The position numbers were made by a program, and so were the translations under genes. The notes below the pieces were generated by a model that was not told the origin of the DNA, ran no database searches, and saw only the letters and a list, made by a program, of their open reading frames with translations. Positions 1 through 48,860 of a stretch of 48,860 nucleotides of DNA are shown piece after piece. The stretch comes from a virus. The first letter of the stretch is position 1; each line of letters opens with the position of its first letter. The DNA lies in the IMG/VR virus record IMGVR_UViG_3300009553_000252, positions 1 to 48,860 of that record; one strand, written 5' to 3'.

Positions 1-2
1 CA

Positions 3-71
3 ATAGCGGGCTGGCGCTACGGCGGCCAAGAGGAGATTGTCATTGAAGGAGAAACCGGATACCTTGCCTAA
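3..71 (+). pseudogene. C-terminal piece of a GT4-type glycosyltransferase, cut by an in-frame TAA
   Basis: The frame starting at base 3 is open from the window edge to an in-frame TAA at 69-71, and the same frame continues to 2156. The residues before the stop (a Glu-rich stretch, then a GETGYL motif) and those just after it (YVDYDGLAAAV, then an Arg-rich helix) together read like the nucleotide-sugar-binding C-terminus of a GT4 family enzyme. The TAA falls where the family normally has a Val/Pro turn, so the gene looks broken here, or the base call is wrong. The 5' part lies outside the window. Confidence 0.45.
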
Positions 72-101
72 TACGTCGACTACGACGGGCTGGCGGCGGC
101 G

Positions 102-2156
102 GTGCGACGTTGCCTGCGAGAACGCGAGCGCCTTAGCCGCAACGCTACCGAAGACGTGGCCGCGCGATGGGGATGGAAAGGGCGTATCCAGGATTATGCC
201 GCGCTTTTCACCCAGGTCTATCAGGCGAGCGTTGAGGACAGGCCGAAGGTGAGCGTAATAGTCACGTGTCACAACCTTGCGCGCTACCTGCCGGCAGCCC
301 TCGATAGCGTGATGGCGCAGACGCTGACCGATTATGAATGCGTGCTAGTAGATGACCAGAGCACAGACGACACCGCCGAGGTCGCTGCCCGCTACCCGAA
401 GGTGCAGTATCTCAAGACGCCTTCTAATCTCAAGCTATCAGGAGCGCGCAACTATGGATGGCAGCACGCACGCGGCAAGTACATCCTGTTCCTTGATGCA
501 GATGACATGCTTACGCCGAACGCGCTTGATACGCTGTCGTACCAGCTCGACCAACACACAAGTATCCACATTGCCTTCGGGCATCTCGACACGATGGACG
601 ATCAGGGCGGCAACGTGCAGCGCAACCCGTGGCCTGGTGACACCTTCGACTGGCACGCGCAAATAGCGCACCTGAACCAGTTGCCCTACGCCGCGATGGT
701 CAGGCGCGAGGTGTTCGAGCGCTCGGGCGGGTACCGGGTGCGCGACTGGCGGGCGGAAGACGCGGCGCTCTGGTCACGTGTGACATCCTTCGGCTTCCGG
801 GCTGCGAAAGTGACTGACCAATCGACACTGCTCTACCGGCTGCGGTCTGACAGCAAGAGCCGAGGTGAAGACGGCGACGGCGATTGGACAGCATGGCTCC
901 CGTGGCGCTTAGCGGGCGACCCGCACGAGGGCTTGCAAGCCAAGCGCGACGGACGCCAGCCGAACCCGGTGCTCGTTCCGTTCGGCGCGCAGGGTCAGCC
1001 CGCGCCGCCCTTGAAGATGTGGCCTGTCCATCACCATCAGCACCCGCTGATCTCGGTCATTATCCCGGTCGGGCCAGGCCATGAGCAGACGCTGATCGAC
1101 GCGCTCGATAGTGTGCAGGCGCAGACGACGCCGTTCTGGGAAGTGATCGTGGTGAACGATACGCGGAAGATTGATACAACAGCGCACCCGTGGGCGCGGG
1201 TCGTGTCCACGCTCAAGCGCGAGTCGGGCGCAGGCGCGGCCCGGAACAAGGGACTAGAGATAGCCCGCGCGCCGCTGGTGCTGTTCCTCGACGCCGACGA
1301 CGTGATTGTGCCGCGCGCCCTGGAAGCGATGACCCGCGCCTACGTTGCAAGCGGTGGCAAGTACGTGTACAGCGACTGGCTGACCCTGGTGGATGAGACG
1401 CGCATTGACGGTGACATGGAGGTCAGGGAGGTCGAGGACTACGACCAGCGCAAGATGCTCCACGGCCTGCGCCACGCCGTCACCGCGCTTATCCCCACCG
1501 AATGGGTGCGGGCGGTGGGCGGGTTCGACGGCAACCTGCCGGGCTTCGAGGACTGGGACTTGTATTGCAAGATGGCGATAGCCGGCTACTGCGGCGTGCG
1601 GCATCCGCACCCGCTCTTGGTCTACCGCCGAGCGCACGGCACGCGCACCCGCGCGCTGCTCAAGCCGCGCGAGAAGGGCGAAGAGAACACGCCCGCGTAC
1701 ACGGCGCTAGGCGAGCAGACCGCGAGCGCGCTGTATGACCGCTACGCGGCCTACCTATCAGGAGAGGAGAAAGTCATGGGATGTTGCGGAGGCAATAACT
1801 CAACGGTTATCGATGCGCAGGGCGCGCTTGACCAGCTCCTGGGCGCGCAAACGGGCGGCATGCTGATGGCCAGCATACCGGAGGGTGCGAGTAGCGTGCG
1901 GATGGAGTTCATTGGCGGGTCGTGGGGCGAGCAGACCTATGTGGGGCGCGTCTCGGGGCGGGTATACCGCGCCGGTCGTGACCCGGTCGCGCGCTTCCAC
2001 GACGTTGATCCGCGCGATGTGGAGCATCTGGTGAGCATGGAACTGTTTCGCGTCGTGCCGCCGGAACTGCTGTTCCAGGCCGCGCAGACACCGGACAGCC
2101 CGATCATGGAGCTGGCGGCACAGGCGCAGACCGGACCACGAGGCAAGAAGCGATGA
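102..2156 (+). CDS. Tandem GT2 glycosyltransferase, fused in frame to a small phage protein
   Basis: Two family-2 (GT-A fold) glycosyltransferase domains lie in one frame. Domain 1 (about residues 50-290) starts with VSVIVTCHN and has the metal-binding DADD near residue 132. Domain 2 (about 315-560) starts with ISVIIPVGPG and has DADD near 396. Such enzymes transfer sugars from NDP-sugars in the cytoplasm. Residues 1-45 look like the end of the GT4 domain just upstream, so the GTG at 102, which lacks an SD, may not be the true start. From Met 559 (base 1776) the frame continues into an unrelated 126-residue small protein with its own strong SD. The stop overlaps the next start (ATGA). Sugar specificity cannot be read. 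Confidence 0.75.
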   Translation: MRRCLRERERLSRNATEDVAARWGWKGRIQDYAALFTQVYQASVEDRPKVSVIVTCHNLARYLPAALDSVMAQTLTDYECVLVDDQSTDDTAEVAARYPKVQYLKTPSNLKLSGARNYGWQHARGKYILFLDADDMLTPNALDTLSYQLDQHTSIHIAFGHLDTMDDQGGNVQRNPWPGDTFDWHAQIAHLNQLPYAAMVRREVFERSGGYRVRDWRAEDAALWSRVTSFGFRAAKVTDQSTLLYRLRSDSKSRGEDGDGDWTAWLPWRLAGDPHEGLQAKRDGRQPNPVLVPFGAQGQPAPPLKMWPVHHHQHPLISVIIPVGPGHEQTLIDALDSVQAQTTPFWEVIVVNDTRKIDTTAHPWARVVSTLKRESGAGAARNKGLEIARAPLVLFLDADDVIVPRALEAMTRAYVASGGKYVYSDWLTLVDETRIDGDMEVREVEDYDQRKMLHGLRHAVTALIPTEWVRAVGGFDGNLPGFEDWDLYCKMAIAGYCGVRHPHPLLVYRRAHGTRTRALLKPREKGEENTPAYTALGEQTASALYDRYAAYLSGEEKVMGCCGGNNSTVIDAQGALDQLLGAQTGGMLMASIPEGASSVRMEFIGGSWGEQTYVGRVSGRVYRAGRDPVARFHDVDPRDVEHLVSMELFRVVPPELLFQAAQTPDSPIMELAAQAQTGPRGKKR
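1776..2156 (+). CDS. Nested small phage protein with an N-terminal CCGG motif
   Basis: This 126-residue product can start independently at ATG 1776, preceded by the very strong SD-like run GGAGAGGAGAAAG. It begins MGCCGGN and continues with an EFIGGSWGEQTYVG stretch and a small beta-rich core. From memory, short phage proteins with Cys-Cys-Gly-Gly starts and a Y/F-IG core occur near head-tail junction genes. The function is unknown. No stop separates it from the upstream glycosyltransferase, so both a fusion and a free product are possible. The next gene (DUF1360-like) is coupled by ATGA. Confidence 0.55.
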   Translation: MGCCGGNNSTVIDAQGALDQLLGAQTGGMLMASIPEGASSVRMEFIGGSWGEQTYVGRVSGRVYRAGRDPVARFHDVDPRDVEHLVSMELFRVVPPELLFQAAQTPDSPIMELAAQAQTGPRGKKR

Positions 2157-2449
2157 CCTGGCTGGTTGCCACGCTCGCGGCCTTCGCGGTCTACCGCGCG
2201 GCGCGCATGATCGCGGAAGAGGACGGGCCGGGGTTCGTGTTCAAGAAGATCAGGGCGGCGCATACGAACGACAAGCGCGCGTTTGATGTGGGGATCAGGT
2301 GCTTCTATTGCCTGAGTTTTTGGGCGGCGCTACCCGTGACGGTGCTGCTGTGCGTGGTTGGTGATTGGCCGATCTGGTTGTGGCCGATCTGGTGGTTTGG
2401 CCTCGCGGGCGCGGCGGCGAAGCTGTACGAGTATTGGAAGCGGTCATGA
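2153..2449 (+). CDS. DUF1360-like small membrane protein
   Basis: 98 residues. An N-terminal hydrophobic helix (about 2-15) is followed by a charged region holding the RAARMIAEEDGP motif, then a Cys-containing segment (IRCFYCLSFWAAL) leading into one or two membrane helices rich in Trp and Leu (about 62-92). The arrangement of Arg-Glu-Asp-Gly-Pro helix plus CxxCxxFW is that of the DUF1360 family found in phages and spore formers. Function is not established. The start overlaps the preceding stop, so translation is probably coupled. A role at the membrane is inferred. Confidence 0.65.
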   Translation: MTWLVATLAAFAVYRAARMIAEEDGPGFVFKKIRAAHTNDKRAFDVGIRCFYCLSFWAALPVTVLLCVVGDWPIWLWPIWWFGLAGAAAKLYEYWKRS

Positions 2450-2710
2450 TCAAGAGACGTGAAAACGAAACCAGGCGACATTCTCTTTTAGCCGGGTTTG
2501 GAGCCGATAACCTGGGCGCGACACCCTGCCCCACACTGCTGTGCGTGCTCGTCGCGCCTCGGTCACGGAAGGGAACTCTACCGATACCCACTCGCTGGTT
2601 ACACCGTCTGGAAGAAATGGCACGTCATCAAGTGCCGCAAGTATCTCATGATACATCGATTGCACACGAAAATATGGTGATCCGCCAACCTGTATTTTCA
2701 TATCCGGCAT
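2450..2710 (-). CDS. Small hypothetical protein
   Basis: An 86-residue frame on the opposite strand in the gap between the DUF1360 gene and the sugar kinase, ending tail-to-tail with the former. The composition looks coding, with alternating hydrophobic residues and an Arg/Trp-rich C-terminus (WFRFHV). No known domain is recognised. The upstream AGAAAG is a weak SD. It is the only minus-strand gene in the glycan cassette and might be a small insertion. Confidence 0.45.
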   Translation of the reverse strand: MPDMKIQVGGSPYFRVQSMYHEILAALDDVPFLPDGVTSEWVSVEFPSVTEARRARTAVWGRVSRPGYRLQTRLKENVAWFRFHVS

Positions 2711-2768
2711 TGTGTTTTCTTTCTACTCATTTTATAGCGCAGTTTAGCATATATCGTGGTGGCTGTCT

Positions 2769-3698
2769 ATGATACTCACTCGCACACCCTTGCGCATCTC
2801 GTTCGTCGGCGGCGGCAGCGACCGCCCCAGCTTCTACATGGAGGAGCCGGGCGCGTGCGTGGCGGCGGCAATCGATAAGTTCGTTTGGGTAGCGGTCAAT
2901 CCGAAGTACGACGGCAGTATTCGCGCGGCGTATTCTGTGACAGAAAATGTCACAACGCTTGACCATCTTGAGCATGAATTGATTAGAGAGGCGCTGAAGC
3001 TCACAGGACGGCTGCACAGCATCGAAGTACACAGCATTGCAGACATACCAGGGGGGACGGGTCTAGGTAGCTCTAGCGCCTTTACAGTGGGATTGTTGAG
3101 CGCACTCCGTCTAACTCACGTCACAGAGCGACTTGCGCAAGCGGCGTGTCACGTCGAGATTGATTTGTGCAAGAAGCCCATCGGCAAGCAGGATCAGTAC
3201 ACCGCAGCCTACGGCGGCGTGAACCTGCTCGGCTTCAAGGCGGATGGCGTGACGGTCAAGCCAATCGCCTGTGACGTGGATGCGCTCTCCGCCCACTGCC
3301 TGCTGCTTGATACGGGGCTTGCGCGCACGGGCGACGCGGGCGCGGTGCTGGCCAGCCAAGCGCACGACCGCGACGACGTGCGCGCGCTCGCGAGAACGGC
3401 GATCGAGTTTGCGGATCGGCTGCACGCGAATGACCTGCGAATATGCGGGCAACTGATGGATTACGCCTGGATGATTAAGCGCGAGTACGTGACCACGGAT
3501 CGGCTCGATAGCTGGTACAGCGTGGCTACCAGTTACGGCGCGTGGGGCGGCAAGCTCTGCGGCGCGGGCGGCGGCGGCTTCCTGCTGTTCTTAGCACCGC
3601 CGGAGACGCACGCCGCGATTACGCAGGCGCTGCAACTACGGCATGTTCCTATCACGGTCGGGGTAGCAGGATCGGAGGTCGTATGGCCGGTGCATTAG
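2769..3698 (+). CDS. GHMP-family sugar kinase, HddA-like
   Basis: 309 residues. It has the GHMP kinase signature PGGTGLGSSSAF (about 94-105), which forms the ATP phosphate-binding loop. The N-terminus (TPLRISFVGGGSD) and the C-terminal KLCGAGGGGF motif match D-glycero-D-manno-heptose-7-phosphate kinases (HddA) and related capsule-sugar kinases. The expected reaction is ATP-dependent phosphorylation of a sugar phosphate at C1, on the way to a GDP- or NDP-activated sugar. It sits with glycosyltransferases and an NDP-sugar dehydratase, which supports a role in making the transferred sugar. L-fucokinase-type relatives are an alternative. The 3' end overlaps the next gene by 16 bases. Confidence 0.75.
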   Translation: MILTRTPLRISFVGGGSDRPSFYMEEPGACVAAAIDKFVWVAVNPKYDGSIRAAYSVTENVTTLDHLEHELIREALKLTGRLHSIEVHSIADIPGGTGLGSSSAFTVGLLSALRLTHVTERLAQAACHVEIDLCKKPIGKQDQYTAAYGGVNLLGFKADGVTVKPIACDVDALSAHCLLLDTGLARTGDAGAVLASQAHDRDDVRALARTAIEFADRLHANDLRICGQLMDYAWMIKREYVTTDRLDSWYSVATSYGAWGGKLCGAGGGGFLLFLAPPETHAAITQALQLRHVPITVGVAGSEVVWPVH

Positions 3699-5821
3699 GT
3701 TTGGTTCTAACGGGCAACACGGTGACGATGGAAGGCAGTCACGCCATACCCGTGTATGTCGATAACAGCCTTCCCATCGTCGGGCCGTCGCGTGCGTGCG
3801 TGGTCATCACGAACGAAGTACCGCTGGCGGGCGGGCCGCCCTTAGCGGTGCGGCTTGCGCCGGCTGGGACGCCTGCGATCGGGCCGGCCATCCCGGTGTA
3901 CGTGATCAGTGGGAGCTTGTCCGCAAGTGGAGGGAGTTTTGAAGCAATGCTTGATAGCTTTAGCGATGCGCGATCGACTGGGACGGTGATCGGATCAACT
4001 GCGCCGAGCGGCGTCCTTCGTGGCGGCGCGGATACTGAGTCGAAGTTGTCGATCGATCATGACAAGCTCCGGATCGCGCCCATGACGGTGGCGGGGTGGA
4101 ACCGTGAAGGTGTGAGCTACCCATCGTACACCCGCGTAAACGGCCTGACGCTGATTGTGCGGATTATCGATGGCGACGTGCAGACGAACGACGGCACCGC
4201 GCAGCATCTTGCGGTGGGATGGTTTACGAGCGCGAATCCGGCGAACGCATTGACCAACGGCAACGCGATCGTGGTTGCCGACAATGGTGTGAACGGCGGA
4301 CAGATTCAGCGTAACGGCTCGGCGCAGATAGGGCTAATCAGTGCCTATAAGATGCTGGAGCAGTACATCATTATCGTGGCGCGTGTAACCGGCGTCGCGT
4401 ACTACCTGGCCAGCGTTGCCGGCGCGACAGAGCAGCCCGACTTTCCGCTGATGCGCCCGATTGGAATTGACACCACGGTCACGACCACGCCGATCTTCCC
4501 CGGCGTATGGCAGCGCGCACTGACCGCAGGCGCGGCCAATAACACGCGCGTGCATGCGCTTGATGTCGTGCAGGTAGCGGCGTGGGCGAATTGGTACGGC
4601 ACGGCGCACGCGGCTGATACGCTGATTACGGGCACTGGCACGATTGTGGGGCGCACTGCCGACGGTATCGGCGGCGGGTGGACGGTGCTGGCGGGCGGGT
4701 TCACGATCACCACCGGCAGCGGCATGACCGGCACGATCGCGGGTGCGAACCTCGCGCAGCTCAGTCCCGGCGTGACGAGCGGGCTGATCAAGTCCACGTT
4801 TGTGACCGGCGGCACGGTAGCAGAGTACGGCATCGCGTTCCGGATTGTGGACGCGAGTAACTATTGGCTGTTCTTCTCCAACGGCACAGCGATCACCTTG
4901 CGGCGTGTTATCGCAGGCGCTGAGGTATCCATACAGTCTACCGGCGCGGCGCACTTCAATGCCAACAGCACGCACGTGTTGCAAGTGATTGACGACGGCA
5001 CCCGCATTCGCACCTACTTGGATCAAGCCGAGTGGCCGAGCGTCGGCGGCACATCCGACACCACGCATGCGGCCGGCACGGGCGTGGGCTATCGGCAGTG
5101 GCAGAACACCGCCAGCAATTATGCGAAGGACTTTGAGGCGCACCCGCGCACCATCACGATCCCGTCGCCACTGTCGCTGGTCGGCGCACCGTACGAGACG
5201 CTCGGCGCGACCACGGTGGCGACCGAGACGTTCGCGGGCGGCGCGGCGGATCTGGTCGGCCTGACCACGACGACGGGCGGCCTAACCTGGGCGCGCACGT
5301 TCGGCACCAAGACGGTCTCGCGCGATGGCGCGGGCAACGGCTCGGTCGGCGCGGCCGGCACGTCGTCCGGCTACACGGTGCCGTGGTCAAGCACGGCGTT
5401 CGCGGATCTGTCGCTTGACGTGACACCGCCGGGCGCGAGCTACGGCAGCGGTAACAACAGTCACACGGGCGTGCTCATGTACCAGGATGCTAATACCTGG
5501 CTTGCAACGTATCCGCGCGTGAATGATGACCAGCCGACCGCCGCCGAGATTGAGGTCGCGTACACGGTCGGCGGCGTGACCACCGTGGTCAAGCGGGTGA
5601 ACTTCGGAACGGTCATCAATCACGGGGTAACGACAACCATACGGATGACCTGTGACGGGGATAACGTGATCATCTATCGTGGCACCGAGGCGGCGATCTG
5701 CTTCGCCATCACGGATCTCTCGGCATCCTACACGGCGCTGACCATCAATCGCGTCGGCACGTACCAGACCGCGCAGGACACCGGATCGACCCTCGACAAC
5801 TTTGTTGCTAAATCAGCCTGA
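3683..5821 (+). CDS. Large beta-rich virion appendage or receptor-binding protein
   Basis: 712 residues from the ATG at 3683, chosen for its GGAGG 5 bases upstream; the frame is open further 5' but without such a signal. The N-terminus (VTMEGSHAIPVYVDNSLP) is a short particle-associated segment. Two regions look like jelly-roll, LamG-like lectin folds: about residues 315-490 (with AFRIVDASNYWLFF) and about 500-712 (with GVLMYQDANTWLATY). Each has the strand-rich, Gly/Thr-heavy pattern of carbohydrate-binding domains. It most likely sits on the tail or capsid and binds host surface glycans. Specific identity is not recognised. Spacing to the secreted protein downstream is 12 bases. Confidence 0.6.
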   Translation: MAGALGLVLTGNTVTMEGSHAIPVYVDNSLPIVGPSRACVVITNEVPLAGGPPLAVRLAPAGTPAIGPAIPVYVISGSLSASGGSFEAMLDSFSDARSTGTVIGSTAPSGVLRGGADTESKLSIDHDKLRIAPMTVAGWNREGVSYPSYTRVNGLTLIVRIIDGDVQTNDGTAQHLAVGWFTSANPANALTNGNAIVVADNGVNGGQIQRNGSAQIGLISAYKMLEQYIIIVARVTGVAYYLASVAGATEQPDFPLMRPIGIDTTVTTTPIFPGVWQRALTAGAANNTRVHALDVVQVAAWANWYGTAHAADTLITGTGTIVGRTADGIGGGWTVLAGGFTITTGSGMTGTIAGANLAQLSPGVTSGLIKSTFVTGGTVAEYGIAFRIVDASNYWLFFSNGTAITLRRVIAGAEVSIQSTGAAHFNANSTHVLQVIDDGTRIRTYLDQAEWPSVGGTSDTTHAAGTGVGYRQWQNTASNYAKDFEAHPRTITIPSPLSLVGAPYETLGATTVATETFAGGAADLVGLTTTTGGLTWARTFGTKTVSRDGAGNGSVGAAGTSSGYTVPWSSTAFADLSLDVTPPGASYGSGNNSHTGVLMYQDANTWLATYPRVNDDQPTAAEIEVAYTVGGVTTVVKRVNFGTVINHGVTTTIRMTCDGDNVIIYRGTEAAICFAITDLSASYTALTINRVGTYQTAQDTGSTLDNFVAKSA

Positions 5822-5833
5822 TCGAGCAAGCAT

Positions 5834-6850
5834 ATGACAGCATCAAAACTCTTCCTCGTTATACTCCTCCTCCCGCTGTTAATGGTCAACAGCGCAGCGG
5901 GCGACGTGACGATCCCGCTCTGTAGCCAGGCTGTCCACGACGGCTACCCGTGGCGGAAGGTCGGGCCGGATGGCGTCATGTACGTGTCCTGGCATCCGCA
6001 GATTGACCGGAGCGGGTGCCGCTTCGACCACGAGCACGGCAGCGATCCCGATCTGTTTGTGCCGGGCTATCAGCCGCTGTTCGGCTACACCGCCGCAAAG
6101 CACGGCATGGCGGAAGGGAACGCCGGGTTCAAGAACTACGCCTTCGAGGATGCCGGGAACCGCTGGCTGATCACGCATCACTTTGGCACGGCGAACGCGA
6201 TGGCCGCCGCCTGCGCGCGGTTCCATACCGTGGATGTCGCGGTCGCGCGCAATGGGGTGATCCTTGCGAACATCCACCTGATGGGCGACTTCGGCCCGGC
6301 GCGCGACAATCAGACACAAGCCTACCTGACACCGGCAGCGTGTCCAAATCAAGGGCCACAAGCGGCCGGATCGAGCGGCGTGCGGCAGATCCCGGTCATG
6401 GATCACGGCAATATTGGGTACGAGCCGTGGCGTATGGACAACCGGCCGCTCCTGTTTGGCTTCTCCAGCCAGGGGCTGACATTCAATACGCCGACCGCGC
6501 AGACCGCGTGCGACACGCTCGACTGTACTGCAAACATTGCGCGCACGGATGGCGGCGGGCCGGCGCGTGGCGCGTGGCGCTTTCTGACCAATAACAATAG
6601 TGGCGTGCACATCTGGGCAACCGCAACCTATAGCGGCACGTTCTACACCGATCCGATGGGCATGGCTTCTCGCGCGGCGAACGCGCCCGACGCGGTGCAG
6701 CAGTACATTGCGCCGGGCACGGATGTCACCTTCACGACGCGGGCGGACTGCTGGCCGTATAACGCGGGCGGCTATTGGTACGACTGCTCGAGTGGACCGC
6801 ACGAGGAGATGGTTTTCAAATTCAACCCGCTCATTACGGGAGCGAACTAA
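5834..6850 (+). CDS. Secreted protein of unknown function with a DHEHGSDP motif
   Basis: 338 residues. A clear signal peptide covers about residues 1-23 (positive start, hydrophobic LFLVILLLPLLM, AAG cleavage region). The mature part has many Cys residues (for example near residues 29, 61, 126, 169, 227 and 231), His-rich motifs (FDHEHGSDP, ITHHFG) and a Trp/Tyr-rich C-terminus. The Cys and His pattern suggests a disulfide-stabilised, possibly metal-binding extracellular protein. I recall similar HEHG motifs in secreted proteins of environmental bacteria but cannot name a family. A gene for an exported protein inside a virion operon is unusual; it may act on the host surface or be a lysogenic-conversion product. 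Confidence 0.6.
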   Translation: MTASKLFLVILLLPLLMVNSAAGDVTIPLCSQAVHDGYPWRKVGPDGVMYVSWHPQIDRSGCRFDHEHGSDPDLFVPGYQPLFGYTAAKHGMAEGNAGFKNYAFEDAGNRWLITHHFGTANAMAAACARFHTVDVAVARNGVILANIHLMGDFGPARDNQTQAYLTPAACPNQGPQAAGSSGVRQIPVMDHGNIGYEPWRMDNRPLLFGFSSQGLTFNTPTAQTACDTLDCTANIARTDGGGPARGAWRFLTNNNSGVHIWATATYSGTFYTDPMGMASRAANAPDAVQQYIAPGTDVTFTTRADCWPYNAGGYWYDCSSGPHEEMVFKFNPLITGAN

Positions 6851-6943
6851 ACAGCAGCCAGGCCAGCGCTAAGCCAGCGGCGATGGTCAGACAGGCGAGG
6901 CCGGCAAAGATAAGCACGCGAACGATCATAAGGCCAGTATAGC

Positions 6944-8224
6944 ATGACCAATCTACTACCGCTCGAAACATGGCGCAACATTATGGGGTATCACCCCTAT
7001 CACTTCTGGCAGCTCATGAATAGCGCCATCCCGCTCAACGGCTGCGATGACATGGTGCGCTCCTATCCGTGGCGCTCGGCGGACATGGCCAGCCGGCAGG
7101 ATGTGCGCTTTGCGATCGAGAGCGCGGAGAACATCCTGACGCAGTACCTGAACTATTCGCCCGCGCCGCGCTACGTGGAGCAGACCTATCAATGGCCGGC
7201 TATGTTCGACGGCTCAGAGCGCTGGGGCGCGGCGGGAAGCGATTGGCGCTGGCTGACGATCCAGACCGACGAAGGCTACATCCAGGCGGCGGGCGTAGAG
7301 CAGTTGACGCTGCTCGGCACGCCAATTGTGGCGTACACCGACCCGGACGGCGACGGATTGGACGATACGTGGACGATTACGCAAGCGACCTCGATCACGG
7401 ACACGTCACAGATCGCGGTGTACTTTGCGGCTGCCGACCGGCTGAACAGCGCGGCGGCGGGCGATCAGTGGCGCATTCTGCCAATAACGATCACCATCAG
7501 CGGCGGCGTCGCGACGATACGCGGCAGAACCTGGCAACTCGTCAAGCCCATCCTGTATGAAGGCTTTGTAAGCGACGCGCTCGACCCTGACCCCACGCCG
7601 ATTACAACCACGTTTGTGACGACGCTGGATGTGTATCAGCGCACCACGAACGGCAACGGCTTGACCATTCTCGACAGCCAGGGCGTAATCACCTGGGAGA
7701 CGCGCCCGTCGCATGGCTGGTGGTGCTGTTGCACCGGCTGCTCAAGCACGAGCACCGCGTACGGGGGTAGTCCGTTTGACCCGGCAGCGGTGGCGCAGGC
7801 GGTGGCGCGGGTGGGCATTCGCGACAAGCGGCACGGCCTGCTGACCCCCGCCGATGCAAGCTACGACAGCACGACCGGCATCTGGTCAAGTCTTGATTGG
7901 ACGGTCTGCGCACAGCCGGATCGGGTCACGCTGCGCTACCTGGCCGGCTTCCCGCTGGCCGCCGACGGCATTATGGCCGAGCCGTACCGCACCGTGGTCG
8001 CACGGCTGGCAGCAGCGGAGTTAGGGCGCACGATCTGCGGGTGCGACTACGCGAATCGGGAGTTATACCGATGGCAATTTGACATCTCGCAAACCGCAAG
8101 GGGCGACGAGTTGTTCGGGATAAGCCCAGAGAATCTCAACAATCCCTTGGGGACACGCCGGGGCCATGTGCAGGCGTGGCGCTTCATTCAAGACCAGCAA
8201 CAGTTGACAGGAATACTGGCATGA
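6944..8224 (+). CDS. Putative head-tail connector (neck) protein
   Basis: 426 residues. The C-terminal half has a pattern seen in head-tail adaptors: a helical segment with VVARLAAAELGRTICGC followed by a Trp-rich end. The N-terminus (ETWRNIMGYHPYHFWQL) and repeated short beta strands suggest a multidomain structural protein; a Cys cluster (WWCCCTGC) lies near residue 262. It precedes the tail tube gene, apart from an inserted HNH gene, which fits the usual neck position. The assignment rests mainly on position and size, as the sequence is not close to a family I can name. A weak SD (AAGG) precedes the ATG. Confidence 0.5.
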   Translation: MTNLLPLETWRNIMGYHPYHFWQLMNSAIPLNGCDDMVRSYPWRSADMASRQDVRFAIESAENILTQYLNYSPAPRYVEQTYQWPAMFDGSERWGAAGSDWRWLTIQTDEGYIQAAGVEQLTLLGTPIVAYTDPDGDGLDDTWTITQATSITDTSQIAVYFAAADRLNSAAAGDQWRILPITITISGGVATIRGRTWQLVKPILYEGFVSDALDPDPTPITTTFVTTLDVYQRTTNGNGLTILDSQGVITWETRPSHGWWCCCTGCSSTSTAYGGSPFDPAAVAQAVARVGIRDKRHGLLTPADASYDSTTGIWSSLDWTVCAQPDRVTLRYLAGFPLAADGIMAEPYRTVVARLAAAELGRTICGCDYANRELYRWQFDISQTARGDELFGISPENLNNPLGTRRGHVQAWRFIQDQQQLTGILA

Positions 8225-8226
8225 GA

Positions 8227-8787
8227 TCAATCAACGTGCGCCCAGGAATAGCGACCCGTGATCTTCTTGACACTCGATTGGCTGATGCCAAACATTCGAG
8301 CAACAGCCATACGCGATACGCCTATGGCACGCAAGCGGCGGATTTCACGAACGTCGTTTTCAGTCAGCTTTGCGTTGCCATGCTGCTCACCTTTCAAGGC
8401 GTTTTCGGGATGCTGCTGAAATGCGGCACGCTGCTTTGTGGTCATGTCTGCCATGTTGTCATCATGGGTTCCCAAGAACAAATGATCGGGCCGAACGCAC
8501 GCATGAACATCACAGCGGTGCAATACCCAAAGATTATCAGGGATCGCGCCGTAGTGGATCAGCCACGATGCGCGATGCGCTCCCATGACATGACCCTGGT
8601 ACGAAAACTTGCCGTAACCATTCGACGGATCGGGGTCTTTCCAAAGCCAGCATGTGCCGGTTTTGTTAACCTTTTTCCAGAAGCGTGGTTCTGGGTCTTT
8701 CATAATACGAGAGTGCCGGCAATCGGGGGTGTGGTTACGGGGCGGTTGGCCGCAACGTTTGCAGCGCTTTGTGATAGAATCATCCAT
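8227..8787 (-). CDS. Free-standing HNH homing endonuclease
   Basis: 186 residues. A short CKRCG zinc-knuckle start is followed by the HNH_3-type core with WLWKD...NGYGKF, the catalytic HRCDVHACVRPDHLFLGTHDDNMADM region (His, Asn and His of the beta-beta-alpha-metal fold), and a C-terminal helix-turn-helix (ALKGEQHGNAKLT, then VSRMAVARMFGISQSSVKKI) for DNA recognition. This is the standard layout of phage free-standing homing endonucleases that cut intron- or gene-less alleles. It lies on minus between two plus-strand virion genes, 3 bases from the neck gene, and has its own promoter-like sequence at 8862. Confidence 0.9.
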   Translation of the reverse strand: MDDSITKRCKRCGQPPRNHTPDCRHSRIMKDPEPRFWKKVNKTGTCWLWKDPDPSNGYGKFSYQGHVMGAHRASWLIHYGAIPDNLWVLHRCDVHACVRPDHLFLGTHDDNMADMTTKQRAAFQQHPENALKGEQHGNAKLTENDVREIRRLRAIGVSRMAVARMFGISQSSVKKITGRYSWAHVD

Positions 8788-8861
8788 GTCGGTAGCGTCC
8801 TTCGTAGCTATCGGCCATGCCTCCGGCTGTTGGCGCAGCGCGGGGGCTTCGTGTTGCCTAC

Positions 8862-8870
8862 ATTATAGCA
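8862..8870 (-). promoter_or_regulatory. Extended -10 promoter for the HNH gene
   Basis: On minus, TGC precedes a perfect TATAAT (plus 8862-8867), an extended -10 box about 75 bases upstream of the HNH start. No good -35 is seen. The same type of box precedes the other two homing-type endonuclease genes. Confidence 0.5.
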
Positions 8871-8873
8871 CAA

Positions 8874-8899
8874 GTTTAGGGCATTAGATAGCCCTAAAC
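8874..8899 (+). other. Perfect 9-bp hairpin upstream of the tail tube gene
   Basis: GTTTAGGGC and GCCCTAAAC form a perfect stem with an 8-base loop, ending 17 bases before the tail tube start and just upstream of its GAGAGGAAA SD. No T-run follows, so it is more likely an mRNA 5' structure or processing site than a terminator. Confidence 0.5.
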
Positions 8900-8916
8900 A
8901 CAGAGAGGAAACTACA

Positions 8917-10476
8917 ATGCCAAAGCCAGGCGCAGATTTAGTCGTCACCCAGAAGCATCGTCGCGCGTTCAGTCATCGCGGCGGCCCGTCGCCCGTGAAT
9001 ACCACGCGCTATGCGGGCGCGGATGAGACCTACATGACCTTCGAGGACGACAACAACCCGATTGTCGGCGGGAGATCGCCGATTAACTTTCACGACCCGC
9101 TGCGGCGCGCGGGCGGCGCGTACCGGCTGATTGGTGAGACCACCGACGCGCCGGACTTTCCCGGCTCGACCATCAACTTCCTGGAGCGGCACGGCGGCAT
9201 TCCGTGGGCGGACTTCGATGCCGGCTGCTTTAACAACTTCTACGAGGTGGTCGGGCCGTGCAAGCGGCCGGATGACTTCATCAACGGCTGGTCGGACTTC
9301 GTGAAGATTTACAGCTACGGGCGCGCGAACAGTCACGACGAGAGCGGGCTGACCACCCAGGACAGTGACGATGTGAGCATGACCGCGATGGAGTTCGTCT
9401 TCGCGGCCATCTACAAGATCGGCGCGCTGCTGTTTGGTGAGAAGGGTGCGGGCGAGGTCGAGCGCGAAGTGGTTGATGAGGTCTATGCCGGCGGCATTGA
9501 CTGCGGACTGTGCGGCCCCGGCGACGACGGCACCAAGCGGCTGTATAGTGTCACCAAGTCGTCAGGCGCAGCCAGCCCCGGAACGCCCGCCGAGGTGATT
9601 TACACCGTGGACGGCGGCTCGACCTTCAGTCAGACCAACATCACCGGATTGGGTGGCACGGTTGACCCGACCGGGATTGACATCGTGGGCAACAACCTTG
9701 TGGTGCTGGACACGGCGGGCAACGGCTACTGGTTCGCGGAGATCAATGTGCTGACCGGCGTGCCTGGCACGTGGACGCAAGTTACGACCGGGTTCGTGGC
9801 CAGCAAGCAGCCGACCGACATCTGGGTGGCGGGGGCGAGTGAAGTGTACTTCAGCGCCAACGGCGGGTATGTGTACCGCTCAACCGACATCGCGAGCGGC
9901 GTGACCGTGATCGAGGCAGCGAACGCGAATACCAGCAACTACGTGCGCATTCACGGTCAGGATGATGACATCGTGGTTGTGGGCGATAGCGGGAAGATCG
10001 TCAAGTCAAACAATCGCGGCGTGACCTGGGCGAACGTCACGTTGTCCCCCACCAGCGCGACGGTACGCGCGATCGCTGTGCTGGACACCTACCGCTATTG
10101 GATCGGCACCTCGGGCGGGTTTGTCTACTACACCATCAACGGCGGCGAGAACTTCGTGTTGCAGACCCTGCCGGGCGGTACGCTCACCGTGATTGACGAC
10201 ATCGTGGCCGCGACCGATGAAGTGATCTACATCACCGCGCGCACCGCGACGCCGACCGGACGCCTGATCACCACCTGGAACGGTGGGCAGAAGTGGACAA
10301 GTAGCGCGGCATCGACCACGCGCATCCAGAACCTGCCGACCGCGAGCCGGTTTAACCGCATTGCGGTGCCAAGGACGGGGCAAGAGACGACCGACACGAA
10401 CACGATCGCGCTCGGTGGTCTGTCGGGCGGTGGGACTGATGGAATCTTGGAGCTTGGAATCGCGAACCGCAACTAG
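8917..10476 (+). CDS. Tail tube (major tail) protein with a C-terminal beta-propeller
   Basis: 519 residues. The first about 190 residues (with DETYMTFEDDNNPIVGG, NFHDPLRRAGG and a WSDFVKIYSYGR segment) have the size and position of a siphovirus tail tube protein. Residues about 200-519 are five to seven repeats with signatures such as VYRSTDIASG, IVKSNNRGVTWANV and VYYTINGGENF, typical of YCF48/BNR-like beta-propellers. The propeller would decorate the outside of the tail, one per tube subunit, and may bind glycans. It is followed by the tail assembly chaperones and tape measure, the usual order. It has a strong SD. Confidence 0.65.
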   Translation: MPKPGADLVVTQKHRRAFSHRGGPSPVNTTRYAGADETYMTFEDDNNPIVGGRSPINFHDPLRRAGGAYRLIGETTDAPDFPGSTINFLERHGGIPWADFDAGCFNNFYEVVGPCKRPDDFINGWSDFVKIYSYGRANSHDESGLTTQDSDDVSMTAMEFVFAAIYKIGALLFGEKGAGEVEREVVDEVYAGGIDCGLCGPGDDGTKRLYSVTKSSGAASPGTPAEVIYTVDGGSTFSQTNITGLGGTVDPTGIDIVGNNLVVLDTAGNGYWFAEINVLTGVPGTWTQVTTGFVASKQPTDIWVAGASEVYFSANGGYVYRSTDIASGVTVIEAANANTSNYVRIHGQDDDIVVVGDSGKIVKSNNRGVTWANVTLSPTSATVRAIAVLDTYRYWIGTSGGFVYYTINGGENFVLQTLPGGTLTVIDDIVAATDEVIYITARTATPTGRLITTWNGGQKWTSSAASTTRIQNLPTASRFNRIAVPRTGQETTDTNTIALGGLSGGGTDGILELGIANRN

Positions 10477-10480
10477 GGGT

Positions 10481-10517
10481 GTAACACGTGAAACACCTGT
10501 TACACAGAAGGTAACAC
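10481..10517 (+). repeat. Three GTAACAC heptamers in the tail tube/chaperone gap
   Basis: GTAACAC occurs at 10481-10487 and 10511-10517 and its complement GTGTAAC, read on plus as GTTACAC, at 10499-10505. All lie in the 41-base gap before the chaperone gene, whose SD (AGAAGG) is embedded between them. The same heptamer occurs at two early promoters. Confidence 0.45.
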
Positions 10518-11087
10518 ATGTCACAACTGATGGAACACGTGAATGGGACGCGACAGCAGGGGCGGGTGGTACCGCCCCTGCCTGAGCATACGTTCAAGGA
10601 TAGCGGCATCACAATCAAGATCCGCAAGGTCGGCCCGACCACGCAGCAGCGCTTAGCGCAGGCGATCATGAAAGAGCTGCCGGAGCCGACGCCGCCGACG
10701 GTCGAGACGGAACTGGGCGCGGAGACGAACGCCGCCGACCCGGCCTACCTCGCGGCGATGGAAGTGTGGAACACCCAGACGCGCAACGAACTGACCCAGC
10801 GCCTGCTGCTGATTGCGGCGCTTGAGGCCGAGGTCACAATAGACGACGCGGCGCGGGCGGACATCGCGCGCAAGAAGCGGCATCTGAAGTTGATCGGTAT
10901 CCCAGTGGAAGACAATCCTGACTTGACCGAGGCCGAGAACGAAAAAGTGTTTTACATCCTGCACGTCGCCGCCGGCACGCCAGAGGATCTAGGCGAGTTT
11001 AGCCAGGCCGTGATGCGCCGCTCCGTCCCGACCGAGGAGGCCGTCCAGTCACAGATCGCCACGTTTCAACGCGACCTACCGGAATAG
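10518..11087 (+). CDS. Tail assembly chaperone (first component)
   Basis: 189 residues, acidic and mostly helical, with TIKIRKVGPTTQQRLAQAI near the N-terminus and an AARADIARKKRHLKLIGI helix in the middle. Size, position between tail tube and tape measure, and a short partner frame immediately downstream fit the gpG-like tail assembly chaperones that coat the tape measure during tail assembly. The family is recognised by context and style rather than a clear motif. A second chaperone frame begins 5 bases after the stop. Confidence 0.6.
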   Translation: MSQLMEHVNGTRQQGRVVPPLPEHTFKDSGITIKIRKVGPTTQQRLAQAIMKELPEPTPPTVETELGAETNAADPAYLAAMEVWNTQTRNELTQRLLLIAALEAEVTIDDAARADIARKKRHLKLIGIPVEDNPDLTEAENEKVFYILHVAAGTPEDLGEFSQAVMRRSVPTEEAVQSQIATFQRDLPE

Positions 11088-11091
11088 AAGC

Positions 11092-11301
11092 GTGTTCGAG
11101 TTCCGCCAGATCCCGCGCTCCGGGGTGCGGTACAACATTATGCTCGAATGGTTCTTAGCCGCGCGGTGGGCGGGGCTGAACTGGTTTGACGAGTTCGACC
11201 AATTAGACGGCGAAGACATGGCCTTTGTGGTCGCTGCGTATCGCACGAACATGCAGATCGAGGCCGTGGTGCAATATTTTGCACACAAGCGACGAAAATA
11301 A
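11092..11301 (+). CDS. Tail assembly chaperone (second component)
   Basis: 69 residues from a GTG at 11092, ending directly at the tape measure start. It contains FLAARWAGLNWFDEFDQLDGEDMAFVVAAYRT, the helical pattern of the gpT-like second chaperone part, which often has a WxxFxxLxxxxQ/D-A core. The frame is open upstream well into the first chaperone gene, and its SD is poor, so it may be made as a frameshift extension (+1 or -2 relative to gpG-like) rather than, or in addition to, a free protein. Confidence 0.6.
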   Translation: MFEFRQIPRSGVRYNIMLEWFLAARWAGLNWFDEFDQLDGEDMAFVVAAYRTNMQIEAVVQYFAHKRRK

Positions 11302-13797
11302 ATGGAAGAAGCTGGCGTAAAACTTATCGCTGAAGGCGCGTCCGCCTACATGTCCGACCTCAAGTCTGCGACGGGCGCAACGGATACGTTCGTCGATACG
11401 ACCGAGAAGGGCGGCGGCATCGTCAGCAAGGCCGGCGGCATGATGGGCAGCGCCATCAAGACGGTCGCCGGTATCGCGGCGGGCCTTGGCGTGGCCGGTT
11501 TTGTCGCGCTCGGCAAGTCCATCTACGACGGCATCGGCGCGGCGAGAGAGTCGGCCAAGTTGAACGCCAGCACCGCGCAGACGATCGAGACGATGGGCAA
11601 CGCGGCCGGGCGGAGTGTCGATCAGATCACCGACCTGGCCAGCGCGCTTTCGGATGCGTCGGGGAAATCGCTCTTCGGTGACGACCAGATTCAACAGTCA
11701 GAAAACCTGCTGCTCACCTTCGGAAATATCAAGGGCGAGACGTTCGACCTTGCGACCGCCTTAACCGTCGATCTGGCCCAGGCGCTTGGCGGGGCACCGG
11801 CGGATCAGGCGATGATGCTGGGAAAAGCCCTTCAGGATCCGGTTAAAGGGATCACAGCCTTAGGCAAAGCGGGTCTGACCTTCAGTTCCGAGCAGAAAGC
11901 GATGATCGCCAGCATGGTCGAGGCCGGCGACATCGCTGGCGCGCAGGGGCTGATCATCGCAGAGCTGAATAAACAGGTCGGTGGGCAGGCGGCAGCGGCG
12001 GCCGAGGCCGAGGGCGGGTGGACACAGTTCACTGCGACGCTTGGTGAGCTGGAAGAGTCGGTCGGCGCAATGCTGCTGCCGCTCTTGAATGAGCTTGTCG
12101 GATTCCTGAACGAAAATGTCATACCAGTTGTTACTGATATGGTGGATGTCTTTGGGAGCTTCATGGAGTCAGGGGATCTTGATCTCTTGGCCGAGGATAT
12201 ACAGAAGGTTTTTGGCATCGATATCACAGCGTTTGTGGATAGTGTCACTGATACTATCGATGTCGTCATGGAGATGGTCAAGTGGTTCAACGAAGGCGGC
12301 GCAGCGTCGGTCGATCTCGGCACGCAGATCGACGATCTTAATGGCATATGGGAAAAGGTACTGAGGATCATCGGCGAGGTCGCGGGCGGGTATCAGGCGA
12401 TTATCGAGGCTGTGTTACCACAGATTCAGCAGTTTATTGCCGACCACGGCGAAGAAATACAAGCGTTCTTCAAGCAAACGTGGGACACGATTATCCAGAT
12501 TATCAACCTCGCGCTCGACATCTACCAGGCCGTGGTGCCGCCGGTGCTGCACGCCATCGCGGACTTCATTAACGACCACGGGAGCGAGATACAAAAGATA
12601 TTCACGGGCGTGTGGCAGGCCATTAGCGCCATTATCAGCGGTGCCTTAGAGACCATCAAAACGGTGCTGAAGCTCGCGCTTGACCTGATCCACGGGGATT
12701 GGGACGCGGCGTGGCAAGACATTAAGCACATTGGCGAGGTGCAGTGGGAGGCGATCAAGGGCGGTATTACGGGCTTCCTAAACGCGATCGCGGGCATATT
12801 CGACACGACGTTTAGCGATATTGTCCAGACCTGGCGAAACAACTGGGACATGCTGGTTGAGATTGCGGGCAAGGTCGTGGATCGGATGGTCGAGATCGGC
12901 GCGAATATTGTCCAGGGTATTATCGACGGTGTTCAGGGCGCGGCGGGGAGCCTGTTCTCAACGCTCCAGAACCTGGCTAGTGATGCGCTTCAGGCCGCGA
13001 AAGATGCATTAGGGGTTGGCTCGCCATCAAAAGAGTTCGCCACGATTGGCAAGTTCATGGTACAAGGCATGATGGAGGGCTTCGCGGAAACATGGCCAGA
13101 GATGACCAATCTGGTCGGCAACCTGAGTAAAGACCTGATTGACGAGATGGAGAACATCGGACAGGATATGCAGAACGCCATTGCGGGCGGCTTCGGCGCA
13201 ACCGCATCGATGGATCGGCAGATGTCGAAGAACCTTGATGAGATTGGCAAGATTCAAGATGCGTTTACCCGCAAGATTGTTGGGCAGGACTTGGACGCCT
13301 TGCAGAAGAAGGCGAATAGCCTCTTTGCTGATCCCAAGGTCGCGGCCGACTACTACAAGATGGTCAGCGGACACGAGTTCGAGACGCTGAAGATACGCCA
13401 GCAAATCGCGAAGGCCACGACCGCCGACGAGAAGGCGCGGCTTGAGCAGCAACTGGTGTTGATTAGTCGCGCACAGGATGCCGAGGTCGATCAATTCCAG
13501 GCCAAGCAAAAGGGCGTCAAAACGCCGTCAGAGCAGATAGCCGATCAGATCAACGAAGTGATGCGCGCCTTATCTGATCCGAAGCTCAAGCTGACCGACG
13601 ACCAGCTCAAGATTGTTGACCTTCTGACCGGCGTATATCAACAGTTCGCGCGCCCGCCGTCCACCGCCATGATGCCGGGCTCTCCTGGCCAGGGCGGATA
13701 CTCAAGCACCACCAATGTCAACATGCCAATCTATACGAACAATTCGCCCGCCGCGCTTCAGCAGTCGTGGGCCATTATGCAAGCGAGCATGACATGA
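11302..13797 (+). CDS. Tape measure protein
   Basis: 831 residues. The N-terminal third has tape measure features: Gly/Ala-rich hydrophobic segments (SKAGGMMGSAIKTVAGIAAG), a TMP-type repeat region with LSDASGKSLFGDDQI and a MMLGKALQDPVKGITALGKAG motif. The middle has long amphipathic helices with regular IIQIIN and FLNAIAGIF repeats, and the C-terminal part is coiled coil. The protein sets tail length; at the usual 0.15 nm per residue it predicts a tail near 125 nm. The ATG follows the chaperone stop directly. The 3' end overlaps the next gene by ATGA. Confidence 0.92.
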   Translation: MEEAGVKLIAEGASAYMSDLKSATGATDTFVDTTEKGGGIVSKAGGMMGSAIKTVAGIAAGLGVAGFVALGKSIYDGIGAARESAKLNASTAQTIETMGNAAGRSVDQITDLASALSDASGKSLFGDDQIQQSENLLLTFGNIKGETFDLATALTVDLAQALGGAPADQAMMLGKALQDPVKGITALGKAGLTFSSEQKAMIASMVEAGDIAGAQGLIIAELNKQVGGQAAAAAEAEGGWTQFTATLGELEESVGAMLLPLLNELVGFLNENVIPVVTDMVDVFGSFMESGDLDLLAEDIQKVFGIDITAFVDSVTDTIDVVMEMVKWFNEGGAASVDLGTQIDDLNGIWEKVLRIIGEVAGGYQAIIEAVLPQIQQFIADHGEEIQAFFKQTWDTIIQIINLALDIYQAVVPPVLHAIADFINDHGSEIQKIFTGVWQAISAIISGALETIKTVLKLALDLIHGDWDAAWQDIKHIGEVQWEAIKGGITGFLNAIAGIFDTTFSDIVQTWRNNWDMLVEIAGKVVDRMVEIGANIVQGIIDGVQGAAGSLFSTLQNLASDALQAAKDALGVGSPSKEFATIGKFMVQGMMEGFAETWPEMTNLVGNLSKDLIDEMENIGQDMQNAIAGGFGATASMDRQMSKNLDEIGKIQDAFTRKIVGQDLDALQKKANSLFADPKVAADYYKMVSGHEFETLKIRQQIAKATTADEKARLEQQLVLISRAQDAEVDQFQAKQKGVKTPSEQIADQINEVMRALSDPKLKLTDDQLKIVDLLTGVYQQFARPPSTAMMPGSPGQGGYSSTTNVNMPIYTNNSPAALQQSWAIMQASMT

Positions 13798-16295
13798 CCC
13801 TGCGCACCTACCGCTCACTGCCGCCGATTGTGAGTGGCTATCCGCTCGACGACGTGTGGTCGGTCATCATCCCGATCGCGCGCACAAACCTGCTGACCAA
13901 CCCAAGCCTGGAGGCGAATATCACGAACTGGACAGCGTTCGGAAGTGGCAGCATCGCGCGCTCAACCACATTCCAATACCACGGCGCGTATAGTTTAGCC
14001 ATCACACCGACCGCTGCCACGACCGACGGCGCGTTCCAGGCGCTTGCGATGACATCGGGTGTGACCTACGCGGTATCGTGCAAGTTTAAAGGCACGGTGC
14101 CGGGGCTGCGCTACCGGATCGCGGTGTACACATCGGGCGGTGTGCTCATCGCGTCGCGCGAGTTTATCGCGACGGGCCGCTGGCAGTGGCAATGGATGTA
14201 CTACACCGAGACGGCCACGCTTACCCGCAATATCGTGATCAATAAGGTCAACAGCACCAGCACCGCACTGTTCTATATTGACGGCATCCAGGCTGAGATC
14301 ATCAATGCCGGCGAGACGGTCTCGACCTACATCGATGGCGATCAATTCGGCCTGGTGCCGAACCAAAGCCCGCCCGCCTACGTTTGGAACGGCACGCCGC
14401 ATGCCTCAACGTCGAGTAGAATAGGGCAAACTCGCGCGGGAGGTATGGTGGTGCCATTCAGAAAATACGGGTTCTTGCTCACGGCAGTTATTGGACTGGG
14501 CATGGCCAGCGTGCAGAACGTCGCGACCGACTACGCCCGGATTGACGGCAGCTACGACGACTACACCCGCAAGCCCCCGCGTCAGTTTACGCTCACCGGG
14601 AGGTTCAGCGGGCGCACCTACGCCGAACTGCGGCGCAACCGGAGCGGATTAGCACAGATATTCGACCGTGACCTGATCGGTCAAGACCAGCGCTTGACGC
14701 TTCTGCGTACTGTCGAGGACGGGTACGGGCGTGTTACCTCCTCCACGATCCGCGCCTATGCGAAGTATGAGTCAGGTTTTGGCGGCTCGACCGACAACAT
14801 GCACGCCGAAACGGTGCCGATCACGTTTACCCAGAACCTTCCCGCCATCCTTGCCGATGGCGAGAGCGGGGCGACGCTCGATGTGCAGGATAGCGTGACG
14901 AACGCGAACCGCATCCTGCTACGCAGCCCGGCCGGTGTGTGGTCTGCCATCGGCACGGGCGCGGTCGGTGGCAACGTGTACGCCATCGCGCAGGGGCTGG
15001 ACGGCATCTACTACATCGGCGGCGACTTCACGAGCTTTGGCGGCGTGGCGAACACCCGCGCGATCGTGCAGTACAACCCCGTCACTGGCGTCATCGCCGC
15101 GATGGGCACGGGCGGCACCACGGTGGGCGATACGGTCAACGACATCCAGATCGCGCCCAATGGCGACGTATGGGTGATCGGCAACATTACGAACATGGGC
15201 GGCGTCGCGGCGGCGGACTTTGTTGGCCGCTGGAACGGCAGCGCCTGGAACGGCGTGGGCGTGCCGAGCGCCATCCCGACCCTGGCCGCGCCGCTCCAAT
15301 CCTGCTTTGATCTCAACGGCAACTTCTACTACCCGACCTACACCAACACCACCATCAAGAAGTGGGACGCCGTAGGGCTGGCCTGGTCAACCGTCGGCAC
15401 CGTCACGCTTGGAAGCGGCCCGCGCTCGATCATTCGCGCGCCGAGCGGCAATTTGACGGCGGGCGGCACGATGACGATTATCAACGCCGTGAACGTGACC
15501 AGCGCCGCGCACTACAATGTATCAACCGGCGCGTGGACAGCGGTGGGCGGCACCGCAGCGAGTAGCTTCGGCGCGATTGCGTATGGCGCGAACGGCTTTT
15601 TGTACGCCGCGCTGGTTGCAATGTCTGATAGCGTGCTGGGCATGAATAACGGCACGCAGTGGGTCAAGCTCGGCAACCTCAACCTTGGCGGTGCGGCGGC
15701 GAACGCCGCCGGTCTTGCGCCGCAGACGAACGGCCCCGGCATGTATATTACGGGCGACTTTACGACTACCAACGGGGTCACGCTGCCGGATAGCGTGGCG
15801 CTGTGGACGGGCGGGGCGTTCGTGCCGCTGGATGTGGACTTGCCCGGCACCGCCACCGTGTATGTCCTGCGCACCTTCCGCGACGGGAGCCTCGCGCTCG
15901 GCTTCTCGACCAGCGGCACCGCGACATCAGCAGGAACGGCGACCGTGACCAATCCCGGCACGGCGCGATCGTACCCGACGGTGGTGCTCAACGGCCCATC
16001 GAGCGGCACGGGAAGGGTGTACCAGATTGCCAACACCACCACGGGGCGCTATGTCTATCTCAATCTGACCCTGAACGCGGGCGAGACCGCGAAACTGGTG
16101 TTCCAGCCGGATAATCTTTCGTTTACATCCGACTTCCAGGGCAACATCGCCAAGACGATTATGAGCGGGAGTAATGAGGCCGATTTCTTTCTGAGTCCTG
16201 GCGCGAATACCATCACGTCCCTCTCAGCATCGAGCACCATCACGGCAGTAATCTACTACCGACCGGGGTATGCATCGATAGACGACGTGCCATAG
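13794..16295 (+). CDS. Distal tail (Dit-like) protein with carbohydrate-binding and propeller insertions
   Basis: 833 residues from the ATG overlapping the tape measure stop (ATGA); an in-frame GTG 27 bases upstream is less likely. The N-terminal 190 residues have the TNLLTNPSLEANITNW start of a CBM4/9-like jelly roll. About residues 215-360 (ARIDGSYDDYTRKPPRQFTLTGRF) look like the Dit N-terminal belt domain. About 385-680 form a propeller with delta-60-like repeats (YYIGGDFTSFGG, VWVIGNITNMGG, MYITGDFTTTNG). The last about 140 residues resemble the Dit C-terminal galectin-like fold. It probably joins tail tube to baseplate and contacts host glycans. Confidence 0.7.
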   Translation: MTLRTYRSLPPIVSGYPLDDVWSVIIPIARTNLLTNPSLEANITNWTAFGSGSIARSTTFQYHGAYSLAITPTAATTDGAFQALAMTSGVTYAVSCKFKGTVPGLRYRIAVYTSGGVLIASREFIATGRWQWQWMYYTETATLTRNIVINKVNSTSTALFYIDGIQAEIINAGETVSTYIDGDQFGLVPNQSPPAYVWNGTPHASTSSRIGQTRAGGMVVPFRKYGFLLTAVIGLGMASVQNVATDYARIDGSYDDYTRKPPRQFTLTGRFSGRTYAELRRNRSGLAQIFDRDLIGQDQRLTLLRTVEDGYGRVTSSTIRAYAKYESGFGGSTDNMHAETVPITFTQNLPAILADGESGATLDVQDSVTNANRILLRSPAGVWSAIGTGAVGGNVYAIAQGLDGIYYIGGDFTSFGGVANTRAIVQYNPVTGVIAAMGTGGTTVGDTVNDIQIAPNGDVWVIGNITNMGGVAAADFVGRWNGSAWNGVGVPSAIPTLAAPLQSCFDLNGNFYYPTYTNTTIKKWDAVGLAWSTVGTVTLGSGPRSIIRAPSGNLTAGGTMTIINAVNVTSAAHYNVSTGAWTAVGGTAASSFGAIAYGANGFLYAALVAMSDSVLGMNNGTQWVKLGNLNLGGAAANAAGLAPQTNGPGMYITGDFTTTNGVTLPDSVALWTGGAFVPLDVDLPGTATVYVLRTFRDGSLALGFSTSGTATSAGTATVTNPGTARSYPTVVLNGPSSGTGRVYQIANTTTGRYVYLNLTLNAGETAKLVFQPDNLSFTSDFQGNIAKTIMSGSNEADFFLSPGANTITSLSASSTITAVIYYRPGYASIDDVP

Positions 16296-17429
16296 ATGAG
16301 CGTTTTTACCACATTCCGCCTGGCTGATGCAAGCGGCAATCATCTGATCGAGATTGCAAACTACGCCAGCTATAACTATGTGCTCAACTGCTCGCCTGGC
16401 CAGGTGGGCGTGCTGGAACTGGAGTTGCCGCGCTCATTCGACACATCGCTGCTGTTGCGTGACGGTCGGATCGGGCCGTGGCGCTCCATTAGTAATCGCC
16501 CGCCCTATAACGACAACAATGCGCAGTTCACGATCGAGACCCTGCGCTATACCGCAACCAGAACGTTCGTACGCGCCTATCACGCGACCGGCCTGATGGA
16601 TCGGCGCATTATCGCCTACGCTGCCGGGTCGACCTACGCAAAGAAAGCGGCAGCCGCAGCGGACGATCAGATCAAGACGTTTTGGAAAGAGAATGCGGGC
16701 GCATCGATCGTGGGCGCGGATCGGGATGGCGTCGAGACGCAAGCCGACATCAGCGCGTACGTAACCACCCAGGCCAATCTCAGCACGGGCGCATCGGTCG
16801 CGAAGGCTGCCGCACGGCGCAAGCTCTTAGCGGTCGCGACGGAGCTGGCCGAGGCGTCGGCAATGGTCGGCACCTACTTGACCTTCGAGATTATCGCGCC
16901 GACCGAGACGACCCTGGAACTGCGCACGTACACCGGGCAGCGCGGCGTGGATAGGCGCGCGAGCAGTGGAGCGCCGGTCATCCTGCGCGAGCAGGCGGGC
17001 GTCTTGGAGAATGCCACCTTAGAGATTGACTACCACAACGAAAAAACGTTCGTGATTGCGGGTGGACAGGGCGAGGGCACCGCGCGCTTGATTGCGACCG
17101 CGCTGGACACGGCGCGGATGGGCGTCAGCCCGTTCGGGCGGGTGGAAGACTTCGTTGAGATGAGTAATGTCAACGACGCGACGAGCCTGCAAGACGACGC
17201 CGATAGCGGGCTGTACAATGGCCGCCCGCTGATTACGTTCACGGGCGACCTGATCGAAACACCCGCGCTGACCAGGGGGATACAGTTTGACCTGGGCGAC
17301 TTGCTCACCGCCGAAGACCCGCAGACGCACCAGCAGTATGATGTCAGGCTCGACCGCATCACCGAATCAATGAGCAGCGGACAGCGCAGCACGCAGATTG
17401 CCTTGCGCAATATTCTGGCGGTGGGCTGA
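16296..17429 (+). CDS. Baseplate hub protein, Siphovirus Gp37-like
   Basis: 377 residues. The N-terminal FRLADASGNHLIEIANYASYNY and PGQVGVLELELPRSF, the RDGRIGPWRS turn, and the C-terminal FDLGDLLTAED with QIALRN match the Siphovirus ReqiPepy6 Gp37-like family. These proteins form the tail hub below the Dit ring (Tal/gp27-like fold) and often carry the receptor-binding apparatus. Here there is no C-terminal enzyme domain. It starts immediately after the Dit-like gene stop and shares TGATG with the next gene. Confidence 0.8.
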   Translation: MSVFTTFRLADASGNHLIEIANYASYNYVLNCSPGQVGVLELELPRSFDTSLLLRDGRIGPWRSISNRPPYNDNNAQFTIETLRYTATRTFVRAYHATGLMDRRIIAYAAGSTYAKKAAAAADDQIKTFWKENAGASIVGADRDGVETQADISAYVTTQANLSTGASVAKAAARRKLLAVATELAEASAMVGTYLTFEIIAPTETTLELRTYTGQRGVDRRASSGAPVILREQAGVLENATLEIDYHNEKTFVIAGGQGEGTARLIATALDTARMGVSPFGRVEDFVEMSNVNDATSLQDDADSGLYNGRPLITFTGDLIETPALTRGIQFDLGDLLTAEDPQTHQQYDVRLDRITESMSSGQRSTQIALRNILAVG

Positions 17430-17902
17430 TGAGCGATCTCCGCAAGCAGGTTCAAATCGCGCGCAGCGTCGAGCAGTCGCGGGTAGTCGAGCGTCCCGGC
17501 GCGACGGGGTTTGACACGTTCTACGCGAGCGGCTCATGGGTGCCGACCTACGCGGGCAGCACGACGGCAGGGGTAACGACCTACACCAGTCAGTTCGGGA
17601 CATGGTGGCGCATTGGATCGCTCATCTTCTACACCGTGTATGTGAACTGGACAGCCGCGACTGGCACAGGACGGGCGCGCGTCTCGCTGCCCTTTACGGC
17701 GTCGAATGTGGCGCTCCAAAGCTGGGCGGTGCCGGTCTGGATTAACAATGTGACGTTCGCGAACTCCGCACCCGAAGGGATTATCTCGCCCAACACCGCG
17801 TTCATTGAACTGTATTCGCCGCTCACCAACGCGGCCACGGCTGCGGTTAACATCGAGGCCGTGGGTGAGATTTTATCCAGCGGATTTTATTCGACCGGAT
17901 AA
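17429..17902 (+). CDS. Short tail fibre or baseplate-attached beta-sandwich protein
   Basis: 157 residues. After a short helical N-terminus (QVQIARSVEQSR) comes a beta-rich domain with the common phage-appendage pattern WVPTYAGSTTAGVTTYTSQFGTWWRIG and WTAATGTGRARVSLPF. This module occurs at the ends of many tail fibres and head decorations. Its role in host binding is inferred. The start overlaps the previous stop by one base. Confidence 0.65.
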   Translation: MSDLRKQVQIARSVEQSRVVERPGATGFDTFYASGSWVPTYAGSTTAGVTTYTSQFGTWWRIGSLIFYTVYVNWTAATGTGRARVSLPFTASNVALQSWAVPVWINNVTFANSAPEGIISPNTAFIELYSPLTNAATAAVNIEAVGEILSSGFYSTG

Positions 17903-17912
17903 GGAGCATATC

Positions 17913-18203
17913 ATGGCAGTCGACCAGACCGAGAAGCGCCGCGCGTTAGCCAAGCGCTGTGTGCAGCATTCGCCCATGCTCATGGATATTCTGTACGCCT
18001 TGGACGCGATTAGGTCGCAGCGTGACAATGGCGGGCCGAACGGGACGCCGCTCGTGTTCGTTGATCCTGACTTCGCGAATCAGGTGGGGCTGACACACAT
18101 TGACGCGGCAACCATCAACGCCTTTTTCGCGGCTATCCCGACCGTGCTGACCGCGTTCGCCAATCAGAACTTCAACGACGTTTTCGAGGCCATGCGCCCG
18201 TAA
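17913..18203 (+). CDS. Small tail-cluster protein of unknown function
   Basis: 96 residues from the ATG at 17913, which has a perfect AAGGAG at 17901. The N-terminus is helical and basic (EKRRALAKRCVQHSP) and the C-terminus is hydrophobic. No family is recognised. Between two appendage genes, it may be a fibre-associated or baseplate component. Confidence 0.6.
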   Translation: MAVDQTEKRRALAKRCVQHSPMLMDILYALDAIRSQRDNGGPNGTPLVFVDPDFANQVGLTHIDAATINAFFAAIPTVLTAFANQNFNDVFEAMRP

Positions 18204-18214
18204 AGGATACGCCG

Positions 18215-18742
18215 ATGCCATCACCGTTCAAGCCCTTTGACATCCAGTACAGCAATCACATCCATCTTGCCATGCACCCGATAACCGGCATCGTGTACAT
18301 CACGGTCGCGTTCCACCCCAACAATGCGGGCGGCTACAACTGCAAGATATGGGAGCTGCGCCCGCCCTACACGGGCGAGCCGACCGTGTTCCGCGATTGG
18401 GTAGCAGGTCAATACTCAGATGGCCCGTTTGGGTACGGGGCGAGCCTGCCCCTTCCTACGGGCGCGCTCCTGACAGCGGTTCCGGTGACACTCGACGGGC
18501 AAGTCAGGCCATCGCTGTACGTTGACCCTGCGAACCTGCCAGCGTTCGCGCTCGGTGGCGCGGGCGCACAAGGGCCAAAGGGCGATACCGGGGCGCAGGG
18601 GCCAATCGGCCCACAAGGGCCAAAGGGCGATACCGGGGCGCAGGGGCCACAAGGTCAGCCAGGGTCAGGCGGTGGTGGGAGTTTGAGTGCGCGGTACACC
18701 GAAGCATTGGAGAGATTGTGCGCCTGGCTGGGAATTAGTTAA
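18215..18742 (+). CDS. Collagen-like short tail fibre protein
   Basis: 175 residues. An N-terminal domain of about 115 residues is followed by a collagen-like Gly-X-Y stretch (about residues 116-151, with [11 protein letters not shown] repeats), a Gly-rich linker and a short C-terminal helix. Collagen-like segments trimerise phage fibres. The N-terminal part would attach to the baseplate. It is the last gene of the plus-strand tail operon, and its stop shares bases with the stop of the opposing minus-strand gene (TTAA). Confidence 0.75.
18567..18649 (+). repeat. 45-bp-period direct repeat encoding the collagen-like segment
   Basis: A 38-base unit at 18567-18604 is repeated exactly at 18612-18649, so the period is 45 bases or 15 residues. 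The identity at the DNA level suggests recent duplication, a likely source of fibre-length variation. Confidence 0.8.
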
Positions 18743-19152
18743 GCATCCATCGGGATCAGGCGCTCGCCGTGGTCGTCTCGCACGCGGATCTGACGTGCGG
18801 GTTCGACCATGCCCAGGCGTATTTTCGCCGCTTCTATGTCGGTGCCGATGGTGCCGTTGTCGCCTTTGAGCACGCCGCGTATCTGTCCGACCTCCCACCC
18901 ACTGTAAACCAATAGCTCAATCACCGCCGCTTTCGTTCTGTCAACCTCTAAACGGTCAAGCCATAGATCGGCCTCAGACACGTAGTCTGTCTGTCGGTCT
19001 GTCTGCGGCGTCTGTTCGGTCTGTGCCGGAAAGCGTGACATAACGCGATCGTAAGTCTTGACAATCCACCCGAGCGCAACCGACCCTAAGCCGAGCACTA
19101 GCATGCCGATGCTCACGAAGGCAACCACGAAGTCGATCGTCTTGTCATCCAC
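18739..19152 (-). CDS. Membrane-anchored small protein
   Basis: 137 residues from the GTG at 19152, placed 8 bases after AGGAGG; a GTG 9 bases further up lies too close to that SD. One membrane helix (about 8-32) is followed by a Gln/Thr repeat (TEQTPQTDRQTD) and a cytoplasmic-type domain with IELLVYSGWEVGQIRGVLKGD. No family is recognised. It ends the minus cargo operon. Confidence 0.6.
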   Translation of the reverse strand: MDDKTIDFVVAFVSIGMLVLGLGSVALGWIVKTYDRVMSRFPAQTEQTPQTDRQTDYVSEADLWLDRLEVDRTKAAVIELLVYSGWEVGQIRGVLKGDNGTIGTDIEAAKIRLGMVEPARQIRVRDDHGERLIPMDA

Positions 19153-19167
19153 GGCGCGCACCTCCTG

Positions 19168-19620
19168 CTAATCAATCAGGGTCTTCTCTGGCCACCAGGC
19201 CAGCGCCAGCGCGACGGCACCGACGATACCCCATGATAGCACACGTGCCAACTCCCCTATACCATGCGCCGTGAGATAGGTCGTGAGCCACGGCACGAAG
19301 AGCGGGCCGTACCCGATGGTAGTGAGCACCATGTCAAAGCACAGCGACAGCCGGTAACGCCACGGCCCGCGCCCTGCACCGTACCAGTACTCGGTCGCAG
19401 TTAGCACCAGCTGCACTACGATACCGCCGACGATGGGCGCGAGGCGTGGATCGGTGCGAAGTGAAGCCCACCCGCCCGACAGTGCAGCCACGGTGCCAGC
19501 GAAGGACAGCAGCAGCAGCGTCAATGCCGAGAAGCGCTCGAACGCTCCACGCTGTCGGTCTAGCGTGGCGCGGGTGACGATGGCGCTTTTCTTGCCCAGT
19601 GGTTTACTTTCAACGGTCAT
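19168..19620 (-). CDS. Four-helix membrane protein
   Basis: 150 residues. A basic N-terminus of about 30 residues precedes four predicted membrane helices (about 32-50, 61-80, 96-117, 127-146). No catalytic motif was found. The start overlaps the preceding gene stop, and AAGGGCGG serves as SD. It could alter the host envelope in the lysogen, which is inference from context only. Confidence 0.65.
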   Translation of the reverse strand: MTVESKPLGKKSAIVTRATLDRQRGAFERFSALTLLLLSFAGTVAALSGGWASLRTDPRLAPIVGGIVVQLVLTATEYWYGAGRGPWRYRLSLCFDMVLTTIGYGPLFVPWLTTYLTAHGIGELARVLSWGIVGAVALALAWWPEKTLID

Positions 19621-19840
19621 GTTCCGCCGCCCTTCTACGCTTGCACGCCGCGAGCCACTGCTCTAGCAGATAGATCTGCTGTTCGTCACCGGGAGGGTGC
19701 CGCGCTTCGACGTACATGATGAACACGCGCGCCGCGTCCATCTCGGCTTTACAGAGTGCGAGGTCAACGTAGAGCCGCTTGAGTTCGTCGTCCGCCTTCG
19801 CCAGCGCGCGGGCGAGGTCGGCAACGTAGTCATCGCTCAT
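19610..19840 (-). CDS. Small helical protein
   Basis: 76 residues from the ATG that overlaps the upstream stop (ATGA). Amphipathic helices (DLARALAKADDELKRLYVDLALCKAEMDAARVFI) suggest a short coiled coil. No family is recognised. It overlaps the downstream membrane protein by 11 bases, indicating coupled translation. Confidence 0.6.
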   Translation of the reverse strand: MSDDYVADLARALAKADDELKRLYVDLALCKAEMDAARVFIMYVEARHPPGDEQQIYLLEQWLAACKRRRAAEHDR

Positions 19841-20382
19841 GGATTGTGACATCCCTTCCCGTTCCACACTTGCCCGTGCAAACAGGTGTGTGTCTCCTGG
19901 ATGTTGATTGGCTTCTGCTTGTTCCCGAACCAGTCCGTGACGACCTGCACCGGCTCGGCGGTCGGCACGTTCTCGCCCGCTGGCTGCCGGTCGTTCGTGC
20001 GCTGTCCGTGGATGACGGGCGCGGTATCGCCGGTCAGGTTAACGTTCTGCTGCGGCTGCTCGCCGGCCTGCACTGCCGCATCAAACATGGCTTGCGCTGT
20101 GGCGGCGTTCTGGGCGATCCCAGGTATTACCATAGGTTGCGGGTCTATCGTTCGTCCTGAGCCTTCCTGTGACGTCTGGGGGCGTGGTGCGGGGAAGGGA
20201 GGAACACGCACCGCTGCTGTGGGCAGGGCTTGAGGCGCGGCCATCGGCGCAACCCCCGGCACGGTGGACATGAGCCACACCGCTGCGAGGACGCCAGCGA
20301 TGACAATGAGCAGCATAGCGATAATTGTGAGCAGTTGCCCGAAGAGACTGACGCGGCGGGCGGTCGTTTCGGTCGTGGTCAT
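19837..20382 (-). CDS. Single-pass membrane protein with a Pro-rich exposed region
   Basis: 181 residues. A short N-terminus, one strong membrane helix (about 14-38), then a Pro/Ala/Gln-rich, probably extended region and a C-terminal Cys-X10-Cys pair (CLHGQVWNGKGC), suggesting an extracytoplasmic disulfide. It may be displayed on the outside of the membrane. AGGAAGG lies upstream. No family is recognised. Confidence 0.6.
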   Translation of the reverse strand: MTTTETTARRVSLFGQLLTIIAMLLIVIAGVLAAVWLMSTVPGVAPMAAPQALPTAAVRVPPFPAPRPQTSQEGSGRTIDPQPMVIPGIAQNAATAQAMFDAAVQAGEQPQQNVNLTGDTAPVIHGQRTNDRQPAGENVPTAEPVQVVTDWFGNKQKPINIQETHTCLHGQVWNGKGCHNP

Positions 20383-20413
20383 CGTGTGTCATCCTTCCTG
20401 TATACTAGTCTTG

Positions 20414-20463
20414 CCGTGGAGTCATCCCCACGGTGCGGGGCGCTCACACCGCCCCGCTTTGTC
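20414..20463. terminator. Pair of GC-rich hairpins between cargo genes
   Basis: Two stems follow each other: CCGTGG/CCACGG (20414-20433) and the perfect 8-bp GCGGGGCG/CGCCCCGC (20435-20457). On plus the second is followed by TTTGTCT, a weak terminator; on minus there is no T-run. They separate the 20463 gene from the 20382 gene. Confidence 0.45.
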
Positions 20464-20693
20464 TAATCGCCAATAACTATCGAAATGCCGCCGTAGATAT
20501 GCCGACAGACGCGGCGCTCACCTGGCTTGATGTGTCCACGCGCAATCCACAAGCCGCCGACCCGATCCGCGTGTCCGTCACGCTGCGCCTGGAGTAACAC
20601 GTGATCGTCGGGTGCGGCATCGATCGTGCCGTCCGTGTCAACCTGTCGCGCGTCCATGTATTTCCACAGGTCATAGGTCGATAGCTCTTGCAT
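20463..20693 (-). CDS. Small hypothetical protein
   Basis: 76 residues from the ATG at 20693 with a GGAGGG SD; a longer upstream extension in the frame overlaps the neighbouring gene and lacks an SD. It contains WKYMDARQVDTDGTIDAAPDDHVLL and a beta-rich C-terminus with a Cys-His-rich VCRHIYGG. Function is unknown. Confidence 0.6.
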   Translation of the reverse strand: MQELSTYDLWKYMDARQVDTDGTIDAAPDDHVLLQAQRDGHADRVGGLWIARGHIKPGERRVCRHIYGGISIVIGD

Positions 20694-20707
20694 AATCGTG
20701 TCCCTCC

Positions 20708-20947
20708 CTAATTCAATGTTGCGCCGACCACCCGTGTGAGCGGTGCCGGCTCGGTCGCTACTGCCCACGCCAGCCCGATCATCGCCAGCCAGTCCTTCCG
20801 CTGCCACCCAGCCATCCACTCGTCCTGCGAGCAGCGCACGAACCCCCGCGCCTCGGCCCGCTCCGTCGTGCCCACTGTCTCGCAGGCGGCGATCGCGGTG
20901 TGGGCGATGCCGTGCCGGTCGGTCGTGGTGCGGGTCAAGTAGATCAT
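20708..20947 (-). CDS. Small hypothetical protein
   Basis: 79 residues starting MIYLTRTTTDRHGI, with the start overlapping the upstream stop (ATGA). It contains a C-terminal Trp-rich amphipathic helix (EWMAGWQRKDWLAMIGLAW). No family is recognised. Confidence 0.6.
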   Translation of the reverse strand: MIYLTRTTTDRHGIAHTAIAACETVGTTERAEARGFVRCSQDEWMAGWQRKDWLAMIGLAWAVATEPAPLTRVVGATLN

Positions 20948-21165
20948 GGCGTTACATCTTCCCATTGGGCGTGTATGCGATCAATCGCTGTTTGAATGCC
21001 GAGCGCGCTGACTGAGTGACTGATGGTTGTCTCTTTAAGCGGCGCATACTCATCGATAATGGTGTAATCCTGATCGGCCATCCTGACCATCACCTTCACG
21101 CGGTCGCCAGTGGTGATCAGCCATATACCTTGAATGCAAATGTTTGTACTATATGCGTTTGCCAT
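20944..21165 (-). CDS. Small hypothetical protein, first gene of the cargo operon
   Basis: 73 residues. AGGAGG lies 9 bases before the ATG. Beta strands in the first half (GIWLITTGDRVKVMVRM) and a helical C-terminus suggest a small folded domain. No family is recognised. No clear promoter is seen between this start and the repeat at 21192. Confidence 0.6.
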   Translation of the reverse strand: MANAYSTNICIQGIWLITTGDRVKVMVRMADQDYTIIDEYAPLKETTISHSVSALGIQTAIDRIHAQWEDVTP

Positions 21166-21191
21166 CTCCTCGATCCTCCTGTGCTAGCACG

Positions 21192-21220
21192 CGGACGGTC
21201 GCCGCGCGGTGTGGGTGGTT
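21192..21220 (+). repeat. Direct repeat B, copy 1
   Basis: CGGACGGTCGCCGCGCGG is identical to 22071-22088, and the following GTGGGTGGTT-type run is nearly identical. The two copies flank the structured RNA and GIY-YIG module. Confidence 0.75.
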
Positions 21221-21242
21221 AGCTAATTCGTTCGCACTATGG

Positions 21243-21248
21243 TATAAT
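21243..21248 (+). promoter_or_regulatory. Extended -10 promoter of the structured RNA / GIY-YIG module
   Basis: TGG precedes a perfect TATAAT, with a weak -35 about 17 bases upstream. A transcript would start near 21254 and meet an intrinsic terminator at 21349-21375. Confidence 0.6.
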
Positions 21249-21253
21249 TAGGC

Positions 21254-21375
21254 ATAGGAAAGCCCGCGCGCTGTATCACCAGCCGCAGGCACGACCAAGC
21301 TAGGGTAAGTAGCTCGATAGTGGTATTGTACCACGCCTGCGCTTCTTGCCCGCCATACGAAAGGCGGGTTTTGTT
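21254..21375 (+). ncRNA. Candidate small structured RNA ending in an intrinsic terminator
   Basis: Between a TGGTATAAT promoter and a terminator lies about 120 bases with stacked stems: GCTG/CAGC (21270-21283); an outer CGCAGGC/GCCTGCG (21284-21290 with 21335-21341) enclosing AGCTA/TAGCT (21298-21314) and GTGGTA/TACCAC (21320-21334). That is a three-way junction in which the helices abut almost without gaps. The terminator stem CCCGCC/GGCGGG follows. It is not a tRNA: there is no T-arm. It could be a trans-acting small RNA or a leader that controls the GIY-YIG gene. Confidence 0.5.
21349..21375 (+). terminator. Intrinsic terminator directly before the GIY-YIG gene
   Basis: CCCGCC (21349-21354), an 8-base loop, GGCGGG (21363-21368), then TTTTGTT. 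The next base begins the ATG of the downstream gene, so read-through or a structural switch is needed for its expression from the upstream promoter. The GGCGGG arm may also block the ribosome. Confidence 0.75.
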
Positions 21376-21834
21376 ATGGCCCATCCCCTGCTCTACACCT
21401 ACGATGAAGCGGCTGAACTTATTGGCGCTCCAAACATGGGCGTAATCAATCGCTTGCTTAAGTCCGGTGTTCTCATCAAAGTCGGCGCGAACAAGTCTGT
21501 CCGTGTTAATGGCGAAAGCCTGCGTCACTTCGTCGCACGTCGAGATGGGATGCCCGCCGACGTAAAAGCCTCTGGTCATATTTACCTGATCCAGTTTTTG
21601 CACTACTACAAGATCGGTCTTTCGCGTAATGTCAAACGGCGAATGCAAGACATCAGTAATCACTTGCCCGAACCGGCAACCCTCATGCACGCTATTCCCA
21701 CCAACAACATGCGGAGAGGCGAGATCGTGCTTCATACTGAGTATGCACATTTACGCGGGCGCGGCGAGTGGTTTAATTTGACACCCAAAGAAGTAAAGTC
21801 CATCTGCTCAATTAGAGCACTCTTGTTCAATTAG
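21376..21834 (+). CDS. GIY-YIG (T5orf172-type) endonuclease with an N-terminal HTH
   Basis: 152 residues from the ATG at 21376. The first about 58 residues form a MerR/excisionase-like helix-turn-helix (YTYDEAAELIGAPNMGVINRLLKSG). Residues about 66-150 match the T5orf172/Mug113 branch of GIY-YIG nucleases: GHIYLIQFLHYYKIGLS, an Arg helix (RNVKRRMQDI), a Glu-bearing RGEIVLHTEYAHLRGRGEWFNLT segment. It is a lone plus gene between minus operons, flanked by direct repeats, and is probably a mobile homing-type endonuclease. Confidence 0.85.
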   Translation: MAHPLLYTYDEAAELIGAPNMGVINRLLKSGVLIKVGANKSVRVNGESLRHFVARRDGMPADVKASGHIYLIQFLHYYKIGLSRNVKRRMQDISNHLPEPATLMHAIPTNNMRRGEIVLHTEYAHLRGRGEWFNLTPKEVKSICSIRALLFN

Positions 21835-21835
21835 T

Positions 21836-22101
21836 CTGCCACGTTCGTCGCCACGGTTCCGAATGTTATTGAACGCATGAATAGGTATGTATATGTAATT
21901 GTACGTAGCGGGTTCATGGCGTTGTGATGCGGAGAATGATAAAATTCAGCCTCACAAAACACCGCGCTTCGCTTATCTGATACACAGGCGCGCTTACGGT
22001 ACGTCATCCGCGTCCTGCTGCCTTAGTGTCAGTTTGACCCTGCTCTGCTGCCACGTTCGTTGCCACGTTCCGGACGGTCGCCGCGCGGGTGGGGGTGGTT
22101 C
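21836..22101. repeat. Non-coding stretch with direct repeats A1, A2 and B2
   Basis: No convincing gene is present. A 25-26 base element beginning CTGCCACGTTCGT occurs at 21836-21861 and 22048-22072, and a third partial copy (TGCCACGTTCG) is at 22387. The second copy joins directly to repeat B copy 2 (22071-22100). The region between is more AT-rich than its surroundings. It could be an insertion boundary or attachment-like site. Confidence 0.55.
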
Positions 22102-22371
22102 TTAGTACTGCCCGTACGTCTCTTGCATCAGTGCGTTGTGGTAGCTCTCTAGTGCGTCCTGCTCGGCACGCCCGCGCAACTTCGAGAAGCCCATGCCGCG
22201 AAGTGCGCTGGTAGGCTGGCCCACCAACTCAGGGTTGCCGTCGCCGGTATAGTGATGATATTGTCCATGCGCAGGCCCAATGCTCTGCGCGGCGATAATG
22301 CCGTCATTGGCGATTACTTGCTGAATACCATGTCCGCCGTCGATTGACCGTGTGTAAAAGGTGGTTTTCAT
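22102..22371 (-). CDS. Nested C-terminal product of the HTH fusion gene
   Basis: An 89-residue product can start at the in-frame ATG 22371, with AAGGAAGG 9 bases upstream. It begins MKTTFYTRSIDGGHG and ends with an aromatic tail (QETYGQY). No family is recognised. It probably was a separate gene before the upstream stop was lost. Confidence 0.45.
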   Translation of the reverse strand: MKTTFYTRSIDGGHGIQQVIANDGIIAAQSIGPAHGQYHHYTGDGNPELVGQPTSALRGMGFSKLRGRAEQDALESYHNALMQETYGQY

Positions 22372-22563
22372 CACTCTGTCCTTCCTTGCCACGTTCGCCG
22401 GCCGATGCGCCGGCCTGCGCTCCCGTCGATACCGCTCCACTTCGGCATCTTCGATCCACCAGTCGCGCCCGCGCATCTCCGCGTGGATGGTGCCGCCTTT
22501 GATGAGCCGCCACACCCAGGCGCGAGTAACGTTGAGCGAGGCGGCGGCTTCAGTCGTGGTCAT
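22102..22563 (-). CDS. HTH (excisionase-like) protein fused to a small phage protein
   Basis: 153 residues from the ATG that overlaps the upstream stop (ATGA). Residues 1-55 are an HTH_17/MerR-like winged helix (MTTTEAAASLNVTRAWVWRLIKGG, then WWIEDAEVERY). From Met 65 a separate acidic/aromatic segment follows. A strong SD (AAGGAAGG) before Met 65 indicates that the C-terminal 89 residues are also made alone. It is probably a DNA-binding regulator or recombination directionality factor. Confidence 0.65.
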   Translation of the reverse strand: MTTTEAAASLNVTRAWVWRLIKGGTIHAEMRGRDWWIEDAEVERYRRERRPAHRPANVARKDRVMKTTFYTRSIDGGHGIQQVIANDGIIAAQSIGPAHGQYHHYTGDGNPELVGQPTSALRGMGFSKLRGRAEQDALESYHNALMQETYGQY

Positions 22564-22868
22564 TTCTTCTCCATGTATCCCTTGCCGCCGCAATCAAAAC
22601 ACGTGTATCCAGGCCACTGACTTGCCCCGCCTGCGCCGCCGCACCGCTCACACAATTGAAATCCACGCCGGTCAATGTATGTCGCGAACGCGCTGCGCTC
22701 ACTGTCAATTCCTAACTCCGTCTTGAAAGCAGAACGAAATGCGCCGAGCGGAAAGGATCGCTGAAGCTTGGCAAAACAGTTGTGAACGAACACATATACA
22801 TTCTGCGTGCCGGCCCACTCAGCGTAGTTTCGGGCTTCTTGGGGAGTGACAACAAATTGACGTGCCAT
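22560..22868 (-). CDS. Small protein with a DnaJ-type zinc finger
   Basis: 102 residues from the ATG at 22868 (SD GAGGATC). A C-terminal pair CERCGGAGG...CFDCGGKG matches the CxxCxGxG repeats of DnaJ cysteine-rich domains, often reused in phage proteins for protein or nucleic acid binding. The N-terminal 65 residues (VVTPQEARNYAEWAGTQNVY) are unassigned. A strong sigma70 promoter lies upstream. Confidence 0.7.
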   Translation of the reverse strand: MARQFVVTPQEARNYAEWAGTQNVYVFVHNCFAKLQRSFPLGAFRSAFKTELGIDSERSAFATYIDRRGFQLCERCGGAGGASQWPGYTCFDCGGKGYMEKK

Positions 22869-22882
22869 GACGATCCTCGTGT

Positions 22883-22890
22883 GTGTTACT
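22883..22890 (-). promoter_or_regulatory. Candidate operator AGTAACAC
   Basis: The octamer AGTAACAC on minus lies about 10-15 bases downstream of the predicted start of transcription from the 22909-22937 promoter. The same octamer occurs twice at the replication-operon promoter near 30.9 kb, so it may be a shared repressor site. Confidence 0.4.
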
Positions 22891-22908
22891 GCTCTTCTAA
22901 CTGATAAC

Positions 22909-22937
22909 AGTATACCACGGTACCACTGTTTTGTCAA
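22909..22937 (-). promoter_or_regulatory. Sigma70 promoter of the zinc-finger/HTH pair
   Basis: On minus, TTGACA (22937-22932), a 17-base spacer, TATACT (22914-22909). The spacer contains a GGTACC palindrome. It drives the genes at 22868 and 22563. Confidence 0.8.
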
Positions 22938-22967
22938 TAGCTTATGTGTGCTATTTTGGTATGAGTT

Positions 22968-24116
22968 TTATCCTAACGCGCGGCGCACATCTTCGACACT
23001 GGCATGATTGGCGTAGTGCCCTGCCATCGCCGTCGTCTTGTGCCCGGCGAGCGCCATCCGCACCGTCTCAGGGACGCCAGCAAGCGCCAGGAGCGTAAGC
23101 GCCGTATGGCGGAGGTCGTGGACGCGGAGCAGAGCGGGGAGGCCCGAGCGCGCCCGCAGGAGCACCCAGCGGTGGCGCACCGCGTCCACCTTGAGCGGTT
23201 GCCCTACAGCGTTCGTGAAGACGTACGCGGGAAACGGCATGCCAGGGTTGGCGGCGCAGCGCTTGATCTGCCACGCCTTGAGTGCGACAAGCATCTCGGC
23301 GATGTCGCGCTGAAGGGGCACCGTGCGCGGCTCTTTCGTCTTGGTCGTGCGCGTTGGGACAGTCGCCTTGCCGACGCGGGTGAGTTGCTGGCGGATCGTA
23401 ATCGTTGCGCGATCGAGGTCGTCGAGCTTGCAATCGATCCAGCGGACGCCGATACCCTCGCCGCGCCGGAAGCCAAGCCGACTGTACAGGTGCCACAGTG
23501 GGCAGAGCGGCTGATCGGGGATGTCTTCTGTTGAGGCGCATGCGAGCAAGTGGGCGCGCTGCGCTTCGGTAATCGCCATGCCGTGCCGCCGCTCCACGGT
23601 GGGCAACTCTAAATCCTCGAACGGGTTATCGCGAATATACTTTTGCTTCTGCGCATACTTGAATACTTGACGGCACACGTCTTTCATCTGCTGGATGTTT
23701 TGAAAACCCTGGTGGTAAAAATACATGAGCATTTCGTCGGCGTGCAGGTTCGTCACTTCGTCCATGCGGTAGCGGCCAATCTGCCCGCTGGCCAGTTCAA
23801 GCAGGTACTTGTAGCTTTCCAGTGTTTTTGGCGCGATCTTTTCTCTGCGCAGTTCCAGCCAGCGCGGGTAGAACATGCGCACCAGCTGCGAGCCGACCGC
23901 GACGTTGCGCGGCGTGTCGGCGTGGTCACGCTCTGCGGTGAGCCGGTCTAGGTGTTCCGCAGCTTCCGGTCGTGAAAGAAAACAATCGTATCGGTACTCG
24001 CCGTGTCCGATGGGGAACGCGGCTTCCCACGGGAGCGCCCGGCCTGCTTTTTCGCGGATCGTGCCGGTGTTCGGTTTTCGCCGCGTGGGCTTTGGGGCTG
24101 TTGCTTTGCGTGCCAT
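22968..24116 (-). CDS. int: Tyrosine recombinase (phage integrase)
   Basis: 382 residues. An N-terminal arm-type domain (PNTGTIREKAGR...PWEAAFPI) is followed by a SAM-like core-binding domain (about 75-165) and the catalytic domain with Arg217/218 (GFRRGEG), His333-Asp-Leu-Arg336-His337, His359 in AGHKT and the nucleophile Tyr368 in HYANHAS. It integrates the phage into, and with a partner excises it from, the host chromosome. It is the last gene of the minus early operon, overlapping the excisionase-like gene by 169 bases, with its own SD (GGAAGG). The attachment site was not identified; the 22.9 kb gap is a candidate. Confidence 0.95.
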   Translation of the reverse strand: MARKATAPKPTRRKPNTGTIREKAGRALPWEAAFPIGHGEYRYDCFLSRPEAAEHLDRLTAERDHADTPRNVAVGSQLVRMFYPRWLELRREKIAPKTLESYKYLLELASGQIGRYRMDEVTNLHADEMLMYFYHQGFQNIQQMKDVCRQVFKYAQKQKYIRDNPFEDLELPTVERRHGMAITEAQRAHLLACASTEDIPDQPLCPLWHLYSRLGFRRGEGIGVRWIDCKLDDLDRATITIRQQLTRVGKATVPTRTTKTKEPRTVPLQRDIAEMLVALKAWQIKRCAANPGMPFPAYVFTNAVGQPLKVDAVRHRWVLLRARSGLPALLRVHDLRHTALTLLALAGVPETVRMALAGHKTTAMAGHYANHASVEDVRRALG

Positions 24117-24289
24117 GCCGATTTACCTTCCGTGTAGGCTGCCAAAGACGCGGCGTTGACGGTGATACTTTTGCGACTGCCGACCAAGGTAAAACGACCC
24201 TGATGGCCCCATGCTATCACTGTTCTCGTGTCTTTCAACCGGAGAATATCGGCCGCTTCTTGGAGCGTGAGTAGCGTCTCTTTCGTCAT
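23948..24289 (-). CDS. Excisionase-like HTH protein overlapping int
   Basis: 113 residues from the ATG at 24289, with AAGGAC upstream. Residues about 5-57 form a helix-turn-helix (LLTLQEAADILRLKDTRTVIAW, then KSITVNAASLAAY) of the HTH_17/excisionase type. The C-terminal half is basic, low-complexity and read over the first 169 bases of int in another frame, so its sequence is constrained by int. Position just before int supports a recombination directionality role. The shape of the tail may be incidental. Confidence 0.65.
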   Translation of the reverse strand: MTKETLLTLQEAADILRLKDTRTVIAWGHQGRFTLVGSRKSITVNAASLAAYTEGKSAWHAKQQPQSPRGENRTPARSAKKQAGRSRGKPRSPSDTASTDTIVFFHDRKLRNT

Positions 24290-24293
24290 ACCG

Positions 24294-24545
24294 CTAGTCC
24301 TTCCCGTCCGTGCGCAGCGCGGCAAGCGCGGCCTCGGCCACGAGCGCGCGATTATGCTCTGCTTCCAGCGCCTCGCGCAGCCTGTCGTATGCGCCCCGCG
24401 CTGCCTCCAGGCGCAACGCCATCACGTCAAGCTCATAGCGCTGCTGATTGACCACCTGCTCCAGTTGCGCCACCAACGCCTCGGCGCTGCGCGTGGCCTG
24501 GCGCTCCATGTCAGCGTTGTAATCGGGGTGCGCTTGCTCGTTCAT
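24294..24545 (-). CDS. Small coiled-coil protein
   Basis: 83 residues. One long amphipathic helix (about 15-78, ALVAQLEQVVNQQRYELDVMALRLEAARGAYDRL) predicts a parallel coiled coil. Function unknown. AAGGAC is its SD and its end precedes the excisionase-like start by 4 bases. Confidence 0.65.
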   Translation of the reverse strand: MNEQAHPDYNADMERQATRSAEALVAQLEQVVNQQRYELDVMALRLEAARGAYDRLREALEAEHNRALVAEAALAALRTDGKD

Positions 24546-24548
24546 GGC

Positions 24549-24713
24549 CTAGTCCTTCTTCGCCTTCAGGCGCATCTTGTACTTCGCCGTCATCGGGTCG
24601 CGGAACGTCGCCATGATCTGCGCCGTTTGGCAAATGATACAACGGGTGTTGTCGTTGCTGCCGGCCGTGCGTCCCACGTTGACCTTCCGCCCACAAGTGC
24701 AGGTGCGTATCAT
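24549..24713 (-). CDS. Tiny zinc-ribbon protein
   Basis: 54 residues (MIRTCTCGRKVNVGRTAG...). Cys5-X-Cys7 and a later CIIC pair form a zinc ribbon, followed by a basic tail (MRLKAKKD). Its ATG overlaps the upstream stop (TGATG). It likely binds nucleic acid or another replication protein. Confidence 0.6.
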   Translation of the reverse strand: MIRTCTCGRKVNVGRTAGSNDNTRCIICQTAQIMATFRDPMTAKYKMRLKAKKD

Positions 24714-24919
24714 CACGCGATCCTCCTTCCGCCCAGCCCGCTCTTGCGGCCCTTGCGTGCCGCCTGCTTCTCCACCTCCGGCAGCGGGTCGGGCTGCGCG
24801 CGTCCGGCCTTCTGCGGCGGCGGCGTCTGGGCCTTGCGGTACGCGGCAGCGGTGTCTGCGCCGATGAAGGTGTAGTCAGGGTCGTCGTTGGCGGGATCGA
24901 AGGGTGGATACTCAAACAT
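24713..24919 (-). CDS. Small hypothetical protein
   Basis: 68 residues from the ATG at 24919 (SD GAGGAG). Acidic N-terminus (FDPANDDPDYTFIGADTAAAYRKAQ), basic C-terminus. Overlaps the methylase gene by 8 bases. No family is recognised. Confidence 0.55.
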   Translation of the reverse strand: MFEYPPFDPANDDPDYTFIGADTAAAYRKAQTPPPQKAGRAQPDPLPEVEKQAARKGRKSGLGGRRIA

Positions 24920-26417
24920 CGTCGTTCTCCTCAAACATCGTCCCGGTGAAGTTGCTCTCGCGTACCACGATTGGCCGGCTGAGTGTTTCGCGGGCTTCTT
25001 CTGTCGGATTCAAGCATCCCGGCGAAAACCAGATTATCTCTCTCTTGGCGTTCGCCCGCCCGCGCCCGTCGGCCTTCTGGTTGGCATAGCCCCCGCGCGC
25101 CTCCCACCGGACGCGCTCCCACGTCGATGGAAACAGCGCGTCGGTCGCCTCGGAGTAGTAGCCCGCGATGGCGATGCGCAGCCGCTTGTCATCGCCCTTT
25201 TCTACGGCCCACGCTGCTGCCTGGTGCCAGACCTCCGGCTGCGCGGCGGGCAGGTGCGATTCGGACATGACCACGGTCGGCTCGCCCATGCTCCGGCCGT
25301 CGGGCATGCTCCCTGGATGGTTGATGATCTCGAAGTACGCCATGTCGTGCTCGGCAGAAGGGTAGGGCGGGTCAAGAAACACCGCCGTCAAACCGTGGTT
25401 GACCGTGACGCTATCCTTGCACGCCCTTCTCCAGTCGCCGCACAGGAAGCGCACGCGGCGCAGGCGGTCGGACAGCCGCGCGAAGTAGGCGGCGAGGGCG
25501 GATGGTGCCATGCCGGGCATGTATCGCTCATTGTCCAATACCGGCATCTGCTTGGGCACGCCGTCGTGGTGCCGATACGCCTGGATGCCGCGATTCCAAG
25601 GCCCGCCCTCGCCCGGTGCGCCTACGACCGGCATCTGGCGCGGGACGGCGGCGCGGTAGGATTGGATGCCCTTTCCGATGCCGTTTGGCGATACGTCGGC
25701 TGTCTGTTTCCACACCCCATCCTCATCACTCCCAATCGTCCTTCTGTCCACCAGCCGCCCATCCACCGCAATCCACGGCCCGTCGGCAACGCACCATCCG
25801 TCGCCGATCCAGGATGCAATCCCCCACAACCACCAGGCACCGAGCATCGGATCGCAGTACAGCGGGTCAGCGAACAGGCGTGCGGTAAGCTCCTCGCGTG
25901 CGGCCTTGAGATGCAAGTGTCTGGCAGTGAGATCCGCTTCGCTCACCGGCCAGTCGCAGAGTTCGGCGGTCTCGTCAGGTGCAAATTGGATTGCGCGGTA
26001 GGCGTTGATCAGCAGGCCGTCCACATCGTTGACCGTCTCGGTCTGATAAGCGCCGCCGGGCCTGCCCAGCAGCATCGCGGACGAACCGCACATCGGCTCA
26101 ACGAAATTCTCAACCACGCCAAATCTAGCCCAGACCGGCGCGGCCATGTCGCTCTTGCCACCAGGCCAGGGGAAGGGTGCTTTGATCGTGTCGGTCATGG
26201 TGTAAGTTCCTGATCGCAATGTTTGTATCGGCGTTGTTTCGTGATCTAGTTTCGGCATCTGCTTCTTGACACTTACCCGCTGTTTGTCCAACCACGCCGC
26301 CACCGACGCCGCGCTGCGAAAGTACGCTGGCTGCCCGTTGCCGGTCAGCTCGTAGCCGTCGCCGTCTTCGCGGAGCGTCCAACCGAGAGCGGCGCAGCGG
26401 GTCGCGAGGTCGGTCAT
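24912..26417 (-). CDS. Dam-like DNA adenine N6-methyltransferase
   Basis: 501 residues. The D12-class methyltransferase core starts at about residue 80 with the SAM-binding PFPWPGGKSD motif, and the catalytic DPPY is at 349-352 (TAVFLDPPYPSAEHDM). Residues 1-55 form an extra small domain (LGWTLREDGDGYELTGN). A region at about 250-295 has an imperfect tandem repeat (GIQSYR..PRQMPVV, GIQAYR..PKQMPVL). It probably methylates adenines in phage DNA to evade restriction or mark replication. A second start at Met74 (base 26198) has SD AGGAA, so a short form lacking the first domain is likely. Confidence 0.85.
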   Translation of the reverse strand: MTDLATRCAALGWTLREDGDGYELTGNGQPAYFRSAASVAAWLDKQRVSVKKQMPKLDHETTPIQTLRSGTYTMTDTIKAPFPWPGGKSDMAAPVWARFGVVENFVEPMCGSSAMLLGRPGGAYQTETVNDVDGLLINAYRAIQFAPDETAELCDWPVSEADLTARHLHLKAAREELTARLFADPLYCDPMLGAWWLWGIASWIGDGWCVADGPWIAVDGRLVDRRTIGSDEDGVWKQTADVSPNGIGKGIQSYRAAVPRQMPVVGAPGEGGPWNRGIQAYRHHDGVPKQMPVLDNERYMPGMAPSALAAYFARLSDRLRRVRFLCGDWRRACKDSVTVNHGLTAVFLDPPYPSAEHDMAYFEIINHPGSMPDGRSMGEPTVVMSESHLPAAQPEVWHQAAAWAVEKGDDKRLRIAIAGYYSEATDALFPSTWERVRWEARGGYANQKADGRGRANAKREIIWFSPGCLNPTEEARETLSRPIVVRESNFTGTMFEENDDV

Positions 26418-26677
26418 ACCAATTCCTTTGCGGCATCACACGCCGCCAATTCGCTCGCGTGCCATCCCGTCGAGAGCGGGCCGCGCTCCAGCTTGTAGCC
26501 ATGCGCCGCGTGAAACGTCCAATTCCACCCCGCCTTGATGAACGTGGACAGCCCTGTACTTGCCGCCCTGCCTGCTGCCGGCAGATCAGGCCGCGTGTTC
26601 CGCCCGCGCTTCTGGCGTGGCTTCCCGTGGAGCGCGGCGAGGAAGTCGGCGGGGTTGTCGAATGTCTCGGTGGTCAT
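26414..26677 (-). CDS. Small hypothetical protein
   Basis: 87 residues, starting with ATGA overlap and ending with ATGA overlap into the methylase gene. It has a basic Pro/Arg region near residue 20 and a TFHAAHGYKLERGP motif. The end (GWHASELAACDAAKEL) resembles small phage proteins that bind proteins. Function not known. Confidence 0.55.
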   Translation of the reverse strand: MTTETFDNPADFLAALHGKPRQKRGRNTRPDLPAAGRAASTGLSTFIKAGWNWTFHAAHGYKLERGPLSTGWHASELAACDAAKELV

Positions 26678-27183
26678 ACTTCCACCGGCTCGCCCAGCGC
26701 GGCGCGTGCGGCCTCCAGTTCCGGCGCGGCGGCAAGGTAGCGCAGTTCGGCAGCGCGCATGTCCTCGGCTGCCTCATCGAGCCGATCGCGCATCCCGACC
26801 AGCACGGCCTTCTCTCCGCCCTCTGCTTTTGCTGCTGCCCACGCGCGCGCGAACGTCTCAGGCGATACGCGCATGTCGCCGCGCGCCGCCTCCGTCTTGG
26901 CGTACCACGCGTTGCCCTGGCTAGCCTTCGTGAGCGCTATCCCGGCCTCAAAGAACGCAACCATCGCAGCGGCGTATTCGTCCGCGACACGCCGCGCGGT
27001 GGCGCTCACGTCGCGCAGGCACGGCGTACACAGCAGCGCCGGATGACCGAGCATCACATCCTCTACCCACCCGCACGCGCGGCAAGTGATACGACCCGCC
27101 GGTCGTAGCTCAGGGAATATCTCTTCGTCGGGTGCGAGCCGTAGGCGGGGCGCTGCTTTCGTTCGGAGTGCTATCGTTTTCAT
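26674..27183 (-). CDS. Zinc-ribbon protein with a long helical tail
   Basis: 169 residues from the ATG at 27183, with AAGGATC 5-6 bases before. A CRACGWVED...CTPC pair forms a zinc ribbon (about 35-57), then Ala/Glu-rich helices to the end, suggesting an extended coiled coil. The frame is open further upstream, but it overlaps the neighbouring gene and lacks an SD there. Function not recognised. Confidence 0.6.
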   Translation of the reverse strand: MKTIALRTKAAPRLRLAPDEEIFPELRPAGRITCRACGWVEDVMLGHPALLCTPCLRDVSATARRVADEYAAAMVAFFEAGIALTKASQGNAWYAKTEAARGDMRVSPETFARAWAAAKAEGGEKAVLVGMRDRLDEAAEDMRAAELRYLAAAPELEAARAALGEPVEV

Positions 27184-27385
27184 TACTGATCCTTCGACAA
27201 CGCCGGCAGAGCCGGCCAATAGGTTTAATGTGCAGTTCCCACGCCTCGCTCGGCAGCAGTCCGCACAATGCCGTGCTGCCGTCCTCTCCCACATAGTGCC
27301 AGGTGCGCCGCCCGCGTCCGTGGGGGCGCACGTAGACGTAGCGGCTAGGTAATCTGCTTTCGTGCTTGATCGTAGTCAATGCCAT
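27110..27385 (-). CDS. Small Cys-rich protein
   Basis: 91 residues. It contains TALCG and a later LCRRCRR, a likely zinc site. It overlaps the primase-helicase end by 41 bases and the next gene by 74. The start (ATG 27385) lacks a good SD; an internal GTG just after the primase stop is possible. Real coding status is moderate. Confidence 0.45.
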   Translation of the reverse strand: MALTTIKHESRLPSRYVYVRPHGRGRRTWHYVGEDGSTALCGLLPSEAWELHIKPIGRLCRRCRRISNENDSTPNESSAPPTARTRRRDIP

Positions 27386-29579
27386 ACTCAGCGCATAGTT
27401 CGCGGGCGCGCTCTTGGTCGCTCTCCCTGTTTGAGCGTAGATAGAGCCGTAAAGTGGTCAGTGCGCCCTCTGGAACCTTTGACCAAATGGGGTGATCTGG
27501 GCTTGTAACCTGTTTTTGTTGTAACCTTTGTAACCCTACCTCGTTTGACGCTTCATGATGCGCTAAATCGATGTAACCCAAAGTGCCATTTTCGGTTACA
27601 TTTGTAACCGTATAGGACTGAACGGTTACATCGGTTACATCAGTTACAGGAGTTACATCGGTTACAATGGTTACAAAATATCCGCCCATATTTCCGGCCT
27701 GCTGCACGAGGTTTTTATCGAACATCCGGCGCACCGTAACCTTGATGGTGTTGACTGGTAGGCCCATCATCTCGGCAATCGTGGACGGGCCAAGCGGCGT
27801 CGCCTTCGTCGCGTGCTGTTTCAGGAACCGATAGATGGATAGTTCGGTTTGACCCATCGCCGGTTCTGGTGCCACGTCCGCAACAATCCAGCGCCGACCG
27901 GTCAACGTGCGCTCCTGTGCCAATGCCCAGTCGGTCTTATCGGCCATGCGCGGGTATGACGCGATCCTTACACGCTGCTCTTTGTCCTCATACAGCGTCA
28001 TACGCGAGGCTGGCACCGCCCACATACCCGTGCTGCCGTTGTACATGAGCTTCGGGTCGGCCTCGCGCTTCGAGGCGTGCCAGCTCCCGAGTATTGAGAC
28101 GTGATGCATGCTCGCGAGCCGATGGTAGGGCTTGAGTTCGGCATAGTCACCACGGTATACATTCTGTTTGAACTTCTCAGGTGGAAGGAACGCGGTCATC
28201 ACGTCGATAATGATCACTTCAACACCAAGCACGCGGATGTACCACTCCAGATCAGTAATAGCCTCTTCGGGTGTCGTGGGAAAGTCGTCTTCCATTGTCT
28301 TGATGAGCAGTTGACCACGCGCGATAGCCGCGCCACACCGCGAAATGTCCACCAAGGGGATGATCTCTTCGCGGGTATACTCAACACCAAGAAACAAAAC
28401 CTTGACCTGTGGGCACTGGACGGCGTTCATCCACTTGCGCCCGGTCGCTAGTGCAATCGCGAGCTGGATAAGCAGCGGCGTCTTGCCGACGTTCGGCTGA
28501 CCAATCAGGACGCCAAGCCCTTCGCGCAGGAAGCCGGGCGCATACCATATGACCGTCCTGCGCTCCATCGTCAAGAGGTCGTTGACATCCATTGGCATCG
28601 TCGGCACGGCGGCGTAGTGCTGCACATCGATGATCTCGCCAGTCGTGGCGCTTACGTGCGAGCGCGTCTCTACTTTTTCGCCGCGCAGGGCAGCGGCAGC
28701 GGCTTTGTAGTCGCCGCCGTGAAGCATCTCGGTATAGATAGCGAAGGGCGAGTATGCCCGGTTCGGCTCGAAGGGCGAGGCGTTCGAGGAGAATACATAG
28801 AGCACGCCCGGCGCGACAAAACCGAACGTGGCGCTGATTCCTTGATCTTTTCCCGGCCGGCACAAGTACAGCGCGTTGTCGCGCTCGCGTACAACCGCCC
28901 ACCCTGCCTGCTCCAAAAGCCGCAGCGCCGCGTCAGCGTGATCGCGGTTATAGATATCCCCCGGTCTGTCGCCGGTTGAGCGCTGCACGATCTCAAGCGT
29001 GCGCCGGTCTGTTCGAGTGAGTGCTCGCGCGCAATCAAGAACGATCTGACGCTCGGCCGGCGTAATCGTTGGCAGGCTTGCCCAGTCGCCGCGCATCAGT
29101 TCGTAACCGGGACTAGGCGCGACCTGGAACTGCCCGCCCTTGCCGCGCGTCTCGATCAGGGTGACATGGGTGAGTTTCGGTTTTTCAGCTAACTCAGCTG
29201 CGGTCGGTGGGCGTTTGGCGAGTGTTTGGTTTCCCTCGATCACATCGCAATGCCATGCCAGATGATAGCCGCCGGACGGCGTGCGCTCCAGAAGGAGACG
29301 CCTCGCCAGTCCCGGCGCAAGCTGCTGGCACAGGTCGCCCCAGTCGTGGAGAAGCGTGTTGGCATCCGGCGTGCCTTTGTTATCGAAGTCTAAGCCCTCG
29401 ACATCACGCACGCCGATGGCGCGTCCGTCCGTCGCATACCACGCGCGGATCTGCTTCTCTGTCGGTGTGATGGTGTGCCAGTTCGCGAGGCCAGCAGGGA
29501 ACTTCTGGACCGGATCGTTCGGTAGCACGATCAGGCCAGCATTATGGTAGGCGAGTGCGGTATCAAGAAGCGATGTCAT
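27345..29579 (-). CDS. Primase-polymerase / RepA-like helicase fusion
   Basis: 744 residues. The N-terminal 200 residues match the bifunctional primase/polymerase (prim-pol, AEP) domain: GLDFDNKG at 62-69 carries the metal-binding Asp pair and RTPSGGYHLAW at 99-109 the SGG-H motif. The middle is a RecA-fold ATPase of the RepA/DnaB-like type: Walker A GQPNVGKT at 360-367, Walker B VIIIDV near 455-460. A winged-helix follows (about 595-640). The C-terminal 100 residues hold V-T-x tripeptide repeats caused by DNA iterons. It starts and drives replication of the phage. The C-terminal end overlaps the next gene. Confidence 0.85.
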   Translation of the reverse strand: MTSLLDTALAYHNAGLIVLPNDPVQKFPAGLANWHTITPTEKQIRAWYATDGRAIGVRDVEGLDFDNKGTPDANTLLHDWGDLCQQLAPGLARRLLLERTPSGGYHLAWHCDVIEGNQTLAKRPPTAAELAEKPKLTHVTLIETRGKGGQFQVAPSPGYELMRGDWASLPTITPAERQIVLDCARALTRTDRRTLEIVQRSTGDRPGDIYNRDHADAALRLLEQAGWAVVRERDNALYLCRPGKDQGISATFGFVAPGVLYVFSSNASPFEPNRAYSPFAIYTEMLHGGDYKAAAAALRGEKVETRSHVSATTGEIIDVQHYAAVPTMPMDVNDLLTMERRTVIWYAPGFLREGLGVLIGQPNVGKTPLLIQLAIALATGRKWMNAVQCPQVKVLFLGVEYTREEIIPLVDISRCGAAIARGQLLIKTMEDDFPTTPEEAITDLEWYIRVLGVEVIIIDVMTAFLPPEKFKQNVYRGDYAELKPYHRLASMHHVSILGSWHASKREADPKLMYNGSTGMWAVPASRMTLYEDKEQRVRIASYPRMADKTDWALAQERTLTGRRWIVADVAPEPAMGQTELSIYRFLKQHATKATPLGPSTIAEMMGLPVNTIKVTVRRMFDKNLVQQAGNMGGYFVTIVTDVTPVTDVTDVTVQSYTVTNVTENGTLGYIDLAHHEASNEVGLQRLQQKQVTSPDHPIWSKVPEGALTTLRLYLRSNRESDQERARELCAEYGIDYDQARKQIT
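27504..27675. repeat. Iteron cluster, probable origin of replication
   Basis: Twelve copies of GGTTACA or its complement TGTAACC (two with A for the first G) lie within 172 bases: 27504, 27520, 27529, 27572 and 27603 as TGTAACC; 27594, 27624, 27633, 27642, 27651, 27660 and 27669 as (G/A)GTTACA. The last six are spaced exactly 9 bases. The pair 27594/27603 forms a 16-base palindrome. The heptamer is read in all three frames of the overlying gene and in both orientations, so selection is on DNA, not protein. Confidence 0.75.
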
Positions 29580-29592
29580 GCGGGCACTTTCA

Positions 29593-29621
29593 AGCGGCGC
29601 GCGGATATTCCGCGCGCCGCT
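29593..29621. other. Perfect 12-bp hairpin between SSB-like and primase genes
   Basis: AGCGGCGCGCGG and CCGCGCGCCGCT pair perfectly around ATATT. On minus it ends 15 bases before the primase start, whose SD (GAAAG) is weak. No long T-run follows, so attenuation, RNA processing or stabilisation are all possible. Confidence 0.6.
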
Positions 29622-29630
29622 GCTGTGTAA

Positions 29631-30203
29631 TTAGAACGGTAGCTCTTCCTCAGTCACGCCCGCTGCTGCTGGCGTCTCTACGGGCGGCGGCGTGCCCTTG
29701 CCCTTCTTCGCCGCCCGAACCGCTGCGAAGCCAGTGATCTTGTTGCCCGGCTGCCCCTGGTTCGCGCCCATCGTCTTGATGTACTCAATCACGCTGCACT
29801 TGAGTTCCATCCCTGTGAGACTTTCGACTTCGAACGCCTCCAGGTTCAGCGTGGGGATGACACCCCAGGACACGAGGTTGTCAAGAAACTCCTTGAACTT
29901 GCTCGGCCCGCCCTCGCGCACGGTGCCGTAGTAGGGGTTGAAGCGGTGCCAGATGCGTACCTTGTCCCACTCCTCCTCGCGCTCGTGCGCGATCTCTTCC
30001 TGCTCATCGGTCAGCGATGTCACCTCGAAGGTCAGCGCCAGCTTTTGCGGGAAGGTGCCGTCCGGGTTCGGCTTCGAGAAGGTGTCGTCCTCCATCTTGG
30101 CCTCAATGATTCGCATTCGATAACTGTCCGTGGGCAGGATCGCCCGTGGCCCGCTCATGCCGCCGCCGCTGGTTCGCTCGGTCAGGTTCACAATGGTGGT
30201 CAT
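29631..30203 (-). CDS. SSB-like single-stranded DNA-binding protein
   Basis: 190 residues from the ATG at 30203 (SD AAGGGGA). The core is beta-rich with LPTDSYRMRIIEAKMEDDTF and LALTFEVTSL, followed by a Pro/Ala linker and an acidic EEELPF end. That end matches the C-terminal tip by which SSB proteins recruit replication partners. Position between the primase and SWIM genes fits. The OB fold itself is inferred. A DUF669-like recombination protein is an alternative. Confidence 0.65.
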   Translation of the reverse strand: MTTIVNLTERTSGGGMSGPRAILPTDSYRMRIIEAKMEDDTFSKPNPDGTFPQKLALTFEVTSLTDEQEEIAHEREEEWDKVRIWHRFNPYYGTVREGGPSKFKEFLDNLVSWGVIPTLNLEAFEVESLTGMELKCSVIEYIKTMGANQGQPGNKITGFAAVRAAKKGKGTPPPVETPAAAGVTEEELPF

Positions 30204-30255
30204 CAACATTCCCCTTATATCACGATCGGCATTAGGCGCTGCCGAATTGCGCTCA

Positions 30256-30582
30256 TTAGGCGAATAGCTCGTCCATTTCGACGGCTGCGGTGTGCCGCGC
30301 CTCATCTTCGAGATAGCGCTGGTACAGCCGCGCGCAGGCACGGTGCCAGCACGGGAGTTCGCATTGATAGGCGCGGCACGAACACGCGCCATTGCTCGTA
30401 TAGGTCTCCCCGCTGGGCGAGCCAATCAACAGCGTGTGGTCATCCAGCGGCTCAATGTAGGGGTTGGTGTCCAGTTCGCGGGCGGCGCGATCGATCGCCG
30501 TAAGCCAGCGCGGGCTGCCGGCAGCGCGGCGCTTGGCTTGGGCAACAACGGCGTTCAGGAGGTCATCGTTGAGCGTCAGCAT
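30256..30582 (-). CDS. SWIM zinc-finger protein
   Basis: 108 residues. CSCRAYQCELPCWHRACARL fits the SWIM pattern CxC...CxH (about 67-86), a zinc module that binds DNA or proteins. An N-terminal helix precedes it and an acidic end follows. It overlaps the stop of the upstream gene (TAATG). Its role in replication is inferred from the operon. Confidence 0.75.
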   Translation of the reverse strand: MLTLNDDLLNAVVAQAKRRAAGSPRWLTAIDRAARELDTNPYIEPLDDHTLLIGSPSGETYTSNGACSCRAYQCELPCWHRACARLYQRYLEDEARHTAAVEMDELFA

Positions 30583-30731
30583 TAGTGTCCTCCGGCGTTC
30601 TTTTTCAACTGCGCTACCGCTACTTGCCGCTGGGCGCTGGTGGTGTTGAGTGTCGCGCCCTGGCGAATGAAGGCCATCCGCTGGCTCTTGGTCATCTTGC
30701 TCCAGGCTTCGGCGCGTTCTTGCTCTGTCAT
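30582..30731 (-). CDS. Tiny helical protein
   Basis: 49 residues (MTEQERAEAWSKMTKSQR...), amphipathic and basic. Start and stop each overlap neighbours (TAATG). Downstream GGAGG near its end serves as SD for the SWIM gene. No family is recognised. Confidence 0.6.
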   Translation of the reverse strand: MTEQERAEAWSKMTKSQRMAFIRQGATLNTTSAQRQVAVAQLKKNAGGH

Positions 30732-30895
30732 TACTTCACCCACGCGACAGTCTCATTGTTGATGTAGCAGGATGCCTTCGGGCTGCGGTTCAGGAAGCGC
30801 TCGATCGCGGCGATGGCGAGCTCCCGGGTTTCGTAGGTTCCGAGAACCTTCTCAGGTCGGTTGAGGTAAACGGCGTAGACGATAAAGTTGCTCAT
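30731..30895 (-). CDS. Tiny protein, first gene of the replication operon
   Basis: 54 residues (MSNFIVYAVYLNRPEKVLG...), with a GGAGC SD. Beta-alpha pattern (TYETRELAIAAIERFL) of a small folded domain. It begins about 40 bases downstream of a consensus promoter. Function unknown. Confidence 0.6.
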   Translation of the reverse strand: MSNFIVYAVYLNRPEKVLGTYETRELAIAAIERFLNRSPKASCYINNETVAWVK

Positions 30896-30913
30896 GGTGG
30901 TTTTGCTCCATTC

Positions 30914-30959
30914 AGTAACACGTTTCTAAATCCACCTATATATTACCATATGTGTTACT
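30914..30959. promoter_or_regulatory. Pair of inverted operator candidates at the replication promoter
   Basis: AGTAACAC (30914-30921) and its complement GTGTTACT (30952-30959) are inverted. One lies in the spacer of the minus promoter, the other just downstream of its start. This is the placement of repressor operators. A third copy lies at 22883. Confidence 0.55.
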
Positions 30960-30968
30960 AAATGTCAA
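30940..30968 (-). promoter_or_regulatory. Early promoter of the replication operon
   Basis: On minus TTGACA (30968-30963), 17-base spacer, TAATAT (30945-30940). It is nearly consensus and drives about 8 kb of minus genes. Confidence 0.85.
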
Positions 30969-30983
30969 GCATCAGTTTGCATA

Positions 30984-31012
30984 TTGACAAACGAATAGTA
31001 ATGATTTATACT
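30984..31012 (+). promoter_or_regulatory. Promoter of the small HTH regulator
   Basis: TTGACA (30984-30989), 17-base spacer, TATACT (31007-31012). It is divergent from the replication promoter, with the -35 boxes 15 bases apart, so one bound repressor could act on both. A second TATACT is at 31028. Confidence 0.85.
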
Positions 31013-31057
31013 TACATTATTCGGTGGTATACTCTTCATTAGCCAAAAGGAAAAGCC

Positions 31058-31324
31058 ATGCAAGGAATGTCCATGCCGATGCGCTGCAATCTCAATGTAC
31101 TGCTGGCGCGTGAAAACCTGAAGCGCGCCCAGTCCGGTGAGAAGCCGATCACCTGGTTCGATGTGTCGAAGTCCGCGAACCTCACACACTCGGCTCTTCT
31201 CAAGCTGGCGCGCGGCGAAAGCACGCGCGTGGACTTTGAGACTATTGAGAAGTTAATGATCTATTTCGACACCAACGACGTTGACGACATCATTAGCCGT
31301 GTCCCATCCCCGGACAATAGCTAA
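31058..31324 (+). CDS. Cro/C1-type HTH regulator
   Basis: 88 residues with SD AAGGAAAA. The central region holds an XRE-type helix-turn-helix (ITWFDVSKSANLTHSALLKLARGESTRVDFETIEKLMIYF), of the small HTH_26 type. It faces the replication operon across a divergent promoter pair, and probably represses it and itself. The AGTAACAC sites are candidates for its operators. It is followed by a hairpin. Confidence 0.85.
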   Translation: MQGMSMPMRCNLNVLLARENLKRAQSGEKPITWFDVSKSANLTHSALLKLARGESTRVDFETIEKLMIYFDTNDVDDIISRVPSPDNS

Positions 31325-31326
31325 GA

Positions 31327-31355
31327 CCAGCGCGGCGCTCAACCCACCGCGCTGG
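31327..31355. terminator. Bidirectional hairpin between convergent genes
   Basis: Perfect 9-bp CCAGCGCGG/CCGCGCTGG stem with an 11-base loop, just after the HTH stop and before the opposing gene end. T-tracts are poor on both sides, so termination strength is uncertain. Confidence 0.55.
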
Positions 31356-31373
31356 CCGTCTCCCACCTCCTCT

Positions 31374-31457
31374 CTACACATCCGTCTCGCCCGGTCGCAT
31401 GTCGCCGGGGCCGTCGTCGGGCGGCGGATCAATCGGCGGATCGTAATGCCACTTCAT
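31374..31457 (-). CDS. 27-residue peptide, last gene of the accessory operon
   Basis: MKWHYDPPIDPPPDDGPGD and so on, Pro/Asp-rich. It has GGAGGG at the right spacing and an ATGA overlap with the upstream gene. These signals make it more than a chance frame. Confidence 0.45.
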   Translation of the reverse strand: MKWHYDPPIDPPPDDGPGDMRPGETDV

Positions 31458-31687
31458 TGCGTCCCTCCTGCATAAATCAAGAATGCCATCTCGTGCAAAC
31501 AGCGGGTGTGGCCCTGACAGCCGCAGTGCCCGCCTCGGCACTCGCAGCCGTTGGCCCACTTGACGACATCCGCGCCGAGGATCGCGCTGCGCAGCAGCTT
31601 GCGCGCGGCCTGCCAGCTCTCGGCAAAGTACGGTTCGCGGGCGGTGCGCGCTAAGCACGCGCGGTCAAGACGTTCAACCTGTGTCAT
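31454..31687 (-). CDS. Small Cys-rich protein
   Basis: 77 residues. Near residues 48-63 it has CECRGGHCGCQGHTRCLHE, a dense Cys/His cluster likely to bind zinc. The N-terminus is helical and basic. ATGA-coupled on both sides. Function unknown. Confidence 0.65.
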   Translation of the reverse strand: MTQVERLDRACLARTAREPYFAESWQAARKLLRSAILGADVVKWANGCECRGGHCGCQGHTRCLHEMAFLIYAGGTQ

Positions 31688-31812
31688 CGTTGTACCCTGC
31701 TCCTAATCACGAGTGCGAGATCAGCCACAAGGCGGGCGTAGATCGCGCCTTCCATTTGCCGGTATTTGCGCCAACTCTCCACGAGGCGGCGCGTGTCCTC
31801 AAGTGCGTTCAT
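31684..31812 (-). CDS. Tiny helical protein
   Basis: 42 residues (MNALEDTRRLVESWRKYRQ...), a single amphipathic basic helix. Its stop overlaps the next start (ATGA) and its start lies within the upstream gene end. Real gene status is supported by this tight coupling. Confidence 0.5.
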   Translation of the reverse strand: MNALEDTRRLVESWRKYRQMEGAIYARLVADLALVIRSRVQR

Positions 31813-31981
31813 CGTCCGTCCAGTCGTAGCGCTCGCGCACGTTGTCGGCAATCAGCCAGCGGAAGCGCCGGCTGAACTCGTCGTGCGTCAACTGCCGTCT
31901 GAGCCACACGCGCACCAGCCGACAGATGGCCCAGTAGCGCGGGTCGTCGTAGGATACTGCGTGGAACAGATCGTCAAGCAT
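31799..31981 (-). CDS. Small hypothetical protein
   Basis: 60 residues, rich in Arg, Trp and Asp (VRVWLRRQLTHDEFSRRFRWLIAD). Overlaps neighbours at both ends. No family is recognised. Confidence 0.55.
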   Translation of the reverse strand: MLDDLFHAVSYDDPRYWAICRLVRVWLRRQLTHDEFSRRFRWLIADNVRERYDWTDDERT

Positions 31982-32183
31982 CGCAGTCCTCCAACTCGTA
32001 TGTCCAGTGGTTTACCTCGCCAATCGCACTCTCGACGAACGTGCGCGCCAACCGCAGGTCGTCCTCGGTCGTGGCCTCACCCAGCCAGGCGCACGCGCGG
32101 GCAAGGTAAGCACGACTGACAAAGACGTGTTCGAGAAGGTCGGCGCGGGTGTAGGAATGTTCGGGTAGAATGTGGTCGTGCAT
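31974..32183 (-). CDS. Small hypothetical protein
   Basis: 69 residues. N-terminal HDHILPEHSYTRADLLEHVFVSRAYLARACAWLGEA is helical; the C-terminus is acidic. Overlaps the next gene by 8 bases. No family is recognised. A GCCGGCGG/CCGCCGGC stem lies just upstream (32204-32235). Confidence 0.55.
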   Translation of the reverse strand: MHDHILPEHSYTRADLLEHVFVSRAYLARACAWLGEATTEDDLRLARTFVESAIGEVNHWTYELEDCDA

Positions 32184-32235
32184 GGAGCTTAGTCCTCCGT
32201 GTGCTTGGCCGGCGGCGCGTCACGGGCTCCGCCGG

Positions 32236-32481
32236 CTATGCTTTTTCGCGTTCGAGTAATTGTTCGATCTTCGCTTCAAGATCCGCCACCCGCTGCTCAA
32301 GCGTGGGCGCGGCGCTCTTGCGCTGTAGGCTCGGCTCGATCTCTTCGCGTATTCGGTTCGTGATGCGCCGCGCCAGTTTGCGCACGGTGCTAGGGTCGTC
32401 GGTCGCAAGGTCAATAATGTCGGCAAGATCGGCGTAAATGGCATCGAGCGACTGGCGTGCCCCCCATCGCAGTTGTGCCAT
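32236..32481 (-). CDS. Small coiled-coil protein
   Basis: 81 residues. An N-terminal helical domain (LDAIYADLADIIDLATDD) is followed by a C-terminal coiled coil (TLEQRVADLEAKIEQLLEREK), consistent with oligomerisation. Function unknown. Confidence 0.6.
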   Translation of the reverse strand: MAQLRWGARQSLDAIYADLADIIDLATDDPSTVRKLARRITNRIREEIEPSLQRKSAAPTLEQRVADLEAKIEQLLEREKA

Positions 32482-32490
32482 TGTGGTTCC

Positions 32491-32790
32491 TCATTCCCGC
32501 TCAAGCGCTTGCGCGGCTCGGTGTTTGCGCTGCATGGCGCGGATACACTGCCAGATAATAATCGGCACCCCGGCGACACAGGTATACGCGAACGTAATCA
32601 GCCACGCCCGCCACGACATCTCGCCCACCAGCACCGCGACAAGCAGCGCCAGAATAATCAGCCCGTCACCAATGACCACGGTGATCCAGGTGCGGTCGGG
32701 CGTGTACCACTCTCGCACGGCGCGCTTGTTCAGCAGGGCGGCGTAGAGTGACGATGCCGTAATCAATCCAATCGCGATAGCAACTACCAC
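32491..32790 (-). CDS. Three-helix membrane protein
   Basis: 99 residues from a GTG with AAGGG upstream. Three predicted membrane helices (about 2-20, 36-55, 60-82) and a basic C-terminus. Part of the accessory early operon; a superinfection-exclusion or host-takeover role is possible but not shown. Confidence 0.65.
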   Translation of the reverse strand: MVVAIAIGLITASSLYAALLNKRAVREWYTPDRTWITVVIGDGLIILALLVAVLVGEMSWRAWLITFAYTCVAGVPIIIWQCIRAMQRKHRAAQALERE

Positions 32791-32987
32791 CCTAAATCCC
32801 TTCTAGATTGCCACGTACTATGCTATGCTACGTATGTCGGTCGTGTGTTGAAGGGTTCGCGCGGTGGCCCATGAATGCTCCACACCGCGCCCAAAGGAGT
32901 GGGCGATACCCGCCGCGTCGCCCCCACCGGATGCGCGCCCATGCCCGCGCAATGCACACACCCGTACGACACAGCGGGTCAGCCCCG

Positions 32988-33191
32988 CTAAAAGGGCGCG
33001 GTTGGTACGCGCGCCGCGATGGTTTGCTTGATACTCTCGCGCAGCTTGGCGCTGACAACCTTCGGCTCGGTGAGTTGGCTGGGACAGATCCACGAGCGCG
33101 TGCCGGCCGGCTGCATGACCATGCCGCAGTCAGGGCATAGACCACGCGCACGGATAGCGGCGCGCTCGTCGGGAGTGAGGGTGGTATTCAT
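32988..33191 (-). CDS. Small zinc-ribbon protein
   Basis: 67 residues from the ATG coupled by ATGA to the upstream gene. It has LCPDCGMVM...WICPSQ, part of a zinc ribbon, then a basic helix. The 197 bases downstream, before the membrane protein gene, hold no gene, only a CGCGGTG/CACCGCG stem. Confidence 0.6.
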   Translation of the reverse strand: MNTTLTPDERAAIRARGLCPDCGMVMQPAGTRSWICPSQLTEPKVVSAKLRESIKQTIAARVPTAPF

Positions 33192-33400
33192 GCGGCTAAC
33201 TCCTCGTCGCCTTTTGTTATGAGGTCTGTACGATCGGACGGACACACCCGCAAAAAAAGGTCATGGATAGCGCGGCGCGCGACTGCTGATCGGCTCAACT
33301 TCACGCCGACAAGCGCACCAAGCGCGCGGGCGATCTGATCGGCTTCCTCAGCTGTGTCGGGGTCTACTGCGATAGAAGTCTTCTTGGTATCGTCGCTCAT
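33188..33400 (-). CDS. Ribbon-helix-helix-like protein, first gene of the accessory operon
   Basis: 70 residues. An N-terminal strand (TSIAVDPDTAEEADQIARALG) and a following SRSAVARRAIHDLFLRV helix fit a ribbon-helix-helix DNA-binding fold. It lies directly after a divergent promoter and may act on it. Confidence 0.65.
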   Translation of the reverse strand: MSDDTKKTSIAVDPDTAEEADQIARALGALVGVKLSRSAVARRAIHDLFLRVCPSDRTDLITKGDEELAA

Positions 33401-33438
33401 GTCATATCCTTACGTCGTCCGTCTTACTGATATGACGC

Positions 33439-33468
33439 AGTATAACATTATATAAGTGTAATTGTCAA
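33439..33468 (-). promoter_or_regulatory. Promoter of the accessory early operon
   Basis: On minus TTGACA (33468-33463), 18-base spacer, TATACT (33444-33439). Divergent from and overlapping at the -35 with the promoter of the second HTH regulator. Confidence 0.8.
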
Positions 33469-33490
33469 GTGCGGGTTTTGGGCGTATACT
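33462..33490 (+). promoter_or_regulatory. Promoter of the second HTH regulator
   Basis: TTGTCA (33462-33467), 17-base spacer, TATACT (33485-33490). The two -35 boxes overlap almost completely, so the two promoters must compete for RNA polymerase. Confidence 0.75.
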
Positions 33491-33542
33491 TGTCATGGCA
33501 TTACGACACGACACGTAGGTACAGGACAGAGAGGAGCGAAAC

Positions 33543-33944
33543 ATGGGGATGGATCTGGCAGAGTTCCTTGCGGCCAAGCTCGCGCAATCGAACTACCGCG
33601 ATATGGAAGATTTGACCAAGGTGTCACGCGGTTCGCTAGAAGCAATTATCAAACGGCAGAACACTGGATTGCCGGAGATCGAAACACTGACGCGGATCTC
33701 GCACGCCTACAAGAAGCCGCTTTGGGAGATCATGCAGCTTGCGGGGGTCGATCTTGATTTACCAAAAACCGCAACCGAAACCGCTCAACGCTTAGATGCG
33801 CTTGTGGCGCAAGTCCCTGGGTTGAGCGGCGTCGTAAAGCGGCTCAAAGAGGAATACGATGTGCGACCTGATTACGTCAAGGGCGTGTTGATAGGTCTGG
33901 AGGCGTCGCTAGGGCTGCCGCCGAATGGCGGCTCTGCTGGATGA
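33543..33944 (+). CDS. XRE-family HTH repressor (CI-like candidate)
   Basis: 133 residues. The N-terminal about 65 residues are an XRE helix-turn-helix (LAEFLAAKLAQSNYRDMEDLTKVSRGSLEAIIKRQNTG). The C-terminal part is helical (AQRLDALVAQVPGLSGVVKRLKEEYDV) and may dimerise; no Ser-Lys peptidase (LexA-type) domain is present. A GAGAGGAG SD precedes. It faces the accessory operon and is the best candidate for the lysogeny repressor, along with the small HTH at 31058. Confidence 0.8.
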   Translation: MGMDLAEFLAAKLAQSNYRDMEDLTKVSRGSLEAIIKRQNTGLPEIETLTRISHAYKKPLWEIMQLAGVDLDLPKTATETAQRLDALVAQVPGLSGVVKRLKEEYDVRPDYVKGVLIGLEASLGLPPNGGSAG

Positions 33945-34023
33945 TCTGATCGGCTTCCTGTGCGATCTCGATCTCGACCTGCTCATCAGTGGGGGTGTTT
34001 GCCGGCTCGTCTGCGGTGCTCAT
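33877..34023 (-). CDS. Small acidic protein overlapping the repressor end
   Basis: 48 residues from the ATG at 34023 with SD AAAGGA. Acidic (EQVEIEIAQEADQIIQQ). It runs head-on into the repressor gene, overlapping 68 bases. The open frame extends upstream without an SD. Real gene status is moderate. Confidence 0.4.
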   Translation of the reverse strand: MSTADEPANTPTDEQVEIEIAQEADQIIQQSRHSAAALATPPDLSTRP

Positions 34024-34195
34024 CTGCCAATCCTTTGTGCTATGAAGAAGAAGGAGAATAAGACGCACGCGGGGGCGGGCAGGGGCCGAGCGTGCTAGCG
34101 GGCTGCGCGCCGTCGAACCGGCATATTCGGGGCGACACATTTGCCTATTATAACCCCACATGTCAATGATTTGATATGCCTCTTTCGTGAACATA

Positions 34196-34224
34196 TTGTC
34201 ACCTCGTAGTAGGCGTGGTAGAAT
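34196..34224 (+). promoter_or_regulatory. Late promoter candidate upstream of the lysis operon
   Basis: TTGTCA (34196-34201), 17-base spacer, TAGAAT (34219-34224). A transcript would start near 34231 and meet a strong terminator about 55 bases later. The 34024-34387 stretch contains no gene apart from this unit. Confidence 0.65.
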
Positions 34225-34243
34225 GCGCCGCTGGCGTCAGTAC

Positions 34244-34285
34244 CCCCACCGTGTCTAGCGGCATCTAGCGCGGTGGGGTTTTATT
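34244..34285 (+). terminator. Intrinsic terminator just downstream of the late promoter
   Basis: CCCCACCG (34244-34251) pairs with CGGTGGGG (34271-34278), followed by TTTTATT. The loop contains two CTAGCG repeats. It precedes the amidase gene by about 145 bases. Confidence 0.85.
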
Positions 34286-34429
34286 GCGTCCCAATGTCTT
34301 TTTTATAGGACATGTGACGTACCTGGTTGACAGAACGCCGCGAGAGGCGTACACTTAGCGGCAAGCGGGCGCTGTCTCTCGCAATGCGTGTCGTGTGGCA
34401 ACCTACCCCAGCCCCCGCGCTCGCCCGCC

Positions 34430-35095
34430 ATGCTCGATATCAACACATCACGCTCCTCGCCCAACCACTCGTCACGACACGACGAGCCGATCAGCATGAT
34501 CGTGCTGCATGCCACGGTCGGCGGCTTCTATGGCAGCCTGTCCTGGTTGTGCAACCCGCAATCCAAAGTATCAACACACTACCTGCTGGCCAAGAACGGC
34601 GCGATCTATCGGCTGGTCGAGGAGAGTGAGGCCGCCTGGCACGCGGGTGTTTCGGCGTGGCGCGGTCTGGACAGTGCGTCCATCCAGCGCCGCTCGATTG
34701 GCATCGAGCTGACGAATGCCAACGACGGCGTTGACCCCTATCCGACCGTGCAAGTTGAGCAGGCGCGCCTGCTCTGCGCTGACCTGATCGCCCGCTACGA
34801 CATACCGATATACCTGATGACTCGGCACCTTGATATCGCGATCCCGCCGGGTCGCAAGACCGACCCGGACGGCTTCCCGTGGACTGAGTTCGTTGCCAGT
34901 CTGTACACGCCGATCCGCATGTACCGCCCGATTGGAATACCGATCTATCAGCAGCAGCGCCTGTCTGGGCCGCTGGCGGGGCACCTGACGAACGATGCAG
35001 ACGTGGCGATCAACATGACCTATGCCAATAACGCCGGGCACCTGGCCAATGGTCAGGGCTTTGTGGACTTGGCAGCTTTCGAGGTGCTGCCGTGA
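34430..35095 (+). CDS. Endolysin, N-acetylmuramoyl-L-alanine amidase
   Basis: 221 residues from ATG 34430; a GTG at 34388 adds 14 residues and neither has a good SD. The Amidase_2 domain (about 5-155) has the zinc His in MIVLHATVGG, a substrate strand VSTHYLLAKNGAIYRLV, the second zinc His in TRHLDIA and the catalytic KTDPDGFPW. The C-terminal about 60 residues (GHLTNDADVAINMTY) may bind cell wall or protein. It cleaves the amide bond between muramic acid and the peptide stem. No signal peptide, so it depends on a holin. Confidence 0.88.
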   Translation: MLDINTSRSSPNHSSRHDEPISMIVLHATVGGFYGSLSWLCNPQSKVSTHYLLAKNGAIYRLVEESEAAWHAGVSAWRGLDSASIQRRSIGIELTNANDGVDPYPTVQVEQARLLCADLIARYDIPIYLMTRHLDIAIPPGRKTDPDGFPWTEFVASLYTPIRMYRPIGIPIYQQQRLSGPLAGHLTNDADVAINMTYANNAGHLANGQGFVDLAAFEVLP

Positions 35096-35298
35096 ACGCC
35101 GAAGTGGTGATGCTCATGGGCCGCTACTTTCTGGTGGTGAATGGTATCTATGTCGCTCGGGAAGACGACGCCTGCCACGACCCTGATATGAAAACCAAGC
35201 ACTGGACGGAGAAGAGCCTAGAGCACGCCGCGAAGCTGATCAACCACGAGCACTACGCATCAGCGAACGATCGCGCGGATCGCGGGCGGCACGCGTGA
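35092..35298 (+). CDS. Small hypothetical protein
   Basis: 68 residues from a GTG overlapping the amidase stop. An N-terminal hydrophobic beta part (VVMLMGRYFLVVNGIYVA) and a charged C-terminus. No family is recognised. Confidence 0.55.
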   Translation: MNAEVVMLMGRYFLVVNGIYVAREDDACHDPDMKTKHWTEKSLEHAAKLINHEHYASANDRADRGRHA

Positions 35299-35480
35299 TC
35301 TACCTGGTGGTCAACCTACGCACCCAGGAGCGCGGCGGCTTCAACACAGCATGGGACGTGGCGCATTACATGTGGGGGCGTGACCTGACCGACTATCGGA
35401 TCTACAAACGCGGGGTTGCTGTCCAGTGGTTGAGTACCAACTTCACGGCGCTGGCGGTCGCACTGGAGGCCGAGGCATGA
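35295..35480 (+). CDS. Small hypothetical protein
   Basis: 61 residues from a GTG overlapping the preceding stop (GTGA). Starts MIYLVVNLRTQERGG, a beta-alpha pattern shared in style with other short phage proteins. No family is recognised. Confidence 0.55.
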   Translation: MIYLVVNLRTQERGGFNTAWDVAHYMWGRDLTDYRIYKRGVAVQWLSTNFTALAVALEAEA

Positions 35481-35761
35481 GCGAACACGAGTTCTACAGC
35501 GATGTCGGCAAGACGCTCAGGCAGATTGCCGATAGCATCCTGCTCCTGGCCAGCCAGCTCGACGTGCTGATCGACCGCATCGCGGATATCAACCAGGAGG
35601 CGCTGTGGCGGGTGGAAGAGCGGGCGCGGCAGCGCATCGACCGACTGAACGAGCAAGTGGGAGATCAGAATCTCGCGATGGGCGCGCTTGCGGAACACGA
35701 GGCGCAGACGGATGCCGCACTGAGTGAGCGGGTGGATACGCTCGAAGAGAAGCAAGGATAG
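35477..35761 (+). CDS. Small coiled-coil protein of the lysis region
   Basis: 94 residues from the ATG overlapping the previous stop. Long heptad pattern (LRQIADSILLLASQLDVLIDRIADINQ and later LNEQVGDQNL). No membrane helix. Possibly a structural or regulatory coiled coil. Confidence 0.6.
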   Translation: MSEHEFYSDVGKTLRQIADSILLLASQLDVLIDRIADINQEALWRVEERARQRIDRLNEQVGDQNLAMGALAEHEAQTDAALSERVDTLEEKQG

Positions 35762-35828
35762 CGCCGAGCCGCTCGCGCTAGAACAAGAGCGGCCCGACTG
35801 GTCAATCCTAACTATCTAGGATCAACTT

Positions 35829-36065
35829 ATGCAACATTCTAACACCGCTAGTAGCGTTGTGTCACGTAAAGCGTTGCTGGGCGATCCGCTCACGGATGCC
35901 ATTGAGTACTTTGCAAATAATCCGAACGACCCGAAGGCCATCAGCAATCTTTGTGCTGAGCTTATCGGTCGGTGTGCATCTCAAGCGGCGTCAGCGGTTG
36001 TCCCGGCCTATGAGCAAATTGCGGAGCTTCGTAAGCAAATTGAAAAGGCCCGCGATGCCGACTGA
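35829..36065 (+). CDS. Small hypothetical protein
   Basis: 78 residues with TAGGATC as SD. A C-terminal helix (AYEQIAELRKQIEKARD) suggests a coiled coil. The 67-base gap upstream holds a GCCGCTC/GAGCGGC stem and an ATCCTA/TAGGAT palindrome. Confidence 0.5.
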   Translation: MQHSNTASSVVSRKALLGDPLTDAIEYFANNPNDPKAISNLCAELIGRCASQAASAVVPAYEQIAELRKQIEKARDAD

Positions 36066-36165
36066 CGAAGCATTCGCATCGGTGCTGGCCGAGCTGAGCA
36101 AGATGTCGGATGCGTGGCGCACCCATCGCGAGAGCATCAATCGCGCGGTGACGCTTCTTTGTTGA
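36055..36165 (+). CDS. 36-residue peptide
   Basis: MPTDEAFASVLAELSKMSD and so on, an amphipathic helix. It overlaps the upstream gene by 11 bases and lies 4 bases before the next small frame. Coding status rests on packing. Confidence 0.4.
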   Translation: MPTDEAFASVLAELSKMSDAWRTHRESINRAVTLLC

Positions 36166-36169
36166 TGAA

Positions 36170-36247
36170 ATGCGCCGCATCTCGTGGATCAGACTCGGTG
36201 TGGAGATCGGCGTGATTATCGCGATCATGTACTACAAGGTCATTTGA
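36170..36247 (+). CDS. 25-residue single-pass membrane peptide
   Basis: MRRISWIRLGVEIGVIIAI then a short tail: basic start, then a membrane helix. TGATG couples it to the next gene. Small membrane peptides of this kind are common among lysis genes. Confidence 0.45.
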   Translation: MRRISWIRLGVEIGVIIAIMYYKVI

Positions 36248-36711
36248 TGAAAGCACTCACTGTGTCAAGTAACTTCTACACGGTCGTCACCGTCGCGTGT
36301 ACGCTCGCGGCGTTGGTCTATCTGTTCGCAACTCAGCCCGCCATCGCGCCGATCTTCATGGCTGCCGCGCTGCCGTTTGTGGTCGGCATTATCGCCCAGC
36401 TTCAGCAGGCGAAACAGATTGACAGTAAGGTCGACGGCGTGCATGAGATTGTCAACTCCCAGCGCACGGCGATGGAAGCGAAGATCGAGGCGCAGGACGC
36501 GCGCTTGCGTGACCTGACGGCAGCGCTCACACGCGTTGAGCAGACGCTGACCCAGGAGCGAGCGGACAAAGAGACGTTGATCGCGGCAGCGCTCGCGACG
36601 CCGGCAGACGGTACGCCTGCGCATGGCACGCCAATCCGATCGGGCGGTGCGACGGTCGTGGAAGCGCCTGTCCTGGTGGTTGCACCGAAGATCAAGAAGC
36701 CGACTGGGTAG
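36247..36711 (+). CDS. Two-helix membrane protein with a coiled-coil tail, possible holin or spanin partner
   Basis: 154 residues. Two membrane helices (about 12-30 and 34-53) are followed by a coiled coil (about 55-115) and a Pro/Thr/Val-rich end with a basic tip. Order near the amidase supports a lysis role such as holin. The exact class is not recognised. TGATG couples its start. Confidence 0.6.
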   Translation: MKALTVSSNFYTVVTVACTLAALVYLFATQPAIAPIFMAAALPFVVGIIAQLQQAKQIDSKVDGVHEIVNSQRTAMEAKIEAQDARLRDLTAALTRVEQTLTQERADKETLIAAALATPADGTPAHGTPIRSGGATVVEAPVLVVAPKIKKPTG

Positions 36712-37075
36712 GCGCACGCTGTACGCGCTGCTTGTGTGGGCCGCGCTCCATAGTGCTGATGTCCAGTGTGGGTACGCCCCGCACTATGCTCCCGGTCTGA
36801 TGGGCAAGGTTGCGCTAAGAAGGGACATGACACAGGTAGCGTGCATGGTCAGCAGTCCAACGCTGCCGCTCGGCTCGTGGGTGTGGGTGTACGGTCGTCG
36901 CACGGGCGTGCTACTCCGGTGCAGGGTCACAGACGTGTCACATCCAAAGGATCAGGAGCGACACATTCGGACGGGTCGCATCGCCGAGCTATCGTACGAG
37001 GTGACCGAACGGTTGTGCGGATCGACACGCGAGCGCGTGATTGATTGCCCGATCATAACGGTGGAACTGGAATGA
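36623..37075 (+). CDS. RlpA-like double-psi beta-barrel protein
   Basis: 150 residues. After a basic N-terminus and a signal-like hydrophobic segment (LYALLVWAALHSADVQC), the region CGYAPHYAPGLMG...CMVSSPTLPLGSWVWVYG...RVTDVSHPKDQERHIRTGRIAELSYEV matches the RlpA double-psi barrel, a fold of septal lytic transglycosylases and barwin proteins. The catalytic Asp may be that of VTDVSHP. It could cleave or bind peptidoglycan in the envelope. The start overlaps the previous gene by 89 bases; a shorter TTG form is possible. Confidence 0.6.
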   Translation: MARQSDRAVRRSWKRLSWWLHRRSRSRLGRRTLYALLVWAALHSADVQCGYAPHYAPGLMGKVALRRDMTQVACMVSSPTLPLGSWVWVYGRRTGVLLRCRVTDVSHPKDQERHIRTGRIAELSYEVTERLCGSTRERVIDCPIITVELE

Positions 37076-37140
37076 TCTACTACGGCCTGATCATCATCGT
37101 CCTCATCGCGGTTCTGGTGTTGAGTTTGAGATTGGAGTGA
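37072..37140 (+). CDS. 22-residue membrane peptide
   Basis: MIYYGLIIIVLIAVLVLSLRLE, almost entirely one membrane helix, ATGA-coupled to the RlpA-like gene. Possibly a holin accessory or antiholin. Confidence 0.45.
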   Translation: MIYYGLIIIVLIAVLVLSLRLE

Positions 37141-37143
37141 GCT

Positions 37144-37311
37144 ATGAGTATTGGATCGACAACCCTTCTGGCCATCGCTGCCGCTGCCCTTGCGACGCTG
37201 CTGTGGTGGATTGCCACGCGATTGAACGCGGCCGGTTGGGTGTGCATGTTCCTGTTCGGCGTGGCGCTGGCGTTGGTCGTCCTGGCCGGCCCGCTGATCC
37301 GACTGCCGTGA
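37144..37311 (+). CDS. Small two-helix membrane protein, holin candidate
   Basis: 55 residues. Two membrane helices (about 4-22 and 30-49) with a short polar turn, typical of class II holins. GGAG precedes the ATG, and its stop overlaps the next start (GTGA). A holin would time endolysin release. Confidence 0.6.
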   Translation: MSIGSTTLLAIAAAALATLLWWIATRLNAAGWVCMFLFGVALALVVLAGPLIRLP

Positions 37312-37565
37312 CGGAGCCGGTGACGTTCTTAGCATCCTTCCCGCCGATCCAATCGGCTATCAAGGTTGGTCAGGATGGCGCGCGGGTGCAGTTCGACATA
37401 CCAGAGACTGAGATGCCCGCGATTGTCAGGCTGATGCTAATGCGGGGCGTGGTGTTACGAGTAACAGTTGAAATCGAACAAAATCGAACCAATGGCAGAG
37501 AATCAACGAAAACCGAAGTTAAACGAAGAGCAGCGCGCCGCCCTACTGACCTGGCTAGCGGCTGA
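37308..37565 (+). CDS. Small hypothetical protein before terminase
   Basis: 85 residues from a GTG coupled to the holin candidate. The first about 55 residues (FLASFPPIQSAIKVGQDGARVQFDIPETEMPAIVRLMLM) look folded, while the basic end is read over the small terminase start in another frame. No family is recognised. Confidence 0.55.
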   Translation: MTEPVTFLASFPPIQSAIKVGQDGARVQFDIPETEMPAIVRLMLMRGVVLRVTVEIEQNRTNGRESTKTEVKRRAARRPTDLASG

Positions 37566-38040
37566 CTACAGCGAGCCGCTTATTCAAAAGTGGTTTGAGG
37601 TGCGGGAGTGGAAGCCGCTCGCAAAGTCAACCATCAGCTATCATCGCTCGAATTTCGCTATGGAGATTGAGGCCGCGCGTGCCGAGCGGCGAAGCGCGGC
37701 GCTCACGACTGGGCTGGCACTGAAGGAAGAGCGGGTCAGGCGTCTTGTGGATCATGCTGATGAGCTTGAAGCTATCAAGTGGACACCTGACGAACACGGG
37801 CGGCTGTGGAATGAAAAGGCGTGGCGCGAAACACTTGACGACATCGCGAAAGAGATGGGGCACCGTCGCCAAGGTATCGACGTGAGCGATGTTACGGATT
37901 ACTCCGATGTATCACCCGACGAACGAATCACAAAACTCATGGGCGAACTCGACCGGCTCACGACCTTTGCAGCCTGGGAACGCCCTGCCGCCCGACTTGC
38001 CGATGCGCAACCTAGCGTGGCAGACGACACCACGTCATGA
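37492..38040 (+). CDS. Small terminase subunit-like protein
   Basis: 182 residues from the ATG at 37492, no strong SD. N-terminal HTH-like helices (LNEEQRAALLTWLAADYSEPLIQKWF) and a long charged helical centre (EIEAARAERRSAALTTGLALKEERVRRL) fit the DNA-recognising small terminase, which marks packaging sites. Immediate position before the large terminase supports it. It overlaps that gene by about 38 bases. Confidence 0.65.
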   Translation: MAENQRKPKLNEEQRAALLTWLAADYSEPLIQKWFEVREWKPLAKSTISYHRSNFAMEIEAARAERRSAALTTGLALKEERVRRLVDHADELEAIKWTPDEHGRLWNEKAWRETLDDIAKEMGHRRQGIDVSDVTDYSDVSPDERITKLMGELDRLTTFAAWERPAARLADAQPSVADDTTS

Positions 38041-39217
38041 CACGTCAAAGGTGATGTTGTTGACTGGGAGCGCAGGCGGGGGTAAGTCACGTGTAGCCGC
38101 GCAGAAGCTGCACGACTTCTGTTTGCGGTATCGCGGCGCGACGGCGCTCATTGTTCGCAAGGCGCGGGTGAGCATCACGAACTCGACCGCTGAGTTTTTG
38201 CAGCAGTCGGTTGTCGGTAACGATCCGCGCGTGCGGCACATTCCGAGCAAGTCACGGTTTGAGTATACGAATAAGTCCAAGCTGATGTACGTCGGTCTTG
38301 ATGACGAAGGGCAGCGCAAGCGCATTCGATCCATCGGTGGCAAAGGCGGTATCGACATTGCGTGGATGGAAGAGGCGACAGAGTTTGAAGAGGACGACTT
38401 CAACGCCGTGCTTGGTCGTCTGCGTGGCAACGCGGCGTCATGGCGTCAGGTCATTCTCACCACGAATCCCGATGCACCAACCCATTGGATCTACCGTCGT
38501 TTGATTGCAGGCAAAGAAGCGCGGGTGTATTATTCTGGCGCGGGCGATAATGCCCACAACCCCGCCGACTACCTCGCAACGCTTGATTCACTCACCGGCG
38601 TGGAGGGCGATCGACTTGCGCGCGGCCAATGGGTGCAAGCGTCGGGGATTGTGTATGACGTGTGGACAGACCCCGGCAACGTGACCACCGACGCGGTGTA
38701 TATCCCCGACGGCGGCGATGTGCTGTGGGGCGTAGACGACGGGTATAGCGGCGCGCTTGACCCGGCGACCAATCAGTACACGGCGAACAGCCACCCCCGC
38801 GTGTTCGGGCTGTACCAGCTTCGGCACGACGGCACGATTGTGCGCTTTGCCGAGAGCTACCGGACGCAGACGCTCAGCGAGGCGCAGATAGCAGACGTGT
38901 TATCCCTTCCCTACCCCGTGCCAGAGTACGCGGTGGTGGACAGCAGCGCGGCCGAGCTACGCGGGCGCTTGGCCGAGCAGGGCATCGGCACGTACGGCGG
39001 CACGCACCCGGTGGAAGAGGGTATCAAGGTATTGCGCCGCTTCATCGCACCCGATACGAACGGGCGGCGGCGGTTCCTGGTGCACCCTGATTGCGTGCAC
39101 TTTCGCGCAGAGATGGCGAGCTATCGCTACGACAGTGCGACCGGGAAGCCGGTCAAGCAATTCGACCACGGCCCGGACGAAGCGCGCATGATCGCGTGGA
39201 AGCTGAGGTATGAATGA
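38003..39217 (+). CDS. terL: Terminase large subunit
   Basis: 404 residues from ATG 38003; an upstream in-frame start at 37889 is possible but would be a long overlap. The ATPase has Walker A GSAGGGKS (22-29), a Walker B with catalytic Glu in IDIAWMEEA (117-125) and a coupling motif TTNP. The nuclease domain has VDDGYSG, VDSSAAELRG and the C-terminal FDHGPDEARMIAWKL with acidic metal residues. It packages the DNA into proheads and cuts it. Packaging type (cos or pac) cannot be told here. Confidence 0.93.
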   Translation: MRNLAWQTTPRHDTSKVMLLTGSAGGGKSRVAAQKLHDFCLRYRGATALIVRKARVSITNSTAEFLQQSVVGNDPRVRHIPSKSRFEYTNKSKLMYVGLDDEGQRKRIRSIGGKGGIDIAWMEEATEFEEDDFNAVLGRLRGNAASWRQVILTTNPDAPTHWIYRRLIAGKEARVYYSGAGDNAHNPADYLATLDSLTGVEGDRLARGQWVQASGIVYDVWTDPGNVTTDAVYIPDGGDVLWGVDDGYSGALDPATNQYTANSHPRVFGLYQLRHDGTIVRFAESYRTQTLSEAQIADVLSLPYPVPEYAVVDSSAAELRGRLAEQGIGTYGGTHPVEEGIKVLRRFIAPDTNGRRRFLVHPDCVHFRAEMASYRYDSATGKPVKQFDHGPDEARMIAWKLRYE

Positions 39218-39441
39218 AGTGCCCACACTGCGGCGAAGAGATTGTACTCAAGGGTGAGGCGAGCGGCGCAGAAAAGGCGATAGAGCTTTACTACCGTCGC
39301 CGTGCTGGGGGTGCGCGCCATATTACGCTCAAACGCATTGCTACTGAAACCGGCTATAACCACGGCTACCTTCGTTTTGTGAAGTCTGCATACGACCGCG
39401 CGGGTAAATGGGGCGCGAAGCATAAGAAGGCCACATCATGA
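39214..39441 (+). CDS. Zinc-finger and HTH small protein in the packaging operon
   Basis: 75 residues. CPHCGEE is half a zinc ribbon, followed by a YYRRRAGGARHITLKRIATETGYNHGYLRFV helix-turn-helix. That C-terminal part is clearly related to the protein at 41418. It is inserted between terminase and portal with ATGA-type overlaps on both sides. It could bind DNA ends or regulate packaging, but this is inferred. Confidence 0.65.
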   Translation: MKCPHCGEEIVLKGEASGAEKAIELYYRRRAGGARHITLKRIATETGYNHGYLRFVKSAYDRAGKWGAKHKKATS

Positions 39442-40898
39442 CCGACCTTGCCAACCGTAAAGGCTCCGTGACGGAGCGCGACTACCTGACCACCGCCGAC
39501 CAGGGGGTGTGGAACTGGTCGATCTTCGACCCGTCATCCACGCTCTCGCCCGCGCCCAATCTACCGATGCACGGCACCCGTGACCGCGACCGCATTCTGA
39601 CCGCAACCCTCGACCTGGAGGATATGTGGGCGTCGGCGGTCAACAAGGCCGTGACGAAGATAGCGGTGCGCGGGTACGAGATTAGCGACAACGACGACAG
39701 CACCCAGCGCACGAACTACGGCAAGTCGCTGGTGGTTAACCTCGACGGCCCGGCCGAGTACCGCGCGGGCATGAACAAGGTCGTGCAAGACTTCCTGCTC
39801 TGCGATAACGGTTGGTTTATTGAGGTCGTGCGGGCGGGTAACGGCGCGAAGGGCAAGGTGCAGGCGCTGTACCATATGGATTCGTATAGGTGCTACCGTA
39901 CGGGTAACCTTGACTACCCCGTGGTCTATCTTGACTACGACGGCATCTTCCACAAGATGCGCCCGGATCAGGTCATCTTTGGGAGCGACATGCCCAGCCC
40001 ACGGTCGCGTATGTTCAACAAGGGTCGGTGTGCCGCGAGCCGTGCGTTCCAGACCATCATCAAGCTCTCTGCGATGGAAACATACTTCCGAGAGAAGATC
40101 ACCGGTAGTCGCGCCCTGGCGCTGCACTTTGTCACGGGCGTGGCCAAGCAGCAACTGATCGACGCGATGGAGACGAGCGAGGCGGAGAAGATCCGCAAGG
40201 GGCACGTGGTCTTTAAGGGCGCGGTGATGATCCCTATCCAGACCGACCAGGCGATCAACATTGCCACGATTGACCTGGCCAGCGTGCCGGACGGCTTCGA
40301 CGTGGAGCAAGTCCAGAAGGACGGCTACAAGAAGTACGCGCTGGCCATCGGTCTCAACCCTGACGAGCTGGTGGAGCGGGCGGCGGGGCTGAACAGCGGT
40401 ACGTCGGCGCAGGTGGCGGAGAACGCCGCAGAAGAGGCGGGCGGGATCGCCTACTTCGTGAAGGACTTTGAGGACAAGGTTAACTACCTGGTCATGCCGC
40501 GACCAACAATATTTCAACTCACCACGAACGACATCCGTGACCGCCAGCTCAAAGCCAGCCTCCAGCAGACGCAAGCCGCCGTGATTAGCACGATGCGGGG
40601 CACCGCGCAAGCGCCCGGCTGGATTACGGATGAGATGGCGCTGCAACTGTCGGTCGATGAGCAACTGCTGCCGCCTGAGTTCTTGCCGCAGGACACCACC
40701 CCCGCCGGCATGGTCACGGACAGTGGCGACATGAGCAAGACGCCTTCTCCCACGCAGCCCGCGCCCTACGCTGGCCAGGTCACGCCGCCGCCCGCTGCGC
40801 CCGGCGCAGGCGCAGCGCCGCAGCAGCAGGGCTTCAAGGACGTGGACGACGATTGGGAGGAGGCGGTCAAGTGGGCGGAAGATGCCAGTAAACCTTGA
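39438..40898 (+). CDS. Portal protein
   Basis: 486 residues. The middle region (IEVVRAGNGAKGKVQALYHMDSYRCYRT, then RSRMFNKGRCAASRAFQTIIKLSAMETYF) and the KYALAIGLNPDELVERAAGLNSGTSAQV segment match phage portals of the SPP1/HK97 kind. The Pro/Gln-rich C-terminus is low complexity. Twelve copies form the DNA entry channel. It lies right after the terminase and HTH gene, and overlaps the MuF-like gene by 17 bases. Confidence 0.85.
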   Translation: MTDLANRKGSVTERDYLTTADQGVWNWSIFDPSSTLSPAPNLPMHGTRDRDRILTATLDLEDMWASAVNKAVTKIAVRGYEISDNDDSTQRTNYGKSLVVNLDGPAEYRAGMNKVVQDFLLCDNGWFIEVVRAGNGAKGKVQALYHMDSYRCYRTGNLDYPVVYLDYDGIFHKMRPDQVIFGSDMPSPRSRMFNKGRCAASRAFQTIIKLSAMETYFREKITGSRALALHFVTGVAKQQLIDAMETSEAEKIRKGHVVFKGAVMIPIQTDQAINIATIDLASVPDGFDVEQVQKDGYKKYALAIGLNPDELVERAAGLNSGTSAQVAENAAEEAGGIAYFVKDFEDKVNYLVMPRPTIFQLTTNDIRDRQLKASLQQTQAAVISTMRGTAQAPGWITDEMALQLSVDEQLLPPEFLPQDTTPAGMVTDSGDMSKTPSPTQPAPYAGQVTPPPAAPGAGAAPQQQGFKDVDDDWEEAVKWAEDASKP

Positions 40899-41421
40899 TG
40901 TGTTACGGCAGCAGCCGCTGACCCTGATCGGCCCGGCGACCCAGACGCTTGCCGACGGCGGCAGCATCAGCGTGTGGAGACGGGCGATGGAGCTTGCCAT
41001 CCGGCGCTCTCAGACCGCATCGTTTATCGCGGGCCTGGCCGAGCGGCTCGGCGTGAAGCCCGGCACCATCAAGGGGCTGTCACGGGCGGAGCGGAAAGAC
41101 CTGGACAAGCGCATCGACACGCAACTCAAGTACCTGGACGGGTACGAGGGAGATTGGCGAGCGGGCAAGATGTCGCCCGCGCAGGCGATGGCACGCTCGG
41201 CACTGTACCCCGGGGCGACGCGCGGCACGTTCTACGCGACACGGTATCCGGAGTTGACAACTGTTCCTGGTGGGGGGACGACCCCATGTAACGGAAATTG
41301 CCGATGTTTTTTAGAGCAGGACGGCAAAAAAGTGTACTGGCGCCTGACCGCGCAGGAGAGTTGCGCGGGGTGCGTGGAGCTTGCGAACGGCAGTCCGTAC
41401 AGCGTGGAGGGCGACGAGTGA
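40882..41421 (+). CDS. MuF-like head morphogenesis protein
   Basis: 179 residues. The N-terminal helices (SVWRRAMELAIRRSQTASFIAGLA) and the C-terminal TPCNGNCRCFLEQDGKKVYWRLTAQESCAGCVELANGSPY (quoted in parts by position about 137-173), with its Cys pairs, fit the phage Mu F / SPP1 gp7 minor head family. Such proteins are injected or help assemble heads. The fold and size (short member) are in range. It is coupled to the next gene by GTGA. Confidence 0.7.
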   Translation: MPVNLDVLRQQPLTLIGPATQTLADGGSISVWRRAMELAIRRSQTASFIAGLAERLGVKPGTIKGLSRAERKDLDKRIDTQLKYLDGYEGDWRAGKMSPAQAMARSALYPGATRGTFYATRYPELTTVPGGGTTPCNGNCRCFLEQDGKKVYWRLTAQESCAGCVELANGSPYSVEGDE

Positions 41422-41762
41422 AACGGCGACAGCAGGAACAATGTACGGTGGACGGATGCGCGAGACCGCCCTACGCGAAGAACCTATGCCGCAAGCATTA
41501 TGAACGCTGTCGGCGCGCTGGCCATCGTCAGTCGGCGCATCATTACACTGAGACTGATCTCGAACAGTACTACCGTAGTCGTGCAGGCGGTGGCATGAAG
41601 ACGCTAAAGCAGTTTGCAGAAGAGCACGGTTTATCCTATAGCTATCTGACGAAGCGCCATATGAAGTACAAGCAGGCGGGCGGATGGGGGGCACAACGTG
41701 TGCTGGCACCCGGCAAGCGTGGGGGATTTGGAGCGCCGAGACCTAAGAAGGTGAGCGAGTGA
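41418..41762 (+). CDS. Zinc-finger and HTH protein, paralogue of the 39214 protein
   Basis: 114 residues from a GTG (GTGA overlap). The N-terminal CTVDGCARPPYAKNLCRKHYERCRRAGH has the Cys-Cys-Cys-His pattern seen in many HNH-associated proteins, but no HNH catalytic core follows. The C-terminal YYRSRAGGGMKTLKQFAEEHGLSYSYL aligns with the same region of the 39214 protein. Function unknown; DNA binding is likely. Confidence 0.65.
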   Translation: MKRRQQEQCTVDGCARPPYAKNLCRKHYERCRRAGHRQSAHHYTETDLEQYYRSRAGGGMKTLKQFAEEHGLSYSYLTKRHMKYKQAGGWGAQRVLAPGKRGGFGAPRPKKVSE

Positions 41763-41893
41763 GCTACTACTTTGGCTTCCGTCATGGCTGGCTGCGCATC
41801 GGTCGGCGCATGGTCTGCTGGCACGACGCGCGGCTGTACCCGAACTTCGGGAGCGGGCGGATGGTCGGGCGGTGGAAGGTGCGCGTGCAATGA
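41759..41893 (+). CDS. Tiny Trp/Arg-rich protein
   Basis: 44 residues (MSYYFGFRHGWLRIGRRMV...), from a GTG overlapping the upstream stop, and coupled to the next gene by ATGA. No family is recognised. Confidence 0.5.
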   Translation: MSYYFGFRHGWLRIGRRMVCWHDARLYPNFGSGRMVGRWKVRVQ

Positions 41894-42357
41894 TCAAGAT
41901 TGCTGCCATCAAGCCATCAGCCAAGGCGATCAAGTTCACGCGCTTCGCAGACGCCGCCAAGCTCGGCCTGAAAGACGCTAGTGAAGCCGCGCTCGAAGAC
42001 TTCGAGAGCACGACCGAGACGTGGAGCCACGGCGTCAAGTTCACCATGAAAGAGCAGAGCGACGGCTACCTGGTCGGCACCAAAGACGACATCTGGAACA
42101 TGCTGGACAGCGGCACGCGCGCCCACATCATTGTGGCTCGGCGTGCGAAGCGTCTGCGGTTCGGGGTTGGCGGCAGTCCGAAGACGCGACCCGGATTCGT
42201 GGGCAGCACGAGCGGCAGTCGGGGGTCAGACGTGAAGTATGCGCAGCGGGTCAACCACCCCGGCACCAAGGCGCGGGCGTGGTCGAAGCTGATTGCGAGC
42301 AAGTACCGCGTGCAGATGCAACGCTACATTGCAGCACGGATCAAGGAGGCGATGTGA
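41890..42357 (+). CDS. HK97 gp10-like minor head-tail protein
   Basis: 155 residues from the ATG at 41890. Helical N-terminus, then FTMKEQSDGYLVGTKDDIWNMLDSGTRAHII and RVNHPGTKARAW, the pattern of HK97 gp10 family tail-completion proteins (with a late Gly-Thr-Lys-Ala turn). They end or connect the tail top. Its place ahead of the protease gene rather than after the capsid is unusual. GTGA couples it to the next short gene. Confidence 0.7.
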   Translation: MIKIAAIKPSAKAIKFTRFADAAKLGLKDASEAALEDFESTTETWSHGVKFTMKEQSDGYLVGTKDDIWNMLDSGTRAHIIVARRAKRLRFGVGGSPKTRPGFVGSTSGSRGSDVKYAQRVNHPGTKARAWSKLIASKYRVQMQRYIAARIKEAM

Positions 42358-42506
42358 TCCAAGACGCCACAACCAAAGCGACGCTGGAAATGCTCTACCG
42401 CATTCTGCTATCGGCCGTCGTGCAGCTTGCGGCCGTCTTGGGAAAAGAGTGTCCGGTCGAGACCCGTGCAGAACGTAGACAAAACCGTAACAGTATGCTA
42501 CACTAA
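42354..42506 (+). CDS. 50-residue protein with one hydrophobic helix
   Basis: From a GTG overlapping the gp10-like stop. A helix (TLEMLYRILLSAVVQLAAVL) is followed by a basic tail. The late promoter at 42476 lies in its last 30 bases. No family is recognised. Confidence 0.45.
   Translation: MIQDATTKATLEMLYRILLSAVVQLAAVLGKECPVETRAERRQNRNSMLH
42476..42504 (+). promoter_or_regulatory. Promoter candidate upstream of the head operon
   Basis: TAGACA (42476-42481), 17-base spacer, TACACT (42499-42504). A transcript of about 125 bases would end at the terminator before the protease gene. Confidence 0.5.
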
Positions 42507-42599
42507 TGGGGATACCGGCGCGGGGCGCTCTGCTGCTGTCTGCACAGACATAACCGCGCTGGTGACAACCGCATACCCCGCCCAACGCTGAAAAGCCTA

Positions 42600-42636
42600 C
42601 GGCGCTCACTCTTTCGGGAGTGCAGCGCCGTTTTTT
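42600..42636 (+). terminator. Strong intrinsic terminator right before the protease gene
   Basis: CGGCGCT (42600-42606) plus CACTC pairs with GAGTG (42618-42622) and AGCGCCG (42624-42630), one bulged C, then TTTTTTGTT. The protease ATG is 14 bases after the T-run, so head gene expression from upstream needs read-through or antitermination. Confidence 0.9.
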
Positions 42637-42650
42637 GTTGGCCCAAAACT

Positions 42651-45062
42651 ATGCCGTTTCAATCTCGCGCACAAGCAGGCTGGGCCTTCGCGACTGGTCA
42701 GCCCTTCGCAAAACGATGGGGCAAACAGACCGGCCCGTATAAGCGCTTGCCCATCAAGACGCGCAAGAAGGCGTTCACCCTCGCTCAGCTTGAGACGTTT
42801 GTGAGTAGTGAGCACTACGACGCCGCTACCGCTGCCGCAATAGCCCAGCGTGTTCCCTCCCTCCCACGCGAAAAAGAGCAATTAGCCCCCGGTATCTCGC
42901 GCATCCACGGCAATCTGTGCAACGTCCACGGACGCTATGGCCCGTGCGACAAGGGGATGGCCGCCGAGGGCAAGAAGCCGACGACGCCAGATCAGTCGGG
43001 GGTCTACGCGATCAACAAGCCCAAGCCGAAGAAGCCCAAGCGTGCTGCTGGTGGGAAGGGTGGCAAGGGCAAGCCTAAGGCTGGCGCGAAGCCGAAGAAG
43101 CCGAAGGCTACACCTGAGCAGAACGCTAGTGACGTTGCCAAGCAGATGCAAGACAACGACGCGGGATTATCCCCGCGCGGCGTCGATGCGATGCAAGGGC
43201 TGACAAGCGGTAAGCAACCAGACAAGGCCAGCGGTGACGGTCTGGTGAAGATGGGCCTAGCCGAACAAGCCGCCGACGGGAGCTACCGCGTCAGTTCGGC
43301 GGGGCGTGCGGCCTCTAGCGCGATGGCGTCAGGCGACTACCAGAAGACGGTCGATACCATCGCACGCGCGGGCGAGACCGCAGGCAAGCGTACCGAAGCC
43401 CAGGGCGCACGCGAAGCCAAACGACAAGAGGCCGAGGGCAAGCGTACCGCCGGTCAAGCCGCACGCGCCGACGCGAAAAAGAAGCGCGAGGCGGCAGCGG
43501 CTGCCAAACGTGAAGCCGCGAAGAAGAAGCCCGCCAAAGCAGCAGCCGGCGGCGGCAAGACACCCGCGAAGCCAGCAGCGCCTGCCAAACGCCCCGCGCG
43601 CGGAGGCTCAGGCGGCGGTGGGAGTAGTGGCGGCGGTGGAGGAGGTGGATTGGGTGCAGCACCCAAGCCGGAGAAGCCCAAGCCGGAGAAAACGCCCGCG
43701 CCCTCGATTGCGCAGCCGCTGAAGGATGCTGCACAACTCCTATCCGACGGCGCAGACATGACCGACGAACAGGTGCAGAGCCTCGTGCGCAACGGCCTGG
43801 CCAAGCTCGACAAAGATGGCAAGCCAGTACTAACCTCGGCGGGGCTGAACGCGACCAAGAAGGACTACTCGTTCCGCGTGTTCAAAGACGCGACCGGGCG
43901 CTATCGCTGGGTGGCGCAATCGAGTACCGCGTTTGAGGACCGCGACAAAGAGATTGTATCGACCAAGGCGCTGAACGATGATTGCGCCTACGCCGACAAG
44001 ACCGGCATGTACGGCCCGCTGCGCTGGTGGCACACGCCGGGGCTTGACCTTGGCGTATGCGACTTTAACGCCATGCACGGGCGCGTGCTGATTGAGAGCG
44101 GCACATTCAAGTCACCATACATCGCGCAGAAGGTGGCGCAAGCTGCCGACTCACTTGAGATATCTCTGGGCTTCTTACACCTTCCCACAGAACCCGACGC
44201 CAGCGGCGTCTTCAATCATATTCGACGATTCGAGCGATCCCTGGTACCACGCGGCAAGGCGTCCAACCGCTTTACTGCGTTCAGCGTTAAGGAGAGACCT
44301 ATGTTTGACCCGACGAAAGTTGCTGCGCTCAAGCAATTGGGCTTTAGCGATAGCGATATTACGGACTTGCAGACCAAGGCGGAAGCGACCGAGAAGGCCG
44401 CCGAAGAGCAGCAGATCGCGTTCAAGGCCGACGAGCCGCCCGTGGTCGAGCCGGTCGCAGTCGAGGCTGCGCCTGAGCTGCCTGACATGATCATCAACGG
44501 CGTGACCTACAAAGCCTTCCCTCCTGGTATGGACAAGAAGGTGGAAGAGGCGGACACCATCATTGAGGAAGACGCCTTCCCGCCAGCGGCAGACGCGGCA
44601 GACGCGGCAGTGGAAGAGCCAGCCGCAGACGAGGGTGGGCTGACGCTCACACCGGAGGACATCACCGCGATTGGCGAAGCCGTGGCCCAAGCAATCCAGG
44701 CGGCGCTCGGCCCGCTGGTTAGCACGATGGACTTGGAAAAGAAGGTCGGCTCCCACATGGACGAACTGAAGGCCATGATGGGCGGCTACACCGCCAAGAA
44801 GGACGCCGACGAAGCGGAGAAGACCGAGCAGATCGCGGCGCTCAAGGCACAGCAGCAGTCCACCCAACTCAAGCTCGACGAGCTATTGGGCATTCAGCCG
44901 GAGGTCACGCCGCGCGCAAGCGCAGCGCCCGCGTCCATCCTCAACCCGTTCAACCCGGCCGATAACGCGCTGCTTGCAGCGGTCAAGGATCAGATCCCGG
45001 CCGACCAGCAGCCGTACGTCAACGAATTCGAAGACCTGAAATTGAAGCTCTTTGGAGCATAG
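42651..45062 (+). CDS. Prohead protease fused to scaffold, with a long basic N-terminus
   Basis: 803 residues. Residues 1-110 have QSRAQAGWAFATGQPFAKRWG and GNLCNVHGRYGPCDKG motifs known from phage head genes. Residues about 115-350 are Lys/Ala/Gly-rich and disordered. The prohead protease (about 405-545) has RVFKDATGRYRWVAQSS, a likely catalytic His near 461 (WWHTPGLD) and Ser near 504 (SLEISLGFLH), then RRFERSLVP. The last 253 residues are acidic, coiled-coil scaffold. Such fusions self-cleave during capsid maturation. The ATG lies just after a terminator and has no strong SD. Confidence 0.8.
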   Translation: MPFQSRAQAGWAFATGQPFAKRWGKQTGPYKRLPIKTRKKAFTLAQLETFVSSEHYDAATAAAIAQRVPSLPREKEQLAPGISRIHGNLCNVHGRYGPCDKGMAAEGKKPTTPDQSGVYAINKPKPKKPKRAAGGKGGKGKPKAGAKPKKPKATPEQNASDVAKQMQDNDAGLSPRGVDAMQGLTSGKQPDKASGDGLVKMGLAEQAADGSYRVSSAGRAASSAMASGDYQKTVDTIARAGETAGKRTEAQGAREAKRQEAEGKRTAGQAARADAKKKREAAAAAKREAAKKKPAKAAAGGGKTPAKPAAPAKRPARGGSGGGGSSGGGGGGGLGAAPKPEKPKPEKTPAPSIAQPLKDAAQLLSDGADMTDEQVQSLVRNGLAKLDKDGKPVLTSAGLNATKKDYSFRVFKDATGRYRWVAQSSTAFEDRDKEIVSTKALNDDCAYADKTGMYGPLRWWHTPGLDLGVCDFNAMHGRVLIESGTFKSPYIAQKVAQAADSLEISLGFLHLPTEPDASGVFNHIRRFERSLVPRGKASNRFTAFSVKERPMFDPTKVAALKQLGFSDSDITDLQTKAEATEKAAEEQQIAFKADEPPVVEPVAVEAAPELPDMIINGVTYKAFPPGMDKKVEEADTIIEEDAFPPAADAADAAVEEPAADEGGLTLTPEDITAIGEAVAQAIQAALGPLVSTMDLEKKVGSHMDELKAMMGGYTAKKDADEAEKTEQIAALKAQQQSTQLKLDELLGIQPEVTPRASAAPASILNPFNPADNALLAAVKDQIPADQQPYVNEFEDLKLKLFGA
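44301..45062 (+). CDS. Nested scaffold protein from an internal start
   Basis: The in-frame ATG at 44301 has AAGGAGAGACCT directly before it, much better than the SD of the full gene. The 253-residue product (MFDPTKVAALKQLGFSDSDI..., acidic, with a C-terminal coiled coil) is a typical scaffold. The arrangement mirrors lambda C/Nu3, where the scaffold is made from inside the protease gene. Confidence 0.7.
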   Translation: MFDPTKVAALKQLGFSDSDITDLQTKAEATEKAAEEQQIAFKADEPPVVEPVAVEAAPELPDMIINGVTYKAFPPGMDKKVEEADTIIEEDAFPPAADAADAAVEEPAADEGGLTLTPEDITAIGEAVAQAIQAALGPLVSTMDLEKKVGSHMDELKAMMGGYTAKKDADEAEKTEQIAALKAQQQSTQLKLDELLGIQPEVTPRASAAPASILNPFNPADNALLAAVKDQIPADQQPYVNEFEDLKLKLFGA

Positions 45063-45072
45063 GAGATAGTAC

Positions 45073-46596
45073 ATGGAAGCTACGACGTTTTCTCCCGAGA
45101 TGCTGGCGCAAGCGCAAGCGATGGCGCTGGCCATGCTCGCCAGCCAGAAGGCTGTCAGCGCCGCGCCGCGTACCAGCGGGTATGCCCACGGTGCTGCTGG
45201 CCTGATGAGCGCGCCGGGCATGTCGCGCGAGGTCATCAACGCGATGATCCTCCCGCACCTGGGACTGCTCAAGCTGTTGCCCAGCCGCCCCTCCACCGAA
45301 GACTTCGCCTTTTACGGCATCCTGACCGGCCAGACGGCCGCGACGGGCACGTTCAACGGCACCAATAGCCAGGGCGTGTGTGGCGACCCGCCCACCGCTG
45401 GCCTGCTGAAGCTCTGCACGCAAATGTACCGCTTTGGTCGGCAGTCCATGATGACGCCCGTGCTGGAACTTGACCGCATTGGCCGCACCAACAACCGGTC
45501 GGAATTCACGGACTACCGGCTCATCGGCGGCCCGTACCAGGCGGATATGCCCGGCTCGCCGTCTGTACCAGGCGAGGGCGGCATCGCTGACGCGCTGAAC
45601 TTCGAGGTTGCCAAGGTCTCGTACGAACTGGCGAACGACTGGGTGCGCAACTTCGCACCGTTCCTGTACACCGGCAACCGCACGAACAACACCGGCGGCG
45701 GCATCATCCAGGAGTACAACGGCCTGGACGGTCTGATTAACACCGGCTATCGCGACAGCGATGTCCCGGTCGGCGGCACCGGCACGCTCTGCCCGCGCGC
45801 TGACTCGATCGTGCGATCGTTCGGCAGCGCGAACGTGGAGACCACGCCCGCCGCGAAGAACGGCATCGTCGCGGCCATCACCGGCATCGACCGGCTGCTG
45901 CGGTTCCGTGCGGTCGAGATGGGACTTGCACCGGCTACGTGGGCATTGGCGATGCGCTGGTCAGCCTTCTACCAGTTGACCGAAGTGTGGCCCTGCGCGT
46001 ATAGCACGTACCGCTGTCAGACCAACACGGGCCTGAGCGACAGCCAGCCGGCGGTCAACGACGCGCTCAAGCTGCAGGACATGCGCAATGAGATGCGCGG
46101 CGACTGGGACGCCCGCACGGGGCAGTTCTTGTGGATTGATGGCATCAAGCGCCAGGTCGTGATCGACGACACCATCCCGGAGACGGCGCTGGCCAATGGC
46201 GGTTTCAACAGTTCGTATTACTGGGTGCCGCTGACTGTGATCGGCGGGTTCCAGGCGACGTACATGGAGTACTTCAACTACGACAGCCCGCAGGGTGCGA
46301 TGGCAGCGGCGAAACTGATGGCACCCGGCGATAGCTTCTTCACGACCGACAATGGGCGGTTCCTGTGGCACAAGCGACCACCGACCGCCTACTGCGTGCA
46401 GAGCCAGGTGAAGACTGAGCCGCGCTTGATCCTGCGCACGCCGCAGCTCGCGGCACGCTTGACCAACGTCGGCTACACGCCGTTCCAGCACGAGGACGAT
46501 TGGAGCACCGCCAGCAACGTGTACTACTTCTTAAATGGCGGGCGCACAACGCAGAATGTTCCGAGTTTTTTCTCCCCGAATACCTCAGTGGGATAG
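45073..46596 (+). CDS. Major capsid protein
   Basis: 507 residues. It follows the scaffold immediately with SD GGAG. An N-terminal helical arm (SPEMLAQAQAMALAMLASQKAV) is likely removed by the protease. The core carries LELDRIGRTNNRSEFTDYRLIGGPYQ and a long C-terminal P-domain-like region. The general HK97-fold layout is inferred from position, size and abundance of beta/alpha elements; no cross-linking Lys can be assigned. Confidence 0.8.
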   Translation: MEATTFSPEMLAQAQAMALAMLASQKAVSAAPRTSGYAHGAAGLMSAPGMSREVINAMILPHLGLLKLLPSRPSTEDFAFYGILTGQTAATGTFNGTNSQGVCGDPPTAGLLKLCTQMYRFGRQSMMTPVLELDRIGRTNNRSEFTDYRLIGGPYQADMPGSPSVPGEGGIADALNFEVAKVSYELANDWVRNFAPFLYTGNRTNNTGGGIIQEYNGLDGLINTGYRDSDVPVGGTGTLCPRADSIVRSFGSANVETTPAAKNGIVAAITGIDRLLRFRAVEMGLAPATWALAMRWSAFYQLTEVWPCAYSTYRCQTNTGLSDSQPAVNDALKLQDMRNEMRGDWDARTGQFLWIDGIKRQVVIDDTIPETALANGGFNSSYYWVPLTVIGGFQATYMEYFNYDSPQGAMAAAKLMAPGDSFFTTDNGRFLWHKRPPTAYCVQSQVKTEPRLILRTPQLAARLTNVGYTPFQHEDDWSTASNVYYFLNGGRTTQNVPSFFSPNTSVG

Positions 46597-46641
46597 GGTA
46601 TTCGCGAGAAATAATGTTAATTGGATTGTCATCGTATCCTA

Positions 46642-46690
46642 CCGTGGTCTATGTCGTAGTACCTGTAGCAGCAGGAAGCATAGACCACGG
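46642..46690 (+). other. 12-bp inverted repeat after the capsid gene
   Basis: CCGTGGTCTATG (46642-46653) and CATAGACCACGG (46679-46690) pair perfectly around a 25-base loop holding an inner CCTG/CAGG stem. A strong SD, GGAGGAAG, and ATG 46700 follow directly. Confidence 0.7.
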
Positions 46691-46699
46691 AGGAAGACA

Positions 46700-46744
46700 A
46701 TGGCAAGCGGCGTCGGAATTAGAGGGGCGGCGACGGGCTGCCCC
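46700..46744 (+). pseudogene. Start of a gene interrupted by the HNH gene
   Basis: ATG 46700 has an excellent SD (GGAGGAAG). Only about 15 codons lie outside the opposing HNH gene; the open frame then continues antisense to it to 46990 with no protein-like pattern. It reads as the 5' end of a former head gene cut off by insertion. A GAGGGGC/GCCCCTC stem lies inside. Confidence 0.35.
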
Positions 46745-47530
46745 TCACAACGGAAGACGGTTCAGGAGAAACAACGCCAGGGCGCGCCATGCTTCCATCT
46801 CAGCTATCGCTTCTACGTGGTCTCTGGCGTTGTCACTCTGAGTGCCGAGGATGAGATTAGAGGGATTGTTGTTGACCTTATTGCCATCGATGTGGCGCAC
46901 GACGATACCGGGGATAGCAGCAGAAGGGCCGTACGTTTTCAAGGCAACCAGGCGATGCTCGTAAACATAGATACCGCGATGGAGACGTAGGTGTTGCTCG
47001 GCAAGCGCGCGATCTTCGGGTGAAAGTAGTTTGATGTGCAGCATACGGTACCCATTCGCATCCTGTGTTCCTACCTTGGGCAATGGATGGGGCTGACGTT
47101 TGCGAGAGCATCCATTACAAACGGTCGATTTAGTCTTGCCGTTACGGAAGGAGTTAACCCGAATCCATCGCTGCTTATGGCAATCAGGACACTCAGCAAG
47201 GATGCGCATCATTTGTTGCTGACGACCTTTCTTTTCTTGCACCAATTCTTGTCGGTCGAAATATAAAATAATATCTTGTAGGGTAGACACTTCGTCAGCC
47301 GAAAGAACTGAGAAGTTGCCGCGTTTCAAATAGCACATTCGGCAAACACTCGTTTTTGTATGACCATTGCGGATATTCGCAATTGCTGCCCATCGTCGCT
47401 CATTACATTGGGGGCACTCGATTAGCACATCGCTTTTAGACTTGCCATTAGGCAGCTTGATAGTTCGTTGTTGATCAAGGTGGGCGATCATTCCATTGGG
47501 TACTTCACTGAAAAGAAGCGGCTTATTCAT
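46745..47530 (-). CDS. HNH endonuclease with two zinc-ribbon repeats
   Basis: 261 residues. Two tandem zinc ribbons (CPQCNERRWAAIANIRNG...CRMC and CPDCHKQRWIRVNSFRNG...CNGC) are obvious internal repeats, presumably for DNA recognition. The catalytic HNH_3 core follows: YEHRLVALKTYGP and VVRHIDGNKVNNNPSNLILGTQSDNARDH, with the His-Asn-His pattern. AGGAGG is its SD. It lies on minus between the capsid gene and the glycan cassette, like a free-standing homing endonuclease. Confidence 0.9.
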   Translation of the reverse strand: MNKPLLFSEVPNGMIAHLDQQRTIKLPNGKSKSDVLIECPQCNERRWAAIANIRNGHTKTSVCRMCYLKRGNFSVLSADEVSTLQDIILYFDRQELVQEKKGRQQQMMRILAECPDCHKQRWIRVNSFRNGKTKSTVCNGCSRKRQPHPLPKVGTQDANGYRMLHIKLLSPEDRALAEQHLRLHRGIYVYEHRLVALKTYGPSAAIPGIVVRHIDGNKVNNNPSNLILGTQSDNARDHVEAIAEMEAWRALALFLLNRLPL

Positions 47531-47563
47531 TGAAACCTCCTATATGTATCAACTGACAATATC

Positions 47564-47572
47564 ATTATACCA
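47564..47572 (-). promoter_or_regulatory. Extended -10 promoter of the second HNH gene
   Basis: On minus TGG precedes TATAAT (plus 47564-47569). About 35 bases upstream of the HNH start. Confidence 0.55.
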
Positions 47573-47589
47573 TATTATGGGGATATGAA

Positions 47590-48504
47590 ATGGCGTTGAG
47601 AGGTAACATTTTTGTCACTGGCGGCACCGGCACATTGGCTTGTGCGCTCCTTCGTGCTGCCGCAGCAGAGAAATGGGATGCCGAGTTCACTATGTATTCG
47701 CGGAGTGAGCTACGGCAGGCGCAACTGAAGGCTAAATTCCCATATGTTCGCACCGTCTTGGGGGATATACGGGACTATGATCGGCTCTCGGCTGCAATTG
47801 CAGGACACACCATGGTATTGCATTTCGCGGCGATGAAGCGCATCCCAGAGTGCGAACAATTCCCAAGTGAGTGTATCGCTACAAACGTGCTAGGAAGTCA
47901 GAATGTGGTGCGCGCGTGTATCGCTAATCGCGTGCAAAGATGCATTGCTACGAGTACCGATAAAGCGTGCCGAAGCGTGACATGCTACGGGGCTTCCAAA
48001 AAAATCATGGAGTCGTTGTTTACTGCGCAGCCCGAAGGCTCAACCATCTTCGCGCTCTGTCGGTACGGGAACGTGGTCGCCAGCAACGGCTCGGTCATCC
48101 CCCTGTGGCGGCAGCAGGCGAAGCACGGCGGCCCGCTCACGGTCACGTGCGCAACGGCCACGCGCTTCTGGATGGGCGAGCGAGATGCGGTCAACATCAT
48201 TCAGCAGGCGGCGGGCGCGGCGCACGGCACCATCACGGTACCGAAGATGCGCTCCCTCACGCTCGAAGAACTGGCGCACATCATTGCGCCGGGGGCTGAA
48301 CTGAAGGAGATTGGCTTCAGGAGTATCGAGAAGTTGCACGAGGACTTGGTCAGCACGGACGAACTGTCCAGCGACGCGGGCGATGTGTTCATTCTGGGCC
48401 TTCCGCACAGCACGACCGGCAACCGCTACGCAAGCTACGACGCGCCGCGCCTGCTGCCGGCGGCGTTCCGCGCGATGCTGGCCGAGGCCGAGGCGCACGA
48501 GTAG
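47590..48504 (+). CDS. PseB/CapD-like NDP-sugar 4,6-dehydratase or epimerase
   Basis: 304 residues of the extended short-chain dehydrogenase (SDR) family. The NAD(P)-binding VTGGTGTLA is at 9-17, GDIRD at 58-62, STDKA at 122-126, and the catalytic YGASK (Tyr133, Lys137) follows. CRYGNVVASNGSVIPLWRQQ and the TRFWM segment match the polysaccharide biosynthesis group (PseB, CapD, FlaA1), which makes 4-keto-6-deoxy sugars from UDP-GlcNAc. At this size it is the short cytoplasmic type. It is the first gene of the glycan cassette. Confidence 0.85.
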   Translation: MALRGNIFVTGGTGTLACALLRAAAAEKWDAEFTMYSRSELRQAQLKAKFPYVRTVLGDIRDYDRLSAAIAGHTMVLHFAAMKRIPECEQFPSECIATNVLGSQNVVRACIANRVQRCIATSTDKACRSVTCYGASKKIMESLFTAQPEGSTIFALCRYGNVVASNGSVIPLWRQQAKHGGPLTVTCATATRFWMGERDAVNIIQQAAGAAHGTITVPKMRSLTLEELAHIIAPGAELKEIGFRSIEKLHEDLVSTDELSSDAGDVFILGLPHSTTGNRYASYDAPRLLPAAFRAMLAEAEAHE

Positions 48505-48860
48505 ATGGAGACCATCACGATCATCCTGCAGACATACAAGCGCACCGAGTACGCGCTGCGCACGATAGAAGCGGCGCGTGAACTGCTGCACTATCAGGGA
48601 GATCTTGAGTGGTACATCGCGGACGATGGCTCGCCTACCCCGCACTGGCATTCTGTGATTGACGCGTGCGACCATCCCGCTGGCCACAGTATGCGGCGCG
48701 GGTACGGCGGCAACGCCAACGCAGCCTGGGACGCGGCCGACCAGATCGGCGCATTGTCCTTCTGGCTTGAAGATGACTTCATGCTGCAAGAGCCTTTGGA
48801 TCTCACGCCGCACGCCTACGCGCTGATGGATAGCGCGGCACTGGGGATGATACGCCTGGG
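48505..48860 (+). CDS. GT2 glycosyltransferase, cut by the window end
   Basis: 118 residues are visible, starting at the ATG directly after the dehydratase stop. TITIILQTYKRTEYAL is the GT2 N-terminal strand, IADDGSPTP is the nucleotide-binding Asp pair, and EDDF (near residue 91) is the metal-binding DxD-like motif. The frame is open at the window end. The first bases of the window do not continue it in a recognisable way, so some sequence is missing between the ends. Confidence 0.8.
   Translation, partial: METITIILQTYKRTEYALRTIEAARELLHYQGDLEWYIADDGSPTPHWHSVIDACDHPAGHSMRRGYGGNANAAWDAADQIGALSFWLEDDFMLQEPLDLTPHAYALMDSAALGMIRL

Follow-up and report, generated by a model that had tools for sequence, protein, structure and literature searches.

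A candidate iteron-type replication origin inside the coding sequence of a phage primase-helicase

Can the 3' end of a viral primase-helicase gene also serve, within its codons, as the origin from which the virus replicates? The question is raised by a cluster of short repeats at 27504-27675 of IMG/VR virus record IMGVR_UViG_3300009553_000252, which was analysed over positions 1-48,860 (a 48.9-kb contig; "the window" below is this entire contig). A phage integrase, a large terminase and a tape-measure protein are encoded on the contig (Pfam, PHROG), and the virus appears to be a temperate phage. An earlier note, made from the sequence alone, had proposed an iteron-type origin buried in the gene.

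The repeat array, its gene and the predicted winged helix

The 744-aa product was matched to Prim-Pol (1e-8) and AAA_25 (2.8e-14) in Pfam and to DNA polymerase/primase (6.6e-33) in PHROG; a PDB sequence search with the entire protein gave no match. A model of the full C-terminus was too poor for use (pLDDT 50), so only the winged helix was taken to a fold search. Foldseek returned ArsR/MarR winged helix-turn-helix (wHTH) matches (TMq 0.7-0.8, E about 1e-3), and the best viral match was TubR, an iteron-binding partition protein, as a generic wHTH match. The presumed initiator is thus predicted to carry a C-terminal DNA-binding domain of winged-helix type, which by analogy most likely reads the iterons. 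In the model the domain ends where the repeats start, its last beta-strand (YFVT) being encoded by the first iteron. Coordinates are collected in Table 1.

Table 1. Features of the primase-helicase gene and of the repeat array (window coordinates)
Feature	Position	Strand	Basis or remark
Primase-helicase, presumed initiator, origin-containing	27345..29579	-	ORF and translation; 744 codons/aa
Prim-Pol (AEP primase/polymerase) domain, aa 8-159	29103..29558	-	Pfam PF09250
AAA_25 (RecA-like ATPase/helicase) domain, aa 328-504	28068..28598	-	Pfam PF13481
Winged-helix domain (predicted), aa ~577-638	27666..27851	-	AlphaFold model pLDDT 79, H-H-H-E-E order
Gene-proximal iteron array, six copies (4 GGTTACA, 2 AGTTACA), 9-bp steps	27624..27675	+	VT-x on gene strand
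Inverted iteron pair GGTTACA-TT-TGTAACC, 9-bp register	27594..27609	.	16-bp core kept in L216
Single iteron TGTAACC	27572..27578	-	GY on gene strand
Gene-distal iteron array, copies 27504, 27520, 27529; orientation opposite to proximal array	27504..27535	-	
AT-rich segment	27511..27682	.	GC 0.40 vs ~0.60 in remaining gene
C-terminal tail beyond iterons, ~50 aa	27345..27503	-	predicted helical, pLDDT 70-80

The hexamer GTTACA occurs 12 times in the array. The earlier count of 12 GGTTACA/TGTAACC in 172 bases was right as to position, density and coding context, but exact copies number 10, the other two being AGTTACA (27642, 27651). Across the window 2.8 +/- 1.7 heptamers were expected and 12 were reached in no shuffle; the only copies elsewhere are the two at 2597 and 4384. 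With 10 copies in 400 bp, this is the densest heptamer of the window (runner-up, 6). Six copies stand at exact 9-bp steps as had been reported (starts 27624, 27633, 27642, 27651, 27660 and 27669), and the same 9-bp register is seen in two more pairs, one at 27520/27529 and one, inverted, at 27594/27603. The latter had been called a perfect palindrome; its two 7-bp arms match perfectly but are separated by 2 bp, which makes it a perfect inverted repeat and not a strict palindrome.

All 12 sites are coding (codons ~636-692 of 744) and precede the stop codon at 27345. The heptamer had been said to be read in all three frames and both orientations. Both orientations are indeed present; GGTTACA occupies all three frames of the coding strand (VT, GY, LQ), and TGTAACY is read in one (VT). 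The sites form two oppositely oriented sets (gene-oriented pattern ------+-++++, ordering score 0.97). The AT-rich segment ranks third lowest in GC among 172-bp stretches of the contig. Since the largest gap between iterons is just 43 bp at ~49% GC (overall segment 40% vs 60%), the window has no clear separate AT-rich melting spacer, unlike most relatives.

Conservation of the DNA word over the peptide

Resampling of synonymous codons at the gene's own usage, without any change to the protein, gave a mean of 0.71 GTTACA and a maximum of 5 in 20,000 trials, against 12 observed. When only the segment's own synonymous codons were shuffled, 12 was reached in 0 of 20,000. Searches of viral and genome contigs with the 744-aa protein, or with its ATPase part, as single queries gave no relatives. 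A shorter Walker-A query recovered one close relative, the only one found, on another viral contig (L216, protein 54% identical), and 30 more distant Prim-Pol relatives were obtained by alignment search. The matching segment of L216 holds 12 copies, all coding, against a mean of 0.80 and a maximum of 5 on synonymous resampling; the search for the cluster in relatives that the earlier note had proposed was thus positive here.

Nucleotide identity between the window and L216 is 73/84 in heptamer bases and 54/94 between heptamers (p=1e-5). CAGGTTACAAG is common to both, yet the window translates it as Q-V-T-S and L216 as P-G-Y-K; a GGTTACA that the window reads as GY aligns with a TGTAACC read CNP in L216, the orientation being flipped; L216 also reads the heptamer as CN. 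The tail past the array cannot be aligned with that of L216 and is unrelated. On these sequence comparisons, selection acts on the DNA, heptamers being kept while frame, peptide and sometimes orientation change. The earlier suggestion that the V-T-x peptide repeat is a by-product agrees with both the codon simulation and L216. The pattern named in advance as its refutation, relatives that lack heptamers and keep the peptide, is the reverse of that seen in L216, where heptamers are kept and the peptide is lost.

Arrays at other initiator genes

Viral contigs (IMG/VR) were scanned for three GGTTACA in 9-bp register, which were found in 95 stretches, compared with 8 when the word was reversed (nearly all of these single-orientation coding repeats); the seed of the scan was itself the 9-bp register, so that spacing statistics are biased, and GGTTACA was preselected and hence not ranked by frequency against other words. 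Some clusters were coding repeats in a single orientation and a single frame; the others were mixed-orientation arrays. A recognised primase-helicase was present at 45 of 91 unique mixed-orientation loci and at 5 of 95 single-orientation loci (p=3e-12), and at the mixed loci it nearly always ended within ~100 bp of the array. Among large ORFs picked for ending at arrays and then scanned for domains, 19/20 were replication primases or helicases, of the families VapE, D5_N/DUF5906 with Prim-Pol, DUF927 with a Cch helix-turn-helix domain, NrS-1 polymerase-like, TOTE-type AEP and DUF3854/DUF5906; one additional array sits behind a DnaG-type primase. Polarity was TGTAACC-proximal/GGTTACA-distal in 27 of 43 loci and reversed in 6, with a spacer that was usually AT-rich. 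Coding sites were absent from 29 of 42 other initiator loci and numbered one or two in the remaining 13; at none were all sites coding. Among GGTTACA arrays, the fully coding end of the range is represented by the window and L216.

About half of the mixed-orientation clusters adjoin no recognised primase-helicase, and the word alone is therefore no proof of an origin. Six such arrays (L030:3967-4124, L045:1656-1830, L057:4915-5207, L058:5221-5578, L093:991-1254 and L126:3900-4132) have small terminase, ArdC-like, Holliday-junction resolvase and endolysin genes among their neighbours; arrays of this kind may be origins situated apart from the gene of the initiator, or may have another role. Less than 1 kb from another GGTTACA array, a phage protein with fused Mu F-like and ADP-ribosyltransferase-like domains was observed (L069:3641-5626, plus strand). 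The heptamer was also sought in the literature, with no relevant result. It is tentatively conceivable, though rather doubtful, that several evolutionarily separate primase-helicase families (VapE, D5/DUF5906, DUF927-Cch, NrS-1-like, TOTE-type AEP and AAA_25) share GGTTACA in 9-bp register as a portable origin "address", with the C-terminal DNA-reading domain and the array swapped as one cassette that is wholly coding in the AAA_25 family.

The GTTACA cluster was absent from the 30 more distant Prim-Pol relatives (mostly planctomycete genomes). Most of those examined carried inverted arrays of short repeats that started at the stop codon, with the words GGTGAAA, AAACGAA, ATCCTTCAC, GCAGGGA and others. 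Among ten named phages related to GGTTACA-linked initiators, nine had repeat arrays at that position: YeP4 (AGGTTGTC), APSE-1 (GGTTGTTA), Jess A (GGTTACA itself), ACF1, AC844P1, Jekyll, THSA-485A, Methanoculleus virus L4768 and a Listeria phage. Kurnik was the sole one without. By sequence, then, the position of the array is conserved and its word is variable.

In eleven planctomycete Prim-Pol elements (L228, L232, L234, L238-L242, L246, L247 and L249), inverted arrays of GGTGAAA type were observed 0-250 bp after the stop codon, surrounding an AT-rich core with a conserved AACAACTCTCTCTC pyrimidine tract; these look like uncharacterised replication origins. In an AAA_25/winged-helix relative from Nonomuraea gerenzanensis (L212:4850-5037), a VP-x repeat encoded by GTCCC words at 9-bp steps follows the winged helix; this may be another iteron array within a gene, GC-rich in this case.

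Origin function, alternatives and known systems

The segment is very probably the replication origin of the phage, within the 3' part of the coding sequence for its own Prim-Pol/AAA_25 initiator. We infer origin function and binding at the array. The proposal of an iteron-type origin inside the primase-helicase gene is favoured over a peptide repeat by three independent lines: DNA-level selection, the largely non-coding arrays behind many primase-helicases, and the paired arrays with other words in distant relatives and named phages. Cumulative GC skew, which had been put forward as a check, gave no turn at 27.5 kb; its minimum lies near 32-33 kb and tracks gene direction. In the proposed mechanism the two GGTTACA arrays, opposite in orientation, would be recognised by the C-terminal winged helix, which would load the ATPase by seeding helicase rings on the AT-rich DNA; the AAA_25 ATPase would unwind this DNA and the Prim-Pol domain would prime. 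The disordered VT/GY/LQ linker would be largely a by-product, because the reading frame traverses the origin (compare the iteron-encoded segment of lambda O). The phage variant would then be the "behind the primase-helicase" iteron origin moved wholly into coding sequence.

A repeat selected as peptide, with a Val-Thr linker joining the winged helix to the tail and the DNA repeat as its by-product, would suit the regular VT-x encoded by the six-heptamer run in a single frame, and many single-orientation GTTACA clusters on other contigs are one-frame coding repeats. The window uses both orientations and all frames, however, and its count lies beyond the reach of synonymous codons, even when the segment's own codons are permuted; L216 retains the DNA words and not the peptide, most other initiator loci have no coding heptamer, and the linker is predicted to be disordered. 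This explanation was rejected on the codon simulation and the frame changes and is largely refuted; we consider it barely credible. It is quite unlikely that the array is an operator through which the 744-aa protein or another regulator controls the leftward operon (27294 down) or through which the gene is autoregulated. Iteron-binding initiators often autoregulate, and the next leftward ORF begins at 27294, ~210 bp past the array. Against this, the array is at the 3' end of the gene and not at its promoter, most families keep it at the primase-helicase 3' end whichever gene comes next, and operators are usually smaller than two inverted arrays of 6-12 sites flanking AT-rich DNA. A packaging (pac) or centromere-like partition site in place of an origin is very improbable. 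Some GGTTACA clusters elsewhere do adjoin small terminase genes (L030, L045), and the fold match to TubR, albeit generic, points the same way; the large terminase of the window is at 37889, 10 kb off, the array is internal to the primase-helicase gene, and on other contigs primase-helicases are the neighbours most often identified.

As a candidate replication origin, the array was compared with characterised systems. In SaPI Rep and SCCmec Cch2, an initiator helicase binds iterons directly 3' of its gene by its C-terminal domain (PMC7581432), and in PICIs two iteron sets surround an AT-rich region in a tested replicon (PMC6092414). Array layout is alike in SaPI Rep, Cch2 and PICI pri-rep-ori, whereas those systems have other iterons (Cch2, AAGTG), a non-coding origin and other helicases, against 12 coding sites and an AAA_25-type ATPase in the window. 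Short iterons clustered at the initiator 3' end, the feature of SaPI/PICI/SCC/P4-type systems, were found here and in the 42 other loci. The likeness to lambda drawn in the earlier note was upheld, in that an iteron origin lies within gene O, where extra iterons add residues to the protein (PMC7466680), and the candidate origin of the window likewise lies inside the coding sequence of its presumed initiator. An array placed fully in the gene was found in the window and L216 and in 0/42 other initiator loci. Lambda O is not homologous, is without primase or helicase and has longer iterons in mid-gene, whereas the window has 7-mer iterons that keep a 9-bp register and follow a C-terminal winged helix; Pfam and PHROG matches were to Prim-Pol, AAA_25 and DNA primase families only, with none to lambda O or the helicase-loader type.

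P4 alpha combines primase, helicase and a C-terminal winged-helix origin-binding domain (PMC4234260 and general knowledge). Its primase is Toprim-type, its ori sites are non-coding and its iteron word differs from GGTTACA. P4 alpha acts on short GG-starting ori/crr iterons, the P4 iteron being GGTGTACA. In pRN1, Orf904 has Prim-Pol, helicase and C-terminal winged helix with an origin just 3' of the gene (PMC4234260); that origin is a ~100-bp stem-loop without iterons outside the gene, and the helicase is SF3.

A concrete candidate origin and origin word are thereby provided for a phage without an annotated origin, together with a putative origin-finding rule for many phages and mobile elements, namely two inverted short-repeat arrays that straddle or follow the primase-helicase stop codon. 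In the embedded case a single DNA stretch would be both coding sequence and a full 12-site origin, and a word kept while its frame changes is clean material for the study of dual constraint. The identical heptamer behind unrelated initiators makes the exchange of initiator specificity a checkable question.

Two further observations were made on the minus strand of the window. The stretches 22102-22593 and 22968-24116 hold a small DNA-binding protein, excisionase- or small terminase-like, beside the phage integrase, and 24912-26417, downstream of the primase-helicase, encodes a 501-aa protein with a weak match to D12-class adenine methyltransferase.
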